Assembly (NCBI RefSeq): GCF_001547525.1
Contig: NZ_CM003768.1
Location: forward strand, 1,736,001 to 1,800,000
Reading direction: 5' to 3'
Source: Burkholderia anthina
Lineage (GTDB): Bacteria > Pseudomonadota > Gammaproteobacteria > Burkholderiales > Burkholderiaceae
Length of the DNA stretch: 64,000 nucleotides
Position 1 is the stretch's first letter. The number at the start of each line of letters is the position of its first letter. Shown one piece after another: positions 1 to 64,000 of this stretch. The notes under the pieces are model-generated. The model ran no database searches, was not told the origin of the DNA, and saw nothing but the letters and a program-made list of their open reading frames with translations. A program made the position numbers and the translations under genes.

Positions 1-926
1 GCTTCCGGCCACTCGTCGAGCACCGAGCCCGGCGCGAACTGCGCCCATGCGATCCGGTGCAGCAGGCTCGCGAGATCCTGCAGCGCGGTCGAGAACGACA
101 GGCTGCGCAGCGACATCTCGTCGGCAATCGCGAGGATTTCCGGGCCGCTGCCGGCCGCGAGCGCGTCGAGCAGGCGCACCATGTAGGTCTGGTCGAGCGC
201 GCCGAGCATGCCCGACACCGCCGACTCGGTCACCTCGTTCGCCGAATAGGCGATCGCCTGGTCGGTCAGCGACAGCGCATCGCGCATGCTGCCCTGCGCG
301 GCGCGCGCGAGCAGGCGCAACGCCTGCGGCTCGAACGTGATCCGCTCTTCGCCGAGGATCCGCTCGAGATGCGACACGATGTGTCCGGCCGGCATCTGCT
401 TCAGGTTGAACTGCAGACAGCGCGACAGCACGGTGACGGGGATTTTCTGCGGATCGGTCGTCGCGAGGATGAACTTGACGTGCGGCGGCGGCTCTTCGAG
501 CGTCTTCAGCATCGCGTTGAACGCGTGGTTCGTCAGCATGTGCACTTCGTCGATCATGTAGACCTTGAAGCGCGCATCGACGGGCGCGTACACCGCGCGC
601 TCGAGCAGCGCAGCCATTTCGTCGACGCCGCGGTTGCTCGCCGCGTCCATCTCGACGTAATCGACGAAACGGCCCTCGTCGATCTCGCGACAGGCGCGAC
701 ACACGCCGCACGGCTGCGACGTGACGCCGGTTTCACAGTTGAGCGCCTTCGCGAAGATCCGCGACAGCGTCGTCTTGCCGACACCGCGGGTTCCGGTAAA
801 CAGATAGGCGTGATGGAGACGCCCGCCGTCGAGCGCGTGCGTGAGCGCCCTGACGACGTGCTCCTGGCCGACGAGCGAAGCGAAATCCTTCGGACGCCAC
901 TTGCGTGCGAGAACTTGATAGGTCAT
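1..926 (-). CDS. dnaX: DNA polymerase III subunit gamma/tau, N-terminal part (runs off the window)
   Basis: This is the clamp-loader ATPase of the replicative polymerase; it loads the beta clamp and bridges polymerase and helicase. The visible ~308 residues begin MTYQVLARKWRPKDF, the family's usual start. They contain the Walker A motif GTRGVGKT near residue 44, four zinc-binding-type cysteines in the region CETGV...CGVCRAC, the DEVHML Walker B segment, and the sensor segment LATTDPQKIPVTVLSRC. The tau-specific 3' half, where any programmed frameshift for gamma would lie, is outside the window. The gene lies directly downstream of the SRP RNA gene on the same strand, with the RNA's terminator between them. 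Confidence 0.97.
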   Translation of the reverse strand, partial: MTYQVLARKWRPKDFASLVGQEHVVRALTHALDGGRLHHAYLFTGTRGVGKTTLSRIFAKALNCETGVTSQPCGVCRACREIDEGRFVDYVEMDAASNRGVDEMAALLERAVYAPVDARFKVYMIDEVHMLTNHAFNAMLKTLEEPPPHVKFILATTDPQKIPVTVLSRCLQFNLKQMPAGHIVSHLERILGEERITFEPQALRLLARAAQGSMRDALSLTDQAIAYSANEVTESAVSGMLGALDQTYMVRLLDALAAGSGPEILAIADEMSLRSLSFSTALQDLASLLHRIAWAQFAPGSVLDEWPE

Positions 927-1020
927 CGGGAAATTGTATCAGTAACGCTGCGTCGCGCCGACACGCGAAACGGTGCGGAACACGGGCAACGCGCAGGTCG
1001 AACGGAGTGTGACGCGGAAA

Positions 1021-1045
1021 TAAAAAACGCCCGGCGAACGGGGCG
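1021..1045 (-). terminator. Rho-independent terminator of the SRP RNA
   Basis: On the minus strand a CGCCC/GGGCG stem with an 8-nt loop is followed by six T residues. It sits just 3' of the 4.5S RNA and about 95 nt before the dnaX start, so dnaX probably needs read-through or its own promoter. Confidence 0.85.
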
Positions 1046-1055
1046 AGAAGGAAGG

Positions 1056-1153
1056 TGACGAGCCCAACCCTCGGCACTGGCGGAAAACGATTGTGGCTGC
1101 TTCGTTCCCGACCTGACCAGGTTCACCGCCCCACCATGCGAGGAGGCCCGTCA
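1056..1153 (-). ncRNA. ffs: 4.5S RNA of the signal recognition particle (small bacterial type)
   Basis: Read on the minus strand, the centre holds the SRP helix 8 signature: ACCTGGTCAGGTC, a GGAA-type tetraloop, then GAAGCAGCC. This is the Ffh-binding site conserved in all bacterial SRP RNAs. The ends pair with each other (TGACGGGCC with GGCTCGTCA), giving a ~98-nt closed hairpin, the usual size for a proteobacterial small SRP RNA. With Ffh it targets nascent membrane proteins to FtsY and the Sec translocon. The ends were set from the terminal pairing and the -10 element. Confidence 0.95.
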
Positions 1154-1541
1154 CGGCATATTCTATCACCGCTTCCGGACGAATGCGACCGTTTGTTCGC
1201 ATCAATGCGAATGTCGCCGGGCAAACCGGCGCGTCGTCCATTCGGATACGTTGCATGCGGCGCGCCCCTTGCAATTGGCGAACCGGCCTCCACCTGCGTG
1301 GCACGACGGTCGAACGTCGCGTCGTACCCCTACTCGCGTAGCGGCTACTATCGCCGCCCGCAGCAGATAGCAATTTAGGCTAATATGACGCCCGAACGAC
1401 CCGCGAGCCGCGGATGCAGCGCTTACGCCCCTCCTTTCCGGAAAGGCGGAGTGACCTGCCGCGGCGGCCGGCAGCCTACGGCGGCCGGTTCGCCGCAACG
1501 CGCAAGCAGGCAGTCCCCGAACCGTAAGAGGTATTGACCCA
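1154..1541. other. 388-nt gene-free region between ffs and trxA
   Basis: It contains the leftward ffs promoter and a perfect inverted repeat, TTCGCAT-CA-ATGCGAA, at 1196-1211, about 45-60 nt upstream of the ffs start. A possible rightward -10 (TAATAT, 1381-1386) for trxA has no good -35. The palindrome CCTTTCCGGAAAGG at 1433-1446 falls in the presumed trxA leader. No credible ORF is present. Confidence 0.6.
1160..1165 (-). promoter_or_regulatory. -10 element of the SRP RNA promoter
   Basis: TAGAAT on the minus strand ends 6 nt before the predicted RNA 5' end at 1153, the normal spacing. No convincing -35 hexamer is seen at 16-18 nt. Confidence 0.6.
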
Positions 1542-1868
1542 ATGAGCGAACAGATCAAACACATCAGCGACGCATCGTTCGAACAGGACGTCGTCAAGTC
1601 CGACAAGCCCGTACTCGTCGATTTCTGGGCCGAATGGTGCGGCCCGTGCAAGATGATCGCCCCGATCCTCGACGAAGTCGCGAAGGACTACGGCGACAAG
1701 CTGCAGATCGCGAAGATCAACGTCGACGACAACCAGGCCACGCCCGCGAAGTTCGGCGTGCGCGGCATCCCGACGCTGATCCTGTTCAAGAACGGCGCGG
1801 CTGCCGCGCAGAAGGTCGGCGCGCTGTCGAAATCGCAGCTCACCGCGTTCCTGGACAGCCACCTGTAA
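1542..1868 (+). CDS. trxA: thioredoxin 1
   Basis: A 108-residue cytoplasmic dithiol oxidoreductase, matching the family length. The redox motif WCGPC places the catalytic cysteines at residues 33 and 36, and the cis-proline segment GIPTL is present. It reduces ribonucleotide reductase, methionine sulfoxide reductases and other disulfides with electrons from thioredoxin reductase. It precedes rho in the same direction; trxA-rho is a common proteobacterial pairing. A strong hairpin and a separate rho promoter in the 195-nt gap suggest the two are mostly transcribed separately. Confidence 0.98.
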
Positions 1869-1881
1869 TACCGGCAGATCC

Positions 1882-1913
1882 GCGGACGTGTTGTCAGTCG
1901 GCAACACGTCCGC
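1882..1913 (+). terminator. Strong hairpin between trxA and rho (terminator-like, no U tract)
   Basis: A perfect 12-bp stem (GCGGACGTGTTG with CAACACGTCCGC) encloses the 8-nt loop TCAGTCGG, 13 nt after the trxA stop. No T run follows on either strand, so it may be a transcript-end stabiliser or a weak, factor-assisted terminator rather than a classical intrinsic one. Confidence 0.55.
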
Positions 1914-1952
1914 CGCCAAGCCGCCGATCGCTCGCTCAAGCGCGAATCGGCC

Positions 1953-2063
1953 TATGCTAGAATTAAAAAACGTCGGCAAGACGCATTTAAGTCTCTGAGC
2001 GCTTCCGCTCGCCCTCCTCCCTTATTTTCTTTCGTCGCTTCTCCTCCCTGGCGGGTTCTCCGT
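1953..2063 (+). promoter_or_regulatory. rho promoter region and pyrimidine-rich leader
   Basis: An AT-rich -10-like sequence (TATGCTAGAATT) lies near 1953-1964 with no strong -35. The leader from about 2005 to 2050 is almost purely C/T with few G residues, the composition preferred by the Rho primary RNA-binding site. Rho is known to attenuate its own transcription in E. coli; the same control here is inference from composition. Confidence 0.45.
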
Positions 2064-3326
2064 ATGCATTTATCCGAGCTCAAGTCTCTGCACGTGTCCG
2101 AACTGATCGAAATGGCCAATGGCCTGGAGATCGAAAACGCGAACCGCCTGCGCAAGCAGGAGTTGATGTTTGCCATTCTCAAAAAGCGCGCCAAGACGGG
2201 AGAGACGATCTTCGGCGACGGTACGCTCGAAGTGCTGCCGGACGGCTTCGGCTTCCTGCGCTCGCCGGAAATGTCGTACCTCGCGAGCACCGACGACATC
2301 TATATCAGCCCGTCGCAGATCCGCCGCTTCAACCTGCACACCGGCGACACCATCGAAGGTGAAGTCCGCACGCCGAAGGACGGCGAGCGCTACTTCGCGC
2401 TGGTGAAGGTCGACAAAGTCAACGGGCAGCCGCCCGAGGCCTCGAAACACAAGATCATGTTCGAGAACCTCACGCCGCTGCACCCGAACAAGCCGCTGGC
2501 GCTCGAGCGCGAGATGCGCGGCGAGGAAAACGTCACGGGCCGCATCATCGACATGATCGCGCCGATCGGCAAGGGCCAGCGCGGCCTGCTGGTCGCGTCG
2601 CCGAAGTCGGGCAAGACGGTGATGCTCCAGCACATCGCGCACGCGATCAAGCAGAACCACCCGGACGTCGTCCTGTTCGTGCTGCTGATCGACGAGCGCC
2701 CCGAAGAAGTGACCGAAATGCAGCGCTCGGTCGCCGGCGAAGTCATCGCGTCCACGTTCGACGAGCCGGCCACGCGTCACGTGCAGGTCGCCGAAATGGT
2801 GATCGAGAAGGCCAAGCGCCTCGTCGAAATGAAGCACGACGTCGTGATTCTGCTCGACTCGATCACGCGTCTCGCACGCGCTTACAACACCGTGATCCCG
2901 GCATCGGGCAAGGTGCTGACGGGTGGTGTCGACGCGAACGCGCTGCAGCGCCCGAAGCGCTTCTTCGGCGCAGCGCGCAACATCGAGGAAGGCGGCTCGC
3001 TGACGATCATCGGCACCGCGCTGATCGAGACCGGCAGCCGCATGGACGACGTGATCTACGAAGAGTTCAAGGGCACCGGCAACATGGAAGTGCACCTCGA
3101 GCGCCGCCTCGCGGAAAAGCGCGTCTATCCGTCGATCAACCTGAACAAGTCGGGCACGCGTCGCGAAGAGATGCTGATCAAGCCCGAGATCCTTCAGAAG
3201 ATCTGGGTGCTGCGCAAGTTCATCCACGACATGGACGAAGTCGAGGCAATGGAATTCCTGCTCGACAAGATCCGCCAGACGAAGAGCAACTCCGAGTTCT
3301 TCGACCTGATGCGCCGCGGCGGCTGA
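2064..3326 (+). CDS. rho: transcription termination factor Rho
   Basis: This hexameric RNA helicase terminates untranslated transcripts. The 420 residues match E. coli Rho (419). The N-terminal helical domain ([16 protein letters not shown]) is followed by the OB-fold RNA-binding motif GFGFLR at 61-66. The P-loop is SPKSGKT (179-185), the Walker B region is [16 protein letters not shown], and the Q-loop and R-loop region follows. No insertion is seen between the OB fold and the ATPase domain, unlike actinobacterial Rho. The start is the first ATG after the pyrimidine-rich leader. Confidence 0.99.
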
Positions 3327-3391
3327 TCGCCCTCGCCGCGCGACACGGCCGCCCGCGCATTCCGCCTGGCGGCCGTTTCTCGGTCCCAACC

Positions 3392-3421
3392 TGTACGTGA
3401 ACGTACACGTTGATCTATAAT
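3392..3421 (+). promoter_or_regulatory. MerR-type operator with TATAAT -10
   Basis: A perfect dyad TGTACGT-GA-ACGTACA (3392-3407) lies just upstream of TATAAT (3416-3421) and 35 nt before the MerR gene at 3456. Its position and ACGT-centred form resemble operators of MerR regulators such as LiuR (TTTACG-type dyads). Autoregulation of the merR-MFS pair is inferred. Confidence 0.6.
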
Positions 3422-3455
3422 CGCGTCATCCTTCCGCCGAAATCCGCCACCTCCG

Positions 3456-3956
3456 ATGCCGAACGATGCCTCCGCCCCGTTATTGACCGTCAGCGACGCC
3501 GCGTCGCGGCTCGGCGTCACGCCGCGCACGCTCAAATATTACGAAGAGCGCGGGCTCGTCACGCCGTCGCGCAGCGAAGGCCGCTACCGCCTCTACGACG
3601 AAACCGACCTCGAGCGCTTCGCGCGCATCCTGCGGCTGCGCGCGCTCGGCTTCTCGTTGCACGGCATCACCGAAATGCTGAAGCGCCCGCTGGAAGAAAC
3701 GGGCGACGGCCGGCGCCGCTATTCGGATGCATCGCTGCGCGACATCCGCGCCGGCCTCGCCGAGCAGATCGATACGCTCGACCGGCGGATCGCGGCCGTC
3801 CAGCGCGAACTGAAGGAAGCCGTCGCGCTGCGCAAGGAATTGCAGCACGACATCGACTACGTCGAACGGCGCCTCGCCGGCGAAAACGCCGATGCGCTGA
3901 TCGCGCAGCGGCGGGCGGAAGCCGGCGCGCGGCGCGCCCGCAAGGATCGCGAATGA
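3456..3956 (+). CDS. MerR-family transcriptional regulator
   Basis: A 166-residue regulator with an N-terminal winged helix-turn-helix (about 11-80: LLTVSDAASRLGVTPRTLKYYEERGL and EGRYRLYDETDLERF). A long coiled-coil dimerisation helix follows (about 100-160). There is no C-terminal cysteine cluster, so metal sensing is not supported and the ligand is unknown. Its TGA overlaps the ATG of the MFS transporter, so the two are translationally coupled and probably functionally linked. The upstream dyad at 3392-3407 is the likely operator. Confidence 0.92.
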   Translation: MPNDASAPLLTVSDAASRLGVTPRTLKYYEERGLVTPSRSEGRYRLYDETDLERFARILRLRALGFSLHGITEMLKRPLEETGDGRRRYSDASLRDIRAGLAEQIDTLDRRIAAVQRELKEAVALRKELQHDIDYVERRLAGENADALIAQRRAEAGARRARKDRE

Positions 3957-5509
3957 ACGCGGTGCCCGGCCGATCGCCGCTGTGGAGCCGCGCGAACCTG
4001 CGCGCGGACTTGTTCCCATGGGCGCTCGCGCTCGTCACGGGCATCGACTACTTCGACAACGCGGTCTTCTCGTTCTTCGCGAGCTACATCGCGGGCGGCA
4101 TCAACGCATCGCCCGACGAACTCGTGTGGTCGTCGAGCGCCTACGCGGTCACGGCCGTGCTCGGTATCCTGCAGCAGCAATGGTGGGTCGACCGGCTCGG
4201 CCATCGCCGCTACGTCGCGGGCTGCATGCTGATGTTCTCGTTCGGCGCGATCGCGTCGGCGCTGGCCGACACGTCGCTGGCGCTCGCGTTCGCGCGCGGT
4301 TTCCAGGGGTATTTCATCGGCCCGATGATGGGCGCGTGCCGGATCCTGATCCAGATCAGTTTCAAGCCGCAGGAGCGGCCGCCCGCGACCCGCGCGTTCC
4401 TGATCATGATCCTGCTCGGCAGCGCGCTCGCGCCGATCGTCGGCGGGCTGCTCGTCGCGCATTCGACGTGGCGCGCGCTGTTCGCGTGCACGGCGCCGGC
4501 CGGCATCGCGTTCGCGATCCTCGCGCTGCTCACGCTGCCCGATTCGGGCCGCGCGCCGGACGACGAACGCGGTTCCGGCCACTTCTGGCCGTACGTCCTG
4601 TTCGCGCTCGCGCAAGGGGCGCTGCAGATCGTGCTGCAGCAGGTGCATTACCAGCTCTACAGCGGCTCGCCGATGCTGATCGCGCTGACGATCGCCGGGC
4701 TCGGCGCGCTCGCGTGGTTCGCCTATCACCAGTGGCATCACCCGACGCCGCTCGTGCGGCTGCACGCGTTTCGCGAGCGGACGTTCCAGATCGGGCTGCT
4801 GCTCTACATGTTCTATTACTACGAGACGACGGGCTTCAGTTACCTGACGTCGCGGTTTCTCGAGGGCGGGCTCGGCTATCCGGTCGAGAACGCCGGGCGC
4901 CTGGTCGGCACGATGTCGCTGATCTCGGCCACCGCGCTGTTCGCCTATCTGCGCTACGCGAAATTCGTCACGCACAAGAAATGGTTCGTCGTGCCGGGGT
5001 TCGCGATCGCGGTCACGGCCGCGCTGTGGATGACGCGGATGACGCCGCAGGTCGGCGAGGCGGCGCTGATCGTCCCGCTGCTGCTGCGCGGGTTGCTGCT
5101 GCTGTTCATCGTGCTGCCGGTCGCGAACCTCACGTTCCGCATCTTCGCGATCGACGAATACACGCACGGCTACCGGCTCAAGAACATCGTGCGGCAACTG
5201 ACGATCTCGTTCGCGACGTCGTCGGTGATCATCGTCGAGCAGCACCGGCTGGCCGTGCACCAGACACGGCTCGTCGAGCGCGCGAACGTGTTCGACCCGC
5301 TGTTCCAGCAGACCGCCGATGCACTCACGCGCGGCTATGCGGCCGCCGGCCACGCGCTGAACGACGCGCACGGCCTCGCGATCGCGTCGATCGCGCGGAT
5401 GGTGGCGCAGCAGGCGTCGTTCCTCGCGTCGCTCGACGGCTTTTACTTCCTCGCGGGCGTGGCGCTCGTCGGCGGCCTCTTCGCGGCATGGCAAAAACAG
5501 ATCGATTGA
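3953..5509 (+). CDS. MFS transporter, DHA2/EmrB-like
   Basis: A 518-residue inner-membrane protein with many hydrophobic segments, consistent with a 14-helix drug:H+ antiporter of the DHA2 group. Helix 1 contains GIDYFDNAVFSFFASYIAG. The loop VDRLGHRRYVAG fits the MFS loop 2-3 motif, and a PIVGGLLV segment in helix 5 resembles antiporter motif C. The ATG at 3953 overlaps the merR stop (ATGA); a frame-open extension to 3410 is ignored because it crosses merR. The substrate is unknown; efflux of a toxic organic compound sensed by the MerR partner is the simplest guess. Confidence 0.9.
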   Translation: MNAVPGRSPLWSRANLRADLFPWALALVTGIDYFDNAVFSFFASYIAGGINASPDELVWSSSAYAVTAVLGILQQQWWVDRLGHRRYVAGCMLMFSFGAIASALADTSLALAFARGFQGYFIGPMMGACRILIQISFKPQERPPATRAFLIMILLGSALAPIVGGLLVAHSTWRALFACTAPAGIAFAILALLTLPDSGRAPDDERGSGHFWPYVLFALAQGALQIVLQQVHYQLYSGSPMLIALTIAGLGALAWFAYHQWHHPTPLVRLHAFRERTFQIGLLLYMFYYYETTGFSYLTSRFLEGGLGYPVENAGRLVGTMSLISATALFAYLRYAKFVTHKKWFVVPGFAIAVTAALWMTRMTPQVGEAALIVPLLLRGLLLLFIVLPVANLTFRIFAIDEYTHGYRLKNIVRQLTISFATSSVIIVEQHRLAVHQTRLVERANVFDPLFQQTADALTRGYAAAGHALNDAHGLAIASIARMVAQQASFLASLDGFYFLAGVALVGGLFAAWQKQID

Positions 5510-5547
5510 GTTAAAAGACAGGCTTTGGATTTTCGTCCGCAGCCTCC

Positions 5548-6381
5548 ATGCTTTCGAAACTGACCCGCTGGTTCGACGACCGCCGCCGCGACCGCGCGCT
5601 GCGCAGCCATCCGATTCCCGACGCGCTATGGCGCGAAACCGTCGAGCGGCTGCCGTTCCTGGCCAATCTTCCGCCCGACGCGCTCGGCCGGCTGCGCGAG
5701 ATGACGAGCCTGTTCGTCGCGAAAAAATCGTTTTCGACCGCGCACGGGCTCGAGCTGACCGACGCGATGATCGTCGCGATCGCCGCGCAGGCCTGCCTGC
5801 CCGTGCTCAATCTCGACCTGTCGCTGTACGACGGCTGGGTCGGCGTCGTCGTGTATCCGGGCGAATTCGTGATCCGCAAGACGGTGCAGGACGAGGACGG
5901 CGTCGTTCACGAAGTCGAGCAGGACGCGAGCGGCGAGGCATGGGAAGGCGGCCCCGTGATCCTGTCGTGGGAAGACGCGCAGATGACGGACGGCCGGGAT
6001 GCATACAACGTGGTGATCCACGAGTTCGCGCACAAGATCGACATGGTCAACGGCGCGGCCGACGGCTATCCGCCCCTTTTTCGCCGCTGGCATGCGCCGC
6101 ACCTCGACGCGCAGGCTTGGGCCGACGTGTTCGAACATGCGTACGACCAGTTCTGCGCGCGCGTCGACGCGGTGCCGGAGCGCGCGTGGGCGCGCTTCGA
6201 GCGGGACTCGCTGATCGATCCCTATGCGGCCGACCACCCGTCGGAATTCTTCGCCGTATGCAGCGAGGCGCTGTTCGTGCGACCGACAGCGTTCGAGTCC
6301 GAATTTCCGGAGCTGTACCGGCTGCTCGCGCGCTACTACCGGCAGGATCCGGCCGGCGCCGGCGCGCTCGACGCACCATGA
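5548..6381 (+). CDS. mtfA: M90-family zinc metallopeptidase (MtfA-like)
   Basis: A 277-residue protein with the zinc-peptidase motif HEFAH at 158-162 in a VVIHEFAHKID context, and the WVGVVVYPGEF segment (96-107) typical of the MtfA/DgsA anti-repressor family. In E. coli, MtfA is a soluble aminopeptidase that binds the glucose repressor Mlc. Whether a partner like Mlc exists here cannot be told. It starts 38 nt after the MFS gene and may share its transcript. Confidence 0.9.
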   Translation: MLSKLTRWFDDRRRDRALRSHPIPDALWRETVERLPFLANLPPDALGRLREMTSLFVAKKSFSTAHGLELTDAMIVAIAAQACLPVLNLDLSLYDGWVGVVVYPGEFVIRKTVQDEDGVVHEVEQDASGEAWEGGPVILSWEDAQMTDGRDAYNVVIHEFAHKIDMVNGAADGYPPLFRRWHAPHLDAQAWADVFEHAYDQFCARVDAVPERAWARFERDSLIDPYAADHPSEFFAVCSEALFVRPTAFESEFPELYRLLARYYRQDPAGAGALDAP

Positions 6382-6388
6382 AAATTAT

Positions 6389-6417
6389 TCGTCAACCGTC
6401 TGATTTTCTGGCATAAT
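6389..6417 (+). promoter_or_regulatory. Predicted sigma-70 promoter of rpmE2
   Basis: TCGTCA (6389-6394), a 17-bp spacer and CATAAT (6412-6417) lie just after the mtfA stop, giving rpmE2 a ~115-nt leader. Confidence 0.5.
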
Positions 6418-6538
6418 CGCCGTTTTTCGACCTTAGGCAAGTGGCTCGCGCCGGGCTTGACGTCAGCCGAAACGCTCCCATCGGGGCGGCACGGCCGGCC
6501 AAGCGGCGGGTTGGCTACCGCTATCACCAAGGAAAATC

Positions 6539-6802
6539 ATGAAACCTGGCATTCACCCGGACTACCGCGAAGTCGTCTTCCAAGACATGTCGAACGGCTT
6601 CAAGTTCATCACGCGCTCGACGATCCAGACGCGTGAAACCATCGAGCACGAAGGCAAGACCTACCCGCTCGCCAAGATCGAAGTGTCGTCGGAATCGCAC
6701 TCGTTCTACACGGGTCAGCAAAAGATCATGGACACGGCAGGCCGTGTCGAGAAGTTCAAGAACAAGTTCGGCGCACGCGCCAGCGGCAAGGTCGCGAAGT
6801 AA
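6539..6802 (+). CDS. rpmE2: 50S ribosomal protein L31 type B (zinc-free)
   Basis: An 87-residue L31 beginning [16 protein letters not shown]. It contains no cysteine, so it is the C-minus paralogue that lacks the zinc-binding CxxC of L31 type A. In bacteria with both forms, the B form replaces the zinc form under zinc starvation, usually under Zur control. Here no Zur-like operator was recognised and the gene has an ordinary promoter with a good Shine-Dalgarno sequence (AAGGAAA), so it may be the regular L31. A strong terminator follows. Confidence 0.96.
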
Positions 6803-6846
6803 GCTTCGCACCGCATCCGGTGGTTGCAACGCACCGGTACCGCACG

Positions 6847-6873
6847 AAAGGGCAGCCCAGGCTGCCCTTTTTT
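6847..6873 (+). terminator. Rho-independent terminator after rpmE2
   Basis: An 11-bp stem (AAAGGGCAGCC with GGCTGCCCTTT) with a 2-nt spacer in the loop ends in a run of six T. Confidence 0.92.
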
Positions 6874-7022
6874 GTCTCTGCCCGCCCGGAAAGGCGCCGC
6901 CCGGCGCCCGGGCAACGACCTGACGCACAACAGCGGGCGCGACTACAATGCCGGATGCTCGAAACCGGCTCGACCGCGCGCAGCCGCGCCGGCCGCCCGC
7001 CCATAACAAATCGCTCATCTGC

Positions 7023-8780
7023 ATGAAGCCTGTCGTCCGTCTCACCGCCTCCGCCACGCGTGCGCTGCCGCGCTGGCTGCTGCTCACGCTCTGCCTCGTC
7101 TACGCGGCGTTCGGCCTGTTCGGCCGCGACCCGTGGAAAAACGAGGACGCGGCGGGCTTCGGCGTGATGTGGACGATGGCCAAGGGCGGCTGGCACGACT
7201 GGCTGCTGCCGAACCTGGTCGGCAAGTTCATCACGACCGACGGGCCGCTCGGCTACTGGCTCGGCGCACTGTCGATCCGCGGCCTCGGCCCGTGGGTCGA
7301 CGCAAGCAACGCGTCGCGCGTCGATACCGGCGTGCTGTTCTGCGCCGCGTGCGCGTTCGTCTGGTACGCGGCCTACCTGCTCGGCCGGCGCGCCGAGGTT
7401 CAACCGTTCAAATACGCATTCGGCGGCGAGCCCGAGCCGCGCGACTACGGCCGCACGCTCGCGGACGGCGCGCTGCTGGTGCTCGTCGCCTGCTTCGGCC
7501 TCGCGGAACGCGGGCATGAAACGACGCCGCAACTCGCGCAATTCGCGTGGATCGCGATGCTCGTGTACGGGATCGTGCGCGGCATCGACAAGCCGCTGCA
7601 AGGCGCACTGTGGTGGGGCCTCGCGATGGGCCTCGTCGCGCTGTCCGGCAACCCGGTGCTGGTCGTCGCGCTGCTCGCGGGCACGGCCGCGCTGTGGCTC
7701 GTCACGCCCGAGATGCGCAACCTGCGCCTGCCGCTGGTCGGCCTGCCGCTCGCGGCCGCGATCTTCGCGCTGTGGCCGATCGCCGCCTTCGTCGCGGCGC
7801 CGGACGACGCCGCATGGTTCTTCAACCAGTGGATCCACGGCAGCCTGATGCGCTTTTCGGGCCCGCCGACGGCCGTGCTCGGCTATGCGGCGAAGAACCT
7901 GCCGCTGTTCACGTGGCCCGCCTGGCCGCTCGCGATCTGGGCGTGGTGGAGCTGGGCCGGCATGCGCCGTCGCGCGCACATCGCGATTCCGCTGTCGGTG
8001 GCCGTGCCGCTCGTCGCGCTCGTGATCCTGCAAAGCCAGCAGTCGAACCGCATGTACATGCTGCTGCTGCCGCCGCTCGCGGTGCTGGCGACGTTTGCGC
8101 TGCCGACCCTCAAGCGCGGCGCGATCAACGCGATCGACTGGTTTGCCGTACTGAGCTTCACGATCCTCGGCACCTTCGTGTGGCTGGTGTGGCTCGCATC
8201 GCTCACCGGCTTCCCGCATCCGCTCGCGCGCAACCTCGCGCGTCTCGTGCCCGGCTACGAGCCGCATTTCAATATCCTGTCGTTCATCTGCGCGGTGATC
8301 GTCACCGTGTGCTGGTGCTTCATCGTGCGCTGGCGCGTGTCGCGGCAGCCGAAGGTGCTGTGGCGCAGCGTCGTGCTGTCGGGCGCGGGCACGACGCTGA
8401 TGTGGGTGCTGCTGATGACGCTGTGGCTGCCGATCGTCAACTACGGCCGGACCTATCGCGACGTCGCGCAACAGATCGCCGTGCACCTGCCGTCCGACTA
8501 CGAATGCATCTCGCCGGTGCGGCTCGGCGACGCGCAGATCGCGACCTTCGCGTACTTCGGCGACATGCACTTCGATTTCTCCGGCGACTGCGACGTGATC
8601 CTGCGCCAGGACCGCGCTGACTTCGGCGAGCCGAGCGCGATGTCGCAATACGTGTGGCGTCTCGTCTGGGAAGGCCGCCGCGTCGCCGACCGCGACGAGC
8701 GCTTCCGCCTGTACGAGCGCATCGAACGGCCGAAGACGCCCGTCAAGCGGCGTCCGCCGCGCCGCCGGGCGGCCGATTGA
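7023..8780 (+). CDS. ArnT/PMT-like membrane glycosyltransferase
   Basis: A 585-residue polytopic inner-membrane protein of the GT-C fold (ArnT/dolichyl-mannosyltransferase superfamily). The first periplasmic loop carries the acidic motif GRDPWKNEDAAGFGV, the position of the catalytic Asp/Glu in ArnT-like enzymes, followed by TTDGPLGYW. Such enzymes move a sugar from an undecaprenyl-phosphate carrier to lipid A, protein or glycan. It is clearly distinct from the ArnT at 32.4 kb and its acceptor is unknown. The ATG at 7023 is chosen over an upstream in-frame ATG (6948) because the extension is basic and non-hydrophobic. The MATE gene starts 2 nt after the stop, so they form an operon. Confidence 0.82.
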   Translation: MKPVVRLTASATRALPRWLLLTLCLVYAAFGLFGRDPWKNEDAAGFGVMWTMAKGGWHDWLLPNLVGKFITTDGPLGYWLGALSIRGLGPWVDASNASRVDTGVLFCAACAFVWYAAYLLGRRAEVQPFKYAFGGEPEPRDYGRTLADGALLVLVACFGLAERGHETTPQLAQFAWIAMLVYGIVRGIDKPLQGALWWGLAMGLVALSGNPVLVVALLAGTAALWLVTPEMRNLRLPLVGLPLAAAIFALWPIAAFVAAPDDAAWFFNQWIHGSLMRFSGPPTAVLGYAAKNLPLFTWPAWPLAIWAWWSWAGMRRRAHIAIPLSVAVPLVALVILQSQQSNRMYMLLLPPLAVLATFALPTLKRGAINAIDWFAVLSFTILGTFVWLVWLASLTGFPHPLARNLARLVPGYEPHFNILSFICAVIVTVCWCFIVRWRVSRQPKVLWRSVVLSGAGTTLMWVLLMTLWLPIVNYGRTYRDVAQQIAVHLPSDYECISPVRLGDAQIATFAYFGDMHFDFSGDCDVILRQDRADFGEPSAMSQYVWRLVWEGRRVADRDERFRLYERIERPKTPVKRRPPRRRAAD

Positions 8781-8782
8781 CG

Positions 8783-10135
8783 ATGTTCGGCGACATCCGC
8801 CGGATCGTCGGTCTCGCGTGGCCGGTGCTAGTCGGCCAGCTCGCGATCATCGCGTTCGGCGTGATCGACACCGCGATGGTCGGCCGCTACTCGGCCGTCG
8901 ATCTCGCCGCGCTCGGGCTCGGCTCGTCGATCTACGTATCGATCTATATCGGTCTAACCGGCATCCTGTCCGCGCTGCAGCCGATCACCGGGCAACTGTA
9001 CGGCGCGCGGCGCTATGCGGAAATCGGCGAGGAAGTGCGCCAGGCGCTGTGGCTCGCGCTGCTGCTCGCGATTCCCGGCTTCCTGCTGCTGCATTTTCCC
9101 GAGCCGCTGTTGCGCATCGCGCATGCGCCCGCCGCGCTGCACGAGCGCACCGTCGACTACCTGCGCATCCTGTCGTACGGGCTGCCCGCGAGCCTCGTGT
9201 TCCGCATCTACAACGCGCTGACCAACGCGGCCGGCAAGCCCCGGCTCGCGATGATCCTGCAGATCGGCGCGCTGCTGCTCAAGTTTCCGCTGAACGTCTG
9301 GTTCATCTTCGGCGGCTTCGGCGTGCCGGCGCTCGGCGGCCCCGGCTGCGGGCTCGCGAGCACGCTGATCAACTGGGCGCTCGCGCTGATCGGCTACACG
9401 CTGCTCGCGAAGCTCGACGTGTTCGCGCCGCTCGCGATCTTCTCCCGCTTCTGCTGGCCCGTCTGGGCACGCCAGAAGGCGATCCTGAAGCTCGGCGTGC
9501 CGATGGGCCTGTCGTATCTGATCGAGGTCACGTCGTACACGTGCATGGCGCTGTTCATCGCGCAGTTCGGCACGACGACGCTCGCCGGCCACCAGATCGC
9601 CGGCAACATCGGCGCGGTGCTGTACATGACGCCGCTGTCGATCGGCGTGGCGGCGTCGACGCTGGTCGCGCGCGCGCTCGGCGCCGGGCACGCCGAGGAA
9701 GCCCGGCTGCTCGGCCGGCACAGCGTGATGTTCGCGTGCGGCGTGGCGGCTGCCTACGGCGTGCTCGTGTTCGCGCTGCGCCCGCTGATCATCGGCGGCT
9801 ACACGCCGAACCCGGCCGTCGCCGCGGCCGCGATGCCGCTCGTCGCGATCGTCGCGTGCTACCACGTGTTCGATGCGCTGCAGGTCACGTCGGCGTTCGT
9901 GCTGCGCGCGTACAAGGTGGCGGTCGTGCCGACCGTGATCTATGCGGTCGCGCTGTGGGGCGTCGGACTCAGCGGCGGCTACCTGCTCGGCTTCGACGTC
10001 GGCGGGATCGCGCCCGCGTGGCTGACCGGCGCGCGCGGCTTCTGGTTCGCGAACACGGTCAGCCTGCTGCTGGCGGGCGCGGGGCTCGTGCTGTACCTGC
10101 GCCGCATCGGCCGCGCGCACGCCGCCACTGCCTGA
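8783..10135 (+). CDS. MATE-family efflux transporter (NorM-like)
   Basis: A 450-residue, 12-helix transporter that exports drugs or metabolites against Na+ or H+. The N-terminal MatE motifs GLAWPVLVGQLAI and VIDTAMVGRYS and the central repeat LKLGVPMGLSYLIEV are clear, and the length is standard. It follows the glycosyltransferase by 2 nt and converges on lipA with only 11 nt between the stops, with no obvious terminator there. Confidence 0.93.
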   Translation: MFGDIRRIVGLAWPVLVGQLAIIAFGVIDTAMVGRYSAVDLAALGLGSSIYVSIYIGLTGILSALQPITGQLYGARRYAEIGEEVRQALWLALLLAIPGFLLLHFPEPLLRIAHAPAALHERTVDYLRILSYGLPASLVFRIYNALTNAAGKPRLAMILQIGALLLKFPLNVWFIFGGFGVPALGGPGCGLASTLINWALALIGYTLLAKLDVFAPLAIFSRFCWPVWARQKAILKLGVPMGLSYLIEVTSYTCMALFIAQFGTTTLAGHQIAGNIGAVLYMTPLSIGVAASTLVARALGAGHAEEARLLGRHSVMFACGVAAAYGVLVFALRPLIIGGYTPNPAVAAAAMPLVAIVACYHVFDALQVTSAFVLRAYKVAVVPTVIYAVALWGVGLSGGYLLGFDVGGIAPAWLTGARGFWFANTVSLLLAGAGLVLYLRRIGRAHAATA

Positions 10136-10146
10136 CGCGACGCGCG

Positions 10147-11112
10147 CTACGCGCCCTCCAGCACGTCGGCTGCGTGATAGGAGGACCGCACGAGCGGGCC
10201 GGCGACCACTTCCCTGAAACCGAGCGCAAGCGCCTCGTCGCGCCACGCGGCGAAGGCCTCCGGGCTCACGTGGCGCCGCACGGGCAAATGGTGCGCCGAC
10301 GGCGCCAGATACTGGCCGAGCGTCAGCACGTCGACCTCGTGCGCGCGCAGGTCGCGCAGCGTGTCGCGCACCTCGTCGTCGCGCTCGCCGAGCCCGAGCA
10401 TCAATCCCGATTTCGTCACGAGCGTCGGCCGCGCGGCCTTCGCCTGCGCGAGCAGTTCGAGCGAGCCGCGATAGTCGGCGCCCGGCCGCGCCGCCCGATA
10501 CAGCGACGGCACCGTCTCGATGTTGTGGTTGAACACGTCGGGCCACGCCGACGACAGCGCGTCGAGCGCCCGTGCCGTGCGGCCGCGGAAGTCCGGCGTC
10601 AGCACCTCGACGCCGATGCCCGGCACGCTCGCGCGCACCGCCGCGATGCACGCGGCGAAATGCGCGGCGCCGCCGTCGCGCAGATCGTCGCGGTCGACCG
10701 ACGTGATCACGACGTAGCGCAACCCGAGCGCCGCCGCCGCGTCGGCCAGCCGCGCGGGCTCGTCGGGATCGAGCGGCTCGGGACGGCCGTGCGCGACGTC
10801 GCAGAACGGGCAACGCCGCGTACACAGCCCGCCCATGATCATGAAGGTCGCGGTACGCTGCGCGAAGCATTCGCCGATGTTCGGGCACATCGCCTCCTCG
10901 CAGACGGAATGCAGCCGATGCTCGCGCAGCACGGCGGCCATGTCGGCCACCGCCGCGCTCATCATCGGCCGCGCGCGCAGCCACGGCGGCTTCGGCAGCG
11001 CCGCGCCGGCCGCGGGCTCGACGCGCACCGGAATGCGCGCGAGCTTGTCGCGACTTCTCGCGCCGGGCTGGCCGAGCGCCGTGAGGCTGGGTCGTTCGAG
11101 CGCGGCGGCCAT
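10147..11112 (-). CDS. lipA: lipoyl synthase (accessory copy in the acetoin operon)
   Basis: A radical SAM enzyme that inserts two sulfurs into octanoyl-lysine to make lipoyl cofactors. The 321 residues carry both iron-sulfur motifs: C71-x4-C76-x5-C82 for the auxiliary cluster and C97-x3-C101-x2-C104 for the SAM cluster. The RSSY auxiliary-cluster ligand motif is at 309-312. It starts 2 nt after acoC, so it is co-transcribed and likely matures the lipoyl domain of the AcoC E2 subunit. A housekeeping lipA beside lipB would be expected elsewhere, so this copy is pathway-dedicated by context. Confidence 0.95.
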
Positions 11113-11114
11113 CG

Positions 11115-12230
11115 TCAGTCTCCGAGGAACGCGACGATCAGGCGGTTCACGTCGGCGGCCGCCTCCATCTGCACCATGTGCCCGCCGCCGGCGATCACCT
11201 CGGCGCGCACGCCGTCCGGCAAGCCCTGCGCGTGCCGCGCGGGAATCACCTGGTCGCGCTCGCCCCAGATCACGAGCGTGCGCGGCGCAAGCGTCGCGAG
11301 CCGGTCGCGGAATACGCGCCGCTGCGCCGCGCCGTCGAACGCGGCGTCCGCGATCTTCTCCAGCGCGGCCTGCACGCCTTCGAGCCGCTTGTACTTGACG
11401 AGATCCTCGACGAGCTGCCGCGTGACCAGCGCGTCGTCCGCGAACAGCGCGCCGAGGTGCGGCTTCAGCGTGTTGCGGCTATTGCCGGCGACGAAGCCGT
11501 CGATGTATGCACGGTTGATGTCGGCGCCGAGCCCCGCGCTCGCGATGAGCGTGAGCGACGCCACGCGCGCCGGCGCGCTGTCGGCCAACGTCATCGCCAC
11601 CGCGCCGCCCATCGAATGGCCGATCAGGTGCGCACGCTCGATGTGCTGCGCATCGAGCAGCGCAAGCACCGCGTCGGCCAGTTCGTCGAGACTGCCGGTC
11701 TCGACGGCCTTCTCCGACTCGCCGTGGCCGGGCAGATCGAGCGCCCACACCGGCCGGTGCGCGGCGAGTTCCGCATGGTTGAACAGCCAGTTGTTCAGGT
11801 CGCCGCCGAAGCCGTGGATCAGCACGGCCGGCGTGCCCGAACCGTCGCCGAGCTTCAGGAAGCGGATCGTGCGTCCGCCGATCCGCGCCTTCTCCGGCTG
11901 CGGGCCGGCCGCCTCGTCGGACGCCGCGCTCGGCACGAAATCGCGCTGGAAGTCGGCGATCGCCGCATCGATGTCGGCGTCGCTCGTGTCGGCGGCCGCG
12001 ACCACGCCGAGCAGCGCGCCGACGGGCAGCGTCTCGCCCTCCTGCGCGATCTGTCGGCGCAGCGTGCCGTCGAACGCGCATTCGACGCCCGACGAGATCT
12101 TGTCGGTCTCGACGTCGAGCACCTCGTCGCCTTTCGCCACGCGTTCGCCGATCGCCTTCAGCCAGCCATTGACCTGCCCCTGCTCCATCGACAGCCCCCA
12201 CTTGGGCATCGTGATCATGTGAATCGACAT
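11115..12230 (-). CDS. acoC: acetoin dehydrogenase E2: lipoyl domain fused to an alpha/beta hydrolase
   Basis: A 371-residue acetyltransferase component of the acetoin dehydrogenase complex; it transfers the acetyl group from E1 to CoA. The lipoyl domain (1-80) has the modified lysine at K44 in ETDKISSG. A linker follows. Residues ~120-371 form an alpha/beta hydrolase with the oxyanion segment [10 protein letters not shown], the nucleophile S206 in GHSMGG and a C-terminal catalytic His region (GGHMVQME). The hydrolase-type catalytic domain, instead of the classic 2-oxoacid E2 fold, is the hallmark of AcoC in Cupriavidus, Pseudomonas and Burkholderia. Its start is 4 nt from the acoB stop. Confidence 0.95.
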
Positions 12231-12234
12231 CGTG

Positions 12235-13239
12235 TCAGCTCCTCGTCTTCAGGATCGCCCGCGCAATCGCATCGGCGGACGGGATATACAGGTCTTCGAG
12301 CACGCCGGCGAACGGCGCGGGCGTATGCGGCGCGGTGACGAGCTCGATCGGCGCCTTGAGCGAGCGGAACGCGCGCTGCGCGACGAGCGCGGCGATGTCG
12401 GTCGCGATCGAGCAGCGCGGGTTCGCTTCGTCGACCACCACCACGCGCCCCGTGCGCGTCGCGCTTTCGAGAATCGTTTCCTCGTCGAGCGGCGACGTCG
12501 TGCGCAGGTCGATCACGTCGCACTGGATGCCGTCCTTCGCGAGCGTCGCGGCCGCGTCCATCGCCAGATGCACCATCCGGCCGTACGTGACGATCGTCGC
12601 GTCGTCGCCGTCGCGCAGCACGTTCGCCTCGCCGAACGGAATCGCATAGGATTCCTCCGGTACGTCGCCCTCACGCGTATAGAGCAGCTTGTGTTCGAGG
12701 AAGATCACGGGATCGTTGTCGCGGATCGCCTGGATCAGGAGCCCCTTCGCGTCGTACGGCGTCGACGGGCACACGACCTTCAGCCCCGGGATGTGCGTGA
12801 ACAGCGACGTGAGCATCTGCGAGTGCTGCGCGGCCGCGCGCAGGCCGGCGCCGTACATCGCGCGGATCACGACCGGCGTCACGGCCTTGCCGCCGAACAT
12901 GTAGCGGAATTTCGCCGCCTGGTTGAAGATCTGGTCGAAACACACGCCCATGAAATCGATGAACATCAGTTCCGCGACGGGCCGCATCCCGCACGCGGCA
13001 GCGCCGACCGCCGCGCCGATGTAGCCGCCCTCCGACAGCGGCGTATCGAGCACGCGGCCCGGAAACTTGTGGAACAGCCCCTTCGTCACGCCGAGCACGC
13101 CGCCCCATGCGTCGTCCTCGCCGGGCGCGCCCGCGCCGCCCGCGTTGTCCTCGCCCATCACGATCACGCTGTCGTCGCGCGCCATTTCCTGCGCGAGCGC
13201 CTCGTTGATCGCCTGCGAATAGGTAATCTTCCTTGCCAT
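12235..13239 (-). CDS. acoB: acetoin dehydrogenase E1 beta subunit
   Basis: A 334-residue transketolase-like beta subunit starting MARKITYSQAINEAL. It has the typical ALAQEMARDDSVIVMGEDN segment and the C-terminal transketolase domain (DVIDLRTTSPLDEETI, then VVVDEANPRCSIATDIAALV). With AcoA it forms the TPP-dependent E1 that cleaves acetoin to acetaldehyde and an acetyl group. An upstream frame-open extension to 13338 is rejected because the ATG at 13239 has an AGGAGACA ribosome-binding site. Confidence 0.95.
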   Translation of the reverse strand: MARKITYSQAINEALAQEMARDDSVIVMGEDNAGGAGAPGEDDAWGGVLGVTKGLFHKFPGRVLDTPLSEGGYIGAAVGAAACGMRPVAELMFIDFMGVCFDQIFNQAAKFRYMFGGKAVTPVVIRAMYGAGLRAAAQHSQMLTSLFTHIPGLKVVCPSTPYDAKGLLIQAIRDNDPVIFLEHKLLYTREGDVPEESYAIPFGEANVLRDGDDATIVTYGRMVHLAMDAAATLAKDGIQCDVIDLRTTSPLDEETILESATRTGRVVVVDEANPRCSIATDIAALVAQRAFRSLKAPIELVTAPHTPAPFAGVLEDLYIPSADAIARAILKTRS

Positions 13240-13294
13240 GTCTGTCTCCTGAAATGTTCGGTTCGCCGTGCCGGCTGCTCGGTCAGGCCCGGGT

Positions 13295-14278
13295 TCACGG
13301 ATACGACACGTAGACGTCGGCGAGCAGGTCGGCGGCATCCGGCAGCGGCGCCGCCTTCGCCTGCGCGACCGCGTCGTCGATCAGCGCCTTCACCTGGGCG
13401 TCCACCGCGCGCAGGTCGGCCGTCGTCAGCGCTTCGGCGCGCACGACGCGCGTTTCGAAATGCTTCAGGCAGTCCTTCTCGTCGCGCAGCTTCTGCACTT
13501 CGCCCGGCGCGCGATAGGTTTGCGCATCGCCCTCGAAGTGGCCGAAATAGCGCGTGAACTTCACCTCGACGAGCGTCGGGCCGCCGCCGTTGCGCGCGCG
13601 GTCGACGGCTTCGCCGAGCGCCTCGTGCACCGCGAAGAAGTCGAAGCCGTCGACGATCACGCCCGGCATCCCGAACCCGTTCGCCCGATCGGCGATGTTG
13701 TCGGTCGCGACCGACCAGCTCGACGACGTCGCTTCCGCATAGCCGTTGTTTTCGGCGACGAAGATCGCGGGCAGCCGCCACACCGACGCGAGGTTCATCG
13801 ATTCGAAGATCACGCCCTGGTTCGACGCGCCGTCGCCGAAGAAGCACACGCCGACGCCGCCGGTTTTCCTGTACTTGGCCGCGAGCGCCGCGCCGCACAC
13901 GAGCGGTCCGCCCGCGCCGACGATCCCGTTCGCGCCGAGCATCCCCATCGACAGGTCGGCGATGTGCATCGAGCCGCCCTTGCCGTGGCAGACGCCTGTC
14001 TTCTTGCCGTAGATCTCGGCCATCATCCCGTGCACGTCGACGCCCTTCGCGATGCAATGGCCGTGGCCGCGGTGCGTGGTGGCCACGTAGTCGTCGAGGC
14101 CGAGGTGCAGCATCGTGCCGACGGCGGACGCCTCCTCGCCCGCGTACAGGTGAACGAAACCGGGTATCTCGCCGGTCGCGAATTCGACGTGCAGGCGTTC
14201 CTCGAATTCGCGGATCGTGCGCATCAGCCGATAGGCGTCCAGCAGCTTGTCCCTGCCGAGCTGTGTCGAAGCGGTCAT
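13295..14278 (-). CDS. acoA: acetoin dehydrogenase E1 alpha subunit (TPP-binding)
   Basis: A 327-residue alpha subunit. The TPP/magnesium motif runs from GDGASNQG at 148-155 to N162, and the family segment THRGHGHCIAKGVD lies at 68-81. It partners AcoB in the E1 tetramer. The ATG at 14278 is preceded by AGGAGACAC; the longer open frame to 14554 runs into the SDR gene. It lies 77 nt after the SDR and 55 nt before acoB. Confidence 0.95.
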   Translation of the reverse strand: MTASTQLGRDKLLDAYRLMRTIREFEERLHVEFATGEIPGFVHLYAGEEASAVGTMLHLGLDDYVATTHRGHGHCIAKGVDVHGMMAEIYGKKTGVCHGKGGSMHIADLSMGMLGANGIVGAGGPLVCGAALAAKYRKTGGVGVCFFGDGASNQGVIFESMNLASVWRLPAIFVAENNGYAEATSSSWSVATDNIADRANGFGMPGVIVDGFDFFAVHEALGEAVDRARNGGGPTLVEVKFTRYFGHFEGDAQTYRAPGEVQKLRDEKDCLKHFETRVVRAEALTTADLRAVDAQVKALIDDAVAQAKAAPLPDAADLLADVYVSYP

Positions 14279-14355
14279 GTGTGTCTCCTGGGTAGGTCTG
14301 ACTGCGAATGCCGCCCCGGCCATGCCGTGGCGGCGGATTGCACGGCCTGCGGCCG

Positions 14356-15132
14356 TCAGTGAAACGTGAAGCCGCCGTCGACGTTCACGGCCTGGCCCGT
14401 CACGTTGTCCATCGTCGCGAAGAACAGCGCGAGCCGGCCCATGTCTTCCGGCGTCTGCGCGCGGCCCTGCGGAATCAGCGTCAACTGGTGCCGCTGCCAC
14501 GACTCCTCGACCGATTCGCCGTCGGTCTTCCATTCGTCGGACAGCCGGTCCCACATGTAGGTACGGACGATGCCGGGGCAGATCGCGTTGACGGTCACGC
14601 CGTCGCGCGCGAGCTCCTTCGCCAGCGCGTTGGTGAAACCGACGACCGCGAATTTCGATGCGCTGTAGTGCGCGAGATTCGGGAAGCCTTCCTTGCCCGC
14701 GATCGACGCGACGTTGATGATCCGGCCGCGCCGCTGCGCCTTCAGATGCGCGAGCGCCGCGCGGCAGCCGAGGAACGTGCCCTTTGCGTTCACGTCCATC
14801 ACGAAATCCCAGTCGCGCTCGGTCAGTTCGGCAACCGGACGGATGCTGATCACGCCCGCGCAGTTCACGAGGATGTCGAGCCCGCCGAGGTCGGCGAGCG
14901 CCTGCGCGACCATCGCGTCGACCTGCGCGGCCTGCGTGACGTCGACCTTCGCGATCGCCGCGCGGCGGCCGAGCGCGCGCACCTCGCCGGCGGTCGCGTC
15001 GAGCGCGTCGTCGAGCAGGTCGGCCAGCAGGATGTCGGCACCGGCGCCGGCGAGCGTCAGCGCGATGCCGCGGCCAATGCCGCGCGCGCCGCCCGTGACG
15101 ATGGCGACCTGTCCTTCGAGAGGGGCTGTCAT
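14356..15132 (-). CDS. short-chain dehydrogenase, probable acetoin/butanediol dehydrogenase
   Basis: A 258-residue classical SDR. The cofactor motif TGGARGIG is at 13-20, NCAG at 90-93, and the catalytic S143, Y156 and K160 (HYSASK) are intact, ending in VNVDGGFTFH. Its place between acoX and acoA in a sigma-54-driven operon suggests it interconverts 2,3-butanediol, acetoin and diacetyl, feeding acetoin to AcoABC. That substrate is inferred from context; SDRs are versatile. The ATG at 15132 has an AGGAGACAT ribosome-binding site. Confidence 0.88.
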   Translation of the reverse strand: MTAPLEGQVAIVTGGARGIGRGIALTLAGAGADILLADLLDDALDATAGEVRALGRRAAIAKVDVTQAAQVDAMVAQALADLGGLDILVNCAGVISIRPVAELTERDWDFVMDVNAKGTFLGCRAALAHLKAQRRGRIINVASIAGKEGFPNLAHYSASKFAVVGFTNALAKELARDGVTVNAICPGIVRTYMWDRLSDEWKTDGESVEESWQRHQLTLIPQGRAQTPEDMGRLALFFATMDNVTGQAVNVDGGFTFH

Positions 15133-15190
15133 GGCGATGTCTCCTTGATGATCGTGATGGATGTCGAAACGTCTTCGTGAAGCCGGTGTA

Positions 15191-16249
15191 TCAGTCGTGC
15201 CGCGCACCGGCATCGCGCAGCAGTTGCCGTGACGACGCGTAGCGCAGCGTGCGGCCGACGTCGACCGTCAACGGTCCGCGCCAGTCGAGTGCGATCTCGT
15301 AGCGATCGCCGCGCGCGACCTCGATTTCGCGCTCGCCGTCGAACGCGAGCGTGCCGTGCTCGAACGGAATCGCGTGCCACGCGCCCGGCTCGAGCCGCTC
15401 GCAACTGCGCATCACGACGCGGTCGACGCGCCCCGGCGCGATCGGCGCGACGAGCGGCGTGCCGGCCGTCTTGCCGGCATCCGCGAAGCGCATCGCGAGC
15501 CCGTGCGGCGCGCTGCGTTCGAGCGGCGCCCACGCGCCGCCGAGCGCGGACAGGCCGATGCCGTCCGGTTCCGCGAACGTCAGATAGAGCGTGTCGATGT
15601 CGTCCGAGCCGGAGATCGCGCGCGCGCCGACGAAGCGCTGCCGCGCGGCGCACACATCGACGAGCGCGATCTCCTCGCGCCCGGGCTGCGCGCCCGCGAC
15701 GCAGCGCACGACGAGCCGCTTGTTGCGCACGAACGCGACCTCGGCCGGCACGGCGCCGGTCGCGACGAGCCCCGCGGCGACGCCGGCGACGGTCGCCTCG
15801 CGATGTTCGGGAAACGCGTTGTTGGTGCCGGTGGACAGCGCGACGAGCGGCGTCGCACCGCAATGCGCGGCCACCGCGCGATGGGTGCCGTCGCCGCCGA
15901 GCACGACGATCAGCGACACTTCCATCCGATGCAGATAGGCGGCGCCGGCCTGCGTGTCGGCGACGCTATCGGTGATCGGCAGGTCGACGAATTCGACCTG
16001 GGGCCAGCGCTCGTGCGGCGCGACCGCGCGATGCGTGTCGACCGCGCGCAGCAGCAGCGTCGCGATGCCCGTGCGGTCGCGCAGCGTCAGCACGCGCTCG
16101 ACGCCCATCGCGCCGAGGCCGGCCAGCAGGCGCACGATCATGTTCGCCTTCTCCGCGGTCGGAAACACGGATGCATGCGTCGTGAGGCGGCGGATGTCGC
16201 GCCCCGATGCGGGGTTCGCGATCACGCCGACGGTAACGGGCGTCGTCAC
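15191..16249 (-). CDS. acoX: AcoX, NAD-kinase-like acetoin catabolism protein
   Basis: A 352-residue member of the ATP-NAD kinase/diacylglycerol kinase fold. The nucleotide motif GGDGTHR lies at about 118-124, with the upstream [14 protein letters not shown] segment and a later STGTNNAFP. AcoX is the first gene of aco operons in Cupriavidus and Pseudomonas; its exact biochemical role was never settled. The start is a GTG at 16249 with GGAG 8 nt upstream. It is the first gene of the leftward operon, about 120 nt downstream of the sigma-54 promoter. Confidence 0.9.
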
Positions 16250-16377
16250 GGGTTTGTCTCCATCCAGTCGGCAGGGCCGGCGTATTGCGTGCGCCGCCCT
16301 CGCCTGTTTCGTCCGCTGCCTTCGACGGGCGGCGGATCGTCGTCGCCGACGCGATCGCCGGCTTGCCCGTCATCTCT

Positions 16378-16392
16378 GCAAGCGGCGTGCCA
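16378..16392 (-). promoter_or_regulatory. sigma-54 promoter of the aco operon
   Basis: On the minus strand TGGCAC-N5-TTGC matches the -24/-12 consensus exactly. The expected start near 16366 leaves a ~117-nt leader before acoX. The divergent sigma-54 activator AcoR supports function. Confidence 0.88.
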
Positions 16393-16637
16393 TCGTGCAC
16401 GCGATGCCCGCGAAACCCGCGTCCGCGCTGGCGCGGCGGGCATGCGCGGGTTCGCAATGCGCGGTCGTGACGGCGCGGCGCGCGTCGAATTCGCCGGCAC
16501 GTCTCATGCCGTCGATACGGCGACGCGATCGTCGCGGCGCGCGCGCATGCGCGGCGTTCCGCCCGCAAACCCTGCGTTCGCGCGGCGCCGCGCGCGCGAC
16601 GCCCGGCCTGACGACCGTCGCGCCGCGCGCGGGCGGC

Positions 16638-16657
16638 CGTCTCAATCGCGCGAGACG
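16638..16657. promoter_or_regulatory. Inverted repeat, candidate AcoR enhancer site 1
   Basis: CGTCTC and GAGACG are separated by 8 nt. The half-site recurs at 16671-16686 and 16501-16506, all inside the acoX-acoR gap. Confidence 0.5.
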
Positions 16658-16670
16658 CATCGGATACCGG

Positions 16671-16686
16671 TGAGACGACCGTCTCA
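16671..16686. promoter_or_regulatory. Inverted repeat, candidate AcoR enhancer site 2
   Basis: TGAGAC-GACC-GTCTCA, a dyad with 6-bp arms, lies ~14 nt from site 1. Paired dyads are usual for sigma-54 activators with Fis-type HTH domains. Confidence 0.55.
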
Positions 16687-16774
16687 CGCGCGCCGCGTGC
16701 TGCAATGCAGTGTGATCCGCCGGACCGGATGTGCTACAAGAACAGCGACATCCCCGCCGTACCCGGAGCCGACC

Positions 16775-18709
16775 ATGCCCTACGCCGTCCCCCAGGCCCA
16801 GCACGCCGACCGCATACTCGGCGCGCTCGCCGGGCGCCTGCCCGCGCCGGCCGATTCCGCGCGCCTCGTGTCTTCGTGGCAGCGATCGCTGGAGCGCTAT
16901 CGTCTCGACCCCGCTTCGTCGATCGGCCCGCGCGTGCTGACCGCGGCCGAGCTGCGCGAAGTGCGCGACAAGGAAGAGGCCTTCCTGCGCGCGTCGGGCC
17001 AGTGCCTGACGCGGCTGCATGACATGATCCGCGTCGCCGACTACTGCGTGATGCTGACCGACGCGCACGGCGTGACGATCGACTACCGGATCGACCGCGA
17101 GCGCCGCAACGACTTTCGTCATGCGGGGCTGCACATCGGCTCGTGCTGGTCGGAAAGCGAGGAAGGAACCTGCGGCGTCGCGAGCGTGCTGACCGATCTC
17201 GCGCCGATCACCGTGCACAAGACCGATCACTTTCGCGCGGCGTTCACGACGCTCACGTGCAGCGCGGCGCCGATCTTCTCGCCGGGCGGCGATCTGATCG
17301 GCGTGCTCGACGCGTCGGCCGTGCATTCGCCCGACGGCCGCGACAGCCAGCGCCTCGTCTACCAGCTCGTGCGGCAAAGCGCGGCGCTGATCGAGGACGG
17401 CTACTTCGTGCACAGCACCGCGCAGCACTGGATATTGTTCGGGCATCCGAACCGTCACTACGTCGAGGCGCAGCCCGAGTGGCTGATCGCGTTCGACGAA
17501 TGCGGCAACATCGTCGCCGCGAACCGGCACGCGCGCGACGCGCTGCCGGCGCTGCGCGAGCCGCGCCATATCGACGAGATCTTCGATGCGACCGAGATGC
17601 CGCTGCGCGACGCGGCGCGGCTCGACGCGATCGTCGCGCTGCGGCTGCGCGCGACCGGCGCCCCGCTCTACGCGCGGCTGCGCGCGCCGCTACGCCGCGC
17701 CGGCCGCGAACCGGGCGCGGCCCGGGCCGCCACGGCATCGCGCCGCCCGGGCACCGCCGCGCCGCGTCACGTCGGCGCGCTGACGCCGTTCCTGCACAGC
17801 AGCGATGCGCGCATCGCGCAACAGGCCGAACTCGCGCTGCGCGTCGCGAGCAAGCGGCTGCCGATCCTCGTGCTCGGCGAAACCGGCGCGGGCAAGGAAG
17901 TGTTCGCCCGCGCGATCCACGACGCCGGCGCGCGGCGCGCGCGGCCGTTCGTCGCCGTGAACTGCGGCGCGCTGCCGGAAGCGCTGATCGAGAGCGAACT
18001 GTTCGGCTATGCGGCCGGCGCGTTCACCGGCGCACGCAAGCACGGCGCGCGCGGCAAGATCGCGCTCGCCGACGGCGGCACGCTGTTTCTCGATGAAATC
18101 GGCGACATGCCGCTCGCGCTGCAGACGCGCCTGCTGCGCGTGCTGGCCGACGGCGAGGTCGTGCCGCTCGGCAGCGATACGCCGGTGCGCGTCGATCTCG
18201 ACGTGATCTGCGCGACGCACCGCGATCTTGCGCGGATGGTGGCCGACGGCACGTTCCGCGAGGATCTGTACTACCGGTTGAGCGGCGCGACGTTCGAGCT
18301 GCCGCCGCTGCGCGAGCGCGCGGACGTGCGCGACGTGATCGCCGCCGTGTTCGCCGAGGAAGCGCAGGCGACCGGCCACGTGCTGACGCTCGATGCGACG
18401 CTCGCCGAACAGCTCGCGGCCTACCCGTGGCCGGGCAACGTGCGGCAACTGCGCAACGTGCTGCGCTATGCGTGCGCGGTGTGCGACGCCGCGCGCGTGA
18501 CGCGGCACGACCTGCCGGCCGAACTCGCCGCGCAGCTCGGCGGCACCCCGGCGGGCGTGCTGCCCGACGACGAACGCGGGCGCATCGTCGCCGCGCTCAC
18601 CGCGCATCGCTGGCGGCCCGACGCGGCCGCCCGCGCGCTCGGCATGTCGCGCGCGACGCTGTACCGGCGCATCGCGAAGCACCGGATCGTCGCGCCGCAC
18701 CGCGCGTGA
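16775..18709 (+). CDS. acoR: AcoR, sigma-54-dependent activator of acetoin catabolism
   Basis: A 644-residue enhancer-binding protein. The N-terminal GAF-like sensor region (about 50-230) is of the AcoR/MopR-related type. The central AAA+ domain has Walker A GETGAGKE, the sigma-54 contact loop GAFTGA, Walker [11 protein letters not shown] and the sensor [12 protein letters not shown]-terminal Fis-type HTH follows ([21 protein letters not shown]). It is expected to sense acetoin and activate the divergent operon from the GTCTC dyads. The ATG at 16775 is chosen because the longer frame crosses the divergent control region. Confidence 0.95.
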
Positions 18710-18718
18710 CGCGCGCCG

Positions 18719-19153
18719 TCATGCGGGATGCCTGGCCGCTTCGTTCGCGTGGTCTGCCCCGCCGGCCGCTTCGTCGCGCCGCTTGAACACCTCGTGCGCG
18801 GCGAACAGCGCGTTGAGCGCGGCCGGCATCCCCGCATACACGGCCATCTGCATGAACACCTCGACGATCTCGTCGCGCGTGCAGCCGACGTTCAGCGCGG
18901 CCTCGATATGCACCTTCAGTTGCGGCTGCGCGTTGCCGAGCGCGGCCAGCGCGGCGATCGTCGCGATTTCGCGCGCCTTCAGGTCGAGCTGCGGCCGGCT
19001 GTAGATGTCGCCGAAGCTGAATTCGACCAGGAGCCGCGCGAAATCCGGCGCGATCGGCGCAAGTGCCGCGATCACGCGTTCGCCCGCTTCGCCGTCGATT
19101 TCCTTGAGCTTGTTCCAGCCGCGCGTGTAGCGATCCTCAACGAGTCGTTCCAT
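18719..19153 (-). CDS. carboxymuconolactone decarboxylase-family protein
   Basis: A 144-residue, all-helical CMD protein with the typical segments LDLKAREIATIAALAALGNAQPQLKVHIEAALNVGCTRDEI and VFMQMAVYAGMPAALNAL. It lacks the CxxC of AhpD-type peroxidases (one cysteine in the core), so it resembles the decarboxylase-type branch. The substrate is unknown. Its first 17 nt overlap the end of the merR gene, so the pair is co-translated and probably induced together. Confidence 0.88.
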   Translation of the reverse strand: MERLVEDRYTRGWNKLKEIDGEAGERVIAALAPIAPDFARLLVEFSFGDIYSRPQLDLKAREIATIAALAALGNAQPQLKVHIEAALNVGCTRDEIVEVFMQMAVYAGMPAALNALFAAHEVFKRRDEAAGGADHANEAARHPA

Positions 19154-19598
19154 CTTGTCCGTCCTGTTCCGATAAAGAGTGAGAAAGATTCGCCCGTCGT
19201 TCCGTTTCCCGTTCCTGCGCCTCGTAGTACGCGATCTTGGCGCCGATCGCATCGAGGCTCGCCTGCAGCTCCGCGATATGCGCGTGCACCGCGTCGCGAT
19301 GCGCGACCAGCAAGTCGCGCCGCGCGCGGAACGTCGACTCGCCCTGCTCGCGCAGCACCGCGAACGCCTGCATCTGCGCGATCGGCATGCCGGTCGCCTT
19401 CAGGCGCATCACGAAGGCCAGCCAGTCAAGGTCGGCCGGCGCATAGAGCCGGTGCCCGGCCGCCGTGCGCGAAATCGCGCGCAGCAGGCCGGCCTGCTCG
19501 TAATACCGCAACGTGTGCGTCGACACGCCCGTCAGTTCGGCGACTTGCCCGATCGTCAGCGGACCGGCGGCGGAGGGTTGGGATACGGTTTTCGACAT
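19137..19598 (-). CDS. MerR-family regulator of the CMD gene
   Basis: A 153-residue MerR regulator. The winged HTH is at ~14-80 (LTIGQVAELTGVSTHTLRYYEQAGLL and AAGHRLYAPADLDWLAFVMRLKATGMPI). A coiled coil follows at ~95-140. No metal-binding cysteines are present. Its own promoter at 19609-19639 has the 19-bp spacer and central dyad that MerR proteins untwist, so it likely activates its own operon with the CMD gene. Confidence 0.93.
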   Translation of the reverse strand: MSKTVSQPSAAGPLTIGQVAELTGVSTHTLRYYEQAGLLRAISRTAAGHRLYAPADLDWLAFVMRLKATGMPIAQMQAFAVLREQGESTFRARRDLLVAHRDAVHAHIAELQASLDAIGAKIAYYEAQERETERRANLSHSLSEQDGQDGTTR

Positions 19599-19608
19599 GG
19601 CAGGAACA

Positions 19609-19639
19609 AGGTTAGGAGTTAGAGTTCACTCTAAGTCAA
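19609..19639 (-). promoter_or_regulatory. MerR-type promoter with 19-bp spacer and operator
   Basis: On the minus strand the -35 is TTGACT (19634-19639) and the -10 is TAACCT (19609-19614), separated by 19 bp. The dyad TTAGAG-TTCA-CTCTAA (plus-strand reading, 19619-19634) fills the spacer. This over-long spacer with a centred operator is the classic MerR activation architecture. Confidence 0.85.
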
Positions 19640-19884
19640 GCATTGTCTGACTGCCAGTGCGGCGTTCGCCCGCGATCCCCCTGCGACACCGTAAAGAATG
19701 GTCAAAATCGCCCGCCGCGACCGCTTTCGGCCTTTACAGCACCGCAAGCCTTCAGCAAGATGCGATCAGCCTGTCTCAAAAAGGGCACGCATTTGTCCTA
19801 TGCTTAACGGCGACGCCCGGCCAGCTCGTGGGCCGCCGTCCGTTGCAACAACCATTCATCCGTCAGAACCAGGGAGCCCTTGCC

Positions 19885-20496
19885 ATGCTGAAAAAGCTGC
19901 TGATGCTGTTCGTCGCGCTGTCGCTGTCGCTCGCCGCCGGCCTTGCCGCGGCCGTCGATGTCAACACGGCCGACCAGGCCGCGCTCGAATCCGTGAAGGG
20001 TCTCGGGCCCGTGAAGTCGAAGGCGATCATCGACGAACGCACCAAGAACGGCCCGTTCAAGGACGCCGACGATCTCGCGAACCGCGTGAAGGGTCTCGGC
20101 ACGAAGTCGGTCGGGCATCTCGAGGAAAACGGCCTGACGATCGGCGGCTCGTCGACGCCGCCGAAGGGCGTGAAGCCGTCGAAGCCGGCCGCGACGACGT
20201 CGGCGCCCCCATCGACCACGACGTCGGCAGGCACCGCATCGACGTCCACGACCGCGACGGCCGGCACGACGACCACGGCCCCCGCGCCGGCGGCGAGCGC
20301 ACCGGAAGCAGCCGCCAAGCCGGCCAAGACCAAGCGCGCATCGAAGAAGGAAAAGGCGGCAGCGGCGGCAGCGGCATCCGCGGACGCGGGTGCGAGCGCA
20401 CCGGCGGCCGCGTCGTCCACGAAGGCCGCGAAGGGTTCGAAGAAGAAGAGCAAGAAGGACAAGGCAGCCTCCGCCGCCGCGGCGTCGGGCGCCTGA
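19885..20496 (+). CDS. ComEA-like helix-hairpin-helix protein with a lysine/alanine-rich tail
   Basis: A 203-residue exported protein. A signal peptide (about 1-22, cleaved in AAGLAAA-VDVN) precedes a ComEA-type HhH domain (23-85: DVNTADQAALESVKGLGPVK and KNGPFKDADDLANRVKGLG). ComEA binds incoming double-stranded DNA in the periplasm during natural transformation. The remaining ~115 residues are low complexity: Pro/Thr/Ala, then KTKRASKKEK and KGSKKKSKKDK blocks that resemble histone H1-like tails. The tail could add nonspecific DNA binding. The ATG at 19885 is taken because it begins the signal peptide. Confidence 0.85.
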   Translation: MLKKLLMLFVALSLSLAAGLAAAVDVNTADQAALESVKGLGPVKSKAIIDERTKNGPFKDADDLANRVKGLGTKSVGHLEENGLTIGGSSTPPKGVKPSKPAATTSAPPSTTTSAGTASTSTTATAGTTTTAPAPAASAPEAAAKPAKTKRASKKEKAAAAAAASADAGASAPAAASSTKAAKGSKKKSKKDKAASAAAASGA

Positions 20497-20584
20497 TGTG
20501 CGCCGCGCGCGCGACGGCGTGCGCGCGGCATTCGTTCAACGGGCGCCGTCGTCACGGCGCCCTTTTCAGTGAAGGTGAAGAACC

Positions 20585-21016
20585 ATGGGTCTCCTCGACA
20601 TCGTCGGCGGTCTGATCGGCGGCCAGGCCGGCGGCAACTCGCAAAGCGCGCTGATCACGACCGCGCTCGAATTCATCAACAACCAGCCGGGCGGCCTGAA
20701 CGGGCTGATCGAGAAGTTCAAGGCCGGCGGCGCCGGCGAGATCATCGGTTCGTGGGTCGGCACCGGCGAAAACCAGCCGATCTCGCCGGATACGCTGCAG
20801 AACGTGCTCGGCTCGGACGTCGTCGGCTCGCTCGCGAGCAAGGTCGGCATCGATCCCGCGCAGGCCTCGTCGATCCTCGCGCAGGTGCTGCCGCACGTCG
20901 TCAACGGCGCGACGCCGAACGGCGAAGTGCCGGCCAGCGGCCAGGTCGACACGTCGAACGTGCTCGGCACGCTCACGCAGCTCGCCGGCATGTTCGGCGG
21001 CAACAAGCAGGGCTGA
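20585..21016 (+). CDS. YidB-family (DUF937) protein
   Basis: A 143-residue protein beginning MGLLDIVGGLIGGQAGGNSQ, with the DUF937 pattern of glycine-rich turns and helices (GGLNGLIEKFKAGGAGEIIGSWVGTGENQPISPDTLQNVLG in the centre). Family function is unknown; E. coli YidB is an uncharacterised homologue. There is no signal peptide or transmembrane segment beyond the mildly hydrophobic N-terminus. It follows the comEA-like gene by 88 nt and ends in a strong terminator facing clpB. Confidence 0.9.
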   Translation: MGLLDIVGGLIGGQAGGNSQSALITTALEFINNQPGGLNGLIEKFKAGGAGEIIGSWVGTGENQPISPDTLQNVLGSDVVGSLASKVGIDPAQASSILAQVLPHVVNGATPNGEVPASGQVDTSNVLGTLTQLAGMFGGNKQG

Positions 21017-21062
21017 GAGCCCGCGCCGCGACCGGGCGGCCCGTTCGGCCGCTCCATAAGCA

Positions 21063-21093
21063 AACACCCCGCCGAGGCGGGGTGTTCGTTTTT
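21063..21093 (+). terminator. Rho-independent terminator after the YidB-like gene
   Basis: An 11-bp stem (AACACCCCGCC with GGCGGGGTGTT) with a GA spacer is followed by CGTTTTT. It lies between convergent genes. Confidence 0.9.
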
Positions 21094-21135
21094 GCGCGCC
21101 CGGCGTGAGCCGGGCACGCGGCCGATGGCGGACGA

Positions 21136-23733
<2,598 letters not shown>

Positions 23734-23766
23734 TTGGTTGAGACCTCCAATTTTCGATTAACACCA

Positions 23767-23794
23767 AGATGAGGATGGTTATGCGGCTTTCAAG
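23767..23794 (-). promoter_or_regulatory. Heat-shock (sigma-32) promoter of clpB
   Basis: On the minus strand CTTGAA (23789-23794), a 14-bp spacer and CCTCATCT (23767-23774) match the sigma-32 consensus CTTGAA-N13-15-CCCCATNT with one mismatch in the -10. It lies ~35 nt before the clpB ATG. Confidence 0.8.
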
Positions 23795-23891
23795 CGAAAT
23801 TCGGGTTGATTCAGCGCAAAAATTGCCGGATAACCTGAAAACGGTCCGGCGGCGTGATGGCGCGAGCGGGCAGCGCGCGGCGCCCCGCGCA

Positions 23892-24410
23892 TCAGGGGGC
23901 CCTGGAGGACGTCTGTTCAACTGCCGGCGCTTCGTCCGGCGACGGCGCGGCACGCACGAGCGCGACCGGACGAATGCCGAGCAACGCCGCGAGCGGCGAT
24001 GCGGGCACGGCCAGCTCGCCGAGCGTGTGACGATCGAGCTCCGCGAAGAACGCATCGCGCGCGGCCGCCAGCACGCTTTTCAGCCGGCACTGCGGCTCGA
24101 TCACGCAGCCGCGCGGCTCGCTGCCGTCGGGCGAAAAGCAGCCGACCAGCGCGAAGTCGTTTTCGGTCGCCCGCACGACCTGGCCGACCGTCAGCCGCAG
24201 CGAATCGGCGAACAGCCGCAGCCCGCCGTTGCGGCCGCGCACGGTGTCGACCCAGCCCAGTTCGCCGAGCCGCTGGACGACTTTCATCAGATGGTTCTTC
24301 GAGATGCCGTAGGCGTCCGAGATCTCCTGGATCGTCGCGAGCCCCTCGCCGCGCACGGCCAGATACAGCATCACGCGCAGCGAATAGTCGGTGTAGTCGG
24401 TGAGTCTCAT
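23892..24410 (-). CDS. nsrR: Rrf2-family regulator, NsrR-like (nitric oxide sensor)
   Basis: A 172-residue winged-helix regulator starting MRLTDYTDYSLRVMLYLAV, the usual NsrR N-terminus, with the recognition helix region SKNHLMKVVQRLGELGWVDTVRGRNGGL. Three cluster-ligand cysteines are C91, C102 and C108. NsrR holds an iron-sulfur cluster that reacts with NO and derepresses NO-detoxifying genes. The Cys91-Cys102 spacing is longer than the 5-7 residues I recall for other NsrR proteins. The divergent truncated haemoglobin supports an NO-related role; NsrR rather than IscR is inferred from sequence style and this neighbour. Confidence 0.85.
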   Translation of the reverse strand: MRLTDYTDYSLRVMLYLAVRGEGLATIQEISDAYGISKNHLMKVVQRLGELGWVDTVRGRNGGLRLFADSLRLTVGQVVRATENDFALVGCFSPDGSEPRGCVIEPQCRLKSVLAAARDAFFAELDRHTLGELAVPASPLAALLGIRPVALVRAAPSPDEAPAVEQTSSRAP

Positions 24411-24533
24411 GAGCGAATACAGAAAAGGTCGATCGTGCCCCGCTCGGATGAACCGGGCCGATCGCGAGGCGTGCAGGGCCGATAGACGGCGCCGTGGCGC
24501 GGCCCCGGGTTGCCGGGATCGCGTGCGCGCAAT

Positions 24534-24549
24534 AAGATGCGGGATATCT
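24534..24549 (+). promoter_or_regulatory. Possible NsrR half-site upstream of the haemoglobin gene
   Basis: AAGATGCGGGATATCT begins with AAGATGC, matching the NsrR half-site of enterobacteria, and ends in a weak inverted ATCT. It lies in the nsrR-haemoglobin gap. The second half is poor. Confidence 0.3.
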
Positions 24550-24662
24550 ACACGTTTTCCAGGGGTTATTGGACGCTATTTTGCGTCAAAATCCGACCGG
24601 CGTCCTGCCCGTCGCCGGCGCCGTCGCGCCGTCACCGCCCCGCTCTACCGGCCCTTTTCGTC

Positions 24663-25223
24663 ATGACTGCCCAACCCGTCTCGCCCGATACCGTACCGGC
24701 CCGCCCCCGCGACGCCGAGCCGACCGAAGACAACATCCGCGATCTCGTCTACGCGTTCTACGACCGCGTACGCGCCGATCCGCTGCTGGGGCCCGTATTC
24801 GACGCGAAGCTGGCCGGCCGCTGGGACGACCATCTGCCGAAGATGGTGACGTTCTGGTCGAGCCTCGTGCTCGGCACCAAGGGCTATCGCGGCAACGTGC
24901 AGCAGGCGCACCAGCCGCTCGACGGGATCGAGCCGGCCCATTTCAGCCGCTGGCTGTCGCTGTTCCTGAACACCGTCGAAGCGCGCTACGCGCCGCCCGC
25001 GGCGGTTCGTTTCATGGAGCCCGCGCTGCGGATCGCGCAGAGCCTGCAGTTGAGCCGGTTCGGCTGGGACTACCGGATTCCGCCCGAGCAGCAGGCGCTG
25101 CTCGACGCGATCGCGCCGCGCCGCCGCGACGCGGGCGACGATTCGCACGCGTTGCCGTCGCGCGCCCGCGGCGAGCCTTTTCCGACGAAGATCATCGGGC
25201 GCGGCGTCGACCCGGACGCGTAA
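24663..25223 (+). CDS. group III truncated haemoglobin
   Basis: A 186-residue protein whose residues ~20-150 form a 2-on-2 globin. The tyrosine in YAFYDRV (about Y33) fits the B10 ligand-stabilising position. F64/W65 in TFWSSLVLGTKGYRGN are family-typical, and H83 in QQAHQPL is the likely proximal haem ligand. Group III (trHbP/Ctb-like) globins bind O2 and NO; Campylobacter Ctb is induced by nitrosative stress. A polar C-terminal extension of ~35 residues is unusual. The ATG at 24663 is chosen since an upstream open frame (24510) would cross the probable promoter. Confidence 0.9.
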   Translation: MTAQPVSPDTVPARPRDAEPTEDNIRDLVYAFYDRVRADPLLGPVFDAKLAGRWDDHLPKMVTFWSSLVLGTKGYRGNVQQAHQPLDGIEPAHFSRWLSLFLNTVEARYAPPAAVRFMEPALRIAQSLQLSRFGWDYRIPPEQQALLDAIAPRRRDAGDDSHALPSRARGEPFPTKIIGRGVDPDA

Positions 25224-25285
25224 CGCCCTTTACACGCGACGACGGCACGCACGCGGCACTTCGCTGCATCGCCCGCGTGCCGCGC

Positions 25286-25762
25286 TCAGCGCGGCGCGTT
25301 GCCCGACTCGACGCCCCAGCGCGCGAGCGCGGCGTCGTCGGTGCTGCGCGCATCGACCCAGCGCTCGCCGTCAGGCGTCGTTTCCTTCTTCCAGAACGGC
25401 GCTTCGGTCTTCAGATAATCCATCACGAACTCACACGACGCGAACGCGTCGCCGCGGTGCGACGCGACCGTCGCGACCATCACGATCTGGTCGAGCGGTA
25501 GCAGCCTGCCGACGCGGTGCACGATCGCGACGTCGACACCCGGCCAGCGCCGGCCGGCCTCGGCCGCGATCTTTTCGAGCGCCTTCTCGGTCATTCCGGG
25601 ATAGTGCTCGAGCTCCATCGCGGCGACCGTATCGCCTTCGTTCAGGTCGCGCACCGTGCCGACGAAGCACGCGAGCGCGCCGATCTTCGGGTTGCGCGCC
25701 CGCAATGCCGCCACTTCGGCATTCAGATCGAAATCGTCGGTCTGGACTCGTACCGTTGCCAT
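25286..25762 (-). CDS. moaE: molybdopterin synthase catalytic subunit
   Basis: A 158-residue large subunit of molybdopterin synthase. It inserts the dithiolene sulfurs, supplied by the MoaD thiocarboxylate, into cyclic pyranopterin monophosphate. Family segments include GALACFVGTVRD, LEHYPGM, the VHRVGRLLPLDQIVMVATVASHR stretch and the active-site lysines in KTEAPFWKKE. It starts 9 nt after moaD; moeA-moaD-moaE form a leftward operon. Confidence 0.97.
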   Translation of the reverse strand: MATVRVQTDDFDLNAEVAALRARNPKIGALACFVGTVRDLNEGDTVAAMELEHYPGMTEKALEKIAAEAGRRWPGVDVAIVHRVGRLLPLDQIVMVATVASHRGDAFASCEFVMDYLKTEAPFWKKETTPDGERWVDARSTDDAALARWGVESGNAPR

Positions 25763-25771
25763 CGCCCCCCC

Positions 25772-26029
25772 TCAACCGCCCGTGACGGGCGGGAAGAACG
25801 CGACCTCGCAGCCTTCGGTGAGCCGCGTGTCGGGGTCGGTCATCTCGTGGTTGCACGCCATGCGCAACGCGCGCCCTTCGGCGAGCGTGTCGGCCCACGC
25901 GCCGCCGCGCACACGCAGCCACGCGCGCACGTCGCCGACGGTCGTCACGCCGTCCGGCACGTCGGCTTCTTCATCGGCCACGCCCAGCGCTTCGCGCACG
26001 CTTGCAAAAAATTTCAGTTGAATCTTCAT
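25772..26029 (-). CDS. moaD: molybdopterin synthase sulfur carrier subunit
   Basis: An 85-residue ubiquitin-like sulfur carrier (MKIQLKFFASVREALG) ending in the essential diglycine (FFPPVTGG). MoeB adenylates this C-terminus and it is converted to a thiocarboxylate. It lies between moeA (19-nt gap) and moaE (9-nt gap). Confidence 0.97.
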   Translation of the reverse strand: MKIQLKFFASVREALGVADEEADVPDGVTTVGDVRAWLRVRGGAWADTLAEGRALRMACNHEMTDPDTRLTEGCEVAFFPPVTGG

Positions 26030-26048
26030 GGTTCGGGGAGCCGTCGCG

Positions 26049-27296
26049 TCACGACAGCAGTTCGGAAAACGGAATGAAACGCACGGTCTCGCCTGCGCTG
26101 ATCGCGTGCTGCGGCGGATTGTCGATCAGGCCGTCGCCCCAGACCGTCGACGTGAGCACGGCCGAGCTCTGGTTCGGGAACAGGTCGAGGCCGCCGGCCG
26201 CATTGACGCGCGCGCGCAGGAATTCGTTGCGCCGGTCGCCCTTGCTCTGCGAAAAATCGGCACGCAGCGACAACGCGCGCGGCGCGACGTCGCGCACGCC
26301 GGACAGGCGCAGCAGGAACGGCCGCACGAACAGCAGGAACGTGACGAAGCTCGAGACCGGGTTGCCGGGCAGCCCGATGAAATGCGCGTCGGCGCGCTCG
26401 TCGCCGCGGCGCACCGCGCCGTACGCGAGCGGCTTGCCGGGCTTCATCGCGATCTGCCACAGCGCGAGCCGGCCTTCGGCCTCCACGGCCGGCTTCACGT
26501 GATCCTCGTCGCCGACCGACACGCCGCCGCTCGTCAGGATCACGTCGTGATCGCGGGCGGCCTCGCGCAGCGTGTCGCGCGTCGCGGCCAGCGAGTCGGG
26601 CACGATTCCGTAGTCGGTCACGTGGCAGCCGAGCCGCTCGAGCAGCCCGCGCAACGTGAAGCGGTTCGAGTTGTAGATCGCGCCGGGCTTCAGCGGCTCG
26701 CCGGGCATCGTCAGTTCGTCACCGGTGAAGAACACCGCGACGCGAATCCGCCGCGCGACCGCCAGTTGCGCGCAGCCGACCGACGCGGCGAGACCCAGCG
26801 CCTGCGGCGTGAGCCGCGTGCCGGCCGGCAGGATCACCGAACCCTGACGGATGTCCGCGCCCTGCGCGGTGATCCATTCGCCGGCCTTCGGCGTGTGCAG
26901 GATCTCGACCGCGTCGCCGTCGGCCGATGCCTGCTCCTGCATCACGACGGCATCGGCGCCCGGCGGCACCGTCGCGCCGGTGAAAATCCGCGCGGCCGTG
27001 CCGGCCGCGAGCGGCGCGGCCGGATGCCCGGCCGGAATGCGCTGCGACACCGGCAGGCGCCGGTCGCCGTGCAGCAGGTCGGCGACACGCACCGCATAGC
27101 CGTCCATCGCGCTCGTGTGCATCGGCGGCACGTCGAGCGGCGAGCTGACGTCGGCCGCCAGCACGCGGCCGAGCGCGTCGAGCGTGGCGACGGTTTCGGC
27201 GCCGGGCAGCGGCTTCGCGGCGTCGAGCAGCGCGGCGAGCGCCTCGGCGGTCGACAGCATCGGCGCGCGCGGCGCCGCGGGATTCGGGTTCGACAT
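26049..27296 (-). CDS. moeA: molybdopterin molybdenumtransferase
   Basis: A 415-residue enzyme that inserts molybdate into adenylated molybdopterin, the last step of basic cofactor synthesis. Diagnostic segments are the TSAMDGYAVR active-site aspartate, the IFTGATVPPGADAVVMQE domain, and the MoCF fold with TSGGVSVGDEDHVK and GLPGNPVSSFVTF. The length matches E. coli MoeA (411). It is the first gene of the moeA-moaD-moaE operon, separated from thrC by 234 nt and a terminator. Confidence 0.97.
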   Translation of the reverse strand: MSNPNPAAPRAPMLSTAEALAALLDAAKPLPGAETVATLDALGRVLAADVSSPLDVPPMHTSAMDGYAVRVADLLHGDRRLPVSQRIPAGHPAAPLAAGTAARIFTGATVPPGADAVVMQEQASADGDAVEILHTPKAGEWITAQGADIRQGSVILPAGTRLTPQALGLAASVGCAQLAVARRIRVAVFFTGDELTMPGEPLKPGAIYNSNRFTLRGLLERLGCHVTDYGIVPDSLAATRDTLREAARDHDVILTSGGVSVGDEDHVKPAVEAEGRLALWQIAMKPGKPLAYGAVRRGDERADAHFIGLPGNPVSSFVTFLLFVRPFLLRLSGVRDVAPRALSLRADFSQSKGDRRNEFLRARVNAAGGLDLFPNQSSAVLTSTVWGDGLIDNPPQHAISAGETVRFIPFSELLS

Positions 27297-27445
27297 CGAT
27301 GGAATCGGGGATCGTTGGAATCAATACGTCATTGTAGCGACGACGCCACGCGGGCGCGCGATATGGCGGGCATGCGAAAACTGTGATCGGCGCGAACGCG
27401 CGGGTCTGGCACCTGTTTCGCGCGGCGTACGAGGCCCGCGCGCCA

Positions 27446-27496
27446 AACGAAACGGCCGGAACCCCGATCCGTTCGACGAATCGGCATTCCGGCCGT
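27446..27496 (-). terminator. Rho-independent terminator after thrC
   Basis: A long hairpin of ACGGCCGGAA and TTCCGGCCGT, with an inner CCGAT/ATCGG pair, is followed on the minus strand by TTTCGTTTGG. It lies 35 nt beyond the thrC stop. Confidence 0.8.
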
Positions 27497-27530
27497 CCCG
27501 CGCGACCGGGCCCGCGGGCCCGGCCGTGCG

Positions 27531-28982
27531 TCATGCGCCCGTATGGGCGGCGATGAAGTCCTTCACCTGCTGCGCGTCGGCCTTCACGACCTCGAAGCGC
27601 TGCGGCAGCGCCTCGAGCCCGTCGAAAGCGGCCGGACGCTCGGCTTCGCGATCGAGCGCCTCGCGGATCGTCTCGCCGAACTTGATCGGCTGTGCCGTCT
27701 CGAGCACGACCATCGGCACGCCGGCCTCCAGATGCTCGCGCGCGACCTTCACGCCGTCGGCCGTATGCGTATCGATCATCGTGTCGTAGCGCGAGAACAC
27801 GTCGCGGATCGTCGCGATGCGGTCGGCGTGGCTGCTGCGGCCGGACACGAAGCCGAATTCGGCCACACGCGCGAAATCGCCGCTCGCCGCGAGATCGAAG
27901 CCGCCCTTCTCCTCGACGTCGCGGAACAGTTGCATCACGCGCGCCGGATCGCGGCCGAGCAGGTCGAACACGAAGCGCTCGAAGTTCGACGCCTTCGAGA
28001 TGTCCATGCTCGGGCTGCTCGTGTGATAGGTGTTCTCGGCGCTGCGCACGCGGTACGCGCCGGTGCGGAAGAACTCGTCGAGCACGTCGTTCTCGTTGGT
28101 CGCGACCACCAGCTTCGCGATCGGCAGCCCCATCATCCGCGCGATGTGGCCCGCGCAGACGTTGCCGAAGTTGCCCGACGGCACCGTGAACGACACGCGC
28201 TCGTCGTTGGACTGCGTCGCCGCGAAATAGCCCTTGAAGTAGTACACGACCTGCGCGACGACGCGTGCCCAGTTGATCGAGTTGACGGTGCCGATCTTGT
28301 GCCGCGCCTTGAACGCGTGATCGTTCGACACGGCCTTCACGATGTCCTGGCAGTCGTCGAACACGCCTTCGACCGCGAGGTTGAAGATGTTCGGATCCTG
28401 CAGGCTGAACATCTGCGCCGTCTGGAACGCGCTCATCTTCTTGTGCGGCGACAGCATGAACACGCGCACGCCGGCCTTGCCGCGCATCGCATACTCGGCC
28501 GCGCTGCCGGTGTCGCCCGACGTCGCGCCGAGGATGTTCAGCGTTTCGCCGTGCTTCGCGAGCGTGTACTCGAACAGGTTGCCGAGCAGTTGCATCGCCA
28601 TGTCCTTGAACGCGAGCGTCGGGCCGTTCGACAGTTCGAGCAGCGACAGCGCCGCGCCGTTCTCGGTGCCGAGCGCCTTCAGCGGCGTGATGTCGGACGC
28701 GTTCTCGCCATGGCGCGTGTTGCTGTACACGGCGGCCGTATAGGTGCGGCGCGTGATCGCGCGCAGGTCGTCGGCCGGCACGTCGTCGCAGAACTTCGAC
28801 AGGATCTCGAACGCGAGATCCGCGTACGACAGCGTGCGCCAGCGCGCGAGCTCGTCGGCGGACACCTTCGGATACTCGGCCGGCAGGTAGAGCCCGCCGT
28901 CCTTCGCGAGCCCGCCGAGCAGGATGTCGGAGAACGTATGGCGCTCGCCGATGCCGGCGCCGCGCGTGGAGATGTAGTTCAT
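27531..28982 (-). CDS. thrC: threonine synthase
   Basis: A 483-residue PLP enzyme converting O-phosphohomoserine to threonine. The start MNYISTRGAG is usual for proteobacterial ThrC. The PLP lysine is K126 in NGPTLAFKDMAMQLLGN, and GATSGDTGSAAEYA binds the phosphate. It lies 14 nt downstream of hom and ends the alaA-hom-thrC unit. Confidence 0.98.
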   Translation of the reverse strand: MNYISTRGAGIGERHTFSDILLGGLAKDGGLYLPAEYPKVSADELARWRTLSYADLAFEILSKFCDDVPADDLRAITRRTYTAAVYSNTRHGENASDITPLKALGTENGAALSLLELSNGPTLAFKDMAMQLLGNLFEYTLAKHGETLNILGATSGDTGSAAEYAMRGKAGVRVFMLSPHKKMSAFQTAQMFSLQDPNIFNLAVEGVFDDCQDIVKAVSNDHAFKARHKIGTVNSINWARVVAQVVYYFKGYFAATQSNDERVSFTVPSGNFGNVCAGHIARMMGLPIAKLVVATNENDVLDEFFRTGAYRVRSAENTYHTSSPSMDISKASNFERFVFDLLGRDPARVMQLFRDVEEKGGFDLAASGDFARVAEFGFVSGRSSHADRIATIRDVFSRYDTMIDTHTADGVKVAREHLEAGVPMVVLETAQPIKFGETIREALDREAERPAAFDGLEALPQRFEVVKADAQQVKDFIAAHTGA

Positions 28983-28996
28983 GTCGTTCCTGGTCC

Positions 28997-30325
28997 TCAG
29001 TTCAGCGCTTCCATGCGCAGCTTCGTTACCTTCGAGACCACCGTCGCGAGGCTCTCGATCTGCGCGATCGCCGCGTTGACGTTCTTCTCGACCGTCTCGT
29101 GCGTGATCAGGATGATGTCGGTCTCGCCGTTCGCGCCGTCGATCTGCTCCGATTCCTTCTGCAGCAGCGCGTCGATCGAGATGCCCGACTCGGCAAGGAT
29201 GCGCGTGATGGCGGCCAGCACGCCCGTCTGGTCGGCGACGCGCAGGCGCAGGTAGTAGCCGCTCGTCACTTCCTCGATCGGCAGGATCGGCGTGTTCGAC
29301 AGGCTGTCCGGCTGGAACGCGAGGTGCGGCACGCGGTGCTCGGGGTCGGCCGTGTGCAGGCGCGTGACGTCGACGAGATCCGCGACGACGGCCGATGCGG
29401 TCGGCTCCGCGCCCGCGCCCTTGCCGTAGTACAGCGTCGTGCCGACCGCATCGCCGTGCACGACGACCGCGTTCATCGCGCCCTCGACGTTCGCGAGCAG
29501 GCGCTTTTCCGGGATCAGCGTCGGGTGCACGCGCAGCTCGATGCCGTTTGCGGCGCGGCGCGCGATGCCGAGCAGCTTGATCCGGTAGCCGAGCTCTTCC
29601 GCGTAGCGGATGTCGGTCGCGTCGAGCTTGCTGATGCCCTCGACGTACGCGCGGTCGAACTGCACCGGCACGCCGAACGCGATCGCGCTCATGATCGTCG
29701 CCTTGTGCGCGGCGTCGACGCCTTCGATGTCGAAGGTCGGATCGGCTTCCGCGTAGCCGAGTTCCTGCGCGGCCTTCAGCGCGGTCGCGAAATCGAGACC
29801 GCGGTCGCGCATTTCCGACAGGATGTAGTTCGTCGTGCCGTTGATGATGCCCGCGATGTACTGGATGCGGTTCGCGGTCAGGCCTTCGCGCAGCGCCTTG
29901 ATGATCGGGATGCCGCCGGCGACGGCCGCCTCGAACGCGACCATCACGCCCTTCTCGCGCGCGGCTTCGAAGATCTCGGTGCCGTGCACCGCGAGCAGCG
30001 CCTTGTTCGCCGTGACGACGTGCTTGCCGTTCGCGATCGCGCGCAGCACGAGCTCGCGCGCGATGCCGGTGCCGCCGATCATCTCGGCGACGATCGCGAT
30101 CGACGGATCGTCGACGACCGCGTTGAAGTCGTCGGTGATCTGCGCGGCCGCGGCGTCACCGCCGAGCGCGGCCTGCGCCTTGGCCGGGTTGCGCACGGCA
30201 ATGCGCGCCACCTCGATGCCGCGCCCCGCGCGTCGCTTGATTTCTTCCTGGTTGCGGCGCAGCACCGTGAAGGTGCCGCTGCCGACGGTGCCGAAGCCCA
30301 ACAGGCCAACTTTGATCGGTTCCAT
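28997..30325 (-). CDS. hom: homoserine dehydrogenase
   Basis: A 442-residue monofunctional enzyme reducing aspartate semialdehyde to homoserine. The Rossmann motif GLLGFGTVGSGT is at ~7-18, the catalytic domain includes AGIINGTTNYILSEM, and a C-terminal ACT domain (~355-430: YYLRLRVADQTGVLAAITRILAE) suggests threonine feedback. It is located 53 nt after the alaA-like gene and 14 nt before thrC. Confidence 0.98.
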   Translation of the reverse strand: MEPIKVGLLGFGTVGSGTFTVLRRNQEEIKRRAGRGIEVARIAVRNPAKAQAALGGDAAAAQITDDFNAVVDDPSIAIVAEMIGGTGIARELVLRAIANGKHVVTANKALLAVHGTEIFEAAREKGVMVAFEAAVAGGIPIIKALREGLTANRIQYIAGIINGTTNYILSEMRDRGLDFATALKAAQELGYAEADPTFDIEGVDAAHKATIMSAIAFGVPVQFDRAYVEGISKLDATDIRYAEELGYRIKLLGIARRAANGIELRVHPTLIPEKRLLANVEGAMNAVVVHGDAVGTTLYYGKGAGAEPTASAVVADLVDVTRLHTADPEHRVPHLAFQPDSLSNTPILPIEEVTSGYYLRLRVADQTGVLAAITRILAESGISIDALLQKESEQIDGANGETDIILITHETVEKNVNAAIAQIESLATVVSKVTKLRMEALN

Positions 30326-30378
30326 GCTGCGTGTGATCGATGAGTAAGAAGTAATGAGTTCCGTGTGGCGCTGCCCGC

Positions 30379-31617
30379 TCAGACCGAATGGCGCTTGCGG
30401 TAGCCGTCGAGAAAGCGCGCGATCCGGTTGATCGAATCGGCCAGATCGTCGAGGTTCGGCAGGAAGACCACGCGGAAGTGGTCCGGCGTCGCCCAGTTGA
30501 ACCCCGTGCCCTGAACCAGCAGCACGCGTTCCTCGAGCAACAGGTCGAGAATGAACTGCTGGTCGTTCTGGATCGGGTAGAGCTTCGGGTCGAGGCGCGG
30601 GAACATGTACAGCGCGGCCTGCGGTTTCACGCAGGTCACGCCCGGGATCGACGTCAGCATGTCATACGCGAGTTCGCGCTGCTTGTACAGGCGCCCGTTC
30701 GGCACGATCAGCTCGTTGATGCTCTGGTAGCCGCCGAGCGCCGTCTGGATCGCGAACTGGCCGGGCACGTTCGCGCACAGGCGCATCGACGACAGGATGC
30801 CGAGCCCTTCGAGGTAATCCTTCGCGCGCCGGCGATTGTCGCCGCCGAGGCCCGACACGGCCATCCAGCCCGCGCGATAGCCGCACGACCGATAGCTCTT
30901 CGACAGGCTGTTGAACGTGACGGTGATCACGTCCTCCGACAGCGCACCCAGCGCGGTGTGCTCGAGACCGTCGTAGACGATCTTGTCGTAAACCTCGTCG
31001 GCGAACACGATCAGCCCGTGCTGGCGCGCGATCTCGAGCAGCTCGAGCAGCAATTCGTCGGAATAAAGCGCGCCGGTCGGATTGTTCGGGTTGATCACGA
31101 CGATCGCCTTCGTGTTCGGCGTGATCTTGCCGCGGATGTCGTCGAGGTCGGGCATCCACGCGTTCTGCTCGTCGCACACGTAGTGCACGGGCGTGCCGCC
31201 CGACAGGCTCACGGCCGCGGTCCACAGCGGGTAGTCGGGCGCGGGCAGCAGCACTTCGTCGCCGTCGTTCAGGAGCGCCTGGGTCGCCATCACGATCAGC
31301 TCGGACGCGCCGTTGCCGATGTAGATGTCGTCGAGGCCGACGCCGACGACGCCCTTTTCCTGCGTGTAGTGCATCACGGCCTTGCGCGCCGAGAACACGC
31401 CCTTCGAATCCGAATAGCCGGACGACGCCGGCAGATTGCGGATCATGTCCTGGATGATTTCGTCCGGCGCGTCGAAACCGAACGGCGCGAGGTTGCCGAT
31501 GTTCAGCTTGATGATGCGGTGGCCTTCTTCCTCGAGGCGCTTGGCGTGCTCGAGCACCGGGCCACGGATGTCGTAGCAGACGTTGAGCAGCTTGTTCGAC
31601 TTCTGAATCGGTTTCAC
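30379..31617 (-). CDS. alaA: AlaA-like PLP aminotransferase (glutamate-pyruvate type)
   Basis: A 412-residue fold-type I aminotransferase, close in length and opening sequence to E. coli AlaA (405). KPIQKSNKLLNVCYDIRGPV at the N-terminus and NIGNLAPFGFDAPDE are its signatures; the PLP lysine is in NSLSKSYRSCGYRAGW. It makes alanine from pyruvate and glutamate. I take the GTG at 31617 as start because it aligns with AlaA and has AGGAA 10 nt upstream; the longer frame to 31743 adds unlike, basic sequence. It heads the alaA-hom-thrC unit. Confidence 0.93.
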   Translation of the reverse strand: MKPIQKSNKLLNVCYDIRGPVLEHAKRLEEEGHRIIKLNIGNLAPFGFDAPDEIIQDMIRNLPASSGYSDSKGVFSARKAVMHYTQEKGVVGVGLDDIYIGNGASELIVMATQALLNDGDEVLLPAPDYPLWTAAVSLSGGTPVHYVCDEQNAWMPDLDDIRGKITPNTKAIVVINPNNPTGALYSDELLLELLEIARQHGLIVFADEVYDKIVYDGLEHTALGALSEDVITVTFNSLSKSYRSCGYRAGWMAVSGLGGDNRRRAKDYLEGLGILSSMRLCANVPGQFAIQTALGGYQSINELIVPNGRLYKQRELAYDMLTSIPGVTCVKPQAALYMFPRLDPKLYPIQNDQQFILDLLLEERVLLVQGTGFNWATPDHFRVVFLPNLDDLADSINRIARFLDGYRKRHSV

Positions 31618-31932
31618 GACGACACGGTTCCTGGGTTGGCCTTGCGGCCGGGGGGACGGGATCAAAACTGGAAAGCGGCCGGTCTGTGCGCGCTGTCTAG
31701 GCTGGGAAAAAGCGGCGGCCGGACGCGGCTTGTGGCGACGCACGACGCAAGTGGCGCCCGGGGGCGACCAAAAAGTTATAATTTAGCGGATTTTGGCCGA
31801 CTTTCGCAATGCACCATAGCCGCGCCGGGCCCGCGCCGTCAGGCGTCCGCGCGTGCCGGAGCGCGCGAAACCGGCCCGCCGGGCCCCACGGCCCTGCCAA
31901 TCCATTCCCCTACGGAACCGCGGAATACCGAT
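31618..31932. other. 315-nt divergent promoter region (alaA / Mth938-like gene)
   Basis: An AT-rich core near 31770-31790 breaks the high G+C. Leftward, TTGCGA (31804-31809), an 18-bp spacer and TAAATT (31780-31785) could drive alaA. Rightward, TATAAT (31777-31782) has no good -35. No hairpin or ORF of note was seen. Confidence 0.45.
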
Positions 31933-32307
31933 TTGAAACTGCACCAGGACACGAGCGGCGCGCTCAACACCGTCACCGGCTACGGCCCCGATTATGTCGA
32001 CGTCAATCTCGAACGCCATGAAACGAGCGTCATCGTCCTGCCCGGCGCGCCGGTCCAGGCCTGGCCCGTGGCGTCGTTCGACGCGCTCGCGCCCGAGCAT
32101 TTCGCGATGCTGCTCGACCCCACGCCCGAACTCGTGATCTTCGGCAGCGGCGCGCGGCTGCGCTTTCCGCACCCGCGGCTCGTCGCGGCGCTCACCGCGA
32201 AACGGATCGGCGTCGAGACGATGGATTTCCAGGCCGCCTGCCGCACCTACAACATCCTGATGGCCGAGGGCCGCAAAGTCGCCGCCGCGCTCTTGATTGA
32301 ACGTTAA
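31933..32307 (+). CDS. Mth938-like (DUF498) domain protein, TTG start
   Basis: A 124-residue Mth938/NDUFAF3-like protein. The motif VIFGSGARLRFPHPRLVAAL followed by GVETMDFQAACRTYNILMAEGRKVAAALL is the family core. Human NDUFAF3 helps assemble respiratory complex I; the bacterial role is unproven. The only start giving the family-typical N-terminus (KLHQDTSGALNTVTGYG) is a TTG at 31933; no in-frame ATG is nearby upstream. It lies upstream of the arn cluster, with a 124-nt gap. Confidence 0.85.
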   Translation: MKLHQDTSGALNTVTGYGPDYVDVNLERHETSVIVLPGAPVQAWPVASFDALAPEHFAMLLDPTPELVIFGSGARLRFPHPRLVAALTAKRIGVETMDFQAACRTYNILMAEGRKVAAALLIER

Positions 32308-32431
32308 TCCCCGATGCGGTAAAACACGGGCCGGCGCAGCGGGTCGATCCCCGGATCGCCCCCGGCCAGGCCGCCCGCCCCCGGCGCACCGCGCCGGCGG
32401 CCCGTCACAACAACCAACAGGCTGAAAACCC

Positions 32432-34108
32432 ATGAACGATACGCCTTCGAGGCTACCGCTCAATCGCATCACGCTCGTCCTCCTCGTCGTCGCGCTCGCG
32501 ATCGTCTGGTTCGCGCCGCTCGGGCTGCGCCACCTGATCCCGAGCGACGAAGGCCGCTACGCGGAAATGGCGCGCGAGATGTTCGTCACCGGCGACTGGA
32601 TCACGCCGCGCTACAACGGCTACAAGTACTTCGAGAAGCCGCCGCTGCAGACCTGGCTGAACGCGCTCACCTTCGCGTGGTTCGGCATCGGCGAATGGCA
32701 GGCGCGCCTCTATACCGCCGTCGCGAGCTTCGCCGGCGTGCTGCTCGTCGGCTACACCGGCGCGCGCCTGTTCAACCCGCTGTCGGGCTTGCTCGCGGCC
32801 GTCGTGCTGGCCAGCTCGCCGTACTGGAACCTGATGGGCCACTTCAACGCGCTCGACATGGGGCTCGCGTTCTGGATGGCGCTGTCGCTCTGCTCGCTGC
32901 TGCTCGCGCAGCGGCCCGGGCTGCGCCCGGCCGCGGTACGCGGCTGGATGTGGGCGTGCTGGGCCGCGATGGCGTTGGCGGTGCTGTCGAAGGGCCTCGT
33001 CGGCCTGATCCTGCCGGGCGCCGTGCTCGTGCTGTATACGCTGATCGCGCGCGACTGGGCGCTGTGGAAGCGCCTGTACCTCGTCAGCGGCCTCGTGATC
33101 TTCTTCGCGATCGTCACACCGTGGTTCGTGCTCGTCCAGCAGCGCAACCCCGAGTTCTTCAACTTCTTCTTCGTCGTCCAGCAGTTCCGCCGGTATCTGA
33201 CCCCGGAACAGAACCGCCCGGGCCCGCTGTACTACTTCGTGCCCGTGCTGCTGGTCGGCTTCCTGCCGTGGCTGTCGGTCGCGTGGCAGAGCATCCGCCA
33301 TGCGCTGCGCATGCCGCGCCAGCCGAACGGCTTCTCGCCGATGCTCGTGCTGCTGATCTGGAGCGCGTTCATCTTCCTGTTCTTCAGCGCGTCGCATTCG
33401 AAGCTGATCTCGTACGTGCTGCCGGTCGCGCCGGCGCTCGCGCTGATCATCGGCGCGTACCTGCCGCTGATGACGGCCGAGCGCTTCCGCCGCCACCTGC
33501 TCGGCTATCTCGTGTTCTTCGTCGCCGCGGCGTTCGGGATCATCTTCCTCGCGTACCAGGGCGACGCCCGCACGCCGAACGCGCTGTACCGCGCGTTCCA
33601 GATGTGGCTGTACGCCGGCCTCGCGGTCTCGGCCGCGCTGACGCTCGCGGCCGCGTGGCTGAACCGCCGGGCGGGCGCGGCCGCCGCGCTCGCCGCGTTC
33701 GGCGCCGCGTGGCTCGCGTTCGGCACGATCGGCGGCACCGGGCACGACGAGTTCGGCCGCTACAGCTCGGGCGCGCTGCTCGCGCCGGCCGTGCGCGCCG
33801 AGCTGGCGAAGCTGCCGCCCGACACGCCGTTCTACTCGATCGAAATGCTCGACCACACGTTCCCGTTCTACGTGGGCCACACGACGATCATGGTCCAGCG
33901 CCAGGACGAACTCGCGTTCGGGATCTCGGTCGAGCCGAACAAGTGGATCCCGACCGTCGGCGAATGGATCACGCGCTGGAAGCAGGACACCCATGCGCTC
34001 GCGATCATGCCGCCCGGCCAGTACGACGCGCTGGCCAAGGAAGGCGTGCCGATGCGCGTGATCGCGCGCGACAACCGCCGCGTGATCGTCGAGAAACCGC
34101 AATCGTAA
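32432..34108 (+). CDS. arnT: L-Ara4N transferase ArnT-like (lipid A/LPS modification)
   Basis: A 558-residue GT83-type integral membrane transferase. The catalytic periplasmic motif IPSDEGRYAEMAREM, with conserved Asp/Glu and the WITPRYNGYKYFEKPPLQTW segment, is diagnostic of ArnT. It moves 4-amino-4-deoxy-L-arabinose from undecaprenyl phosphate to lipid A (and, in Burkholderia, core Ko sugar), lowering negative charge and giving polymyxin resistance. It is the first gene of a contiguous arn cluster, and arnE/F-like follows after 13 nt. Confidence 0.93.
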   Translation: MNDTPSRLPLNRITLVLLVVALAIVWFAPLGLRHLIPSDEGRYAEMAREMFVTGDWITPRYNGYKYFEKPPLQTWLNALTFAWFGIGEWQARLYTAVASFAGVLLVGYTGARLFNPLSGLLAAVVLASSPYWNLMGHFNALDMGLAFWMALSLCSLLLAQRPGLRPAAVRGWMWACWAAMALAVLSKGLVGLILPGAVLVLYTLIARDWALWKRLYLVSGLVIFFAIVTPWFVLVQQRNPEFFNFFFVVQQFRRYLTPEQNRPGPLYYFVPVLLVGFLPWLSVAWQSIRHALRMPRQPNGFSPMLVLLIWSAFIFLFFSASHSKLISYVLPVAPALALIIGAYLPLMTAERFRRHLLGYLVFFVAAAFGIIFLAYQGDARTPNALYRAFQMWLYAGLAVSAALTLAAAWLNRRAGAAAALAAFGAAWLAFGTIGGTGHDEFGRYSSGALLAPAVRAELAKLPPDTPFYSIEMLDHTFPFYVGHTTIMVQRQDELAFGISVEPNKWIPTVGEWITRWKQDTHALAIMPPGQYDALAKEGVPMRVIARDNRRVIVEKPQS

Positions 34109-34121
34109 GGACGTCCCCCGC

Positions 34122-34493
34122 ATGAATCCCGTTTCGTTCGTCTGCATCGTCACCGGCGTGATGCTCAACGCCTGTGCGCAACTTTTGCTGAAAGCCGGCG
34201 TCAACGCCGTTGGACACTTCGAATTCAGCCGTGCGAACATCATTCCGGTCGGATTCAAGATCGCGACCCAATTGCCGATCATCGGCGGCCTCGGCTGCTA
34301 CGTGCTGAGCGTCGTCGTATGGATCGTCGGGCTGTCGCGCGTCGACGTGTCGATCGCGTACCCGATGCTGTCGCTCGGCTACGTCGTCAATGCGTTCGCG
34401 GCGTGGTACCTGTTCGGCGAAGTCCTGTCGATGCAGCGGCTCGTCGGCATCGGCATCATCCTGATCGGCGTGCTCGTGCTCGCGCGCAGCTGA
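34122..34493 (+). CDS. ArnE/ArnF-like small multidrug-type flippase subunit
   Basis: A 123-residue, four-helix EamA/SMR protein: MLNACAQLLLKAG in helix 1 and SVDVSIAYPMLS-like residues (DVSIAYPMLSLGYVVNAFAAWYL) before helix 4. In enterobacteria ArnE and ArnF are two such subunits thought to flip undecaprenyl-phosphate-L-Ara4N to the periplasm. Here only one gene is present in the cluster, so it may act as a homodimer or pair with a product encoded elsewhere. Whether it is ArnE or ArnF cannot be told. Confidence 0.85.
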   Translation: MNPVSFVCIVTGVMLNACAQLLLKAGVNAVGHFEFSRANIIPVGFKIATQLPIIGGLGCYVLSVVVWIVGLSRVDVSIAYPMLSLGYVVNAFAAWYLFGEVLSMQRLVGIGIILIGVLVLARS

Positions 34494-34623
34494 GCACGGC
34501 GCGCGGCGTTAAGCGTCCGCCTACAAAAAATCACGGTACGAATCGGCCAACCGGTGTTTAATGCCGGTTTCGGACGGATCGCCCGACCCTTTTATTACAC
34601 GCCATTACAGGCCCAACGCGTTC

Positions 34624-35775
34624 ATGAGCCAGACTACCGCTCCGTTTCTGCCGTTCACCCGCCCCGAGATCGACGAGGAAACCATCCAGGGCGTCGTCGA
34701 CGTGCTGCGCTCGGGCTGGATCACGACCGGCCCGCAGTGCCAGAAATTCGAAGCCGCGCTGTCGGAGTACTGCGGCGGCCGCCCGGTCCGCGCGTTCAAT
34801 TCGGGTACCTGCACGCTCGAGATCGGCCTGCGCATCGCGGGCGTCGGCCCCGGCGACGAGGTGATCACGACGCCGGCGTCGTGGGTCTCGACCAGCAACG
34901 TGATCATCGAAACGGGCGCGACGCCCGTATTCGCGGACATCGATCCCGTCACGCGCAACATCGATCTCGACAAGCTCGAGCAGGCGATCACGCCGCGCAC
35001 GAAGGCGATCGTCCCCGTGTTCCTGTCCGGCCTGCCGGTCGACATGGACCGCCTGTACGCGATCGCCCGCGCGCACAAGCTGCGCGTGATCGAGGATGCC
35101 GCGCAGGCATTCGGCTCGACGTGGAACGGCAAGCGCATCGGCGCGTTCGGCGACCTCGTGTCGTTCAGCTTCCACGCGAACAAGAACCTGACGACGATCG
35201 AAGGCGGCGCGCTCGTGCTGAACGACGAGGACGAAGCCGTGCTCGCGCAGAAGTACCGGCTGCAGGGCATCACGCGCACCGGCTTCGACGGGATGGACTG
35301 CGACGTGCTCGGCGGCAAGTACAACCTGACCGACGTCGCCGCGCGCGTCGGCCTCGGCCAGCTACCGCACCTCGAGCGCTTCACCGCGCAGCGCCGCGCG
35401 CTCGCCCGCGCGTATTTCGCCGCGTTCGACGGCGGCGCGGCCGTGAAGCTCGGCCTCGGCCTGCCGGTCGCCGAATTCGAGAACGGCAACTGGCACATGT
35501 TCCTCGTCACGCTGCCGCTCGAGCGGCTGACGATCACGCGCGCCGAATTCATGGCGCAGATGAAGGAACGCGGCATCGGCACCGGCATCCACTACCCGGC
35601 GATCCATCTTTTCACGCTGTACCGTGCGCGCGGTTTCAAGGAGGGGATGTTCCCCCACGCCGAACGGTATGGCGCGTCGACCGTCACGCTGCCGCTGTTT
35701 ACGCAGATGTCGGAAGGCGACGTGCGTCGCGTGGTCGACGCCGTCAATCAGATTTGCGAACAATACGGAAAATAA
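34624..35775 (+). CDS. arnB: UDP-4-amino-4-deoxy-L-arabinose aminotransferase
   Basis: A 383-residue DegT/DnrJ/EryC1-family PLP enzyme that aminates UDP-4-keto-arabinose with glutamate. The internal aldimine lysine is K187 in FSFHANKNLTT; FLPFTRPEIDEETI and SGWITTGPQCQKFE are ArnB-like. An in-frame ATG at 34561 would add 21 residues, but the 34624 start (MSQTTAPFLPF) matches the family. Neither start has a strong Shine-Dalgarno sequence. Confidence 0.95.
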   Translation: MSQTTAPFLPFTRPEIDEETIQGVVDVLRSGWITTGPQCQKFEAALSEYCGGRPVRAFNSGTCTLEIGLRIAGVGPGDEVITTPASWVSTSNVIIETGATPVFADIDPVTRNIDLDKLEQAITPRTKAIVPVFLSGLPVDMDRLYAIARAHKLRVIEDAAQAFGSTWNGKRIGAFGDLVSFSFHANKNLTTIEGGALVLNDEDEAVLAQKYRLQGITRTGFDGMDCDVLGGKYNLTDVAARVGLGQLPHLERFTAQRRALARAYFAAFDGGAAVKLGLGLPVAEFENGNWHMFLVTLPLERLTITRAEFMAQMKERGIGTGIHYPAIHLFTLYRARGFKEGMFPHAERYGASTVTLPLFTQMSEGDVRRVVDAVNQICEQYGK

Positions 35776-35781
35776 GCGTAC

Positions 35782-36834
35782 ATGAGTCACCTTGAAGCAC
35801 GCGCCGGGCATCCGGGCGCCGGGCACCCGGGCGCCGCGCATCCGGACGCTGGCCGGCCCGAAGTCTCGGTCATCATCCCCGTATACAACGAGGAAGACGG
35901 CCTCGCCGCGCTGTTCGCGCGACTGTATCCGGCGCTCGACGCACTCGACACGCCGTACGAAGTGATCCTGATCAACGACGGCAGCCGCGACCGCTCGGCC
36001 GCGATGCTCGCCGATCAGTTCCACGTACGGCCGGACACGACACGCGTCGTGCTGCTCAACGGCAACTACGGCCAGCACATGGCGATCCTCGCGGGCTTCG
36101 CGCAGTCGCGCGGCGAGATCGTCATCACGCTCGACGCCGACCTGCAGAATCCGCCCGAGGAAATCGGCAAGCTGATCGCGAAGATGCGCGAGGGCTACGA
36201 CTACGTCGGCTCGATCCGCAAGCAGCGCCAGGACAGCCTGTGGCGGCGCAAGGCGTCGCAGATGATGAACCGGCTGCGCGAGCGCATCACGCGCATCAAG
36301 ATGACCGACCAGGGCTGCATGCTGCGCGCGTACAGCCGCCGCATCATCGACACGATCAACGTGTGCGGCGAAGTCAACACGTTCATCCCCGCGCTCGCGT
36401 ACACGTTCGCGCAGAACCCGACCGAAATCGAGGTCGCGCACGAGGAACGCTTCGCGGGCCAGTCGAAGTATTCGCTGTACAGCCTGATCCGGCTGAACTT
36501 CGACCTCGTGACGGGCTTCTCGGTCGTGCCGCTGCAGTGGCTGTCGTTCATCGGCGTGATCCTGTCGCTCGGCTCCGCCGCGCTGTTCGTGCTGCTGCTC
36601 GTGCGCCGCTTCATCGTCGGCGCGGAAGTGCAAGGCGTGTTCACGCTGTTCGCGATCACGTTCTTCCTGCTCGGCGTGATCATCTTCGCGCTCGGCCTGC
36701 TCGGCGAATACGTCGGCCGCATCTACCAGCAGGTGCGCGCGCGGCCGCGCTACCTGATCCAGGCCGTGCTCGAGCAGCACGACGGCGTGCCGCCGGTGCC
36801 GGCCGGCGCGAACCATCCGGGAGCCGTGCAATGA
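35782..36834 (+). CDS. arnC: undecaprenyl-phosphate 4-deoxy-4-formamido-L-arabinose transferase
   Basis: A 350-residue GT2 enzyme loading formylated Ara4N onto undecaprenyl phosphate. After a short N-terminal repeat region (GHPGA-GHPGA-AHPDA, residues 9-23) comes VSVIIPVYNEEDGL, then ITLDADLQNPPEEI (the DXD-type metal site). Two C-terminal helices anchor it (about 245-325). It starts 6 nt after arnB, and its stop overlaps the next start (ATGA). Confidence 0.95.
   Translation: MSHLEARAGHPGAGHPGAAHPDAGRPEVSVIIPVYNEEDGLAALFARLYPALDALDTPYEVILINDGSRDRSAAMLADQFHVRPDTTRVVLLNGNYGQHMAILAGFAQSRGEIVITLDADLQNPPEEIGKLIAKMREGYDYVGSIRKQRQDSLWRRKASQMMNRLRERITRIKMTDQGCMLRAYSRRIIDTINVCGEVNTFIPALAYTFAQNPTEIEVAHEERFAGQSKYSLYSLIRLNFDLVTGFSVVPLQWLSFIGVILSLGSAALFVLLLVRRFIVGAEVQGVFTLFAITFFLLGVIIFALGLLGEYVGRIYQQVRARPRYLIQAVLEQHDGVPPVPAGANHPGAVQ
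35806..35850 (+). repeat. Three tandem 15-bp repeats inside arnC
   Basis: Units GGGCATCCGGGCGCC, GGGCACCCGGGCGCC and GCGCATCCGGACGCT encode GHPGA, GHPGA and AHPDA at ArnC residues 9-23, ahead of the catalytic domain. Copy number could vary by slippage without changing frame. Confidence 0.8.
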
Positions 36835-37778
36835 AGCCGCGCGCGGTCGTCTTCGCGTATCACAACGTCGGCGTGCGGTGCCTGCAGGTGCTGCTGGCGC
36901 GCGGCGTCGACGTCGCGCTGGTCGTCACGCACGAAGACAATCCGAACGAGAACATCTGGTTCGGCAGCGTCGCGGCCGTCGCGGCCGAGCACGGCATCCC
37001 GGTGCTCACGCCGGCCGATCCCGCCGATCCGGCGCTGCGCCGCGCGGTGTCCGACGCGCGGCCCGATTTCATCTTCTCGTTCTACTACCGCCACATGCTG
37101 CCGGTGGACCTGCTCGCGATCGCGCCGCGCGGCGCGTACAACATGCACGGTTCGCTGCTGCCGAAATACCGGGGTCGGGTTCCGACCAACTGGGCCGTGC
37201 TGAACGGCGAGACCGAGACCGGCGCGACGCTGCACGAGATGGCCGCCAAGCCCGACGCGGGCGCGATCATCGGCCAGACCGCGGTGCCGATCCTGCCGGA
37301 CGACACGGCCGCGCAGGTATTCGACAAGGTCACCGTGGCCGCCGAGCAGACGCTGTGGCGCGTGCTGCCCGCGCTGCTCGCGGGCGAGGCGCCGCACCTG
37401 CCGAACGATCTCGCGACCGGCAGCTACTACGGCGGGCGCAAGCCCGAGGACGGCCGCATCGACTGGTCGAAGCCGGCCGCGCAGGTCTACAACCTGGTGC
37501 GCGCGGTCGCGCCCCCGTATCCGGGTGCATTCACGGACGTCCACGGCGCACGCTTCGTGATCGCGCGCGCGCGCCTCGCGGCGCCCGGCAGCGCGATGGC
37601 GGCGGCCGCCGCGGATTTGCCGCCCGGCCTGCACGTAAGCGATAATGCGCTATTCGGCGTCTGCGGCGACAGCCGCGCCCTATCCATTCTCGAGCTCCGG
37701 CAACAGCGCGACGGCGGCGAAACCGTCGTGACGCCCGCGGAATTCGCGCAGTTCATTCATTCTTCCCGTCATTCATGA
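36831..37778 (+). CDS. UDP-L-Ara4N formyltransferase (ArnA N-terminal half as a separate protein)
   Basis: A 315-residue 10-formyltetrahydrofolate-dependent formyltransferase equivalent to residues ~1-305 of E. coli ArnA. The catalytic region includes NMHGSLLPKYRGRVPTNWAVLNGE and ETGATLHEMAAKPDAGAIIGQ. It formylates UDP-Ara4N before transfer to the lipid carrier. It overlaps arnC by 4 nt upstream and the decarboxylase gene by 4 nt downstream. In enterobacteria the two activities form one bifunctional ArnA; here they are two translationally coupled genes. Confidence 0.93.
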   Translation: MKPRAVVFAYHNVGVRCLQVLLARGVDVALVVTHEDNPNENIWFGSVAAVAAEHGIPVLTPADPADPALRRAVSDARPDFIFSFYYRHMLPVDLLAIAPRGAYNMHGSLLPKYRGRVPTNWAVLNGETETGATLHEMAAKPDAGAIIGQTAVPILPDDTAAQVFDKVTVAAEQTLWRVLPALLAGEAPHLPNDLATGSYYGGRKPEDGRIDWSKPAAQVYNLVRAVAPPYPGAFTDVHGARFVIARARLAAPGSAMAAAAADLPPGLHVSDNALFGVCGDSRALSILELRQQRDGGETVVTPAEFAQFIHSSRHS

Positions 37779-38830
37779 AAGCAAAAAAAGTCCTGATCCT
37801 GGGTGTGAACGGCTTCATCGGCCATCACCTGTCGAAGCGCATTCTTGAGACCACCGATTGGGAAGTGTTCGGCATGGACATGCAGACCGACCGGCTGGGC
37901 GACCTCGTCAACCACGAGCGGATGCATTTCTTCGAAGGCGACATCACGATCAACAAGGAGTGGGTCGAGTATCACGTGAAGAAGTGCGACGTGATCCTGC
38001 CGCTCGTCGCGATCGCGACGCCGGCCACCTACGTCCAGCAGCCGCTGCGCGTGTTCGAGCTCGACTTCGAGGCGAACCTGCCGATCGTGCGCTCGGCCGT
38101 CAAGTACGGCAAGCACCTCGTGTTCCCGTCGACCTCCGAGGTCTACGGCATGTGCTCGGACGAGCAGTTCGACCCCGATGCCTCCGCGCTCACCTACGGC
38201 CCGATCAACAAGCCGCGCTGGATCTACGCGTGCTCGAAGCAGCTGATGGACCGCGTGATCTGGGGCTACGGGATGGAAGGCCTGAACTTCACGCTGTTCC
38301 GCCCGTTCAACTGGATCGGCCCGGGCCTCGACTCGATCTACACGCCGAAGGAAGGCAGCTCGCGCGTGGTCACGCAGTTCCTCGGCCACATCGTGCGCGG
38401 CGAGAACATCAGCCTCGTCGACGGCGGCTCGCAGAAGCGCGCGTTCACCGACATCGGCGACGGCATCAGCGCGCTGATGAAGATCATCGAGAACAAGGGC
38501 GGCGTCGCGTCGGGCAAGATCTACAACATCGGCAATCCGAAGAACAACTTCTCGGTTCGCGAGCTCGCGCACAAGATGCTCGAACTGGCCGCGGAATTCC
38601 CCGAGTATGCCGATTCGGCCAAGCAGGTGAAGCTCGTCGAAACGACGTCCGGCGCCTACTACGGCAACGGCTACCAGGACGTGCAGAACCGCGTGCCGAA
38701 GATCGACAACACGATGCAGGAGCTCGGCTGGGCGCCGCAAGCGACGTTCGACGACGCGCTGCGCAACATCTTCGAAGCGTATCGCGGCCACGTCGCCGAC
38801 GCGCGCGCGCTCGTCGAACAGCAAGGCTGA
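37775..38830 (+). CDS. UDP-glucuronic acid oxidative decarboxylase (ArnA C-terminal half)
   Basis: A 351-residue extended SDR equivalent to the C-terminal domain of ArnA. The NAD motif GVNGFIGHHL is near the start. The serine/tyrosine/lysine catalytic set lies in PSTSEVYGM and WIYACSKQLMDRVIW, and FRPFNWIGPGLDS is the family signature. It oxidises and decarboxylates UDP-glucuronate to UDP-4-keto-arabinose, the first committed step of the pathway. It overlaps the formyltransferase by ATGA. Confidence 0.95.
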   Translation: MKAKKVLILGVNGFIGHHLSKRILETTDWEVFGMDMQTDRLGDLVNHERMHFFEGDITINKEWVEYHVKKCDVILPLVAIATPATYVQQPLRVFELDFEANLPIVRSAVKYGKHLVFPSTSEVYGMCSDEQFDPDASALTYGPINKPRWIYACSKQLMDRVIWGYGMEGLNFTLFRPFNWIGPGLDSIYTPKEGSSRVVTQFLGHIVRGENISLVDGGSQKRAFTDIGDGISALMKIIENKGGVASGKIYNIGNPKNNFSVRELAHKMLELAAEFPEYADSAKQVKLVETTSGAYYGNGYQDVQNRVPKIDNTMQELGWAPQATFDDALRNIFEAYRGHVADARALVEQQG

Positions 38831-38843
38831 GCGGGACGTTCGC

Positions 38844-39740
38844 TTGGCTCGCATCGTCCTCAAGATCGACGTCGACACGCTGCGCGGCACACGCGAAGGC
38901 GTGCCGAACCTCGCGCGCATCTTCGATCGCTTCAATGCGCGCGCGACCTTCCTCTTCAGCCTCGGGCCCGATCACACGGGCTGGGCGCTGCGGCGCGTGT
39001 TCCGCCCGGGCTTCCTGAAGAAGGTGTCGCGCACGTCGGTCGTCGAACACTACGGCGTGAAGCAGCTGATGTACGGCGTGCTGCTGCCCGGCCCCGACAT
39101 CGGCCGCCGCGCGATCGCCGACATGCGCGCGATTCACGAGGCCGGCTTCGAATGCGGGATCCACACGTGGGATCACGTGGTCTGGCAGGACAACGTGCGC
39201 GTGCGCGATCGCGACTGGACCGCGCGTGAAATGCAGAAGAGCCACGCGCGCTTCATCGAGATCTTCGGCGCGCCGCCCGTCACGCACGGCGCGGCCGGCT
39301 GGCAGATGAACGATTCCGCGTTCGAGCAGATCGACGCGTGGGGGATGCGCTACGCATCCGACGGTCGCGGCCACTCGCCGTACCTGCCCGTCGTCGGCGG
39401 CCGCACGCTGTCGCACGTGCAGATGCCGACCACGCTGCCGACGCTCGACGAAGTGCTCGGCGTCGACGGCATCGACACGCACAACGTCGCCGCGCACATC
39501 CTCAAGTTCACCGAAGCCAATCCGCACGACCAGGTGTTCACGCTGCATGCGGAACTGGAAGGCCAGAAGCTCGCGCCCGTGTTCGAACACCTGCTCGCCG
39601 GCTGGCGTGCGCAAGGCCACACGTTTGCGACGATGGGCGACTACCACGCGACGCTGGACCGCGACTCGCTGCCATCGTACCCTGTCGCGTGGGGCGAAAT
39701 CCCCGGCCGCTCCGGCGAACTGATCGTCCAGCCCGACTGA
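38844..39740 (+). CDS. arnD: 4-deoxy-4-formamido-L-arabinose-phosphoundecaprenol deformylase, TTG start
   Basis: A 298-residue NodB-fold polysaccharide deacetylase. KIDVDTLRGTREGVP at 6-20 supplies the metal-binding aspartate, and GIHTWDHVVWQD the histidines. It removes the formyl group after transfer to undecaprenyl phosphate so that ArnT can use the product. It begins with TTG at 38844, 13 nt after the previous stop, with GGGA just upstream. This is a likely brake on translation of the last pathway enzyme. Confidence 0.93.
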   Translation: MARIVLKIDVDTLRGTREGVPNLARIFDRFNARATFLFSLGPDHTGWALRRVFRPGFLKKVSRTSVVEHYGVKQLMYGVLLPGPDIGRRAIADMRAIHEAGFECGIHTWDHVVWQDNVRVRDRDWTAREMQKSHARFIEIFGAPPVTHGAAGWQMNDSAFEQIDAWGMRYASDGRGHSPYLPVVGGRTLSHVQMPTTLPTLDEVLGVDGIDTHNVAAHILKFTEANPHDQVFTLHAELEGQKLAPVFEHLLAGWRAQGHTFATMGDYHATLDRDSLPSYPVAWGEIPGRSGELIVQPD

Positions 39741-39850
39741 GTTCGCGCGCGAGCCGGCGTCGCCGCTCCCGCCCTCGCGGCGCGTTGCCGCGACGCCCCG
39801 CCGAACCGCGCCGCCGCAGCGGCGCCCTTCCATAACAACAGGAGAAACAC

Positions 39851-40312
39851 GTGTCTGTCGAAGTTGACCGTCAAGTTCCCGATTTCACCGCACCGGCCAC
39901 GGGCGGCGACATTTCGCTGTCCGACCTGAAGGGCAAGAAGCTCGTGCTGTACTTCTATCCGAAGGACAACACGCCGGGCTGCACGACCGAAGGGCTGCAG
40001 TTCCGCGATCTCTATCCGAAGTTCAAGAAAGCCGGTGCGGAAGTCATCGGCGTGTCGCGCGACAGCCTGCGCTCGCACGACAACTTCAAGGCCAAGCTCG
40101 AACTGCCGTTCCCGCTGATCTCCGATGCCGACGAAGCGCTGTGCGCGTTGTTCGATGTCATCAAGATGAAGAAAATGTATGGCAAGGAAGTGCGCGGAAT
40201 CGAGCGCTCGACGTTCCTGATCGACGCGGACGGCGTGCTTCGCCACGCATGGCGCGGCATCAAGGTACCGGGTCACGTGGACGACGTGCTAAAGGCTGTA
40301 CAAGCGCTTTGA
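39851..40312 (+). CDS. bcp: thiol peroxidase Bcp (peroxiredoxin Q), GTG start
   Basis: A 153-residue atypical 2-Cys peroxiredoxin that reduces hydroperoxides with thioredoxin. The peroxidatic cysteine is in YPKDNTPGCTTE. No second cysteine sits five residues later (the next residues are TEGLQ), so the resolving cysteine is probably elsewhere or supplied by thioredoxin/glutathione. The GTG at 39851 has an AGGAGAAAC ribosome-binding site. The gene follows arnD by 110 nt. Confidence 0.95.
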   Translation: MSVEVDRQVPDFTAPATGGDISLSDLKGKKLVLYFYPKDNTPGCTTEGLQFRDLYPKFKKAGAEVIGVSRDSLRSHDNFKAKLELPFPLISDADEALCALFDVIKMKKMYGKEVRGIERSTFLIDADGVLRHAWRGIKVPGHVDDVLKAVQAL

Positions 40313-40325
40313 GGCGCGTTATATT
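40297..40325 (+). promoter_or_regulatory. Predicted sigma-70 promoter overlapping the end of bcp
   Basis: TGTACA (40297-40302), a 17-bp spacer and TATATT (40320-40325) form a good promoter whose -35 lies in the bcp coding end. A start near 40332 would begin the candidate RNA ending at the 40428-40465 terminator. Confidence 0.6.
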
Positions 40326-40331
40326 GGGCCG

Positions 40332-40465
40332 CAATGAATGCCAGTTCGCCCCATATTTCTCGTAGCTGCGCCGGTGCCCGTTGCGATGCTTGCCGGCACC
40401 TGACGCGCATCACGACGGCATCAGCCGAGCCGCATGTCCCTGTCGACGGGGCAGCGGCTTTTTTT
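40332..40465 (+). ncRNA. Candidate small RNA (~134 nt) between bcp and phoH
   Basis: A good promoter (40297-40325) and a strong intrinsic terminator (40428-40465) bracket ~134 nt without a credible ORF. An internal hairpin (GGTGCC 40373-40378 with GGCACC 40395-40400) precedes the terminator. It could be an independent sRNA, a bcp 3' UTR fragment, or a leader that attenuates phoH. I cannot assign a known RNA family. Confidence 0.45.
40428..40465 (+). terminator. Rho-independent terminator downstream of bcp
   Basis: AGCCGC pairs with GCGGCT, with an inner CCC/GGG stem, followed by seven T. It lies 116 nt after the bcp stop and 183 nt before phoH. Confidence 0.85.
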
Positions 40466-40647
40466 ATGGAACGCGCGCCGGCCCTCCCCGGTCCGGCCCT
40501 TACCGCATCGAGGAGCTGATCGACACTTAGGCGAACCGGCTAGACGAAATTCCTGTGCGCCACCGCGCGCAAACTGCATGCGTCTACGTCACGCAGGATG
40601 CGATCAGCGGCGCACGTCATGCGACACGATTCCTCCCGAGGGACACC
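40466..40647 (+). other. Gene-free leader region before phoH
   Basis: This 182-nt stretch follows the terminator and must hold the phoH promoter, but no convincing -35/-10 pair was found. A GAGGGA ribosome-binding site precedes the ATG at 40648. Confidence 0.4.
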
Positions 40648-42459
40648 ATGCCTTTGCCTACTCCCCCCAGCAAGCTCGGCAGCCTGCTGCCGCCCGACGA
40701 ATACAAGGCGAAAGCGCGGCCCGCGAAAGCCGCGAAGAAATCCGCCGAAGGGGACGCATCCACAGCCGGTGACTATGGTCCGGCCAGCGTGGCCCAACCG
40801 ATGATCGAAGCAGCGAACACGGCCGCGCCGCTGCGCGCCGTCGCGTCTTCGGCGCCCGATGCCCCGAGCGCGCCCGCGCGCGGCCGCAAGACCAGGCAGA
40901 CGGCCGCGCTGCTGCAGCCGATGCCGGCGCCCGCCGAACCCGCGGCGCCCGTCGTGGCACGCAACGACAAGCCGGCCGCCGACAAGTCTGGCGGAGCGGC
41001 CGCGGCACCCGCGCGCGATGCCGGCGCCGCGACGAAGTCGCGCAGCCGCAAGCCCGCCGACGCCGAACTGCAGAAGCTGTTCGTGCTCGACACCAACGTG
41101 CTGATGCACGACCCGAGCAGCCTCTTCCGCTTCGAGGAACACGACGTCTATCTGCCGATGATGACGCTCGAGGAACTCGACAACCACAAGAAGGGGATGT
41201 CCGAAGTCGCACGCAACGCGCGCCAGGTCAGCCGCACGCTCGACGCGCTCGTCGCCGACGGCGGCCCGATCTCGGCCGGCATCCCGCTGTCGCGCCTCGG
41301 CAGCCGCGACGCGCTCGGCCGCCTGTACTTCCAGACGAAGCTGGCCGATATCGCGCCGGTGGAAGGTTTGCCCGAAGGCAAGGCCGACAATCAGATCCTC
41401 GGCGTCGTGCGCGCGCTGCAGCGCGACCGGCCCGACCGCCAGGTCGTGCTGGTGTCGAAAGACATCAACATGCGGATCAAGGCGCACGCGCTCGGCCTGC
41501 CTGCGGAAGACTACTTCAACGACCAGGTGCTCGAGGATTCGGATCTCCTGTACAACGGCGTGCGCGAACTGCCGCAGGACTTCTGGACCAAGCATGCGAA
41601 GGGCATGGAGAGCTGGCAGGACACGAAGACGGGCACCACGTACTACCGCGTGACCGGCCCGCTCGTCGCGTCGATGCTCGTCAACGAGTTCGTCTATCTC
41701 GAGCCGCAGAACGGCGAGCCGACGTTCCACGCGATCGTCCGCGAGCTGAACGGCAAGACGGCGCTGCTGCAGACACTGCGCGACTACAGCCACCACAAGA
41801 ACAACGTGTGGGGCATCACCGCGCGCAATCGCGAGCAGAACTTCGCGCTGAACCTGCTGATGAACCCCGAGATCGACTTCGTCACGCTGCTCGGCCAGGC
41901 CGGCACCGGCAAGACGCTCGTCGCGCTCGCGGCCGGCCTCGCGCAGGTGCTCGACGACAAGCGCTACAACGAGATCATCGTGACGCGCGCGACCGTGCCC
42001 GTCGGCGAGGACATCGGTTTCCTGCCCGGCACCGAGGAAGAAAAGATGCAGCCGTGGATGGGCGCATTCGACGACAACCTCGAAGTGCTGCAGAAGACCG
42101 ACGACGCGGCCGGCGAATGGGGCCGTGCCGCGACGCAGGAGCTGATCCGTTCGCGCCTGAAGGTGAAGAGCATGAACTTCATGCGCGGCCGCACGTTCGT
42201 CGACAAGTACCTGATCATCGACGAGGCGCAGAACCTGACGCCGAAGCAGATGAAGACGCTCGTCACGCGCGCGGGCCCCGGCACGAAGATCGTGTGCCTG
42301 GGCAACATCGCGCAAATCGACACGCCCTATCTGACCGAGGGCAGCTCGGGCCTGACCTACGTCGTCGACCGCTTCAAGGGCTGGGGCCACAGCGGCCACG
42401 TGACGCTCGCGCGCGGCGAACGCTCGCGGCTCGCCGACTACGCGTCGGACATTCTGTAA
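40648..42459 (+). CDS. PIN-PhoH fusion protein (PhoH2-like ribonuclease/helicase)
   Basis: A 603-residue protein. Residues 1-140 are Ala/Pro/Lys-rich and probably disordered. A PIN nuclease domain (~143-285) follows, with acidic residues in FVLDTNVLMHDP and MTLEELDNHKKG. The C-terminal PhoH ATPase (~385-603) has Walker A GQAGTGKT at 416-423 and DEAQNLTPKQMKTLVTRAGPGTKI. PhoH2 proteins of this order have RNA helicase and RNase activity in mycobacteria. The long N-terminal tail is the odd feature. The ATG at 40648 is chosen for its ribosome-binding site over an in-frame ATG at 40555. Confidence 0.92.
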   Translation: MPLPTPPSKLGSLLPPDEYKAKARPAKAAKKSAEGDASTAGDYGPASVAQPMIEAANTAAPLRAVASSAPDAPSAPARGRKTRQTAALLQPMPAPAEPAAPVVARNDKPAADKSGGAAAAPARDAGAATKSRSRKPADAELQKLFVLDTNVLMHDPSSLFRFEEHDVYLPMMTLEELDNHKKGMSEVARNARQVSRTLDALVADGGPISAGIPLSRLGSRDALGRLYFQTKLADIAPVEGLPEGKADNQILGVVRALQRDRPDRQVVLVSKDINMRIKAHALGLPAEDYFNDQVLEDSDLLYNGVRELPQDFWTKHAKGMESWQDTKTGTTYYRVTGPLVASMLVNEFVYLEPQNGEPTFHAIVRELNGKTALLQTLRDYSHHKNNVWGITARNREQNFALNLLMNPEIDFVTLLGQAGTGKTLVALAAGLAQVLDDKRYNEIIVTRATVPVGEDIGFLPGTEEEKMQPWMGAFDDNLEVLQKTDDAAGEWGRAATQELIRSRLKVKSMNFMRGRTFVDKYLIIDEAQNLTPKQMKTLVTRAGPGTKIVCLGNIAQIDTPYLTEGSSGLTYVVDRFKGWGHSGHVTLARGERSRLADYASDIL

Positions 42460-42497
42460 CGCGCTGGCCGGCCGATCGGCCGGCTGTCGACGCCACG

Positions 42498-42530
42498 CGG
42501 CGCTCCGTTTCCGGAGCGCCGTTTTTATTT
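42498..42530 (+). terminator. Rho-independent terminator after phoH
   Basis: A perfect 10-bp stem (CGGCGCTCCG with CGGAGCGCCG) with the loop TTTC is followed by TTTTTATTT. Confidence 0.92.
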
Positions 42531-42693
42531 GGGGTCGAAGACGAAGGTAACGCGTCGTCACGCAACCATGCAGTTTACGCGCGAAACTTCAAGTAAATTC
42601 TCAAGAATGGTTGCTTAAGCCCCGCCGGAGCGTCTACCATCGGGTCTGTCTGTTGTCATACGATTCGCGAGTGCACCGCTCGCCCGCCTTGCC

Positions 42694-43785
42694 ATGCTTC
42701 GAATCTGGGTTCCCGTCGCCGTCGTCTCCCTGCTTGCGGCCTGCTCCAGCGTGCCGCCGCAATCGGCATCGCGTTCCGCGTCGGGCATGAAGATCACGAC
42801 GCCGCGTGCGTTCCCGGCGCCGGCCAATTTCCCCAAATTCGTCGATCACAGCGTCGGCCAGGAAGAAATCTCGATCCAGGCGATGAGCCTCGTCGGCGTC
42901 CCGTATCGCTGGGGCGGCAACACGCCGGCGAGCGGCTTCGACTGCAGCGGGCTCGTGCGCTACGTGATCGGCCGCGCGGCCGACGTGAACCTGCCGCGCA
43001 CGACCGCCGACATGAGCAGCCGCGGCGTGTCGATCGAGCCCGACGAGATCGCGCCGGGCGACCTGATCTTCTTCAATACGACCGGGCGGCCGCATTCGCA
43101 CGTCGGCATCTATGTCGGCAAGCTGCGCTTCGTCAACGCACCGTCGACGGGCGGCACCGTGCGGCTCGACTACCTGACGAACCCGTACTGGGCGAAGCGC
43201 TTCGACGGCATTCGCCGCGTCGCGCCGCCGCGCTCCGCACCGACGCCGTTCGATGCGCCGACCTACGAGGCCAAGCGCGACGAGCCGCGCAATCCGCCGG
43301 CGCTGGCGGCTGCTCCGGCGGTCGTGACGGCTGCCGCCGCGCCGCGACAGCCGGCGGCGTATGCGTCTTCACAAGCAAGAGCGACGCAGGCGCCGGCTCC
43401 AGCGTCGGCCATTCCGACCACGCCGGTCGTGACGGCCACCGCAACCGCACCGGCAGCACCGGCCGCCGATCCGTATGAACCGCCGCCACCGCGGATGCAG
43501 GCGGCCCAGCAGCAAGCCACGTCGGTGAATGACAGCGCGACCGCGATGACGGCCAACGCAGCACCGACCGCCCCGGCGGAAGTCGGCACGCAGATTCCGA
43601 CGACCGCCCTGACGGCCGCCCAGGCCGCCGCCTTCGATGCCGAGCCTCCGCCCGCCCCCGGCACGCCGCCACGCACCGTCGAGCCCGTGCAGGTGTTGCG
43701 TGCGTCGACGCAATCCGCGCCCATCAGCCCGCGCACCAGTACGGCAGACGATCCGATCGCGCGGTTCGCGAACGGCAGCTACTGA
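42694..43785 (+). CDS. NlpC/P60 (C40) peptidase lipoprotein
   Basis: A 363-residue predicted lipoprotein. The signal peptide ends in the lipobox LLAAC, with C17 lipidated. The NlpC/P60 domain spans ~57-180 with catalytic C84 (FDCSGLV) and H136 (HSHVGIY). The third position is N148 (RFVNAP) where E. coli MepS has His; Asn is tolerated in this family. MepS-like enzymes cut D-Ala-mDAP cross-links so the wall can expand. The remaining ~180 residues are Pro/Ala/Thr-rich low complexity, with possible reach through the periplasm or wall. Confidence 0.9.
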   Translation: MLRIWVPVAVVSLLAACSSVPPQSASRSASGMKITTPRAFPAPANFPKFVDHSVGQEEISIQAMSLVGVPYRWGGNTPASGFDCSGLVRYVIGRAADVNLPRTTADMSSRGVSIEPDEIAPGDLIFFNTTGRPHSHVGIYVGKLRFVNAPSTGGTVRLDYLTNPYWAKRFDGIRRVAPPRSAPTPFDAPTYEAKRDEPRNPPALAAAPAVVTAAAAPRQPAAYASSQARATQAPAPASAIPTTPVVTATATAPAAPAADPYEPPPPRMQAAQQQATSVNDSATAMTANAAPTAPAEVGTQIPTTALTAAQAAAFDAEPPPAPGTPPRTVEPVQVLRASTQSAPISPRTSTADDPIARFANGSY

Positions 43786-43840
43786 GCCGTTGCTCGAACC
43801 GCGACCGTCGACGACGTCGACAACATGCTCCGCTGGCCTC

Positions 43841-43882
43841 CAAAAGAAAATGCGCCGCGGCCTTTCGGCCTGCGGCGCATTT
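43841..43882. terminator. Bidirectional terminator between convergent nlpC and pit
   Basis: AAATGCGCCGC pairs with GCGGCGCATTT around an inner GGCC/GGCC stem with a one-base bulge. On the minus strand it runs into TTTTCTTTTG, so it mainly ends the pit operon; the plus-strand T tract is short. Confidence 0.8.
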
Positions 43883-43907
43883 CGCGTCGATCAGGTAGTG
43901 TCGGCGA

Positions 43908-44918
43908 TCAGAAGATCTGATGCCCGAGCCACCAGCCGCCAGCCGCGAACAGCGCGGCCGCCGGCAACGTCAGCACCCACGCCCACACGATGTTGCCGGC
44001 GACGCCCCAGCGCACGGCCGACAGCTTCTGCGTCGCGCCGACACCGACGATCGCACCGGTAATCGTGTGCGTGGTCGACACGGGAATGCCGAGGAACGAT
44101 GCGACGAACAGCGTGATTGCCCCACCGCTTTCCGCGCAGAAGCCGCCGACCGGCTTGAGCTTCGTGATCTTCTGGCCCATCGTGCGCACGATGCGCCAGC
44201 CGCCGAACAGCGTGCCGAGGCCCATCGACAGGTAGCACGCGCCGATCACCCACGCCGGCGGCGCATCGGCGGTGGCCGACGCGTAGCCGCTCGCGATCAG
44301 CAGCATCCAGATGATACCGATCGTCTTCTGTGCGTCGTTGCCGCCGTGGCCCAGGCTGTACAGCCCCGCCGACAGCAGCTGCAGCCGGCGGAAGCGCCGG
44401 TCGACCTTGCTGGGCGCGGTACGGAAATACAGCCACGACACGCCGAGCATGAACAGCGAACCGAGGATGAAGCCGAGCAGCGGCGAAATGAAGATGAACG
44501 CGATCGTCTTCAGCAGCCCGTCGATGTTCAGCGAGCTCCAGCCCGACTTCGCGAGCGCCGCGCCGACGAGGCCGCCGATCAGCGCGTGCGACGAGCTCGA
44601 CGGAATCCCGTAGTACCACGTGATCACGTTCCAGCCGATCGCGCCGACCAGCGCGCCGAACACGACGTAGTGGTCGACGATCTCGGGATCGATCGTGCCT
44701 TTACCGACGGTCTGCGCGACTTTCAGGTGGAAGATGAAATACGCGATCACGTTGAACGCGGCCGCGAACACCACGGCCTGCTGGGGCTTCAGCACCCCGG
44801 TCGACACGACGGTGGCGATCGAGTTCGCCGCGTCGTGAAAGCCGTTCATGAAGTCGAATACGAGCGCGACGAGCACGAGCGTCGCGACCATCCATAGGGC
44901 GAGTTGTATCGAATGCAT
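43908..44918 (-). CDS. pit: low-affinity inorganic phosphate transporter (PiT family)
   Basis: A 336-residue integral membrane symporter. Both inverted PiT signature repeats are visible: FDFMNGFHDAANSIATVVSTGVL at the N-terminus and SLGHGGNDAQKTIGIIWM in the middle, with GIPVSTTHTITGAIVGVGA near the C-terminus. It imports metal-phosphate with protons. It is shorter than E. coli PitA (499) because the large central loop is missing, which is common for this clade. The DUF47 gene 9 nt upstream is its usual partner. Confidence 0.95.
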   Translation of the reverse strand: MHSIQLALWMVATLVLVALVFDFMNGFHDAANSIATVVSTGVLKPQQAVVFAAAFNVIAYFIFHLKVAQTVGKGTIDPEIVDHYVVFGALVGAIGWNVITWYYGIPSSSSHALIGGLVGAALAKSGWSSLNIDGLLKTIAFIFISPLLGFILGSLFMLGVSWLYFRTAPSKVDRRFRRLQLLSAGLYSLGHGGNDAQKTIGIIWMLLIASGYASATADAPPAWVIGACYLSMGLGTLFGGWRIVRTMGQKITKLKPVGGFCAESGGAITLFVASFLGIPVSTTHTITGAIVGVGATQKLSAVRWGVAGNIVWAWVLTLPAAALFAAGGWWLGHQIF

Positions 44919-44927
44919 GTGGTCCGC

Positions 44928-45554
44928 TCAGGCGTTTTCCAGCACGATGCCTTCGATGATGTTCGCGACGTCCTCGCACTTGTCGGTGATCTCTTCCAGC
45001 AGCTCGTAGATCGCCTTCAGCTTGATGAGCGTCTTCACGTCGTCTTCCTCGCGGAACAGCTTCGACATCGCCGCGCGCAGCACGCGGTCGGCTTCCGACT
45101 CCCAGCGATCGATTTCCTCGCACTGCTTGAGGATCTGCGCCGACTGCTTCATGTCGGACAGCAGGCCGACGGCCTGCTGCACGTGTTGCGCCGACTGCGT
45201 GACGATATGCGCGAGCTGGCTCGCCTCGGACGTGACGGACTGCACGTCGTACAGCGACACGGCCGTCGCGACGTCCTCCATCAGGTCGAGGATGTCGTCC
45301 ATCGTCGTGATCAGCTTGTGGATCTCGTCACGATCGAGCGGCGTGATGAAGGTCTTGTGCAGCAGATCGATCGCCTCGTGCGTGAGCTTGTCGGCGGCCT
45401 TCTCGGCGATTTGCACGTTTTGCTTGTGAATCTCGGCGTCGACGAGATTGTCGATCAGCAGTTCGAGCTCGCGGCCACCGGAAACGATGTGCTTCGCGTG
45501 CGAGTTGAAGAGTTCAAAGAACTTGCCCTCGGTGGGCATGAATCGACCGAACAT
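44928..45554 (-). CDS. DUF47-family PhoU-like accessory protein of Pit
   Basis: A 208-residue all-helical protein of the DUF47 (YkaA/TIGR00153) family. Helical repeats carry PhoU-like acidic motifs (EADRVLRAAMSKLFREEDDVKTLIKLKAIYELLEEITDKCEDVANIIEGIV). It starts MFGRFMPTEGKFFELFN, the family-typical opening. It is encoded directly upstream of pit and likely modulates phosphate transport; direct evidence is sparse. Confidence 0.92.
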   Translation of the reverse strand: MFGRFMPTEGKFFELFNSHAKHIVSGGRELELLIDNLVDAEIHKQNVQIAEKAADKLTHEAIDLLHKTFITPLDRDEIHKLITTMDDILDLMEDVATAVSLYDVQSVTSEASQLAHIVTQSAQHVQQAVGLLSDMKQSAQILKQCEEIDRWESEADRVLRAAMSKLFREEDDVKTLIKLKAIYELLEEITDKCEDVANIIEGIVLENA

Positions 45555-45692
45555 GGGATTCCTGAGAGATTGTCAAACTACTGTCACGAAAACGGGCGAC
45601 ATTGTACCGGTTCCGGTCGCGACGCGACGTGCGCATATGCGCACGCCGGGATTGGATACAACATTTGGCGAAATAGGTGTTTACAACCGGCT

Positions 45693-48116
45693 TTACTCGC
45701 CGTAGAAAGTCTGCGCCCCGGCAAAATTGTCGAACTTCGTGTATTGCCCCAGGAACGTGAGCCGAACGGGCCCGATCGGGCCGTTACGCTGCTTGCCGAT
45801 GATGATTTCGGCCGTCCCCTTGTCAGGGCTGTCGGGATTGTAGACCTCATCTCGATAAATGAACAGGATCACATCCGCATCCTGTTCGATTGCGCCCGAT
45901 TCGCGCAAATCCGACATCACCGGCCGCTTGTTCGGGCGCTGTTCGAGGCCGCGGTTCAGCTGCGACAGCGCGATCACCGGCACGTCGAGCTCCTTCGCGA
46001 GGCTCTTCAGCGATCGCGAGATTTCCGAAATTTCGGTCGCGCGGTTCTCGCCCTGCGACGAACCCGACATCAGCTGCAGGTAGTCGACGATGATCAGGCC
46101 GAGCTTGCCGCATTGTCGCGCGAGGCGCCGCGCGCGCGAGCGCAATTCCATCGGATTCAGGCCGCCCGTCTCGTCGATGAAGAGCTGCGCCTCGCTCATC
46201 TTCTGCACCGCGTGCGTCAGCTTCGGCCAATCCTCGTCCGTCAGGCGGCCGGTACGCATCCGGTGCTGGTCGAGCCGGCCGATCGAACCGAGCATACGCA
46301 TCACGAGCTGGGTGCCCGGCATTTCCATCGAGAACACCGCGACCGGCAACCCGTACTCGACCGCGACGTATTCGCCGATGTTCATGGAGAAGGCCGTATT
46401 GTGGGTCACGACGTAATCGTCGGTCACGTACAGCCGCGACGGATGCGAGACCGAAATGCATTGCGTGGCCGTCCGGCGCGTCGGCTCGATGCCGACGATG
46501 ACCGGCATCTTGCGGCGCACACGCCCGCCCGTCAGCCGGTCGCGCTTGCCCTGGAACAGGAACAGGCTCTGCGGATCCGGATGACTGATCGTGCAAACGT
46601 AAGCCGTCGCACCGGCCTCGCGTTCGCCGTCGACCGTGAAGCTCGTCGCCTTTTCGGCAATCTGGCACCATGCACCGAGCGAACGCGCCAGTTCGCGCAC
46701 ATCGCTCGCCAACTGCGCACTGGCGGTCGAATAACGCACCGTCCCCCACGCTTCGACCCAGCCGTCCGTGTCGAGCAGCCCGCGCAACAAATCCAGCCGC
46801 GCGTCCTTGTCCGCATCGAGGTAGAGGCGCGGGATGAACTTGTCGTAGCTCGTCCTCCCCCACACACCGAGCTGCTCGAGAGCAGCCATGAGCGGGTTGG
46901 CGGACGACCGGGCTTCCACGGCCGTCGACGGCCGGCGCTTGATCCGCCAGTCGTACTGGCCCGCGTATTCGAGCTCGAGCGACGCGTCGACGCGCGCGCG
47001 CATCCGGCTCAACGTTTCCTCGGCCTTCACGCTGAAACGCACGGCAGTCCCGCCGAGCGCACCGTCGCCCAGCAGCGCGCCGAGCACCCACGGATCGATC
47101 GGCAGCACCTCGCGATGACCGAACTCGCCGCTCGGCATATCGATCCACAGCCGGTTCCGGTAGCGTTCGCGCGTCAGCAACGTGCGAATCTCCGCGGTCG
47201 ACAGTACGCGCGGCTTTTCCCACTCACGAAAATGGACGCACCACAGGTGCTCGTCGCAGCATTCGGCCGAACGCCCGTCCGAAAAGCGGACCCGATACAC
47301 CTGGCGCTCGCCCTGCGGGTAGATCCCGGTCACGATCGACGCTGCGCCGTCGACCGAAGCAAGTGCATCACCGACCGCCAGCTCACCCATCGGCTTCCAG
47401 CCCGTCAGCGTCCTGACGCGCGCATCGAGCGGCTGGGCCTTACCCATCGACGGTCTTCCGGCCACGATGATCAGCTCGCCGCCGTGCATCCCGGACGTCA
47501 TCCGGTCGAGGTCGACGAAGCCGGTCGGCGTGCCGGTGACGTCGCTCGGGTTCGCGGTGTGGTACAGCGTATCGATGCGCTCGACCACCTGGGTGAGCAG
47601 CGGGCCGATCTCGAGGAAACCCTGGTTGCCGCGCGCGCCCTCCTCGGCGATCGAGAACACCTTCGATTCGGCCTCGTCGAGCAGTTGGCGGACTTCCTTG
47701 CCCTGCGGATTGAAGGCGTCGGCCGAGATCTCGTCGGCGACCGACACCAGCCGGCGCAGCACCGCGCGATCACGCACGATTTCCGCGTAGCGGCGGATGT
47801 TCGCCGCGCTCGGCGTGTTCTGCGCGAGCGCGTTCAGGTACGCGAGCCCGCCGACGTCGTCGGCCTTGCCGGACGTGGTCAGCGCTTCGTACACGGTCAC
47901 GACGTCGGCCGGGCGCGTCGACGCGATCAGGCGGCCGATGTGCTCGTAGATGATCCGGTGGTCGTAGCGGTAGAAGTCGCCCTGCGACAGGAAATCGGCA
48001 ATCCGGTCCCATGCCGCGTTGTCGAGCAACAGGCCGCCGAGCACCGACTGCTCGGCTTCGACCGAATGCGGCGGGACTTTCAGCGATTCGATTTGGGGAT
48101 CTTGCGGCGCGTTCAT
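45693..48116 (-). CDS. dnaB: replicative DNA helicase DnaB precursor containing an intein
   Basis: An 807-codon gene whose exteins (residues 1-226 and 574-807) join to a normal 460-residue DnaB. The N-domain (~15-125) binds primase, and the RecA-like ATPase follows. The Walker A motif GRPSMGKT is split between K226 and the next T by a 347-residue insertion, the site known as DnaB-b, so the helicase cannot bind ATP until protein splicing occurs. Downstream extein segments include VFSMEMPGTQLVMRMLGS, LIIVDYLQLMSG and the arginine-finger region LNRGLEQRPNKRP, all intact. It lies next to rplI-rpsR-priB-rpsF, the usual gene order. Confidence 0.96.
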   Translation of the reverse strand: MNAPQDPQIESLKVPPHSVEAEQSVLGGLLLDNAAWDRIADFLSQGDFYRYDHRIIYEHIGRLIASTRPADVVTVYEALTTSGKADDVGGLAYLNALAQNTPSAANIRRYAEIVRDRAVLRRLVSVADEISADAFNPQGKEVRQLLDEAESKVFSIAEEGARGNQGFLEIGPLLTQVVERIDTLYHTANPSDVTGTPTGFVDLDRMTSGMHGGELIIVAGRPSMGKAQPLDARVRTLTGWKPMGELAVGDALASVDGAASIVTGIYPQGERQVYRVRFSDGRSAECCDEHLWCVHFREWEKPRVLSTAEIRTLLTRERYRNRLWIDMPSGEFGHREVLPIDPWVLGALLGDGALGGTAVRFSVKAEETLSRMRARVDASLELEYAGQYDWRIKRRPSTAVEARSSANPLMAALEQLGVWGRTSYDKFIPRLYLDADKDARLDLLRGLLDTDGWVEAWGTVRYSTASAQLASDVRELARSLGAWCQIAEKATSFTVDGEREAGATAYVCTISHPDPQSLFLFQGKRDRLTGGRVRRKMPVIVGIEPTRRTATQCISVSHPSRLYVTDDYVVTHNTAFSMNIGEYVAVEYGLPVAVFSMEMPGTQLVMRMLGSIGRLDQHRMRTGRLTDEDWPKLTHAVQKMSEAQLFIDETGGLNPMELRSRARRLARQCGKLGLIIVDYLQLMSGSSQGENRATEISEISRSLKSLAKELDVPVIALSQLNRGLEQRPNKRPVMSDLRESGAIEQDADVILFIYRDEVYNPDSPDKGTAEIIIGKQRNGPIGPVRLTFLGQYTKFDNFAGAQTFYGE
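46398..47438 (-). mobile_element. DnaB intein (class 3 type) with LAGLIDADG homing endonuclease
   Basis: A 347-residue in-frame insertion (DnaB residues 227-573). It begins with Ala (AQPLDARVRT) instead of Cys/Ser and ends VVTHN, with Thr as the +1 extein residue. Intein numbering: W66 in DEHLWCV, C327 in TQCISVSHPSRLYV and T345 in VTHN form the Trp-Cys-Thr triad of class 3 inteins, which use the internal block F cysteine as first nucleophile. Residues ~112-250 hold the dodecapeptide motifs LGALLGDG (119-126) and LRGLLDTDG (218-226). The acidic D125 and D225 are present, so the homing nuclease may be active. Its frame and all splicing blocks are intact. Confidence 0.92.
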
Positions 48117-48179
48117 GGGTTGGGATTATCGCGAATAGATGGCGGCAGCGCTACCACCGCGTGCCGGCGATCGGGCAAT

Positions 48180-48216
48180 AAAAAAGGCAGGCCCCGGTTG
48201 CCCGGGCGCCTGCCCT
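48180..48216 (-). terminator. Rho-independent terminator after rplI
   Basis: On the minus strand a GGGCAGGC.../...GCCTGCC stem with inner G/C pairs is followed by a T6 run (48180-48185). It separates the ribosomal operon from dnaB. Confidence 0.85.
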
Positions 48217-48256
48217 TGTCCGGACGACGGAAGCCGCCCGGCAAGCTTGCATACGC

Positions 48257-48709
48257 TTACGCGTGGTCGCCGATCACGTTGATCGTGACGTCGACGACGA
48301 CGTCCGTGTGCAGCGCGACTTGCACGTTGTGCTCGCCGATCATCTTCAGCGGGCCTTCCGGCATGCGCACTTGCAGCTTCTCGACTTCGTAGCCTGCCTT
48401 CTTCAGCAGTTCCGCGACGTCGCCGTTCGTGACCGAGCCGAACAGACGGCCGTCGACGCCCGACTTCTGCGTGATTTCGAACGACTGGCCGTTCAGCTTC
48501 TCGCCGACTGCCTGAGCCGCCGCCAGCTTTTCAGCGGCGATCTTTTCGAGTTCAGCGCGGCGCACTTCGAATTCGGCGATCGCTTCCTTCGTTGCACGGC
48601 GAGCCTTGCGGTTCGGGATCAGGAAGTTGCGAGCGTAACCGTCCTTGACCTTGACGATATCGCCGAGGTTGCCCAGATTGGCGACTTTTTCCAACAGAAT
48701 GATTTGCAT
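48257..48709 (-). CDS. rplI: 50S ribosomal protein L9
   Basis: A 150-residue L9: [32 protein letters not shown] at the N-terminus, a long central helix, and the C-terminal domain [20 protein letters not shown]. It binds 23S rRNA domain V and helps maintain reading frame. It is the last gene of the rpsF-priB-rpsR-rplI operon, 27 nt after rpsR. Confidence 0.99.
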
Positions 48710-48736
48710 TCGAATTCTCCTTATTGCGTCGCCTGA

Positions 48737-49012
48737 TTACGCCTTGTGCTGATCGGTGTACGGCAGCAGCGCGAGGAAACGCGCACGCTTGATGGCCGTA
48801 TCCAGCTGACGCTGATAGTGCGCCTTCGTACCCGTCAGACGAGCCGGCGTGATCTTGCCGTTTTCGCCGATGAAGTCCTTCAGCGTTTCCGTGTCCTTGT
48901 AGTCGATCTGCTCGACGCCTGCAGCCGTGAAACGGCAGAACTTCTTGCGCTTGAAGAGCGGGTTTTGTTGCTGACGACGCTTGTCGAATTTCTTACCAGT
49001 CGGGCGGGCCAT
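48737..49012 (-). CDS. rpsR: 30S ribosomal protein S18
   Basis: A 91-residue S18 beginning [28 protein letters not shown], with the conserved [28 protein letters not shown] core. It binds next to S6 on the platform of the 30S subunit. A 138-residue frame-open extension to 49153 is rejected because it crosses priB and the ATG at 49012 has the family start. Confidence 0.98.
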
Positions 49013-49016
49013 GATT

Positions 49017-49316
49017 TCAGTCCTTTCCTGTGTCCTGCAATGCAGTGATGTGAAACACCAAGGTTCTCGCGTTGCGGCTTTTCTTGGCCAGAAAGCCCGT
49101 GAACAGCGTTTCGACGCCCATTTCACGACTTTCCAGCTTGCCGCTCGCCTCACCGGCCGCCACCGCCTCGATCGTCATTTCGACCTGACGGGGAATGCCT
49201 GCTTCGACGACTTCCGTGCGGTGATGCAATGTGGCGCTTGCGATCGGAACACCGGCCGGCGTATATCGCACCGGTGCGCGTTCGACGACGCTCGCCGTCA
49301 ATTGCAACCTGTTCAC
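49017..49316 (-). CDS. priB: primosomal replication protein N (PriB)
   Basis: A 99-residue OB-fold protein of the SSB family ([32 protein letters not shown]). It stimulates PriA helicase at stalled forks during replication restart. It is located in its usual place between rpsF and rpsR, 4 nt before rpsR. The start is an ORF-initiating codon at 49316 in the context GTGAACAGG, read as GTG. Confidence 0.93.
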
Positions 49317-49356
49317 GTGAGTGGCGCGCTCCTTGATGGCTTAATAAGTGACGAAC

Positions 49357-49731
49357 TTAAGCCTGCGCTTCGGCCGGCTGAGCAGCAGCCGCCTTCTTGG
49401 CTTCTTCGCGCTGAACTTCCTTCATCATCGGCGACGGGCCGGTTTCGGCCTTCTTCATCTTGACGATGAGGTGACGCAGCACGGCGTCGTTGAACTTGAA
49501 CGCGTGTTCGAGTTCGTCGAGCGTCGTCTGGTCGCACTCGATGTTCATGCAGACGTAGTGAGCCTTCGCGAGTTTCTCGATCATGTAGGCCAGCTGGCGA
49601 CGGCCCCAGTCTTCGACACGGTGGATCTGGCCGCCGTGCGACGTGATCGTGGACTTGTAGCGCTCGATCATCGCGGGCACTTGCTCGCTTTGATCCGGGT
49701 GCACGATGAATACGATTTCGTAATGACGCAT
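49357..49731 (-). CDS. rpsF: 30S ribosomal protein S6
   Basis: A 124-residue S6 ([25 protein letters not shown]) with [28 protein letters not shown] in the core and an Ala/Glu-rich C-terminal tail. It pairs with S18 on the 30S platform. It is the first gene of the operon; the promoter is at 49798-49826. An upstream in-frame start at 49758 is rejected. Confidence 0.98.
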
Positions 49732-49797
49732 TACACACTCCTTGTGGATTAAAGCCACCCGGGCGTCTGAACCGGTGTGGCAAGTGAGAAGCCGAAG

Positions 49798-49826
49798 ATT
49801 CTAACCCGGTTACGGGGCGCATGCAA
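49798..49826 (-). promoter_or_regulatory. sigma-70 promoter of the rpsF operon
   Basis: On the minus strand TTGCAT (49821-49826), a 17-bp spacer and TAGAAT (49798-49803) lie ~67 nt before the rpsF ATG. Confidence 0.75.
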
Positions 49827-49961
49827 GGCCAATCGACGATCGGCAGACGGATTCGGCCGTGTTTTCAAAGACTTGAGCAGGCATGCGGGCGGCCGCGGCC
49901 GACATCCGGCCCTTCCACGGCCGGGGTCGGAACACGCGTGCGCCGCCCCTCGGCCGCGCCG

Positions 49962-50858
49962 TCATTCGCTGCGCGCGCCGGCAAGCCGCGCGCCGAGGGC
50001 CGTCCGGAACGCCGCGAGCGCCGAGGGCTCGGCGTCGGTCACGGCCCACCACGTCATCCCGGCCGCGTTCCAGCGGTCGAGCGCATAGCCCTGCGACACG
50101 GTCGTGTACGGGGCCGCCGGCCGTTCGCCGACCGGCTGCACGTAGACGTCGACCACGTGCTGCCGGTGGCGATAGACGAGCACCGCGACGCGGCGCCGCC
50201 CGACGTAGTCGAGCCGGCCGCCGACCAGCGCGAAGCCGCTCGCCGCGAGATCCTCGACCGGCGGCGCATAGTCGAGCCGGCCGTTGAACCACGGCTTGAC
50301 CGTGTGCCGGTCGGTCGAGATCACGTCGATGGCGCGCGCCGACAGGTCGGCCCGTACATGGCTCGCGACGAGTTCGTCGACCGTTCGCTCGGTGTCGGCG
50401 TGGCGGGCCGACCACGCCATTCCGCCCGCCGCCGCGAGCGCCATCAGCAACGCGACGCCCCAGCCGAGACCCGGCAACGCGGCCACGCGCGGGCCGATGC
50501 CGGCCGGCCCCGGGCGCGCCGGCCCGCCACGCCCGCTCAGCCAGGAAAACCAGCCGCGTCCGCGCGGCCGCCGCGGCGGCGGTGACCGGGGCTCGGGCCG
50601 CGGCTCGGCCGGCGACGACTCACGGGCGCGCGCATCGGCCGCGGCCGGCAGGCTCGCAAGAATGCTCGCCCGCAGCGCGTCCGGCGCGCGGTGATAATCG
50701 GCCTGCCGCACGGCCTGCACCAGCGTGACGATCCGCGCGCGTTCGCGGCGGCACGCGTCGCACCCGTCGACATGCTGCTGGACCCGCAACGCATCGGGCG
50801 CCGACAGCTCGCGGTCGACGTCCGCGTCCAGCAACGCTCGCGCTTCGTTACAGTCCAT
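49962..50858 (-). CDS. anti-sigma factor with zinc-finger domain
   Basis: A 298-residue membrane-bound anti-sigma factor. The N-terminal ZAS domain has H29-x3-C33-x2-C36 (QQHVDGCDAC), with C3 in MDCNEARALLDADVDREL. A proline/arginine-rich linker (80-120) leads to one transmembrane helix (~130-149) and a periplasmic domain of ~150 residues. It should sequester the ECF sigma factor encoded just upstream (11-nt overlap) until an envelope signal releases it. The signal is unknown. Confidence 0.9.
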   Translation of the reverse strand: MDCNEARALLDADVDRELSAPDALRVQQHVDGCDACRRERARIVTLVQAVRQADYHRAPDALRASILASLPAAADARARESSPAEPRPEPRSPPPRRPRGRGWFSWLSGRGGPARPGPAGIGPRVAALPGLGWGVALLMALAAAGGMAWSARHADTERTVDELVASHVRADLSARAIDVISTDRHTVKPWFNGRLDYAPPVEDLAASGFALVGGRLDYVGRRRVAVLVYRHRQHVVDVYVQPVGERPAAPYTTVSQGYALDRWNAAGMTWWAVTDAEPSALAAFRTALGARLAGARSE

Positions 50859-51489
50859 CGATACCCTCCGATGCGGTTCCGCCCGCCGGCGTCCGGCCCG
50901 GCCGGCCTTCGGTCGTCGGCGCCGGCGCGGCGCCCAGCAGCGCGGCGAGCTTGCGCCGGCCGCGCGCGAGCCGCGACATCACCGTGCCGACCGGCACGTC
51001 CGCGATCGCCGCGATCTCGCGGTAGCTCAGGTCCTCCATCTCGCGCAGCACGAGCACCTCGCGGTATTCGGTCGGCAGCTTCGCGAGCGCCGCATTCACG
51101 AGCCGCACGTTCTCGCCGCGCAGCAGCTGCGCGAGCGGGTCCTCCGTCGCCGGCTGCCAGTCGTCGGGCACGTCGGCGTCGTCGAGCGTGTCGGGCAGCG
51201 CCACTTCGTGCGCATGCGTGCGCCGCCGCCATTCGGTGTACCAGGTGTGGCGCACGATCGTCAGCAGCCACGGCCGCGCGTTGTCGCCGCGACACGAATC
51301 GACGAAGCGCAGCGCGCGCATGCACGCGTCCTGCACGACGTCGTCCGCATCGCCGGCGCTGCCGCTCAGCCAGCGCGCGAGGTTGTACGCGGCGTCGAGA
51401 TGCGGCAGCACGAGCGTGCGAAACCGCTCGCCGCGCGCGGCTGCCTCGTCCGCCGCCCGCTCATCGACCGCCTGTCCGGCTTGCCCCAC
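50848..51489 (-). CDS. ECF-family RNA polymerase sigma factor
   Basis: A 213-residue extracytoplasmic-function sigma factor. Region 2 contains HLDAAYNLARWLSGSAGDADDVVQDACMRALRFVD, and region 4 contains LPTEYREVLVLREMEDLSYREIAAIADVPVGTVMSRLARGRRKLAALL. I take the GTG at 51489 (GGGAGG 5 nt upstream) as start; the frame stays open to an ATG at 51612, which would add a basic low-complexity segment. It overlaps the anti-sigma gene by 11 nt, so the pair is translationally coupled. Its target promoter is unknown. Confidence 0.88.
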   Translation of the reverse strand: MGQAGQAVDERAADEAAARGERFRTLVLPHLDAAYNLARWLSGSAGDADDVVQDACMRALRFVDSCRGDNARPWLLTIVRHTWYTEWRRRTHAHEVALPDTLDDADVPDDWQPATEDPLAQLLRGENVRLVNAALAKLPTEYREVLVLREMEDLSYREIAAIADVPVGTVMSRLARGRRKLAALLGAAPAPTTEGRPGRTPAGGTASEGIDGL

Positions 51490-51656
51490 ATGGCCTCCCT
51501 GGTCCCGGCGGCCGACGCCGCGCCCGTTCCGCGCCCGGCGCCCGGACAGACCGGCAACGTGCGCGCTCGATGACCGTACCGCTGCTGCGTCGAGTTTATT
51601 CCCGCGCCGCACGCATGCAGCCTAAAAAAATCGCAGGCGGCCGGGCGCGCCGGCCG

Positions 51657-52568
51657 TTACGGCGTGGTGCGCCAGTAACCGGGGCGCGCATACGCTTCGC
51701 GCAGGTAATCGATGAAGTAACGCACGCGCGCCGGCACGTAGCGCTGCTGCGGGTAGACGGCGAGGATGTCGTAGTCGGGCAGCGCGTATTCGTCGAGCAC
51801 GGTCTCGAGTTCGCCCGTTTCGAGCTGCGCGGCGATCTCCCACGTCGAGCGCCAGCCGAGCCCGAGCCCCTCGGCCACCCAGCGGTGCAGCAGCTCGCCG
51901 TCGTTGCAGTCGAGATTGCCGGTCACGCGCATCGTCGCGATCTTGCCGTGACGCTGGAAATACCAGCCGCGGTTCTGCCCGCCCTGCAGGTTGAACGCGA
52001 GACAGTTGTGCTTGAGCAGGTCGTCGAGCGATTTCGGCCGGCCGTGCCGGCGGAAATAGTCGGGCGTGCCGCACACCACGCGCCGGTTCGATGCGAGCTT
52101 CACCGCGACGAAGTTCGGATCGACCGCGCCGCCGATCCGGATCGACAGGTCGTAGCCTTCGCGCACGAGATCGACGACGCGGTCGGTCAGATTGAACGAC
52201 AGCTGCATCTCCGGCTTGTCGGCCAGAAAGCCGGGCGCGTGCGGCGCGACGTGCTTGCGGCCGAACGCGGCCGGCGCCGACACGATCAGGTGCCCGCTGA
52301 CCGCGCGCCGGCCGGCAGCCAGCTCGTTCTCGGCCTGATCCCATTCGGACAGCAGCCCGCGGCAGCGCTCGAGGAACGCGGCGCCCTCCTCGCTGACCAC
52401 CAGCCGCCGCGTCGAGCGGTACATCAGCTTCACGCCGAGGCGCTTCTCCAGCGCGTCGATGCGCCGCCCCAGCACCACCGGCGACACGCCCTCCTCCAGC
52501 GCCGCCGCGGCGAGGCTGCCGGCATCGGCCACGCGCACGAACGTCTCGATCTGCTTGAAGCGGTCCAT
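51657..52568 (-). CDS. LysR-family regulator divergent from gcl
   Basis: A 303-residue LysR regulator. The winged HTH (1-60) reads MDRFKQIETFVRVADAGSLAAAALEEGVSPVVLGRRIDALEKRLGVKL, and the effector domain follows with SIRIGGAVDPNFVAVKLASNRRVVCGTP. The ATG at 52568 has GGAG 7 nt upstream and matches family starts; a GTG nine codons earlier (52595) is less likely. It diverges from gcl with a 171-nt gap that includes the palindrome TTTCGAAA (52635-52642). Control of the glyoxylate genes is inferred from this arrangement. Confidence 0.92.
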   Translation of the reverse strand: MDRFKQIETFVRVADAGSLAAAALEEGVSPVVLGRRIDALEKRLGVKLMYRSTRRLVVSEEGAAFLERCRGLLSEWDQAENELAAGRRAVSGHLIVSAPAAFGRKHVAPHAPGFLADKPEMQLSFNLTDRVVDLVREGYDLSIRIGGAVDPNFVAVKLASNRRVVCGTPDYFRRHGRPKSLDDLLKHNCLAFNLQGGQNRGWYFQRHGKIATMRVTGNLDCNDGELLHRWVAEGLGLGWRSTWEIAAQLETGELETVLDEYALPDYDILAVYPQQRYVPARVRYFIDYLREAYARPGYWRTTP

Positions 52569-52739
52569 CTCCCGTCTCCGTCTTGGCTCCGACACCGGCG
52601 GGAAGCCCGCCCGGTCGTCATTCCATACTTTTAGTTTCGAAATAAGCGACTTCGGCTGATCTTATCAAACCTTTCCTGCATCCCTAAAGTGTCCCCAACA
52701 GACCGATTCGCACGATCCGCCATATTCAAGGAGACATTC

Positions 52740-54515
<1,776 letters not shown>

Positions 54516-54554
54516 ACCGCACGACATTTTTGACCGACCGAAGAGGCTTAGCTC

Positions 54555-55364
54555 ATGCCGAAGTTTGCTGCAAACCTGACCATGCTGTTCAACGAAGTGC
54601 CGTTCCTCGACCGGTTCAAGGCGGCCGCGGACGCGGGCTTCGACGCCGTCGAGTTCCTGTTTCCGTATCCGTACGCGAAAGAAGAACTCGCCGAGCGGCT
54701 CGAGACGCACGGCCTGCGCCTCGTGCTGCACAACCTGCCCGCCGGCAACTGGGACCAGGGCGAGCGCGGCATCGCGTGCCTGCCCGATCGCGTCGGCGAA
54801 TTCCAGGAAGGGGTCGGCCGGGCGATCGACTACGCGAAGACGCTGAAGGTGCCGCAGCTGAACTGCCTGGTCGGCATCCCGTCGGCGAGCACCGCGCGCG
54901 ACAAGACGTTCGTGACGATCGTCGACAACCTGCGCTTCGCCGCCGATGCGCTGAAGCGCGAAGGCATCCGCCTGCTCGTCGAGCCGTGCAACCGCTTCGA
55001 CATCCCGGGCTTCGCGCTGAACCGCTCGTCGGAAGGCCTCGACGTGATCCGCGCGGTCGGCTCGGACAACCTGTTCCTGCAGTACGACATCTATCACATG
55101 CAACGCATGGAAGGCGAACTCGCCGCGACGATCGAACGCAACCTCGCGTCGATCGGCCACGTCCAGCTCGCGGACAACCCGGGCCGCAACGAACCGGGCA
55201 CCGGCGAGATCAACTACGCGTTCCTGTTCGCGCTGCTCGACCGGCTCGGCTATGCCGGCTACGTCGGCTGCGAATACAAGCCCCGCACCACCACGACGGA
55301 AGGCCTCGGCTGGCTGCAAAGCGTGGCCGGTTGCGCACCGGCCTCGGCGCGTCGCGCCGCCTGA
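54555..55364 (+). CDS. hyi: hydroxypyruvate isomerase
   Basis: A 269-residue TIM-barrel enzyme (AP endonuclease family 2 fold) interconverting hydroxypyruvate and tartronate semialdehyde. PKFAANLTMLFNEVPFLDRFKAAADAGFDAVEFLFPYPY at the N-terminus is diagnostic; the conserved metal/acid residues lie in LLVEPCNRFDIPG, QYDIYHMQRMEGE and HVQLADNPGRNEPGTGEINY. It sits 39 nt after gcl and 41 nt before glxR. Confidence 0.96.
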   Translation: MPKFAANLTMLFNEVPFLDRFKAAADAGFDAVEFLFPYPYAKEELAERLETHGLRLVLHNLPAGNWDQGERGIACLPDRVGEFQEGVGRAIDYAKTLKVPQLNCLVGIPSASTARDKTFVTIVDNLRFAADALKREGIRLLVEPCNRFDIPGFALNRSSEGLDVIRAVGSDNLFLQYDIYHMQRMEGELAATIERNLASIGHVQLADNPGRNEPGTGEINYAFLFALLDRLGYAGYVGCEYKPRTTTTEGLGWLQSVAGCAPASARRAA

Positions 55365-55405
55365 GTCGCACCCTTTCCGTTTTCAGCCCCACAGGAGACT
55401 TTCAC

Positions 55406-56299
55406 ATGGCAACCATCGGTTTCATCGGCCTCGGCATCATGGGCGCGCACATGGCGCGCAACCTGCTCAAGGGCGATCATCAACTCGTCGTGAACGGCGC
55501 GTTTCCGATCCCGGACGATCTGCGCGGCAGCGCCAAGGTCGTCGCGAACTCGACCGAAGTCGCGCGGCACGCGGACATCATCATCTCGATGGTGCCGGAC
55601 ACGCCGGACGTGCGTAACGTGCTGTTCGCCGACGACGGCGTCGCGAAGGGCCTGAGCGCCGGCAAGCTCGTGATCGACATGAGCTCGATCTCGCCGCTCG
55701 ACACGCAGGCATTCGCGAAGCAGATCAACGCGCTCGGCTGCGACTACCTCGACGCGCCGGTGTCCGGCGGCGAAGTCGGTGCGCGCGAGGCGACGCTGAC
55801 GATCATGGTCGGCGGCCCCGAGAAGGCGTTCGAGCGCGCGAAGCCGCTGTTCGAGAAGATGGGCAAGAACATCACGCTCGTCGGCGACAACGGCGCTGGC
55901 CAGACCTGCAAGGTCGCGAACCAGATCATCGTCGCGCTGAACATCGAAGCGGTCGGCGAAGCGCTGCTGTTCGCCGCGCGTTCGGGCGCCGATCCGGAAC
56001 GCGTGCGCCAGGCGCTGATGGGCGGCTTCGCCGCGTCGCGCATCCTCGAAGTGCACGGCGCGCGCATGACCAAGCGCACGTTCGACCCGGGCTTTCGCAT
56101 CGAGCTGCACCAGAAGGACCTGAACCTCGCGCTCGACGGCGCGCGCAAGCTCGGCCTCGCGCTGCCGCACACCGCGAGCGCGCAGCAGTTGTTCAGCGTG
56201 TGCGCGTCGCACGGCGGCAAGGCATGGGATCACTCGGCACTCGTGCGCGCGCTCGAGATCATGTCGAACTTCGAGATCGGCCAGACGCCGGCCGCGTAA
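55406..56299 (+). CDS. glxR: tartronate semialdehyde reductase
   Basis: A 297-residue beta-hydroxyacid dehydrogenase reducing tartronate semialdehyde to D-glycerate. The Rossmann motif GFIGLGIMG is at 5-13, the substrate motif DAPVSGGEVGA at 117-127 and the catalytic lysine K169 in GQTCKVANQ. It completes the glyoxylate-to-glycerate route with gcl and hyi. No glycerate kinase gene lies in the window. Confidence 0.96.
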   Translation: MATIGFIGLGIMGAHMARNLLKGDHQLVVNGAFPIPDDLRGSAKVVANSTEVARHADIIISMVPDTPDVRNVLFADDGVAKGLSAGKLVIDMSSISPLDTQAFAKQINALGCDYLDAPVSGGEVGAREATLTIMVGGPEKAFERAKPLFEKMGKNITLVGDNGAGQTCKVANQIIVALNIEAVGEALLFAARSGADPERVRQALMGGFAASRILEVHGARMTKRTFDPGFRIELHQKDLNLALDGARKLGLALPHTASAQQLFSVCASHGGKAWDHSALVRALEIMSNFEIGQTPAA

Positions 56300-56759
56300 C
56301 GCGGCCGCAGCAACGCGCGTTTGTGCTGCGATGGCGGACGCGCGCGACGAATGATTGCGATCCGGCCGCGGCCGGTCGCATCGATGCGCGGTGCACACGC
56401 GCATCACGGTGGGGCGCCCCGCCCTGCATCGCCAACGGCATGCGGGACGGGGCGAAAAACGCCGCTCTGGGCTGAGAGCGGCGTGGTGGGGTCCGCAGCG
56501 GCACCCGGCGGCGCCGGGGAAGCCTTGGTCGGTCAGACGTCGTCGTCGGGTGTCCGCCTGTCGGATTTCGCGTATTACATTTCTTTACGTTCGAGCGTGC
56601 GATTTTTCATGCAATCGTCGCGTTGAACGCCTACACTTTCGCCACGCCTTTCGAGAAAACCGCCGCGCCTGCGTTTCCCTCCGGAGACCGCACCCAGCGC
56701 GGTGTTTTTTTCGCCACTTCACGGCGCGTTTTCTTTTCAACCACCTAAGGAGTGCAACG
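56300..56759. other. 460-nt gene-free region between glxR and the LysM gene
   Basis: It contains the hairpin at 56459-56484 and a GC-rich stretch, then an AT-richer part (56570-56750) that should carry the LysM-gene promoter. A strong Shine-Dalgarno sequence (AAGGAG) sits before 56760. I see no ORF with coding character. Confidence 0.5.
56459..56484 (-). terminator. Hairpin reading as a minus-strand terminator
   Basis: A perfect 10-bp stem (ACGCCGCTCT with AGAGCGGCGT) with a 6-nt loop is followed on the minus strand by TTTT. On the plus strand, after glxR, no T run follows. No minus-strand gene lies upstream, so it either ends an unknown antisense RNA or acts as a weak glxR terminator. Confidence 0.6.
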
Positions 56760-57230
56760 ATGGGTCTTCTTTCGTTTATTAAAGAGGCGGGTGAAAAACT
56801 GCTGGGTCACGCCGATGCACAGGCAGCGGAAGATCCGAATGCCGCGAACCAGACCGCGGCCGATGCGATCAAGAACTACATCAACTCGCAAGGTCTCGAC
56901 ACGTCGAACCTGACCGTCGCGTTCGACGGCGCGTCGCGCACCGTCACGCTGTCGGGCAGCGTCGCCGATCTCGACACGAAGGCGAAGGTCAAGGTCGCGG
57001 CCGGCAACGTGCAGGGTGTCGCGGGCGTCAACGACGACGGCCTGCAGCCGGACGATCCGCAGGTGCGGTACCACGACGTGAAGCCGGGCGACACGCTGTC
57101 GGCGATCGCCAAGGAAGTGTACGGCGACGCGAACAAGTACCCGGCGATCTTCGAGGCGAACAAGCCGATGCTGTCGAGCCCGGACCGGATCTACCCGGGC
57201 CAGAAGCTCGTGATTCCGCCGCAGTCCTGA
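56760..57230 (+). CDS. BON-LysM protein (Kbp/YgaU-like)
   Basis: A 156-residue protein with a BON domain (~33-95) and a C-terminal LysM domain (~104-153: YHDVKPGDTLSAIAKEVYGDANKYPAIFEANKP). There is no signal peptide, matching E. coli Kbp (YgaU), a cytoplasmic K+-binding protein induced by osmotic stress and stationary phase. The MGLLSFIKEAGEKL start is family-typical. The strong Shine-Dalgarno sequence suggests high expression. Confidence 0.92.
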   Translation: MGLLSFIKEAGEKLLGHADAQAAEDPNAANQTAADAIKNYINSQGLDTSNLTVAFDGASRTVTLSGSVADLDTKAKVKVAAGNVQGVAGVNDDGLQPDDPQVRYHDVKPGDTLSAIAKEVYGDANKYPAIFEANKPMLSSPDRIYPGQKLVIPPQS

Positions 57231-57251
57231 GCATTCGCGCAGCGCTGATGC

Positions 57252-57285
57252 AAAAAAGGCAGGCCGCTCGGCCTGCCTTTCTTCA
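57252..57285. terminator. Bidirectional terminator between the LysM and asparaginase genes
   Basis: A perfect 11-bp stem (AAAGGCAGGCC with GGCCTGCCTTT) has the loop GCTC. It has six T on the minus strand and TTTCTT on the plus strand. Confidence 0.9.
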
Positions 57286-57336
57286 TGGGCGACGCGCACC
57301 GCGCGATCGGCGCGTGTCGACCATCCCGTCATCGAA

Positions 57337-58359
57337 TCACAGCGTATCGAACGCGCGCTGCAATGCGTCGCGATCGTGAATGCCGTTCGCGAGCGCGAGC
57401 ATCAGCAGCACGCGCGCCTTGAACGGGTGCAGCGAGCCCGCGCTCACGAAACCGAGTGCATCGTCGCTCGCGGCGCCGTTGCGCATCACGTGCCCCGACC
57501 CGACGCGCGACGCACGGACCACCGCCACGCCCGCATTGACCGCATCGGCGAGCGCCGCCTGCAGCGTCGCATGAATCGACCCGTTGCCGGTGCCCGCGAC
57601 GACGAGGCCGCGCACGCCGGCCCCGACGAGCGCATCGACGGCCGTGCGCGTCACGCCCGCATAGCTCGCGACGACCTCGACCGGCGGCCAGCTTGCCGCG
57701 ATCGCCAGTTGCGTGTCGCGCGTGCGCGTGATGCGGCGCGCGAATTCGACGCGGCCGTCCTGTACCCAGCCGAGCGCCCCGAGCTCCGGCGACTGGAACG
57801 CGTCGACCGCATAGGTGCTCGTCTTCACGACGTCGCGCGCGCCGTGGATCCGGTTGTTGAACGCGACCAGCACGCCCTGCCCGCGCGCGGCCGGATGGGC
57901 GGCCACCGTCACCGCGTTCAGCAGGTTCAGCGGGCCGTCGGACGACAGCGCGGTCGCCGGCCGCATCGCGGCCGTCAGCACGACCGGCTTGTCGCCCCGG
58001 ACGACCAGATGCAGCGCGTACGCCGTTTCCTCGAGCGTATCGGTGCCGTGGGTGATCACGATGCCGTCGATCGCGGGATCGGCCATCAGCGCGTCGATCC
58101 GCGCGGCGAGCGTGTTCCACAGCGGCAACGCGAGATCCTTGCTGTCGATGCTGGCGATCTGCTCCGCGTCGATGCGCGCGACCGACGCAAGCGCCGGCAC
58201 GGCGTCGACCAGGAAACTGACGCCGAGCGCGCCGGCCTGGTAGCCGGCCGTGCTGGCCGCGTCGGGCGCGGCGCCGGCGATCGTGCCGCCGGTGGCAAGT
58301 ACGGCGATGCGCGGCAGCGTCGCCGCGGACGAAGAGGATGCGGTGTTCGGTGTATTCAT
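57337..58359 (-). CDS. L-asparaginase (bacterial type II fold)
   Basis: A 340-residue asparaginase/glutaminase. The first catalytic threonine is in VLATGGTIAG, the second in GIVITHGTDTLEETA, and AAMRPATALSSDGPLNLLNAV is a family signature. It hydrolyses asparagine to aspartate and ammonia. There is no clear signal peptide (MNTPNTASSSSAATLPRIAV), so a cytoplasmic location is likely despite type II-like sequence. The ATG at 58359 is chosen over a long frame-open extension to 58536. Confidence 0.92.
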   Translation of the reverse strand: MNTPNTASSSSAATLPRIAVLATGGTIAGAAPDAASTAGYQAGALGVSFLVDAVPALASVARIDAEQIASIDSKDLALPLWNTLAARIDALMADPAIDGIVITHGTDTLEETAYALHLVVRGDKPVVLTAAMRPATALSSDGPLNLLNAVTVAAHPAARGQGVLVAFNNRIHGARDVVKTSTYAVDAFQSPELGALGWVQDGRVEFARRITRTRDTQLAIAASWPPVEVVASYAGVTRTAVDALVGAGVRGLVVAGTGNGSIHATLQAALADAVNAGVAVVRASRVGSGHVMRNGAASDDALGFVSAGSLHPFKARVLLMLALANGIHDRDALQRAFDTL

Positions 58360-58510
58360 GGCCGCGATTGTAATGGCTCGCGGCCGCGAGCCGGCAGGTT
58401 CCGGCGCGACGGGCCGGCGCCGGCCGCCGCGCGTCATGGTTTGTCCCGATCTCCTGGCCGCGTGCGCCGTCAACGGCCATGGCGTCCGCAACGTTATAGA
58501 AAGTGCCGTT

Positions 58511-58539
58511 TTGGTGTTTTCACCTTGATTTGCCATAAT
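58511..58539 (+). promoter_or_regulatory. sigma-70 promoter of psiF
   Basis: TTGGTG (58511-58516), a 17-bp spacer and CATAAT (58534-58539) give a start ~86 nt before the psiF ATG. No clear Pho box was recognised. Confidence 0.6.
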
Positions 58540-58631
58540 CGGAACGCGTGGTGCGATGTGGCCCTGTCCACGTCGCGTCGAGCTTCATGACGGCGTCGAC
58601 CACGCGCAATTCACCCCATGGGAGTGTCGAA

Positions 58632-58922
58632 ATGAAAATCCAATCGCTCGTAGCCGCACTGCTTCTCGGCGGCATGCTGGCTTCCCCCGCCTTCGCGGCG
58701 AACAGCCAGCAGGACAAGATGAAGGCCTGTAACACGCAGGCAGCCGGCAAGACGGGCGACGAACGCAAGGCGTTCATGAAGGACTGCCTGTCGGCGAAGC
58801 CCGCGAAGGCGATGACGCAGCAGGAAAAGATGAAGGCGTGCAACACGCAGGCCACCGGCAAGAAGGGCGACGATCGCAAGGCGTTCATGAAGAGCTGCCT
58901 GAGCAATCAGCCGGCCGCCTGA
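58632..58922 (+). CDS. PsiF-like secreted repeat protein
   Basis: A 96-residue exported protein: a signal peptide (1-22, ending ASPAFA) followed by two near-identical ~30-residue repeats (DKMKACNTQAAGKTGDERKA and EKMKACNTQATGKKGDDRKA), each with two cysteines that probably pair. E. coli PsiF is named for phosphate-starvation induction; its function is unknown. Two repeats instead of one domain is the usual PsiF layout. Confidence 0.88.
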   Translation: MKIQSLVAALLLGGMLASPAFAANSQQDKMKACNTQAAGKTGDERKAFMKDCLSAKPAKAMTQQEKMKACNTQATGKKGDDRKAFMKSCLSNQPAA

Positions 58923-59191
58923 GTTCCGGCGCTCCCGTCTCGAATGCCGCGCACCGCTTCGGCGGGCGCGGCATTTTCATTTTCGTTGCACGCGCATCGA
59001 CGCGCGCACGCCGCCTGTCCCTCCCCGTTTTCCGGCCCGCCGTCCCGACGCCGCCACAGGGGCGGTAATTCGGGTGCGGCAATTCGCCGCGTTTTCTTCT
59101 ATGATGGCTGCAACGCGGCCCACCCAAGACCAAGAAGCGCCATCGGGCCGCCCTCGAGACGAACGCGCACGCGCGTCAAACGGAGGCCTGG

Positions 59192-59641
59192 ATGGCATGG
59201 AGACAACACCGCTGGTTTCGCCGCTGGCTGATCGTGATCGTGTTCTGGGCCGTGCCCGTCGCGATCGTCGCCGTGCGCGAGATCCGCGAGGAAATGGCCT
59301 ACAACAAGGCCGACCTGCAGCTCGCGCTGACCACCTGGCAGCTCACCGACGCGCAGCAGGCCGCCGGCGCCGCCGCGAAGTGCCGCGGGGATGCCGACGA
59401 GGCGCGGGCGGCCGGTTGCCCGGCCGATGTGCTGGCCGCCAACGCGCCGCGCCAGCAGGCGGCTCGCGACGAATACGTCGTGCGCCGCAATACGCTCGCC
59501 GGCTATCTGTGGCATGCGTTCGTCGGCTACTGGGTCGTCCCGGCCGCGTTCCTGTTCGCGTGCGGCGTCGTGATCGCGCTGATCCGTCGCGCGCTGCGCC
59601 GCCCGCCGATCAAGCCGCCCGTTCCCCCCGTCACGCACTGA
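59192..59641 (+). CDS. hypothetical two-helix membrane protein
   Basis: A 149-residue protein I do not recognise. An N-terminal transmembrane helix (~12-28: WLIVIVFWAVPVAIVAV) and a C-terminal one (~108-132: FVGYWVVPAAFLFACGVVIALI) flank a polar ~80-residue middle with two cysteines (AAAKCRGD and AAGCPADV), possibly periplasmic and disulfide-linked. The C-terminus is basic and proline-rich. An AGGAGG-like sequence (GGAGGCC) precedes the start, which favours a real gene. Confidence 0.7.
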   Translation: MAWRQHRWFRRWLIVIVFWAVPVAIVAVREIREEMAYNKADLQLALTTWQLTDAQQAAGAAAKCRGDADEARAAGCPADVLAANAPRQQAARDEYVVRRNTLAGYLWHAFVGYWVVPAAFLFACGVVIALIRRALRRPPIKPPVPPVTH

Positions 59642-59884
59642 CACCGGCGCGCCGCGGGTGCCGCCCCTGCAATCGCCCGCACGTTCCCGCACGACGCCCC
59701 TGTGCGAGGCGCGCGTCGCGCGCGGGCGCCGCTTCGTCCGTTGGCGCGCCGCGACACCCGCGCGCGATTTGACGCTTTTTCACGTGGCAACGAAAAGAGG
59801 CCCTGATCCGCTGTGATATAACTGCCGACGTGATCCGCTCCTTGAGCGAGACTCACTCCGAACATCATCCGATGGAGAACAACG

Positions 59885-60472
59885 ATGCAAAAACGGACTC
59901 TTGTGCTCAAAGCCGCCGCCGCGCTCATCGTCGGTAGCCTCGCGCTCACCGGTTGCACCACCACCCCGGACAAGCCGGACAATGCCGCCACCAACGCGTC
60001 GAAGCGTCAGTCGATCGACGCGAGCGTCGACGCCACGCTGTCGCGCATGTACTCCACCGTCAAGGGCTCGCGCGAACTCGTCGCGAAATCGCGCGGCGTG
60101 CTGGTCTTCCCCGAAGTGCTCCAGGCCGGCTTCATCGTCGGCGCCCAGTCCGGCAACGGCGCGCTGCGCGTAGGCGGCAGCACCGTCGGCTACTACAACA
60201 CGTCGTCGCTGTCGGTCGGCCTGCAGGCCGGCGCGCAGTCGAAGGCGGTCGTGTTCCTGTTCATGACGCAGCAGGCGCTCGACGAATTCCGCAACTCGGA
60301 CGGCTGGGCAGCCGGCGCCGGCGCATCGGTCGCGCTCGTGAAGATGGGCGCGAACGGCGCGGTCGATTCCAACACGGCCACCGCGCCGATCCAGGTCGTC
60401 GTGCTGACGAACGCCGGCCTGATGGGCGACGTGTCGATCAACGGCACCAAGGTCACGAAGCTCAAGATCTGA
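59885..60472 (+). CDS. SYLF-domain (Ysc84-like) lipoprotein
   Basis: A 195-residue lipoprotein: a signal peptide with lipobox LTGC (C24), then a SYLF/Ysc84 lipid-binding domain (~45-195: VLVFPEVLQAGFIVGAQSGNGALRVGG, GYYNTSSLSVGLQAGAQSKAVVFLFMTQQALDEF, SVALVKMGANGAVDS). Eukaryotic SYLF proteins bind phosphoinositides; bacterial ones are thought to act at the envelope, with unknown ligand. A strong terminator follows. Confidence 0.93.
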   Translation: MQKRTLVLKAAAALIVGSLALTGCTTTPDKPDNAATNASKRQSIDASVDATLSRMYSTVKGSRELVAKSRGVLVFPEVLQAGFIVGAQSGNGALRVGGSTVGYYNTSSLSVGLQAGAQSKAVVFLFMTQQALDEFRNSDGWAAGAGASVALVKMGANGAVDSNTATAPIQVVVLTNAGLMGDVSINGTKVTKLKI

Positions 60473-60512
60473 CATTGACGCACCGCCCGCGCGCGGCGCG
60501 CCGGGCATGCGC

Positions 60513-60548
60513 AAACGGCGATGTCCTCGCGGGCATCGCCGTTTTTTT
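60513..60548 (+). terminator. Rho-independent terminator after the SYLF gene
   Basis: AAACGGCGATG pairs with CATCGCCGTTT around a 10-nt loop and is followed by a T7 run. It separates the convergent glycosyltransferase gene. Confidence 0.92.
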
Positions 60549-60593
60549 ATCCGCCCGCGCCGCGCGTCAGGGCGGCCAGGCTGCTCGGACCGC

Positions 60594-61658
60594 TCAGGTC
60601 GTCGAGTCGATCACCTTGAAGCGCGAGCGCTTCTGCGCGCGGATCACCGACTGGTACACGTCCACGTACTGCTGCGCCATCCGGCGCGACGTGAAGCGCT
60701 CCTCGAAGCGCTGCCGCACGCGCGCACGCGGCAGCAGGTGCAGCCGGTTCACCGCGGCCACCGCGCTGATTTCATCCTCGACGATGAACCCCGACACGCC
60801 CTCGTCCACCACTTCGGGCACCGCGCCACGGTTGAATGCGATGACCGGCGTGCCGCACGACATCGCCTCGATCATCACCAGGCCGAACGGCTCCGGCCAG
60901 TCGATCGGAAACAGCAGCGCATGCGCGCCCGACAGGAATTCGGCCTTCTCGTGATCGGCGATCTCGCCGATGTATTCGACGTGCGGCAACGCGAAGAGCG
61001 GCTTGATCTCGCGGTCGAAGTATTCCTGGTCGGCCGCGTCGATCTTCGCGGCGATCCGGATCGGCAGCCCGCACTGGCGCGCGATGCGGATCGCGGTATC
61101 GACGCGTTTTTCCGGCGAGATGCGGCCGAGGAACGCGAGATAGCGCGGCTCGACGGGCTGCGGCATGTACAGCGTATCGGGCAGCCCGTGATAGACGGTC
61201 GTCAGCCATTTCGCCTGCGGCAGCGGCTGGCGCTGCGCGTTGGAGATCGAGATCACCGGCGCCGTGTTGAAGGTGTCGAATACCGGCTGCTGCTCGGGCA
61301 GGTCGAGCCGGCCGTGCAGCGTCGTCACGTAAGGCGTTTCCTGCCGGTTGAAGACCGAGAACGAGTAGTAGTCCATGTGGAAATGGAGCACGTCGAAATC
61401 CTTCGCGCGGCGCGCGACCGTCTCCATCAGCAGCATGTGCGGCGCGACCCGGTCGCGGATCGACGAATCGAGCCGCAGCGCGCGCGGCCACACGGCCTCG
61501 AGCGTCGCCCGCGTCGTCGAATCGCCGCTCGCGAACAGCGTCACATCGTGGCCGAGGTCGACGAGCGCCTCGGTGATGTAGGACACGACGCGCTCCGTGC
61601 CGCCGTACAGCTTCGGCGGCACGGATTCGGTCAGCGGGGCGATCTGGGCAATTCTCAT
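60594..61658 (-). CDS. family 4 glycosyltransferase
   Basis: A 354-residue GT-B retaining transferase. The N-terminal acceptor domain starts MRIAQIAPLTESVPPKLYGGTERVVSYI, and the C-terminal donor domain has LAFLGRISPEKRVDTAIRIA and the E-x7-E motif in PEPFGLVMIEAMSCGTPVIAF. The donor sugar and acceptor are unknown; genes of this kind often act in exopolysaccharide or storage sugar synthesis, but it stands alone here. The ATG at 61658 has AGGAG 9 nt upstream; a longer frame to 61847 is ignored. Confidence 0.92.
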   Translation of the reverse strand: MRIAQIAPLTESVPPKLYGGTERVVSYITEALVDLGHDVTLFASGDSTTRATLEAVWPRALRLDSSIRDRVAPHMLLMETVARRAKDFDVLHFHMDYYSFSVFNRQETPYVTTLHGRLDLPEQQPVFDTFNTAPVISISNAQRQPLPQAKWLTTVYHGLPDTLYMPQPVEPRYLAFLGRISPEKRVDTAIRIARQCGLPIRIAAKIDAADQEYFDREIKPLFALPHVEYIGEIADHEKAEFLSGAHALLFPIDWPEPFGLVMIEAMSCGTPVIAFNRGAVPEVVDEGVSGFIVEDEISAVAAVNRLHLLPRARVRQRFEERFTSRRMAQQYVDVYQSVIRAQKRSRFKVIDSTT

Positions 61659-61922
61659 GGTCCACGTCTCCTGTGTCCTGTCCGTTGCGGTACGGCCGGC
61701 GGGATGGCGCGCTTGCGTGCGCCCGCCGTGCGTCCATGCGGCGCCGGCCGGCGTGGTGCCAGCCGAATATCTCATTATTATTCGCGATCCCGATGAGCGG
61801 AACCGCTGGTCTTTCATTTTTTGGGGGTTGTTACAGACCGGATACATTCGGCCGACCGGGCACGGCCGCCTCGCAGCGGGGCCCGGCCGGGCCGATCACG
61901 TCCCAGGCGCACCGTCAGGCTG

Positions 61923-63098
61923 TCAACGCGACGGCCACTTCCAGGCCGGCAGGTCGCGCGAGTCGGCATCGACGAGCGCGGTCGCGCCTAGCTGCTTGCC
62001 GAGCACCAGCGATTCGCAGCCGGCCTCGCGCTCGAGCGTTGCGATGAGCCGCGCCGCGTGAGACACGACCAGCACCTGCGAACGCCGGGCGGCCTGCGCG
62101 ATCAGGCGGCCGAGCGCCGGCAGCAGATCGGGATGCAGGCTCGTCTCCGGTTCGTTCAGCACCATCAGCGCCGGCGGCCGCGGCGTCAGCAGCGCGGCCG
62201 CGAGCAGCAGGTAACGCAGCGTGCCATCCGACAGCTCGGCCGCCGACAGCGGCCGCAGCAGCCCCGGCTGGCGCATCAGCACGTCGAAACGGCCGCGGCC
62301 GCCCGGGTTGTCGATCTCGACCGACGCACCGGGGAACGCGTCGTCGATCGCCGCGTCGAGCGCCGCGGCATCGCCGATTTCACGGATCGTCTGCAGCGCG
62401 GCGGCCAGGTCGGCGCCGTCGTCCGCGAGCACCGGCGTATGCGTGCCGATGTGCGACTGGCGCGCCGGCGCGTGCGCATCGGTCCGGAAATGGTCGTAAA
62501 AGCGCCACGAGCGAATCCGTTCGCGCACCGCGATCATCTCGGGCGCGCCGGTCGGATCGGCGAATTCGGTCATCATGCTGTCGAAGCTCGCGACCGGCTG
62601 CGGAATCGTCAGCCAGTCGCCCGACGCGGTACGCGCGCGGATCTGCGCGCCCTGCCGGTCGACCAGCAGCGTGGACGGGCGCAGCACCGCGCCGCCCCAG
62701 ATGCACTCGCGCTTGACCACCGGGTCGAGCGCGAACTGCGAACGGCTCGGCAACGGCAGGCCGAGATCGATCGCATAGCCGAAATCGTCGCACGCGAAAC
62801 CGAGCTTCAGGCTCACCGGGCCCTTGCGCACCGTGCCCGTCACCGGCACCTCGCCGGCCAGCATCGCGCGCGAGAAGCGCTCGGGGCCGGCCCACAACGT
62901 CGACGGCAAGCCGCCCTCGCGCGCGAGCGACGGGATCACGCGGCCCTGTGCGGTATCGGCGAGCAGTCGCAGCGCGCGGTACACGCTCGACTTGCCGCTG
63001 CCGTTCGGGCCCGTGACGACGTTGAGCGCCGCGAGCGGCACGATCAGCTCGCGCAGCGAGCGGTAATTGGCGATGGCAAGCGTCTTCAGCGCGGTCAT
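61923..63098 (-). CDS. RecF-like AAA ATPase (AAA_21 family)
   Basis: A 391-residue ABC/SMC-type ATPase. Walker A GPNGSGKSS is at 30-38, a signature-like segment LSAAELSDGTLRYLLLAAALL is present, and the Walker B is ALMVLNEPETSLHPDLL with Asn before Glu. The D-loop and H-loop (VVSHAARLI) follow. It has no coiled coil of SMC length, no TOPRIM and no nuclease partner next door, so it is not a recognisable OLD or Gabija gene. Function unknown; it starts MTALKTLAIANYRSLREL at 63098. Confidence 0.88.
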   Translation of the reverse strand: MTALKTLAIANYRSLRELIVPLAALNVVTGPNGSGKSSVYRALRLLADTAQGRVIPSLAREGGLPSTLWAGPERFSRAMLAGEVPVTGTVRKGPVSLKLGFACDDFGYAIDLGLPLPSRSQFALDPVVKRECIWGGAVLRPSTLLVDRQGAQIRARTASGDWLTIPQPVASFDSMMTEFADPTGAPEMIAVRERIRSWRFYDHFRTDAHAPARQSHIGTHTPVLADDGADLAAALQTIREIGDAAALDAAIDDAFPGASVEIDNPGGRGRFDVLMRQPGLLRPLSAAELSDGTLRYLLLAAALLTPRPPALMVLNEPETSLHPDLLPALGRLIAQAARRSQVLVVSHAARLIATLEREAGCESLVLGKQLGATALVDADSRDLPAWKWPSR

Positions 63099-63134
63099 GG
63101 GAACGGGAAATGGCAAGCAGGGGCCGGGCCGCGC

Positions 63135-64000
63135 TCAGCGGCCTTCGACGGCCTGCGGGTCGGCGGCGGTGTTGGCCGCCGTGCTGGCGGCAGGCGAGCG
63201 CACGTGCGGCCGTTCGCGATTCGGCGCATCGGGCGCCGAGTCGTGCGGATACAGCTCCATCCGGCTGCGCGGCAGGCATTGCGGATAGCGGTCCTGCAGA
63301 TAGGCGATCAACCCTTCGCGCACGCGGCAGCGCAGATCCCAGCACGACGACGAATCGGCCGCGCTGACGAGCGCGCGCAACTGCATCGTGCGCTCCGTCG
63401 CGTCGGTCACCTGCAGCACCTGCACGCGGCCGTCCCACTCGGGCGCGGCGTGGACGAGCCGCGCGAGTTCCTCGCGCAGCGGCGCGAGCGGCGTGCGGTA
63501 ATCGACCGACAGGTAGACGGTGCCGATGATCTCCGCGCTGCTGCGCGTCCAGTTCGTGAACGGGTTCTCGATGATCCACTGCAGCGGCACGACGAGGCGC
63601 CGCTGGTCCCACAGCCGCACCGACACGAACGAGCCGGTGATTTCCTCGATACGCCCCCACTCGCCCTGGATCACGACCACGTCGTCGAGCCGGATCGGCT
63701 GCGTGAGCGCGATCTGCAACCCGGCAATCAGGTTGCCGAGCACCGGCCGTGCGGCGATACCGGCGACCAGCCCCGCGACGCCGGCCGACGCCAGCAGGCT
63801 CGCGCCGATCTGGCGCACGTTCGGGAACGTCATCAGCGCGGCGCCGGTGCCGATGATCACGATCAGCACCATCACGGTCCGCACGAGCACCTTGGCCTGC
63901 GTATGGACGCGCCGTGCCTGAAGATTGTCGGCCGTATCGATCGGATGGGCCTGGATGATCGCGTCGCCGACGCCGGCCGCGAGCCGCACCAGCAGCCACG
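63135..64000 (-). CDS. MscS-family mechanosensitive channel, C-terminal part (runs off the window)
   Basis: The visible ~288 residues carry the last transmembrane helices and the MscS core: ASLLASAGVAGLVAGIAARPVLGNLIAGLQIALTQPIRLDDVVVIQGEWGRIEEIT, with the glycine/alanine-packed pore helix and beta domain. These channels open under membrane tension to release solutes. The start lies beyond 64000; an internal in-frame start at 63989 is not the real one. A disordered C-terminal tail ends in DPQAVEGR. Confidence 0.93.
   Translation of the reverse strand, partial: WLLVRLAAGVGDAIIQAHPIDTADNLQARRVHTQAKVLVRTVMVLIVIIGTGAALMTFPNVRQIGASLLASAGVAGLVAGIAARPVLGNLIAGLQIALTQPIRLDDVVVIQGEWGRIEEITGSFVSVRLWDQRRLVVPLQWIIENPFTNWTRSSAEIIGTVYLSVDYRTPLAPLREELARLVHAAPEWDGRVQVLQVTDATERTMQLRALVSAADSSSCWDLRCRVREGLIAYLQDRYPQCLPRSRMELYPHDSAPDAPNRERPHVRSPAASTAANTAADPQAVEGR

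Follow-up and report, generated by a model that had tools for sequence, protein, structure and literature searches.

A predicted full-length class 3 intein in the Walker A motif of Burkholderia anthina DnaB, and synonymous variation at its target site in intein-free relatives

Class 3 inteins at the P-loop of DnaB

Class 3 inteins are defined by a Trp at position B:12, a Cys at F:4 and a Thr at G:5, the WCT triad (PMC3196547, PMC6195587). Mycobacterial class 3 DnaB inteins (PMC6195587, PMC5222942, PMC7664689) are mini-inteins without an endonuclease and are followed by a +1 Ser; the insertion point within the DnaB P-loop is known as site b (PMC6195587). A further class 3 intein comes from the same host genus as the one studied here, Bvi IcmO of Burkholderia vietnamiensis (PMC5222942); it differs in residing in another host protein encoded by a plasmid gene, in being a mini-intein and in its Cys+1, and a 2016 paper named it as the sole known class 3 intein with this residue. 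Among the relatives collected in this study, a class 3-like intein in gene 2 of Mycobacterium phage Phrappuccino (L308) ends in THN followed by a Cys at +1. Full-length class 3-type inteins with the WCT triad occur in P-loop ATPases of phages (e.g., Xanthomonas phage LucasX DnaB) and match the Burkholderia intein over its full length, and most of the ten phage inteins read have the same junctions, GK before the initial Ala and a terminal THN. The Bce DnaB entries of InBase are presumably the same intein in other Burkholderia strains; a literature search by InBase-style labels found no records of the B. cenocepacia DnaB intein which the original prediction had mentioned.

The locus studied here is located within a 64-kb window, the whole stretch of 64,000 nucleotides of B. 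anthina DNA that was analysed, and comprises the following features:

45693..48116, minus strand: dnaB, encoding the intein-bearing replicative DNA helicase in 807 codons plus stop (frame read, NCBIfam PRK07004)
47439..48116, minus strand: N-extein, DnaB residues 1-226, ending in GRPSMGK (dnaB frame)
46398..47438, minus strand: class 3 intein of 347 residues containing a LAGLIDADG endonuclease (frame, Pfam, PDB matches, model)
45693..46397, minus strand: C-extein, beginning with TAFSMNIGEY, 234 residues and stop (dnaB frame)
47241..47258, minus strand: block B core CDEHLW, residues 61-66 (alignment including a Mycobacterium DnaB intein)
47061..47087, minus strand: LAGLIDADG motif 1, residues 118-126, with D125 (frame and alignments)
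46761..46787, minus strand: LAGLIDADG motif 2, residues 218-226, with D225 (frame and alignments)
46458..46460, minus strand: C327, block F cysteine (F:4), the expected first nucleophile (invariance in alignments)
46398..46412, minus strand: end of block G, VVTHN, residues 343-347, T345 being G:5 (frame and alignment)
47439..47465, minus strand: target site, upstream portion, codons 218-226 of dnaB, VAGRPSMGK (synonymous diversity)
46389..46397, minus strand: target site, downstream portion, codons 227-229 of dnaB, TAF (synonymous diversity; codon 229 unscored)

The original prediction of a 347-residue insertion between K and T of GRPSMGKT proved right to the base: the intein comprises frame residues 227-573 and lies in-frame between K226 and T227 (IVAGRPSMGK/TAFSMNIGEY, the slash marking the insertion point). 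Without it, DnaB has 460 residues, the same length as the intein-free DnaB with an uninterrupted junction that was found in 52/52 empty relatives read from the genus. The product scores 999.7 bits against NCBIfam PRK07004 (cut-off 834) and matches both DnaB Pfam domains strongly. The order of the neighbouring ORFs, which we take to be rpsF-priB-rpsR-rplI-dnaB, is an ordinary chromosomal setting. The insertion thus splits the Walker A motif of DnaB, and on these anatomical grounds the unspliced precursor should be unable to bind ATP normally and inactive as a helicase until spliced.

Elsewhere in the window, the Burkholderia sRNA BcKCsr2 (Rfam RF02883, 139 bits) was identified at 40334-40465 and a small signal recognition particle RNA (Rfam RF00169, 78.6 bits) at 1054-1152 on the minus strand. 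According to Pfam, genes for a DegT aminotransferase, a family 2 glycosyltransferase and an NAD-dependent epimerase lie close together on the same strand at 34561-38830 and resemble a lipid A aminoarabinose (arn) cluster.

The class 3 assignment also held, as all residues of the signature are present. W66, C327 and T345 form the WCT triad, H64 occupies B:10, H346 and N347 form the terminal His-Asn pair and Thr follows at +1, while position 1 is Ala instead of Cys, Ser or Thr, as in all 11 carriers of the genus; the insertion between Lys and Thr of the P-loop corresponds to site b. Block B was placed by alignment with a Mycobacterium DnaB intein, which puts C61 at B:7, H64 at B:10 and W66 at B:12. 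The element had been predicted to be full-length with both LAGLIDADG aspartates intact, and the two motifs that characterize such inteins are indeed present with their catalytic residues, VLGALLGDG at 118-126 (D125) and LRGLLDTDG at 218-226 (D225), within a Pfam LAGLIDADG_3 match of 28.5 bits (cut-off 22.5). The signature residues and both aspartates are kept in 11/11 Burkholderia carriers, and C327 is invariant in these as well as in 19/19 aligned rows, the window included. The best sequence matches in the PDB include two class 3 DnaB inteins, from M. chimaera and M. smegmatis, but also the class 1 intein gp41-1. An AlphaFold model built from the 19-row alignment reached a mean pLDDT of 92.5 and gave structural matches both to PI-SceI and TliVMA, which are full-length, and to the class 3 mini-inteins 6bs8 and 6rix. 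The intein is a further example of an already known type, being full-length, of class 3 and inserted at the same P-loop site as mycobacterial DnaBi1.

With M. smegmatis DnaBi1 it shares the insertion point at site b and Ala1, and with DnaBi1, M. leprae DnaB and M. chimaera DnaB1 it shares the WCT triad and the HINT fold of the splicing part (PDB entries 6bs8, 6rix and 6riy). Unlike the mycobacterial inteins, it has 347 residues, an intact LAGLIDADG domain, a +1 Thr, a Cys instead of Asp at B:7 and no counterpart of Cys48. By analogy with the class 3 mechanism, C327, together with H64 and T345 in a triad like that reported for the M. chimaera intein (PMC7664689), would attack the K226-A1 peptide bond; the N-extein would then pass to T+1 and N347 would cyclise, releasing a continuous DnaB of 460 residues in which the P-loop is restored. 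DnaBi1 has Asp at B:7 and class 1 inteins have Thr; with Cys at this position, the exact chemistry could differ. The LAGLIDADG domain would be expected to cut intein-free dnaB at the codons for GRPSMGKT, with the intein allele as the likely template for repair of the break. Taken together, we put the probability at roughly 0.93 that site b of this DnaB is occupied by a class 3 intein of full length, probably competent for splicing and homing, both activities being predicted.

Distribution, descent and fate of the intein

A search for relatives matched 154 stretches, of which 91 encode a relative and 80 loci were kept. The number of encoded relatives, the well-predicted model and its structural matches argue that the intein is not a chance sequence. 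RPSMGK precedes the insert in 68/80 loci and another P-loop-like GK in 10, with L041 cut to GK and L013 unreadable on the N-terminal side, and THN/T forms the C-terminal junction in 80/80. Close relatives were found in dnaB across the Burkholderiaceae. The original prediction had suggested a comparison with related dnaB genes for empty alleles, and these are common: with one genome per species, 52/65 genomes of the genus have a contiguous empty site, 11/65 carry the intein, 0/11 carriers have the empty site and both were never found in one genome. Two genomes (G025 and G057, the latter 82% complete) have neither. The expected confinement to a few strains was not borne out, as the carriers comprise 11/65 species of the genus and matches occurred in 48/398 genomes of the family, 45 of them full-length with at least 51% identity (27 in a single genus code, g12). 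Matches in the order and phylum amounted to 29/399 and 9/398 genomes, respectively; the four sets overlap, all but the genus are samples from larger groups, and the counts beyond the genus include weak matches to other proteins.

Several relatives deviate from the intein described here. At site b, two DnaB frames of 1261 and 1242 codons (L277 in G875 and L278 in G1033) contain this intein; a profile match indicates another LAGLIDADG-bearing insert farther along each frame, so that both proteins resemble M. smegmatis DnaB in having two inteins. In the 19-row alignment, the distant relatives L037 and L078 lack the catalytic Asp of the second motif (LLDTGG and LLDTAG); hence, decayed endonucleases exist among the relatives. 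In L288 (G934) the ends of the DnaB intein are conserved and the endonuclease is recognisable only in part, so that this intein may be on its way to becoming a mini-intein. In G1160, a frame of 889 codons encodes an additional and divergent DnaB (68% identity; G1160:C31:97479-98177), which may be an intein-bearing helicase of a prophage.

On a gyrB tree of 63 species, omitting G025 and G057, the presence of the intein in 11 carriers required 9 changes; shuffled presence required 10.26 on average, and 166/1000 shuffles were as low or lower. Thus, the intein is about as scattered as random on the host tree. A recent phage or plasmid donor was not found in the collections searched: 423 phage records match, all with <60% identity to the Burkholderia intein, the best full-length match among the best 40 of them reaching 38.7%, and the 26 matching plasmid records also all remain below 60%. 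Broad co-conversion tracts are at most weak, since carriers are only a little closer to each other near the site: third-position distance at codons 227-246 was 0.150 for 35 carrier pairs (G014 and G016 left out) versus 0.188 for 847 empty pairs of like gyrB distance.

It may be asked whether this distribution would result from vertical inheritance and frequent loss of an old insert whose endonuclease is dead and which has not homed recently. Intein and host distances do correlate (Spearman 0.68 for gyrB and 0.80 for the extein), and in two species pairs the inteins show nearly the same similarity as the gyrB genes (0.984 and 0.982 for G029/G030, 0.951 and 0.956 for G026/G043), so that some of the pattern is accounted for by vertical inheritance and loss. 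As an explanation of the whole it is unlikely, as the intein of G051 has diverged from that of G000 with a dS of 0.81, compared to 0.18 for gyrB and 0.30 for the extein, and, also relative to G000, the intein is more diverged than gyrB in G005 (0.38 versus 0.20) and less diverged in G060 (0.21 versus 0.30). In addition, mean pN/pS is 0.23 for the endonuclease part (0.16 and 0.19 for the splicing parts), showing that the endonuclease is under purifying selection, i.e., being kept, with both aspartates retained in 11/11 carriers. Presence off the host tree, one misplaced intein and this selection indicate that the intein is probably an active homing element with inferred cleavage and homing, and its mobility, as originally proposed, is very likely; repeated gain by homing and repeated loss is the simplest reading. 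An insert dead for splicing, with DnaB function supplied from elsewhere, is barely credible: each catalytic residue is kept, and the genome contains one intein match and, by pattern search, no contiguous AGRPSMGKTA site, while DnaB is an essential protein. We found nothing in this case that supports such an insert, although a dead class 3 intein, Arth_1007, has been described (PMC3196547). The preferred explanation of a homing intein thus draws on the residues, the predicted fold, the site, the empty alleles, the patchy presence, one clear incongruence and the purifying selection.

A different reason for the persistence of the intein would be domestication, in which slow or conditional splicing would serve to gate replication under stress, controlled by the chemistry of C327 and perhaps of C61 as its partner, and would be kept for its benefit to the host. 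The gating of replication by redox or temperature that was raised in the original prediction is conjectural. In the class 3 DnaB intein of M. smegmatis, oxidants inhibit splicing by way of a disulphide bond that involves the block F cysteine (PMC6195587), and C61 lies at B:7, where DnaBi1 has Asp62 near Ala1. Translated genome searches identified Cys at this position in 45/45 DnaB-type loci, whereas ten phage relatives, picked among the best 40 of 423 matching records, have Cys (4), Asp (2), Gly (2) or Ala (2), a mixture that speaks against a conserved switch. Cys61 is therefore a mark of the bacterial DnaB lineage and not required in class 3; the 80-locus set is biased at B:7, as one search word contained those cysteines. 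The switch of DnaBi1 is made by Cys48 (PMC6195587), and this partner has no counterpart in the Burkholderia intein, whose only cysteines are residues 60, 61, 67, 258, 282 and 327, with none at residues 1-59 and C61 at a different position. Also, an insert scattered over only 11/65 species is unlike a fixed useful switch. We therefore consider domestication very unlikely; speculatively, Cys61, which adjoins the active site, would be the best candidate for any redox role. The homing intein remains the preferred reading.

Synonymous variation at the target site

The dnaB genes of 52 intein-free Burkholderia were scanned in 12-codon segments, which were ranked by synonymous change per codon. Changes were counted on a tree, each codon was compared with codons of the same amino acid, and only positions with at least 90% of the rows agreeing on the amino acid were considered. 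The segment at the insertion point, codons 218-229 (VAGRPSMGK/TAF), ranked first of 449 with a mean percentile of 0.86 over 11 scored codons. It was also first by codon heterozygosity, on the extein tree and in 20/20 random draws of 30 species, and 0/200000 random codon draws reached its value, under a null that ignores neighbour effects. Raised values extend over codons 218-228, about 33 bases, and are low at 215-217 and 230-231, with codon 214 also high. Most of the peak is on the upstream side of the insertion point, as the best segments of 6 or 8 codons (218-223 or 218-225) end just short of it and those of 10 to 40 codons span it. R221 alone required 25 changes on the tree, and it accounts for 7 of the 8 AGA codons at conserved arginines of the 52 genes. 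AGA is unsafe as a mark of escape, being the commonest codon there in Polynucleobacter-type carriers too (21/34). At codons 222-229, at least one rare codon was present in 1/11 carriers versus 24/52 empty genes, the largest deficit of carriers among all 8-codon segments; the four cuts of this contrast gave permutation values of 0.745, 0.016 (for the cut above), 0.12 and 0.044, and the lower content of rare codons in carriers at the target is suggestive only.

No other gene of the genus that was analysed reached this level. The best segment of gyrB in the same 52 species scored 0.79, below the 0.86 of dnaB; the corresponding values were 0.79 for dnaA (40 of 63 species fetched), 0.78 for a DUF47 gene (59 rows), 0.74 for recA (30 of 64 matching genomes) and 0.64 for rplI (62 rows), the sets other than gyrB including some carriers. 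In genus g20, with 2/39 carriers by frame length, the dnaB target site ranked 92 of 432 (0.60, 30 of 39 genomes read), with a glycine codon at 0.95 and an arginine codon at 0.97. In genus g3, where none of 60 genomes had a frame of intein-bearing length (one had 548 codons and one was cut to 187), it ranked 77 of 432 (0.57, 30 of 60 genomes read), with single high codons for Ala (0.99) and Pro (0.97). Polynucleobacter-type carriers ranked 247 of 427 (0.50) in 34 of 37 loci after removal of near-duplicates, the 37 comprising 19 named Polynucleobacter, 2 uncultured and 16 of genus code g12, with other such loci left out. Relatives of G411 are a weak control, in which the site ranked 83 of 158 (0.49) near saturation, with 11 of 30 loci readable, and those of G737 are of no use as a control, 0/40 having reached the set threshold. 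Intrinsic variability of P-loops does not hold as a general rule behind the peak, as the dnaA P-loop of Burkholderia is low (rank 343 of 355, 0.35); such variability may still play a part, given some codons of the control genera and the recA P-loop, which is the one moderately high control among other P-loops (mean percentile 0.68; of 338 segments it ranks 23 by percentile, and 55 when ranked by excess).

The peak fits either an escape from homing through silent changes or scarring by repeated gains and losses, since it has about the size of a LAGLIDADG target, lies at the target and occurs in a genus with the intein in circulation, while two sister genera lack it. On the escape reading, silent changes may have accumulated in the 11-12 target codons of intein-free Burkholderia, at which the Walker A residues of this essential protein are fixed, and would spare dnaB from cutting by the endonuclease. 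We regard this reading as possible but doubtful. For homing endonucleases, a tolerance of single synonymous changes has been reported (PMC3024317), and those of haloarchaea cut targets with several mostly synonymous differences, resistance to invasion there coming from amino acid change (PMC10643990). The carriers' own flanks are varied, the peak occurs in one genus only among the dnaB sets compared, and the single high codons in the control genera lower the probability of escape slightly. A full-text search, judged on titles and abstract starts and with subscription literature mostly outside its reach, found no description of silent or evolved resistance of intein targets.

If silent escape is true, Burkholderia dnaB would document, in nature, how silent changes confer resistance to a selfish element, and if the peak was caused by the endonuclease, it would show how a host resists an element aimed at residues that the host cannot change. 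The occupied and exactly empty sister alleles within one genus are good material for studies of homing in bacteria.
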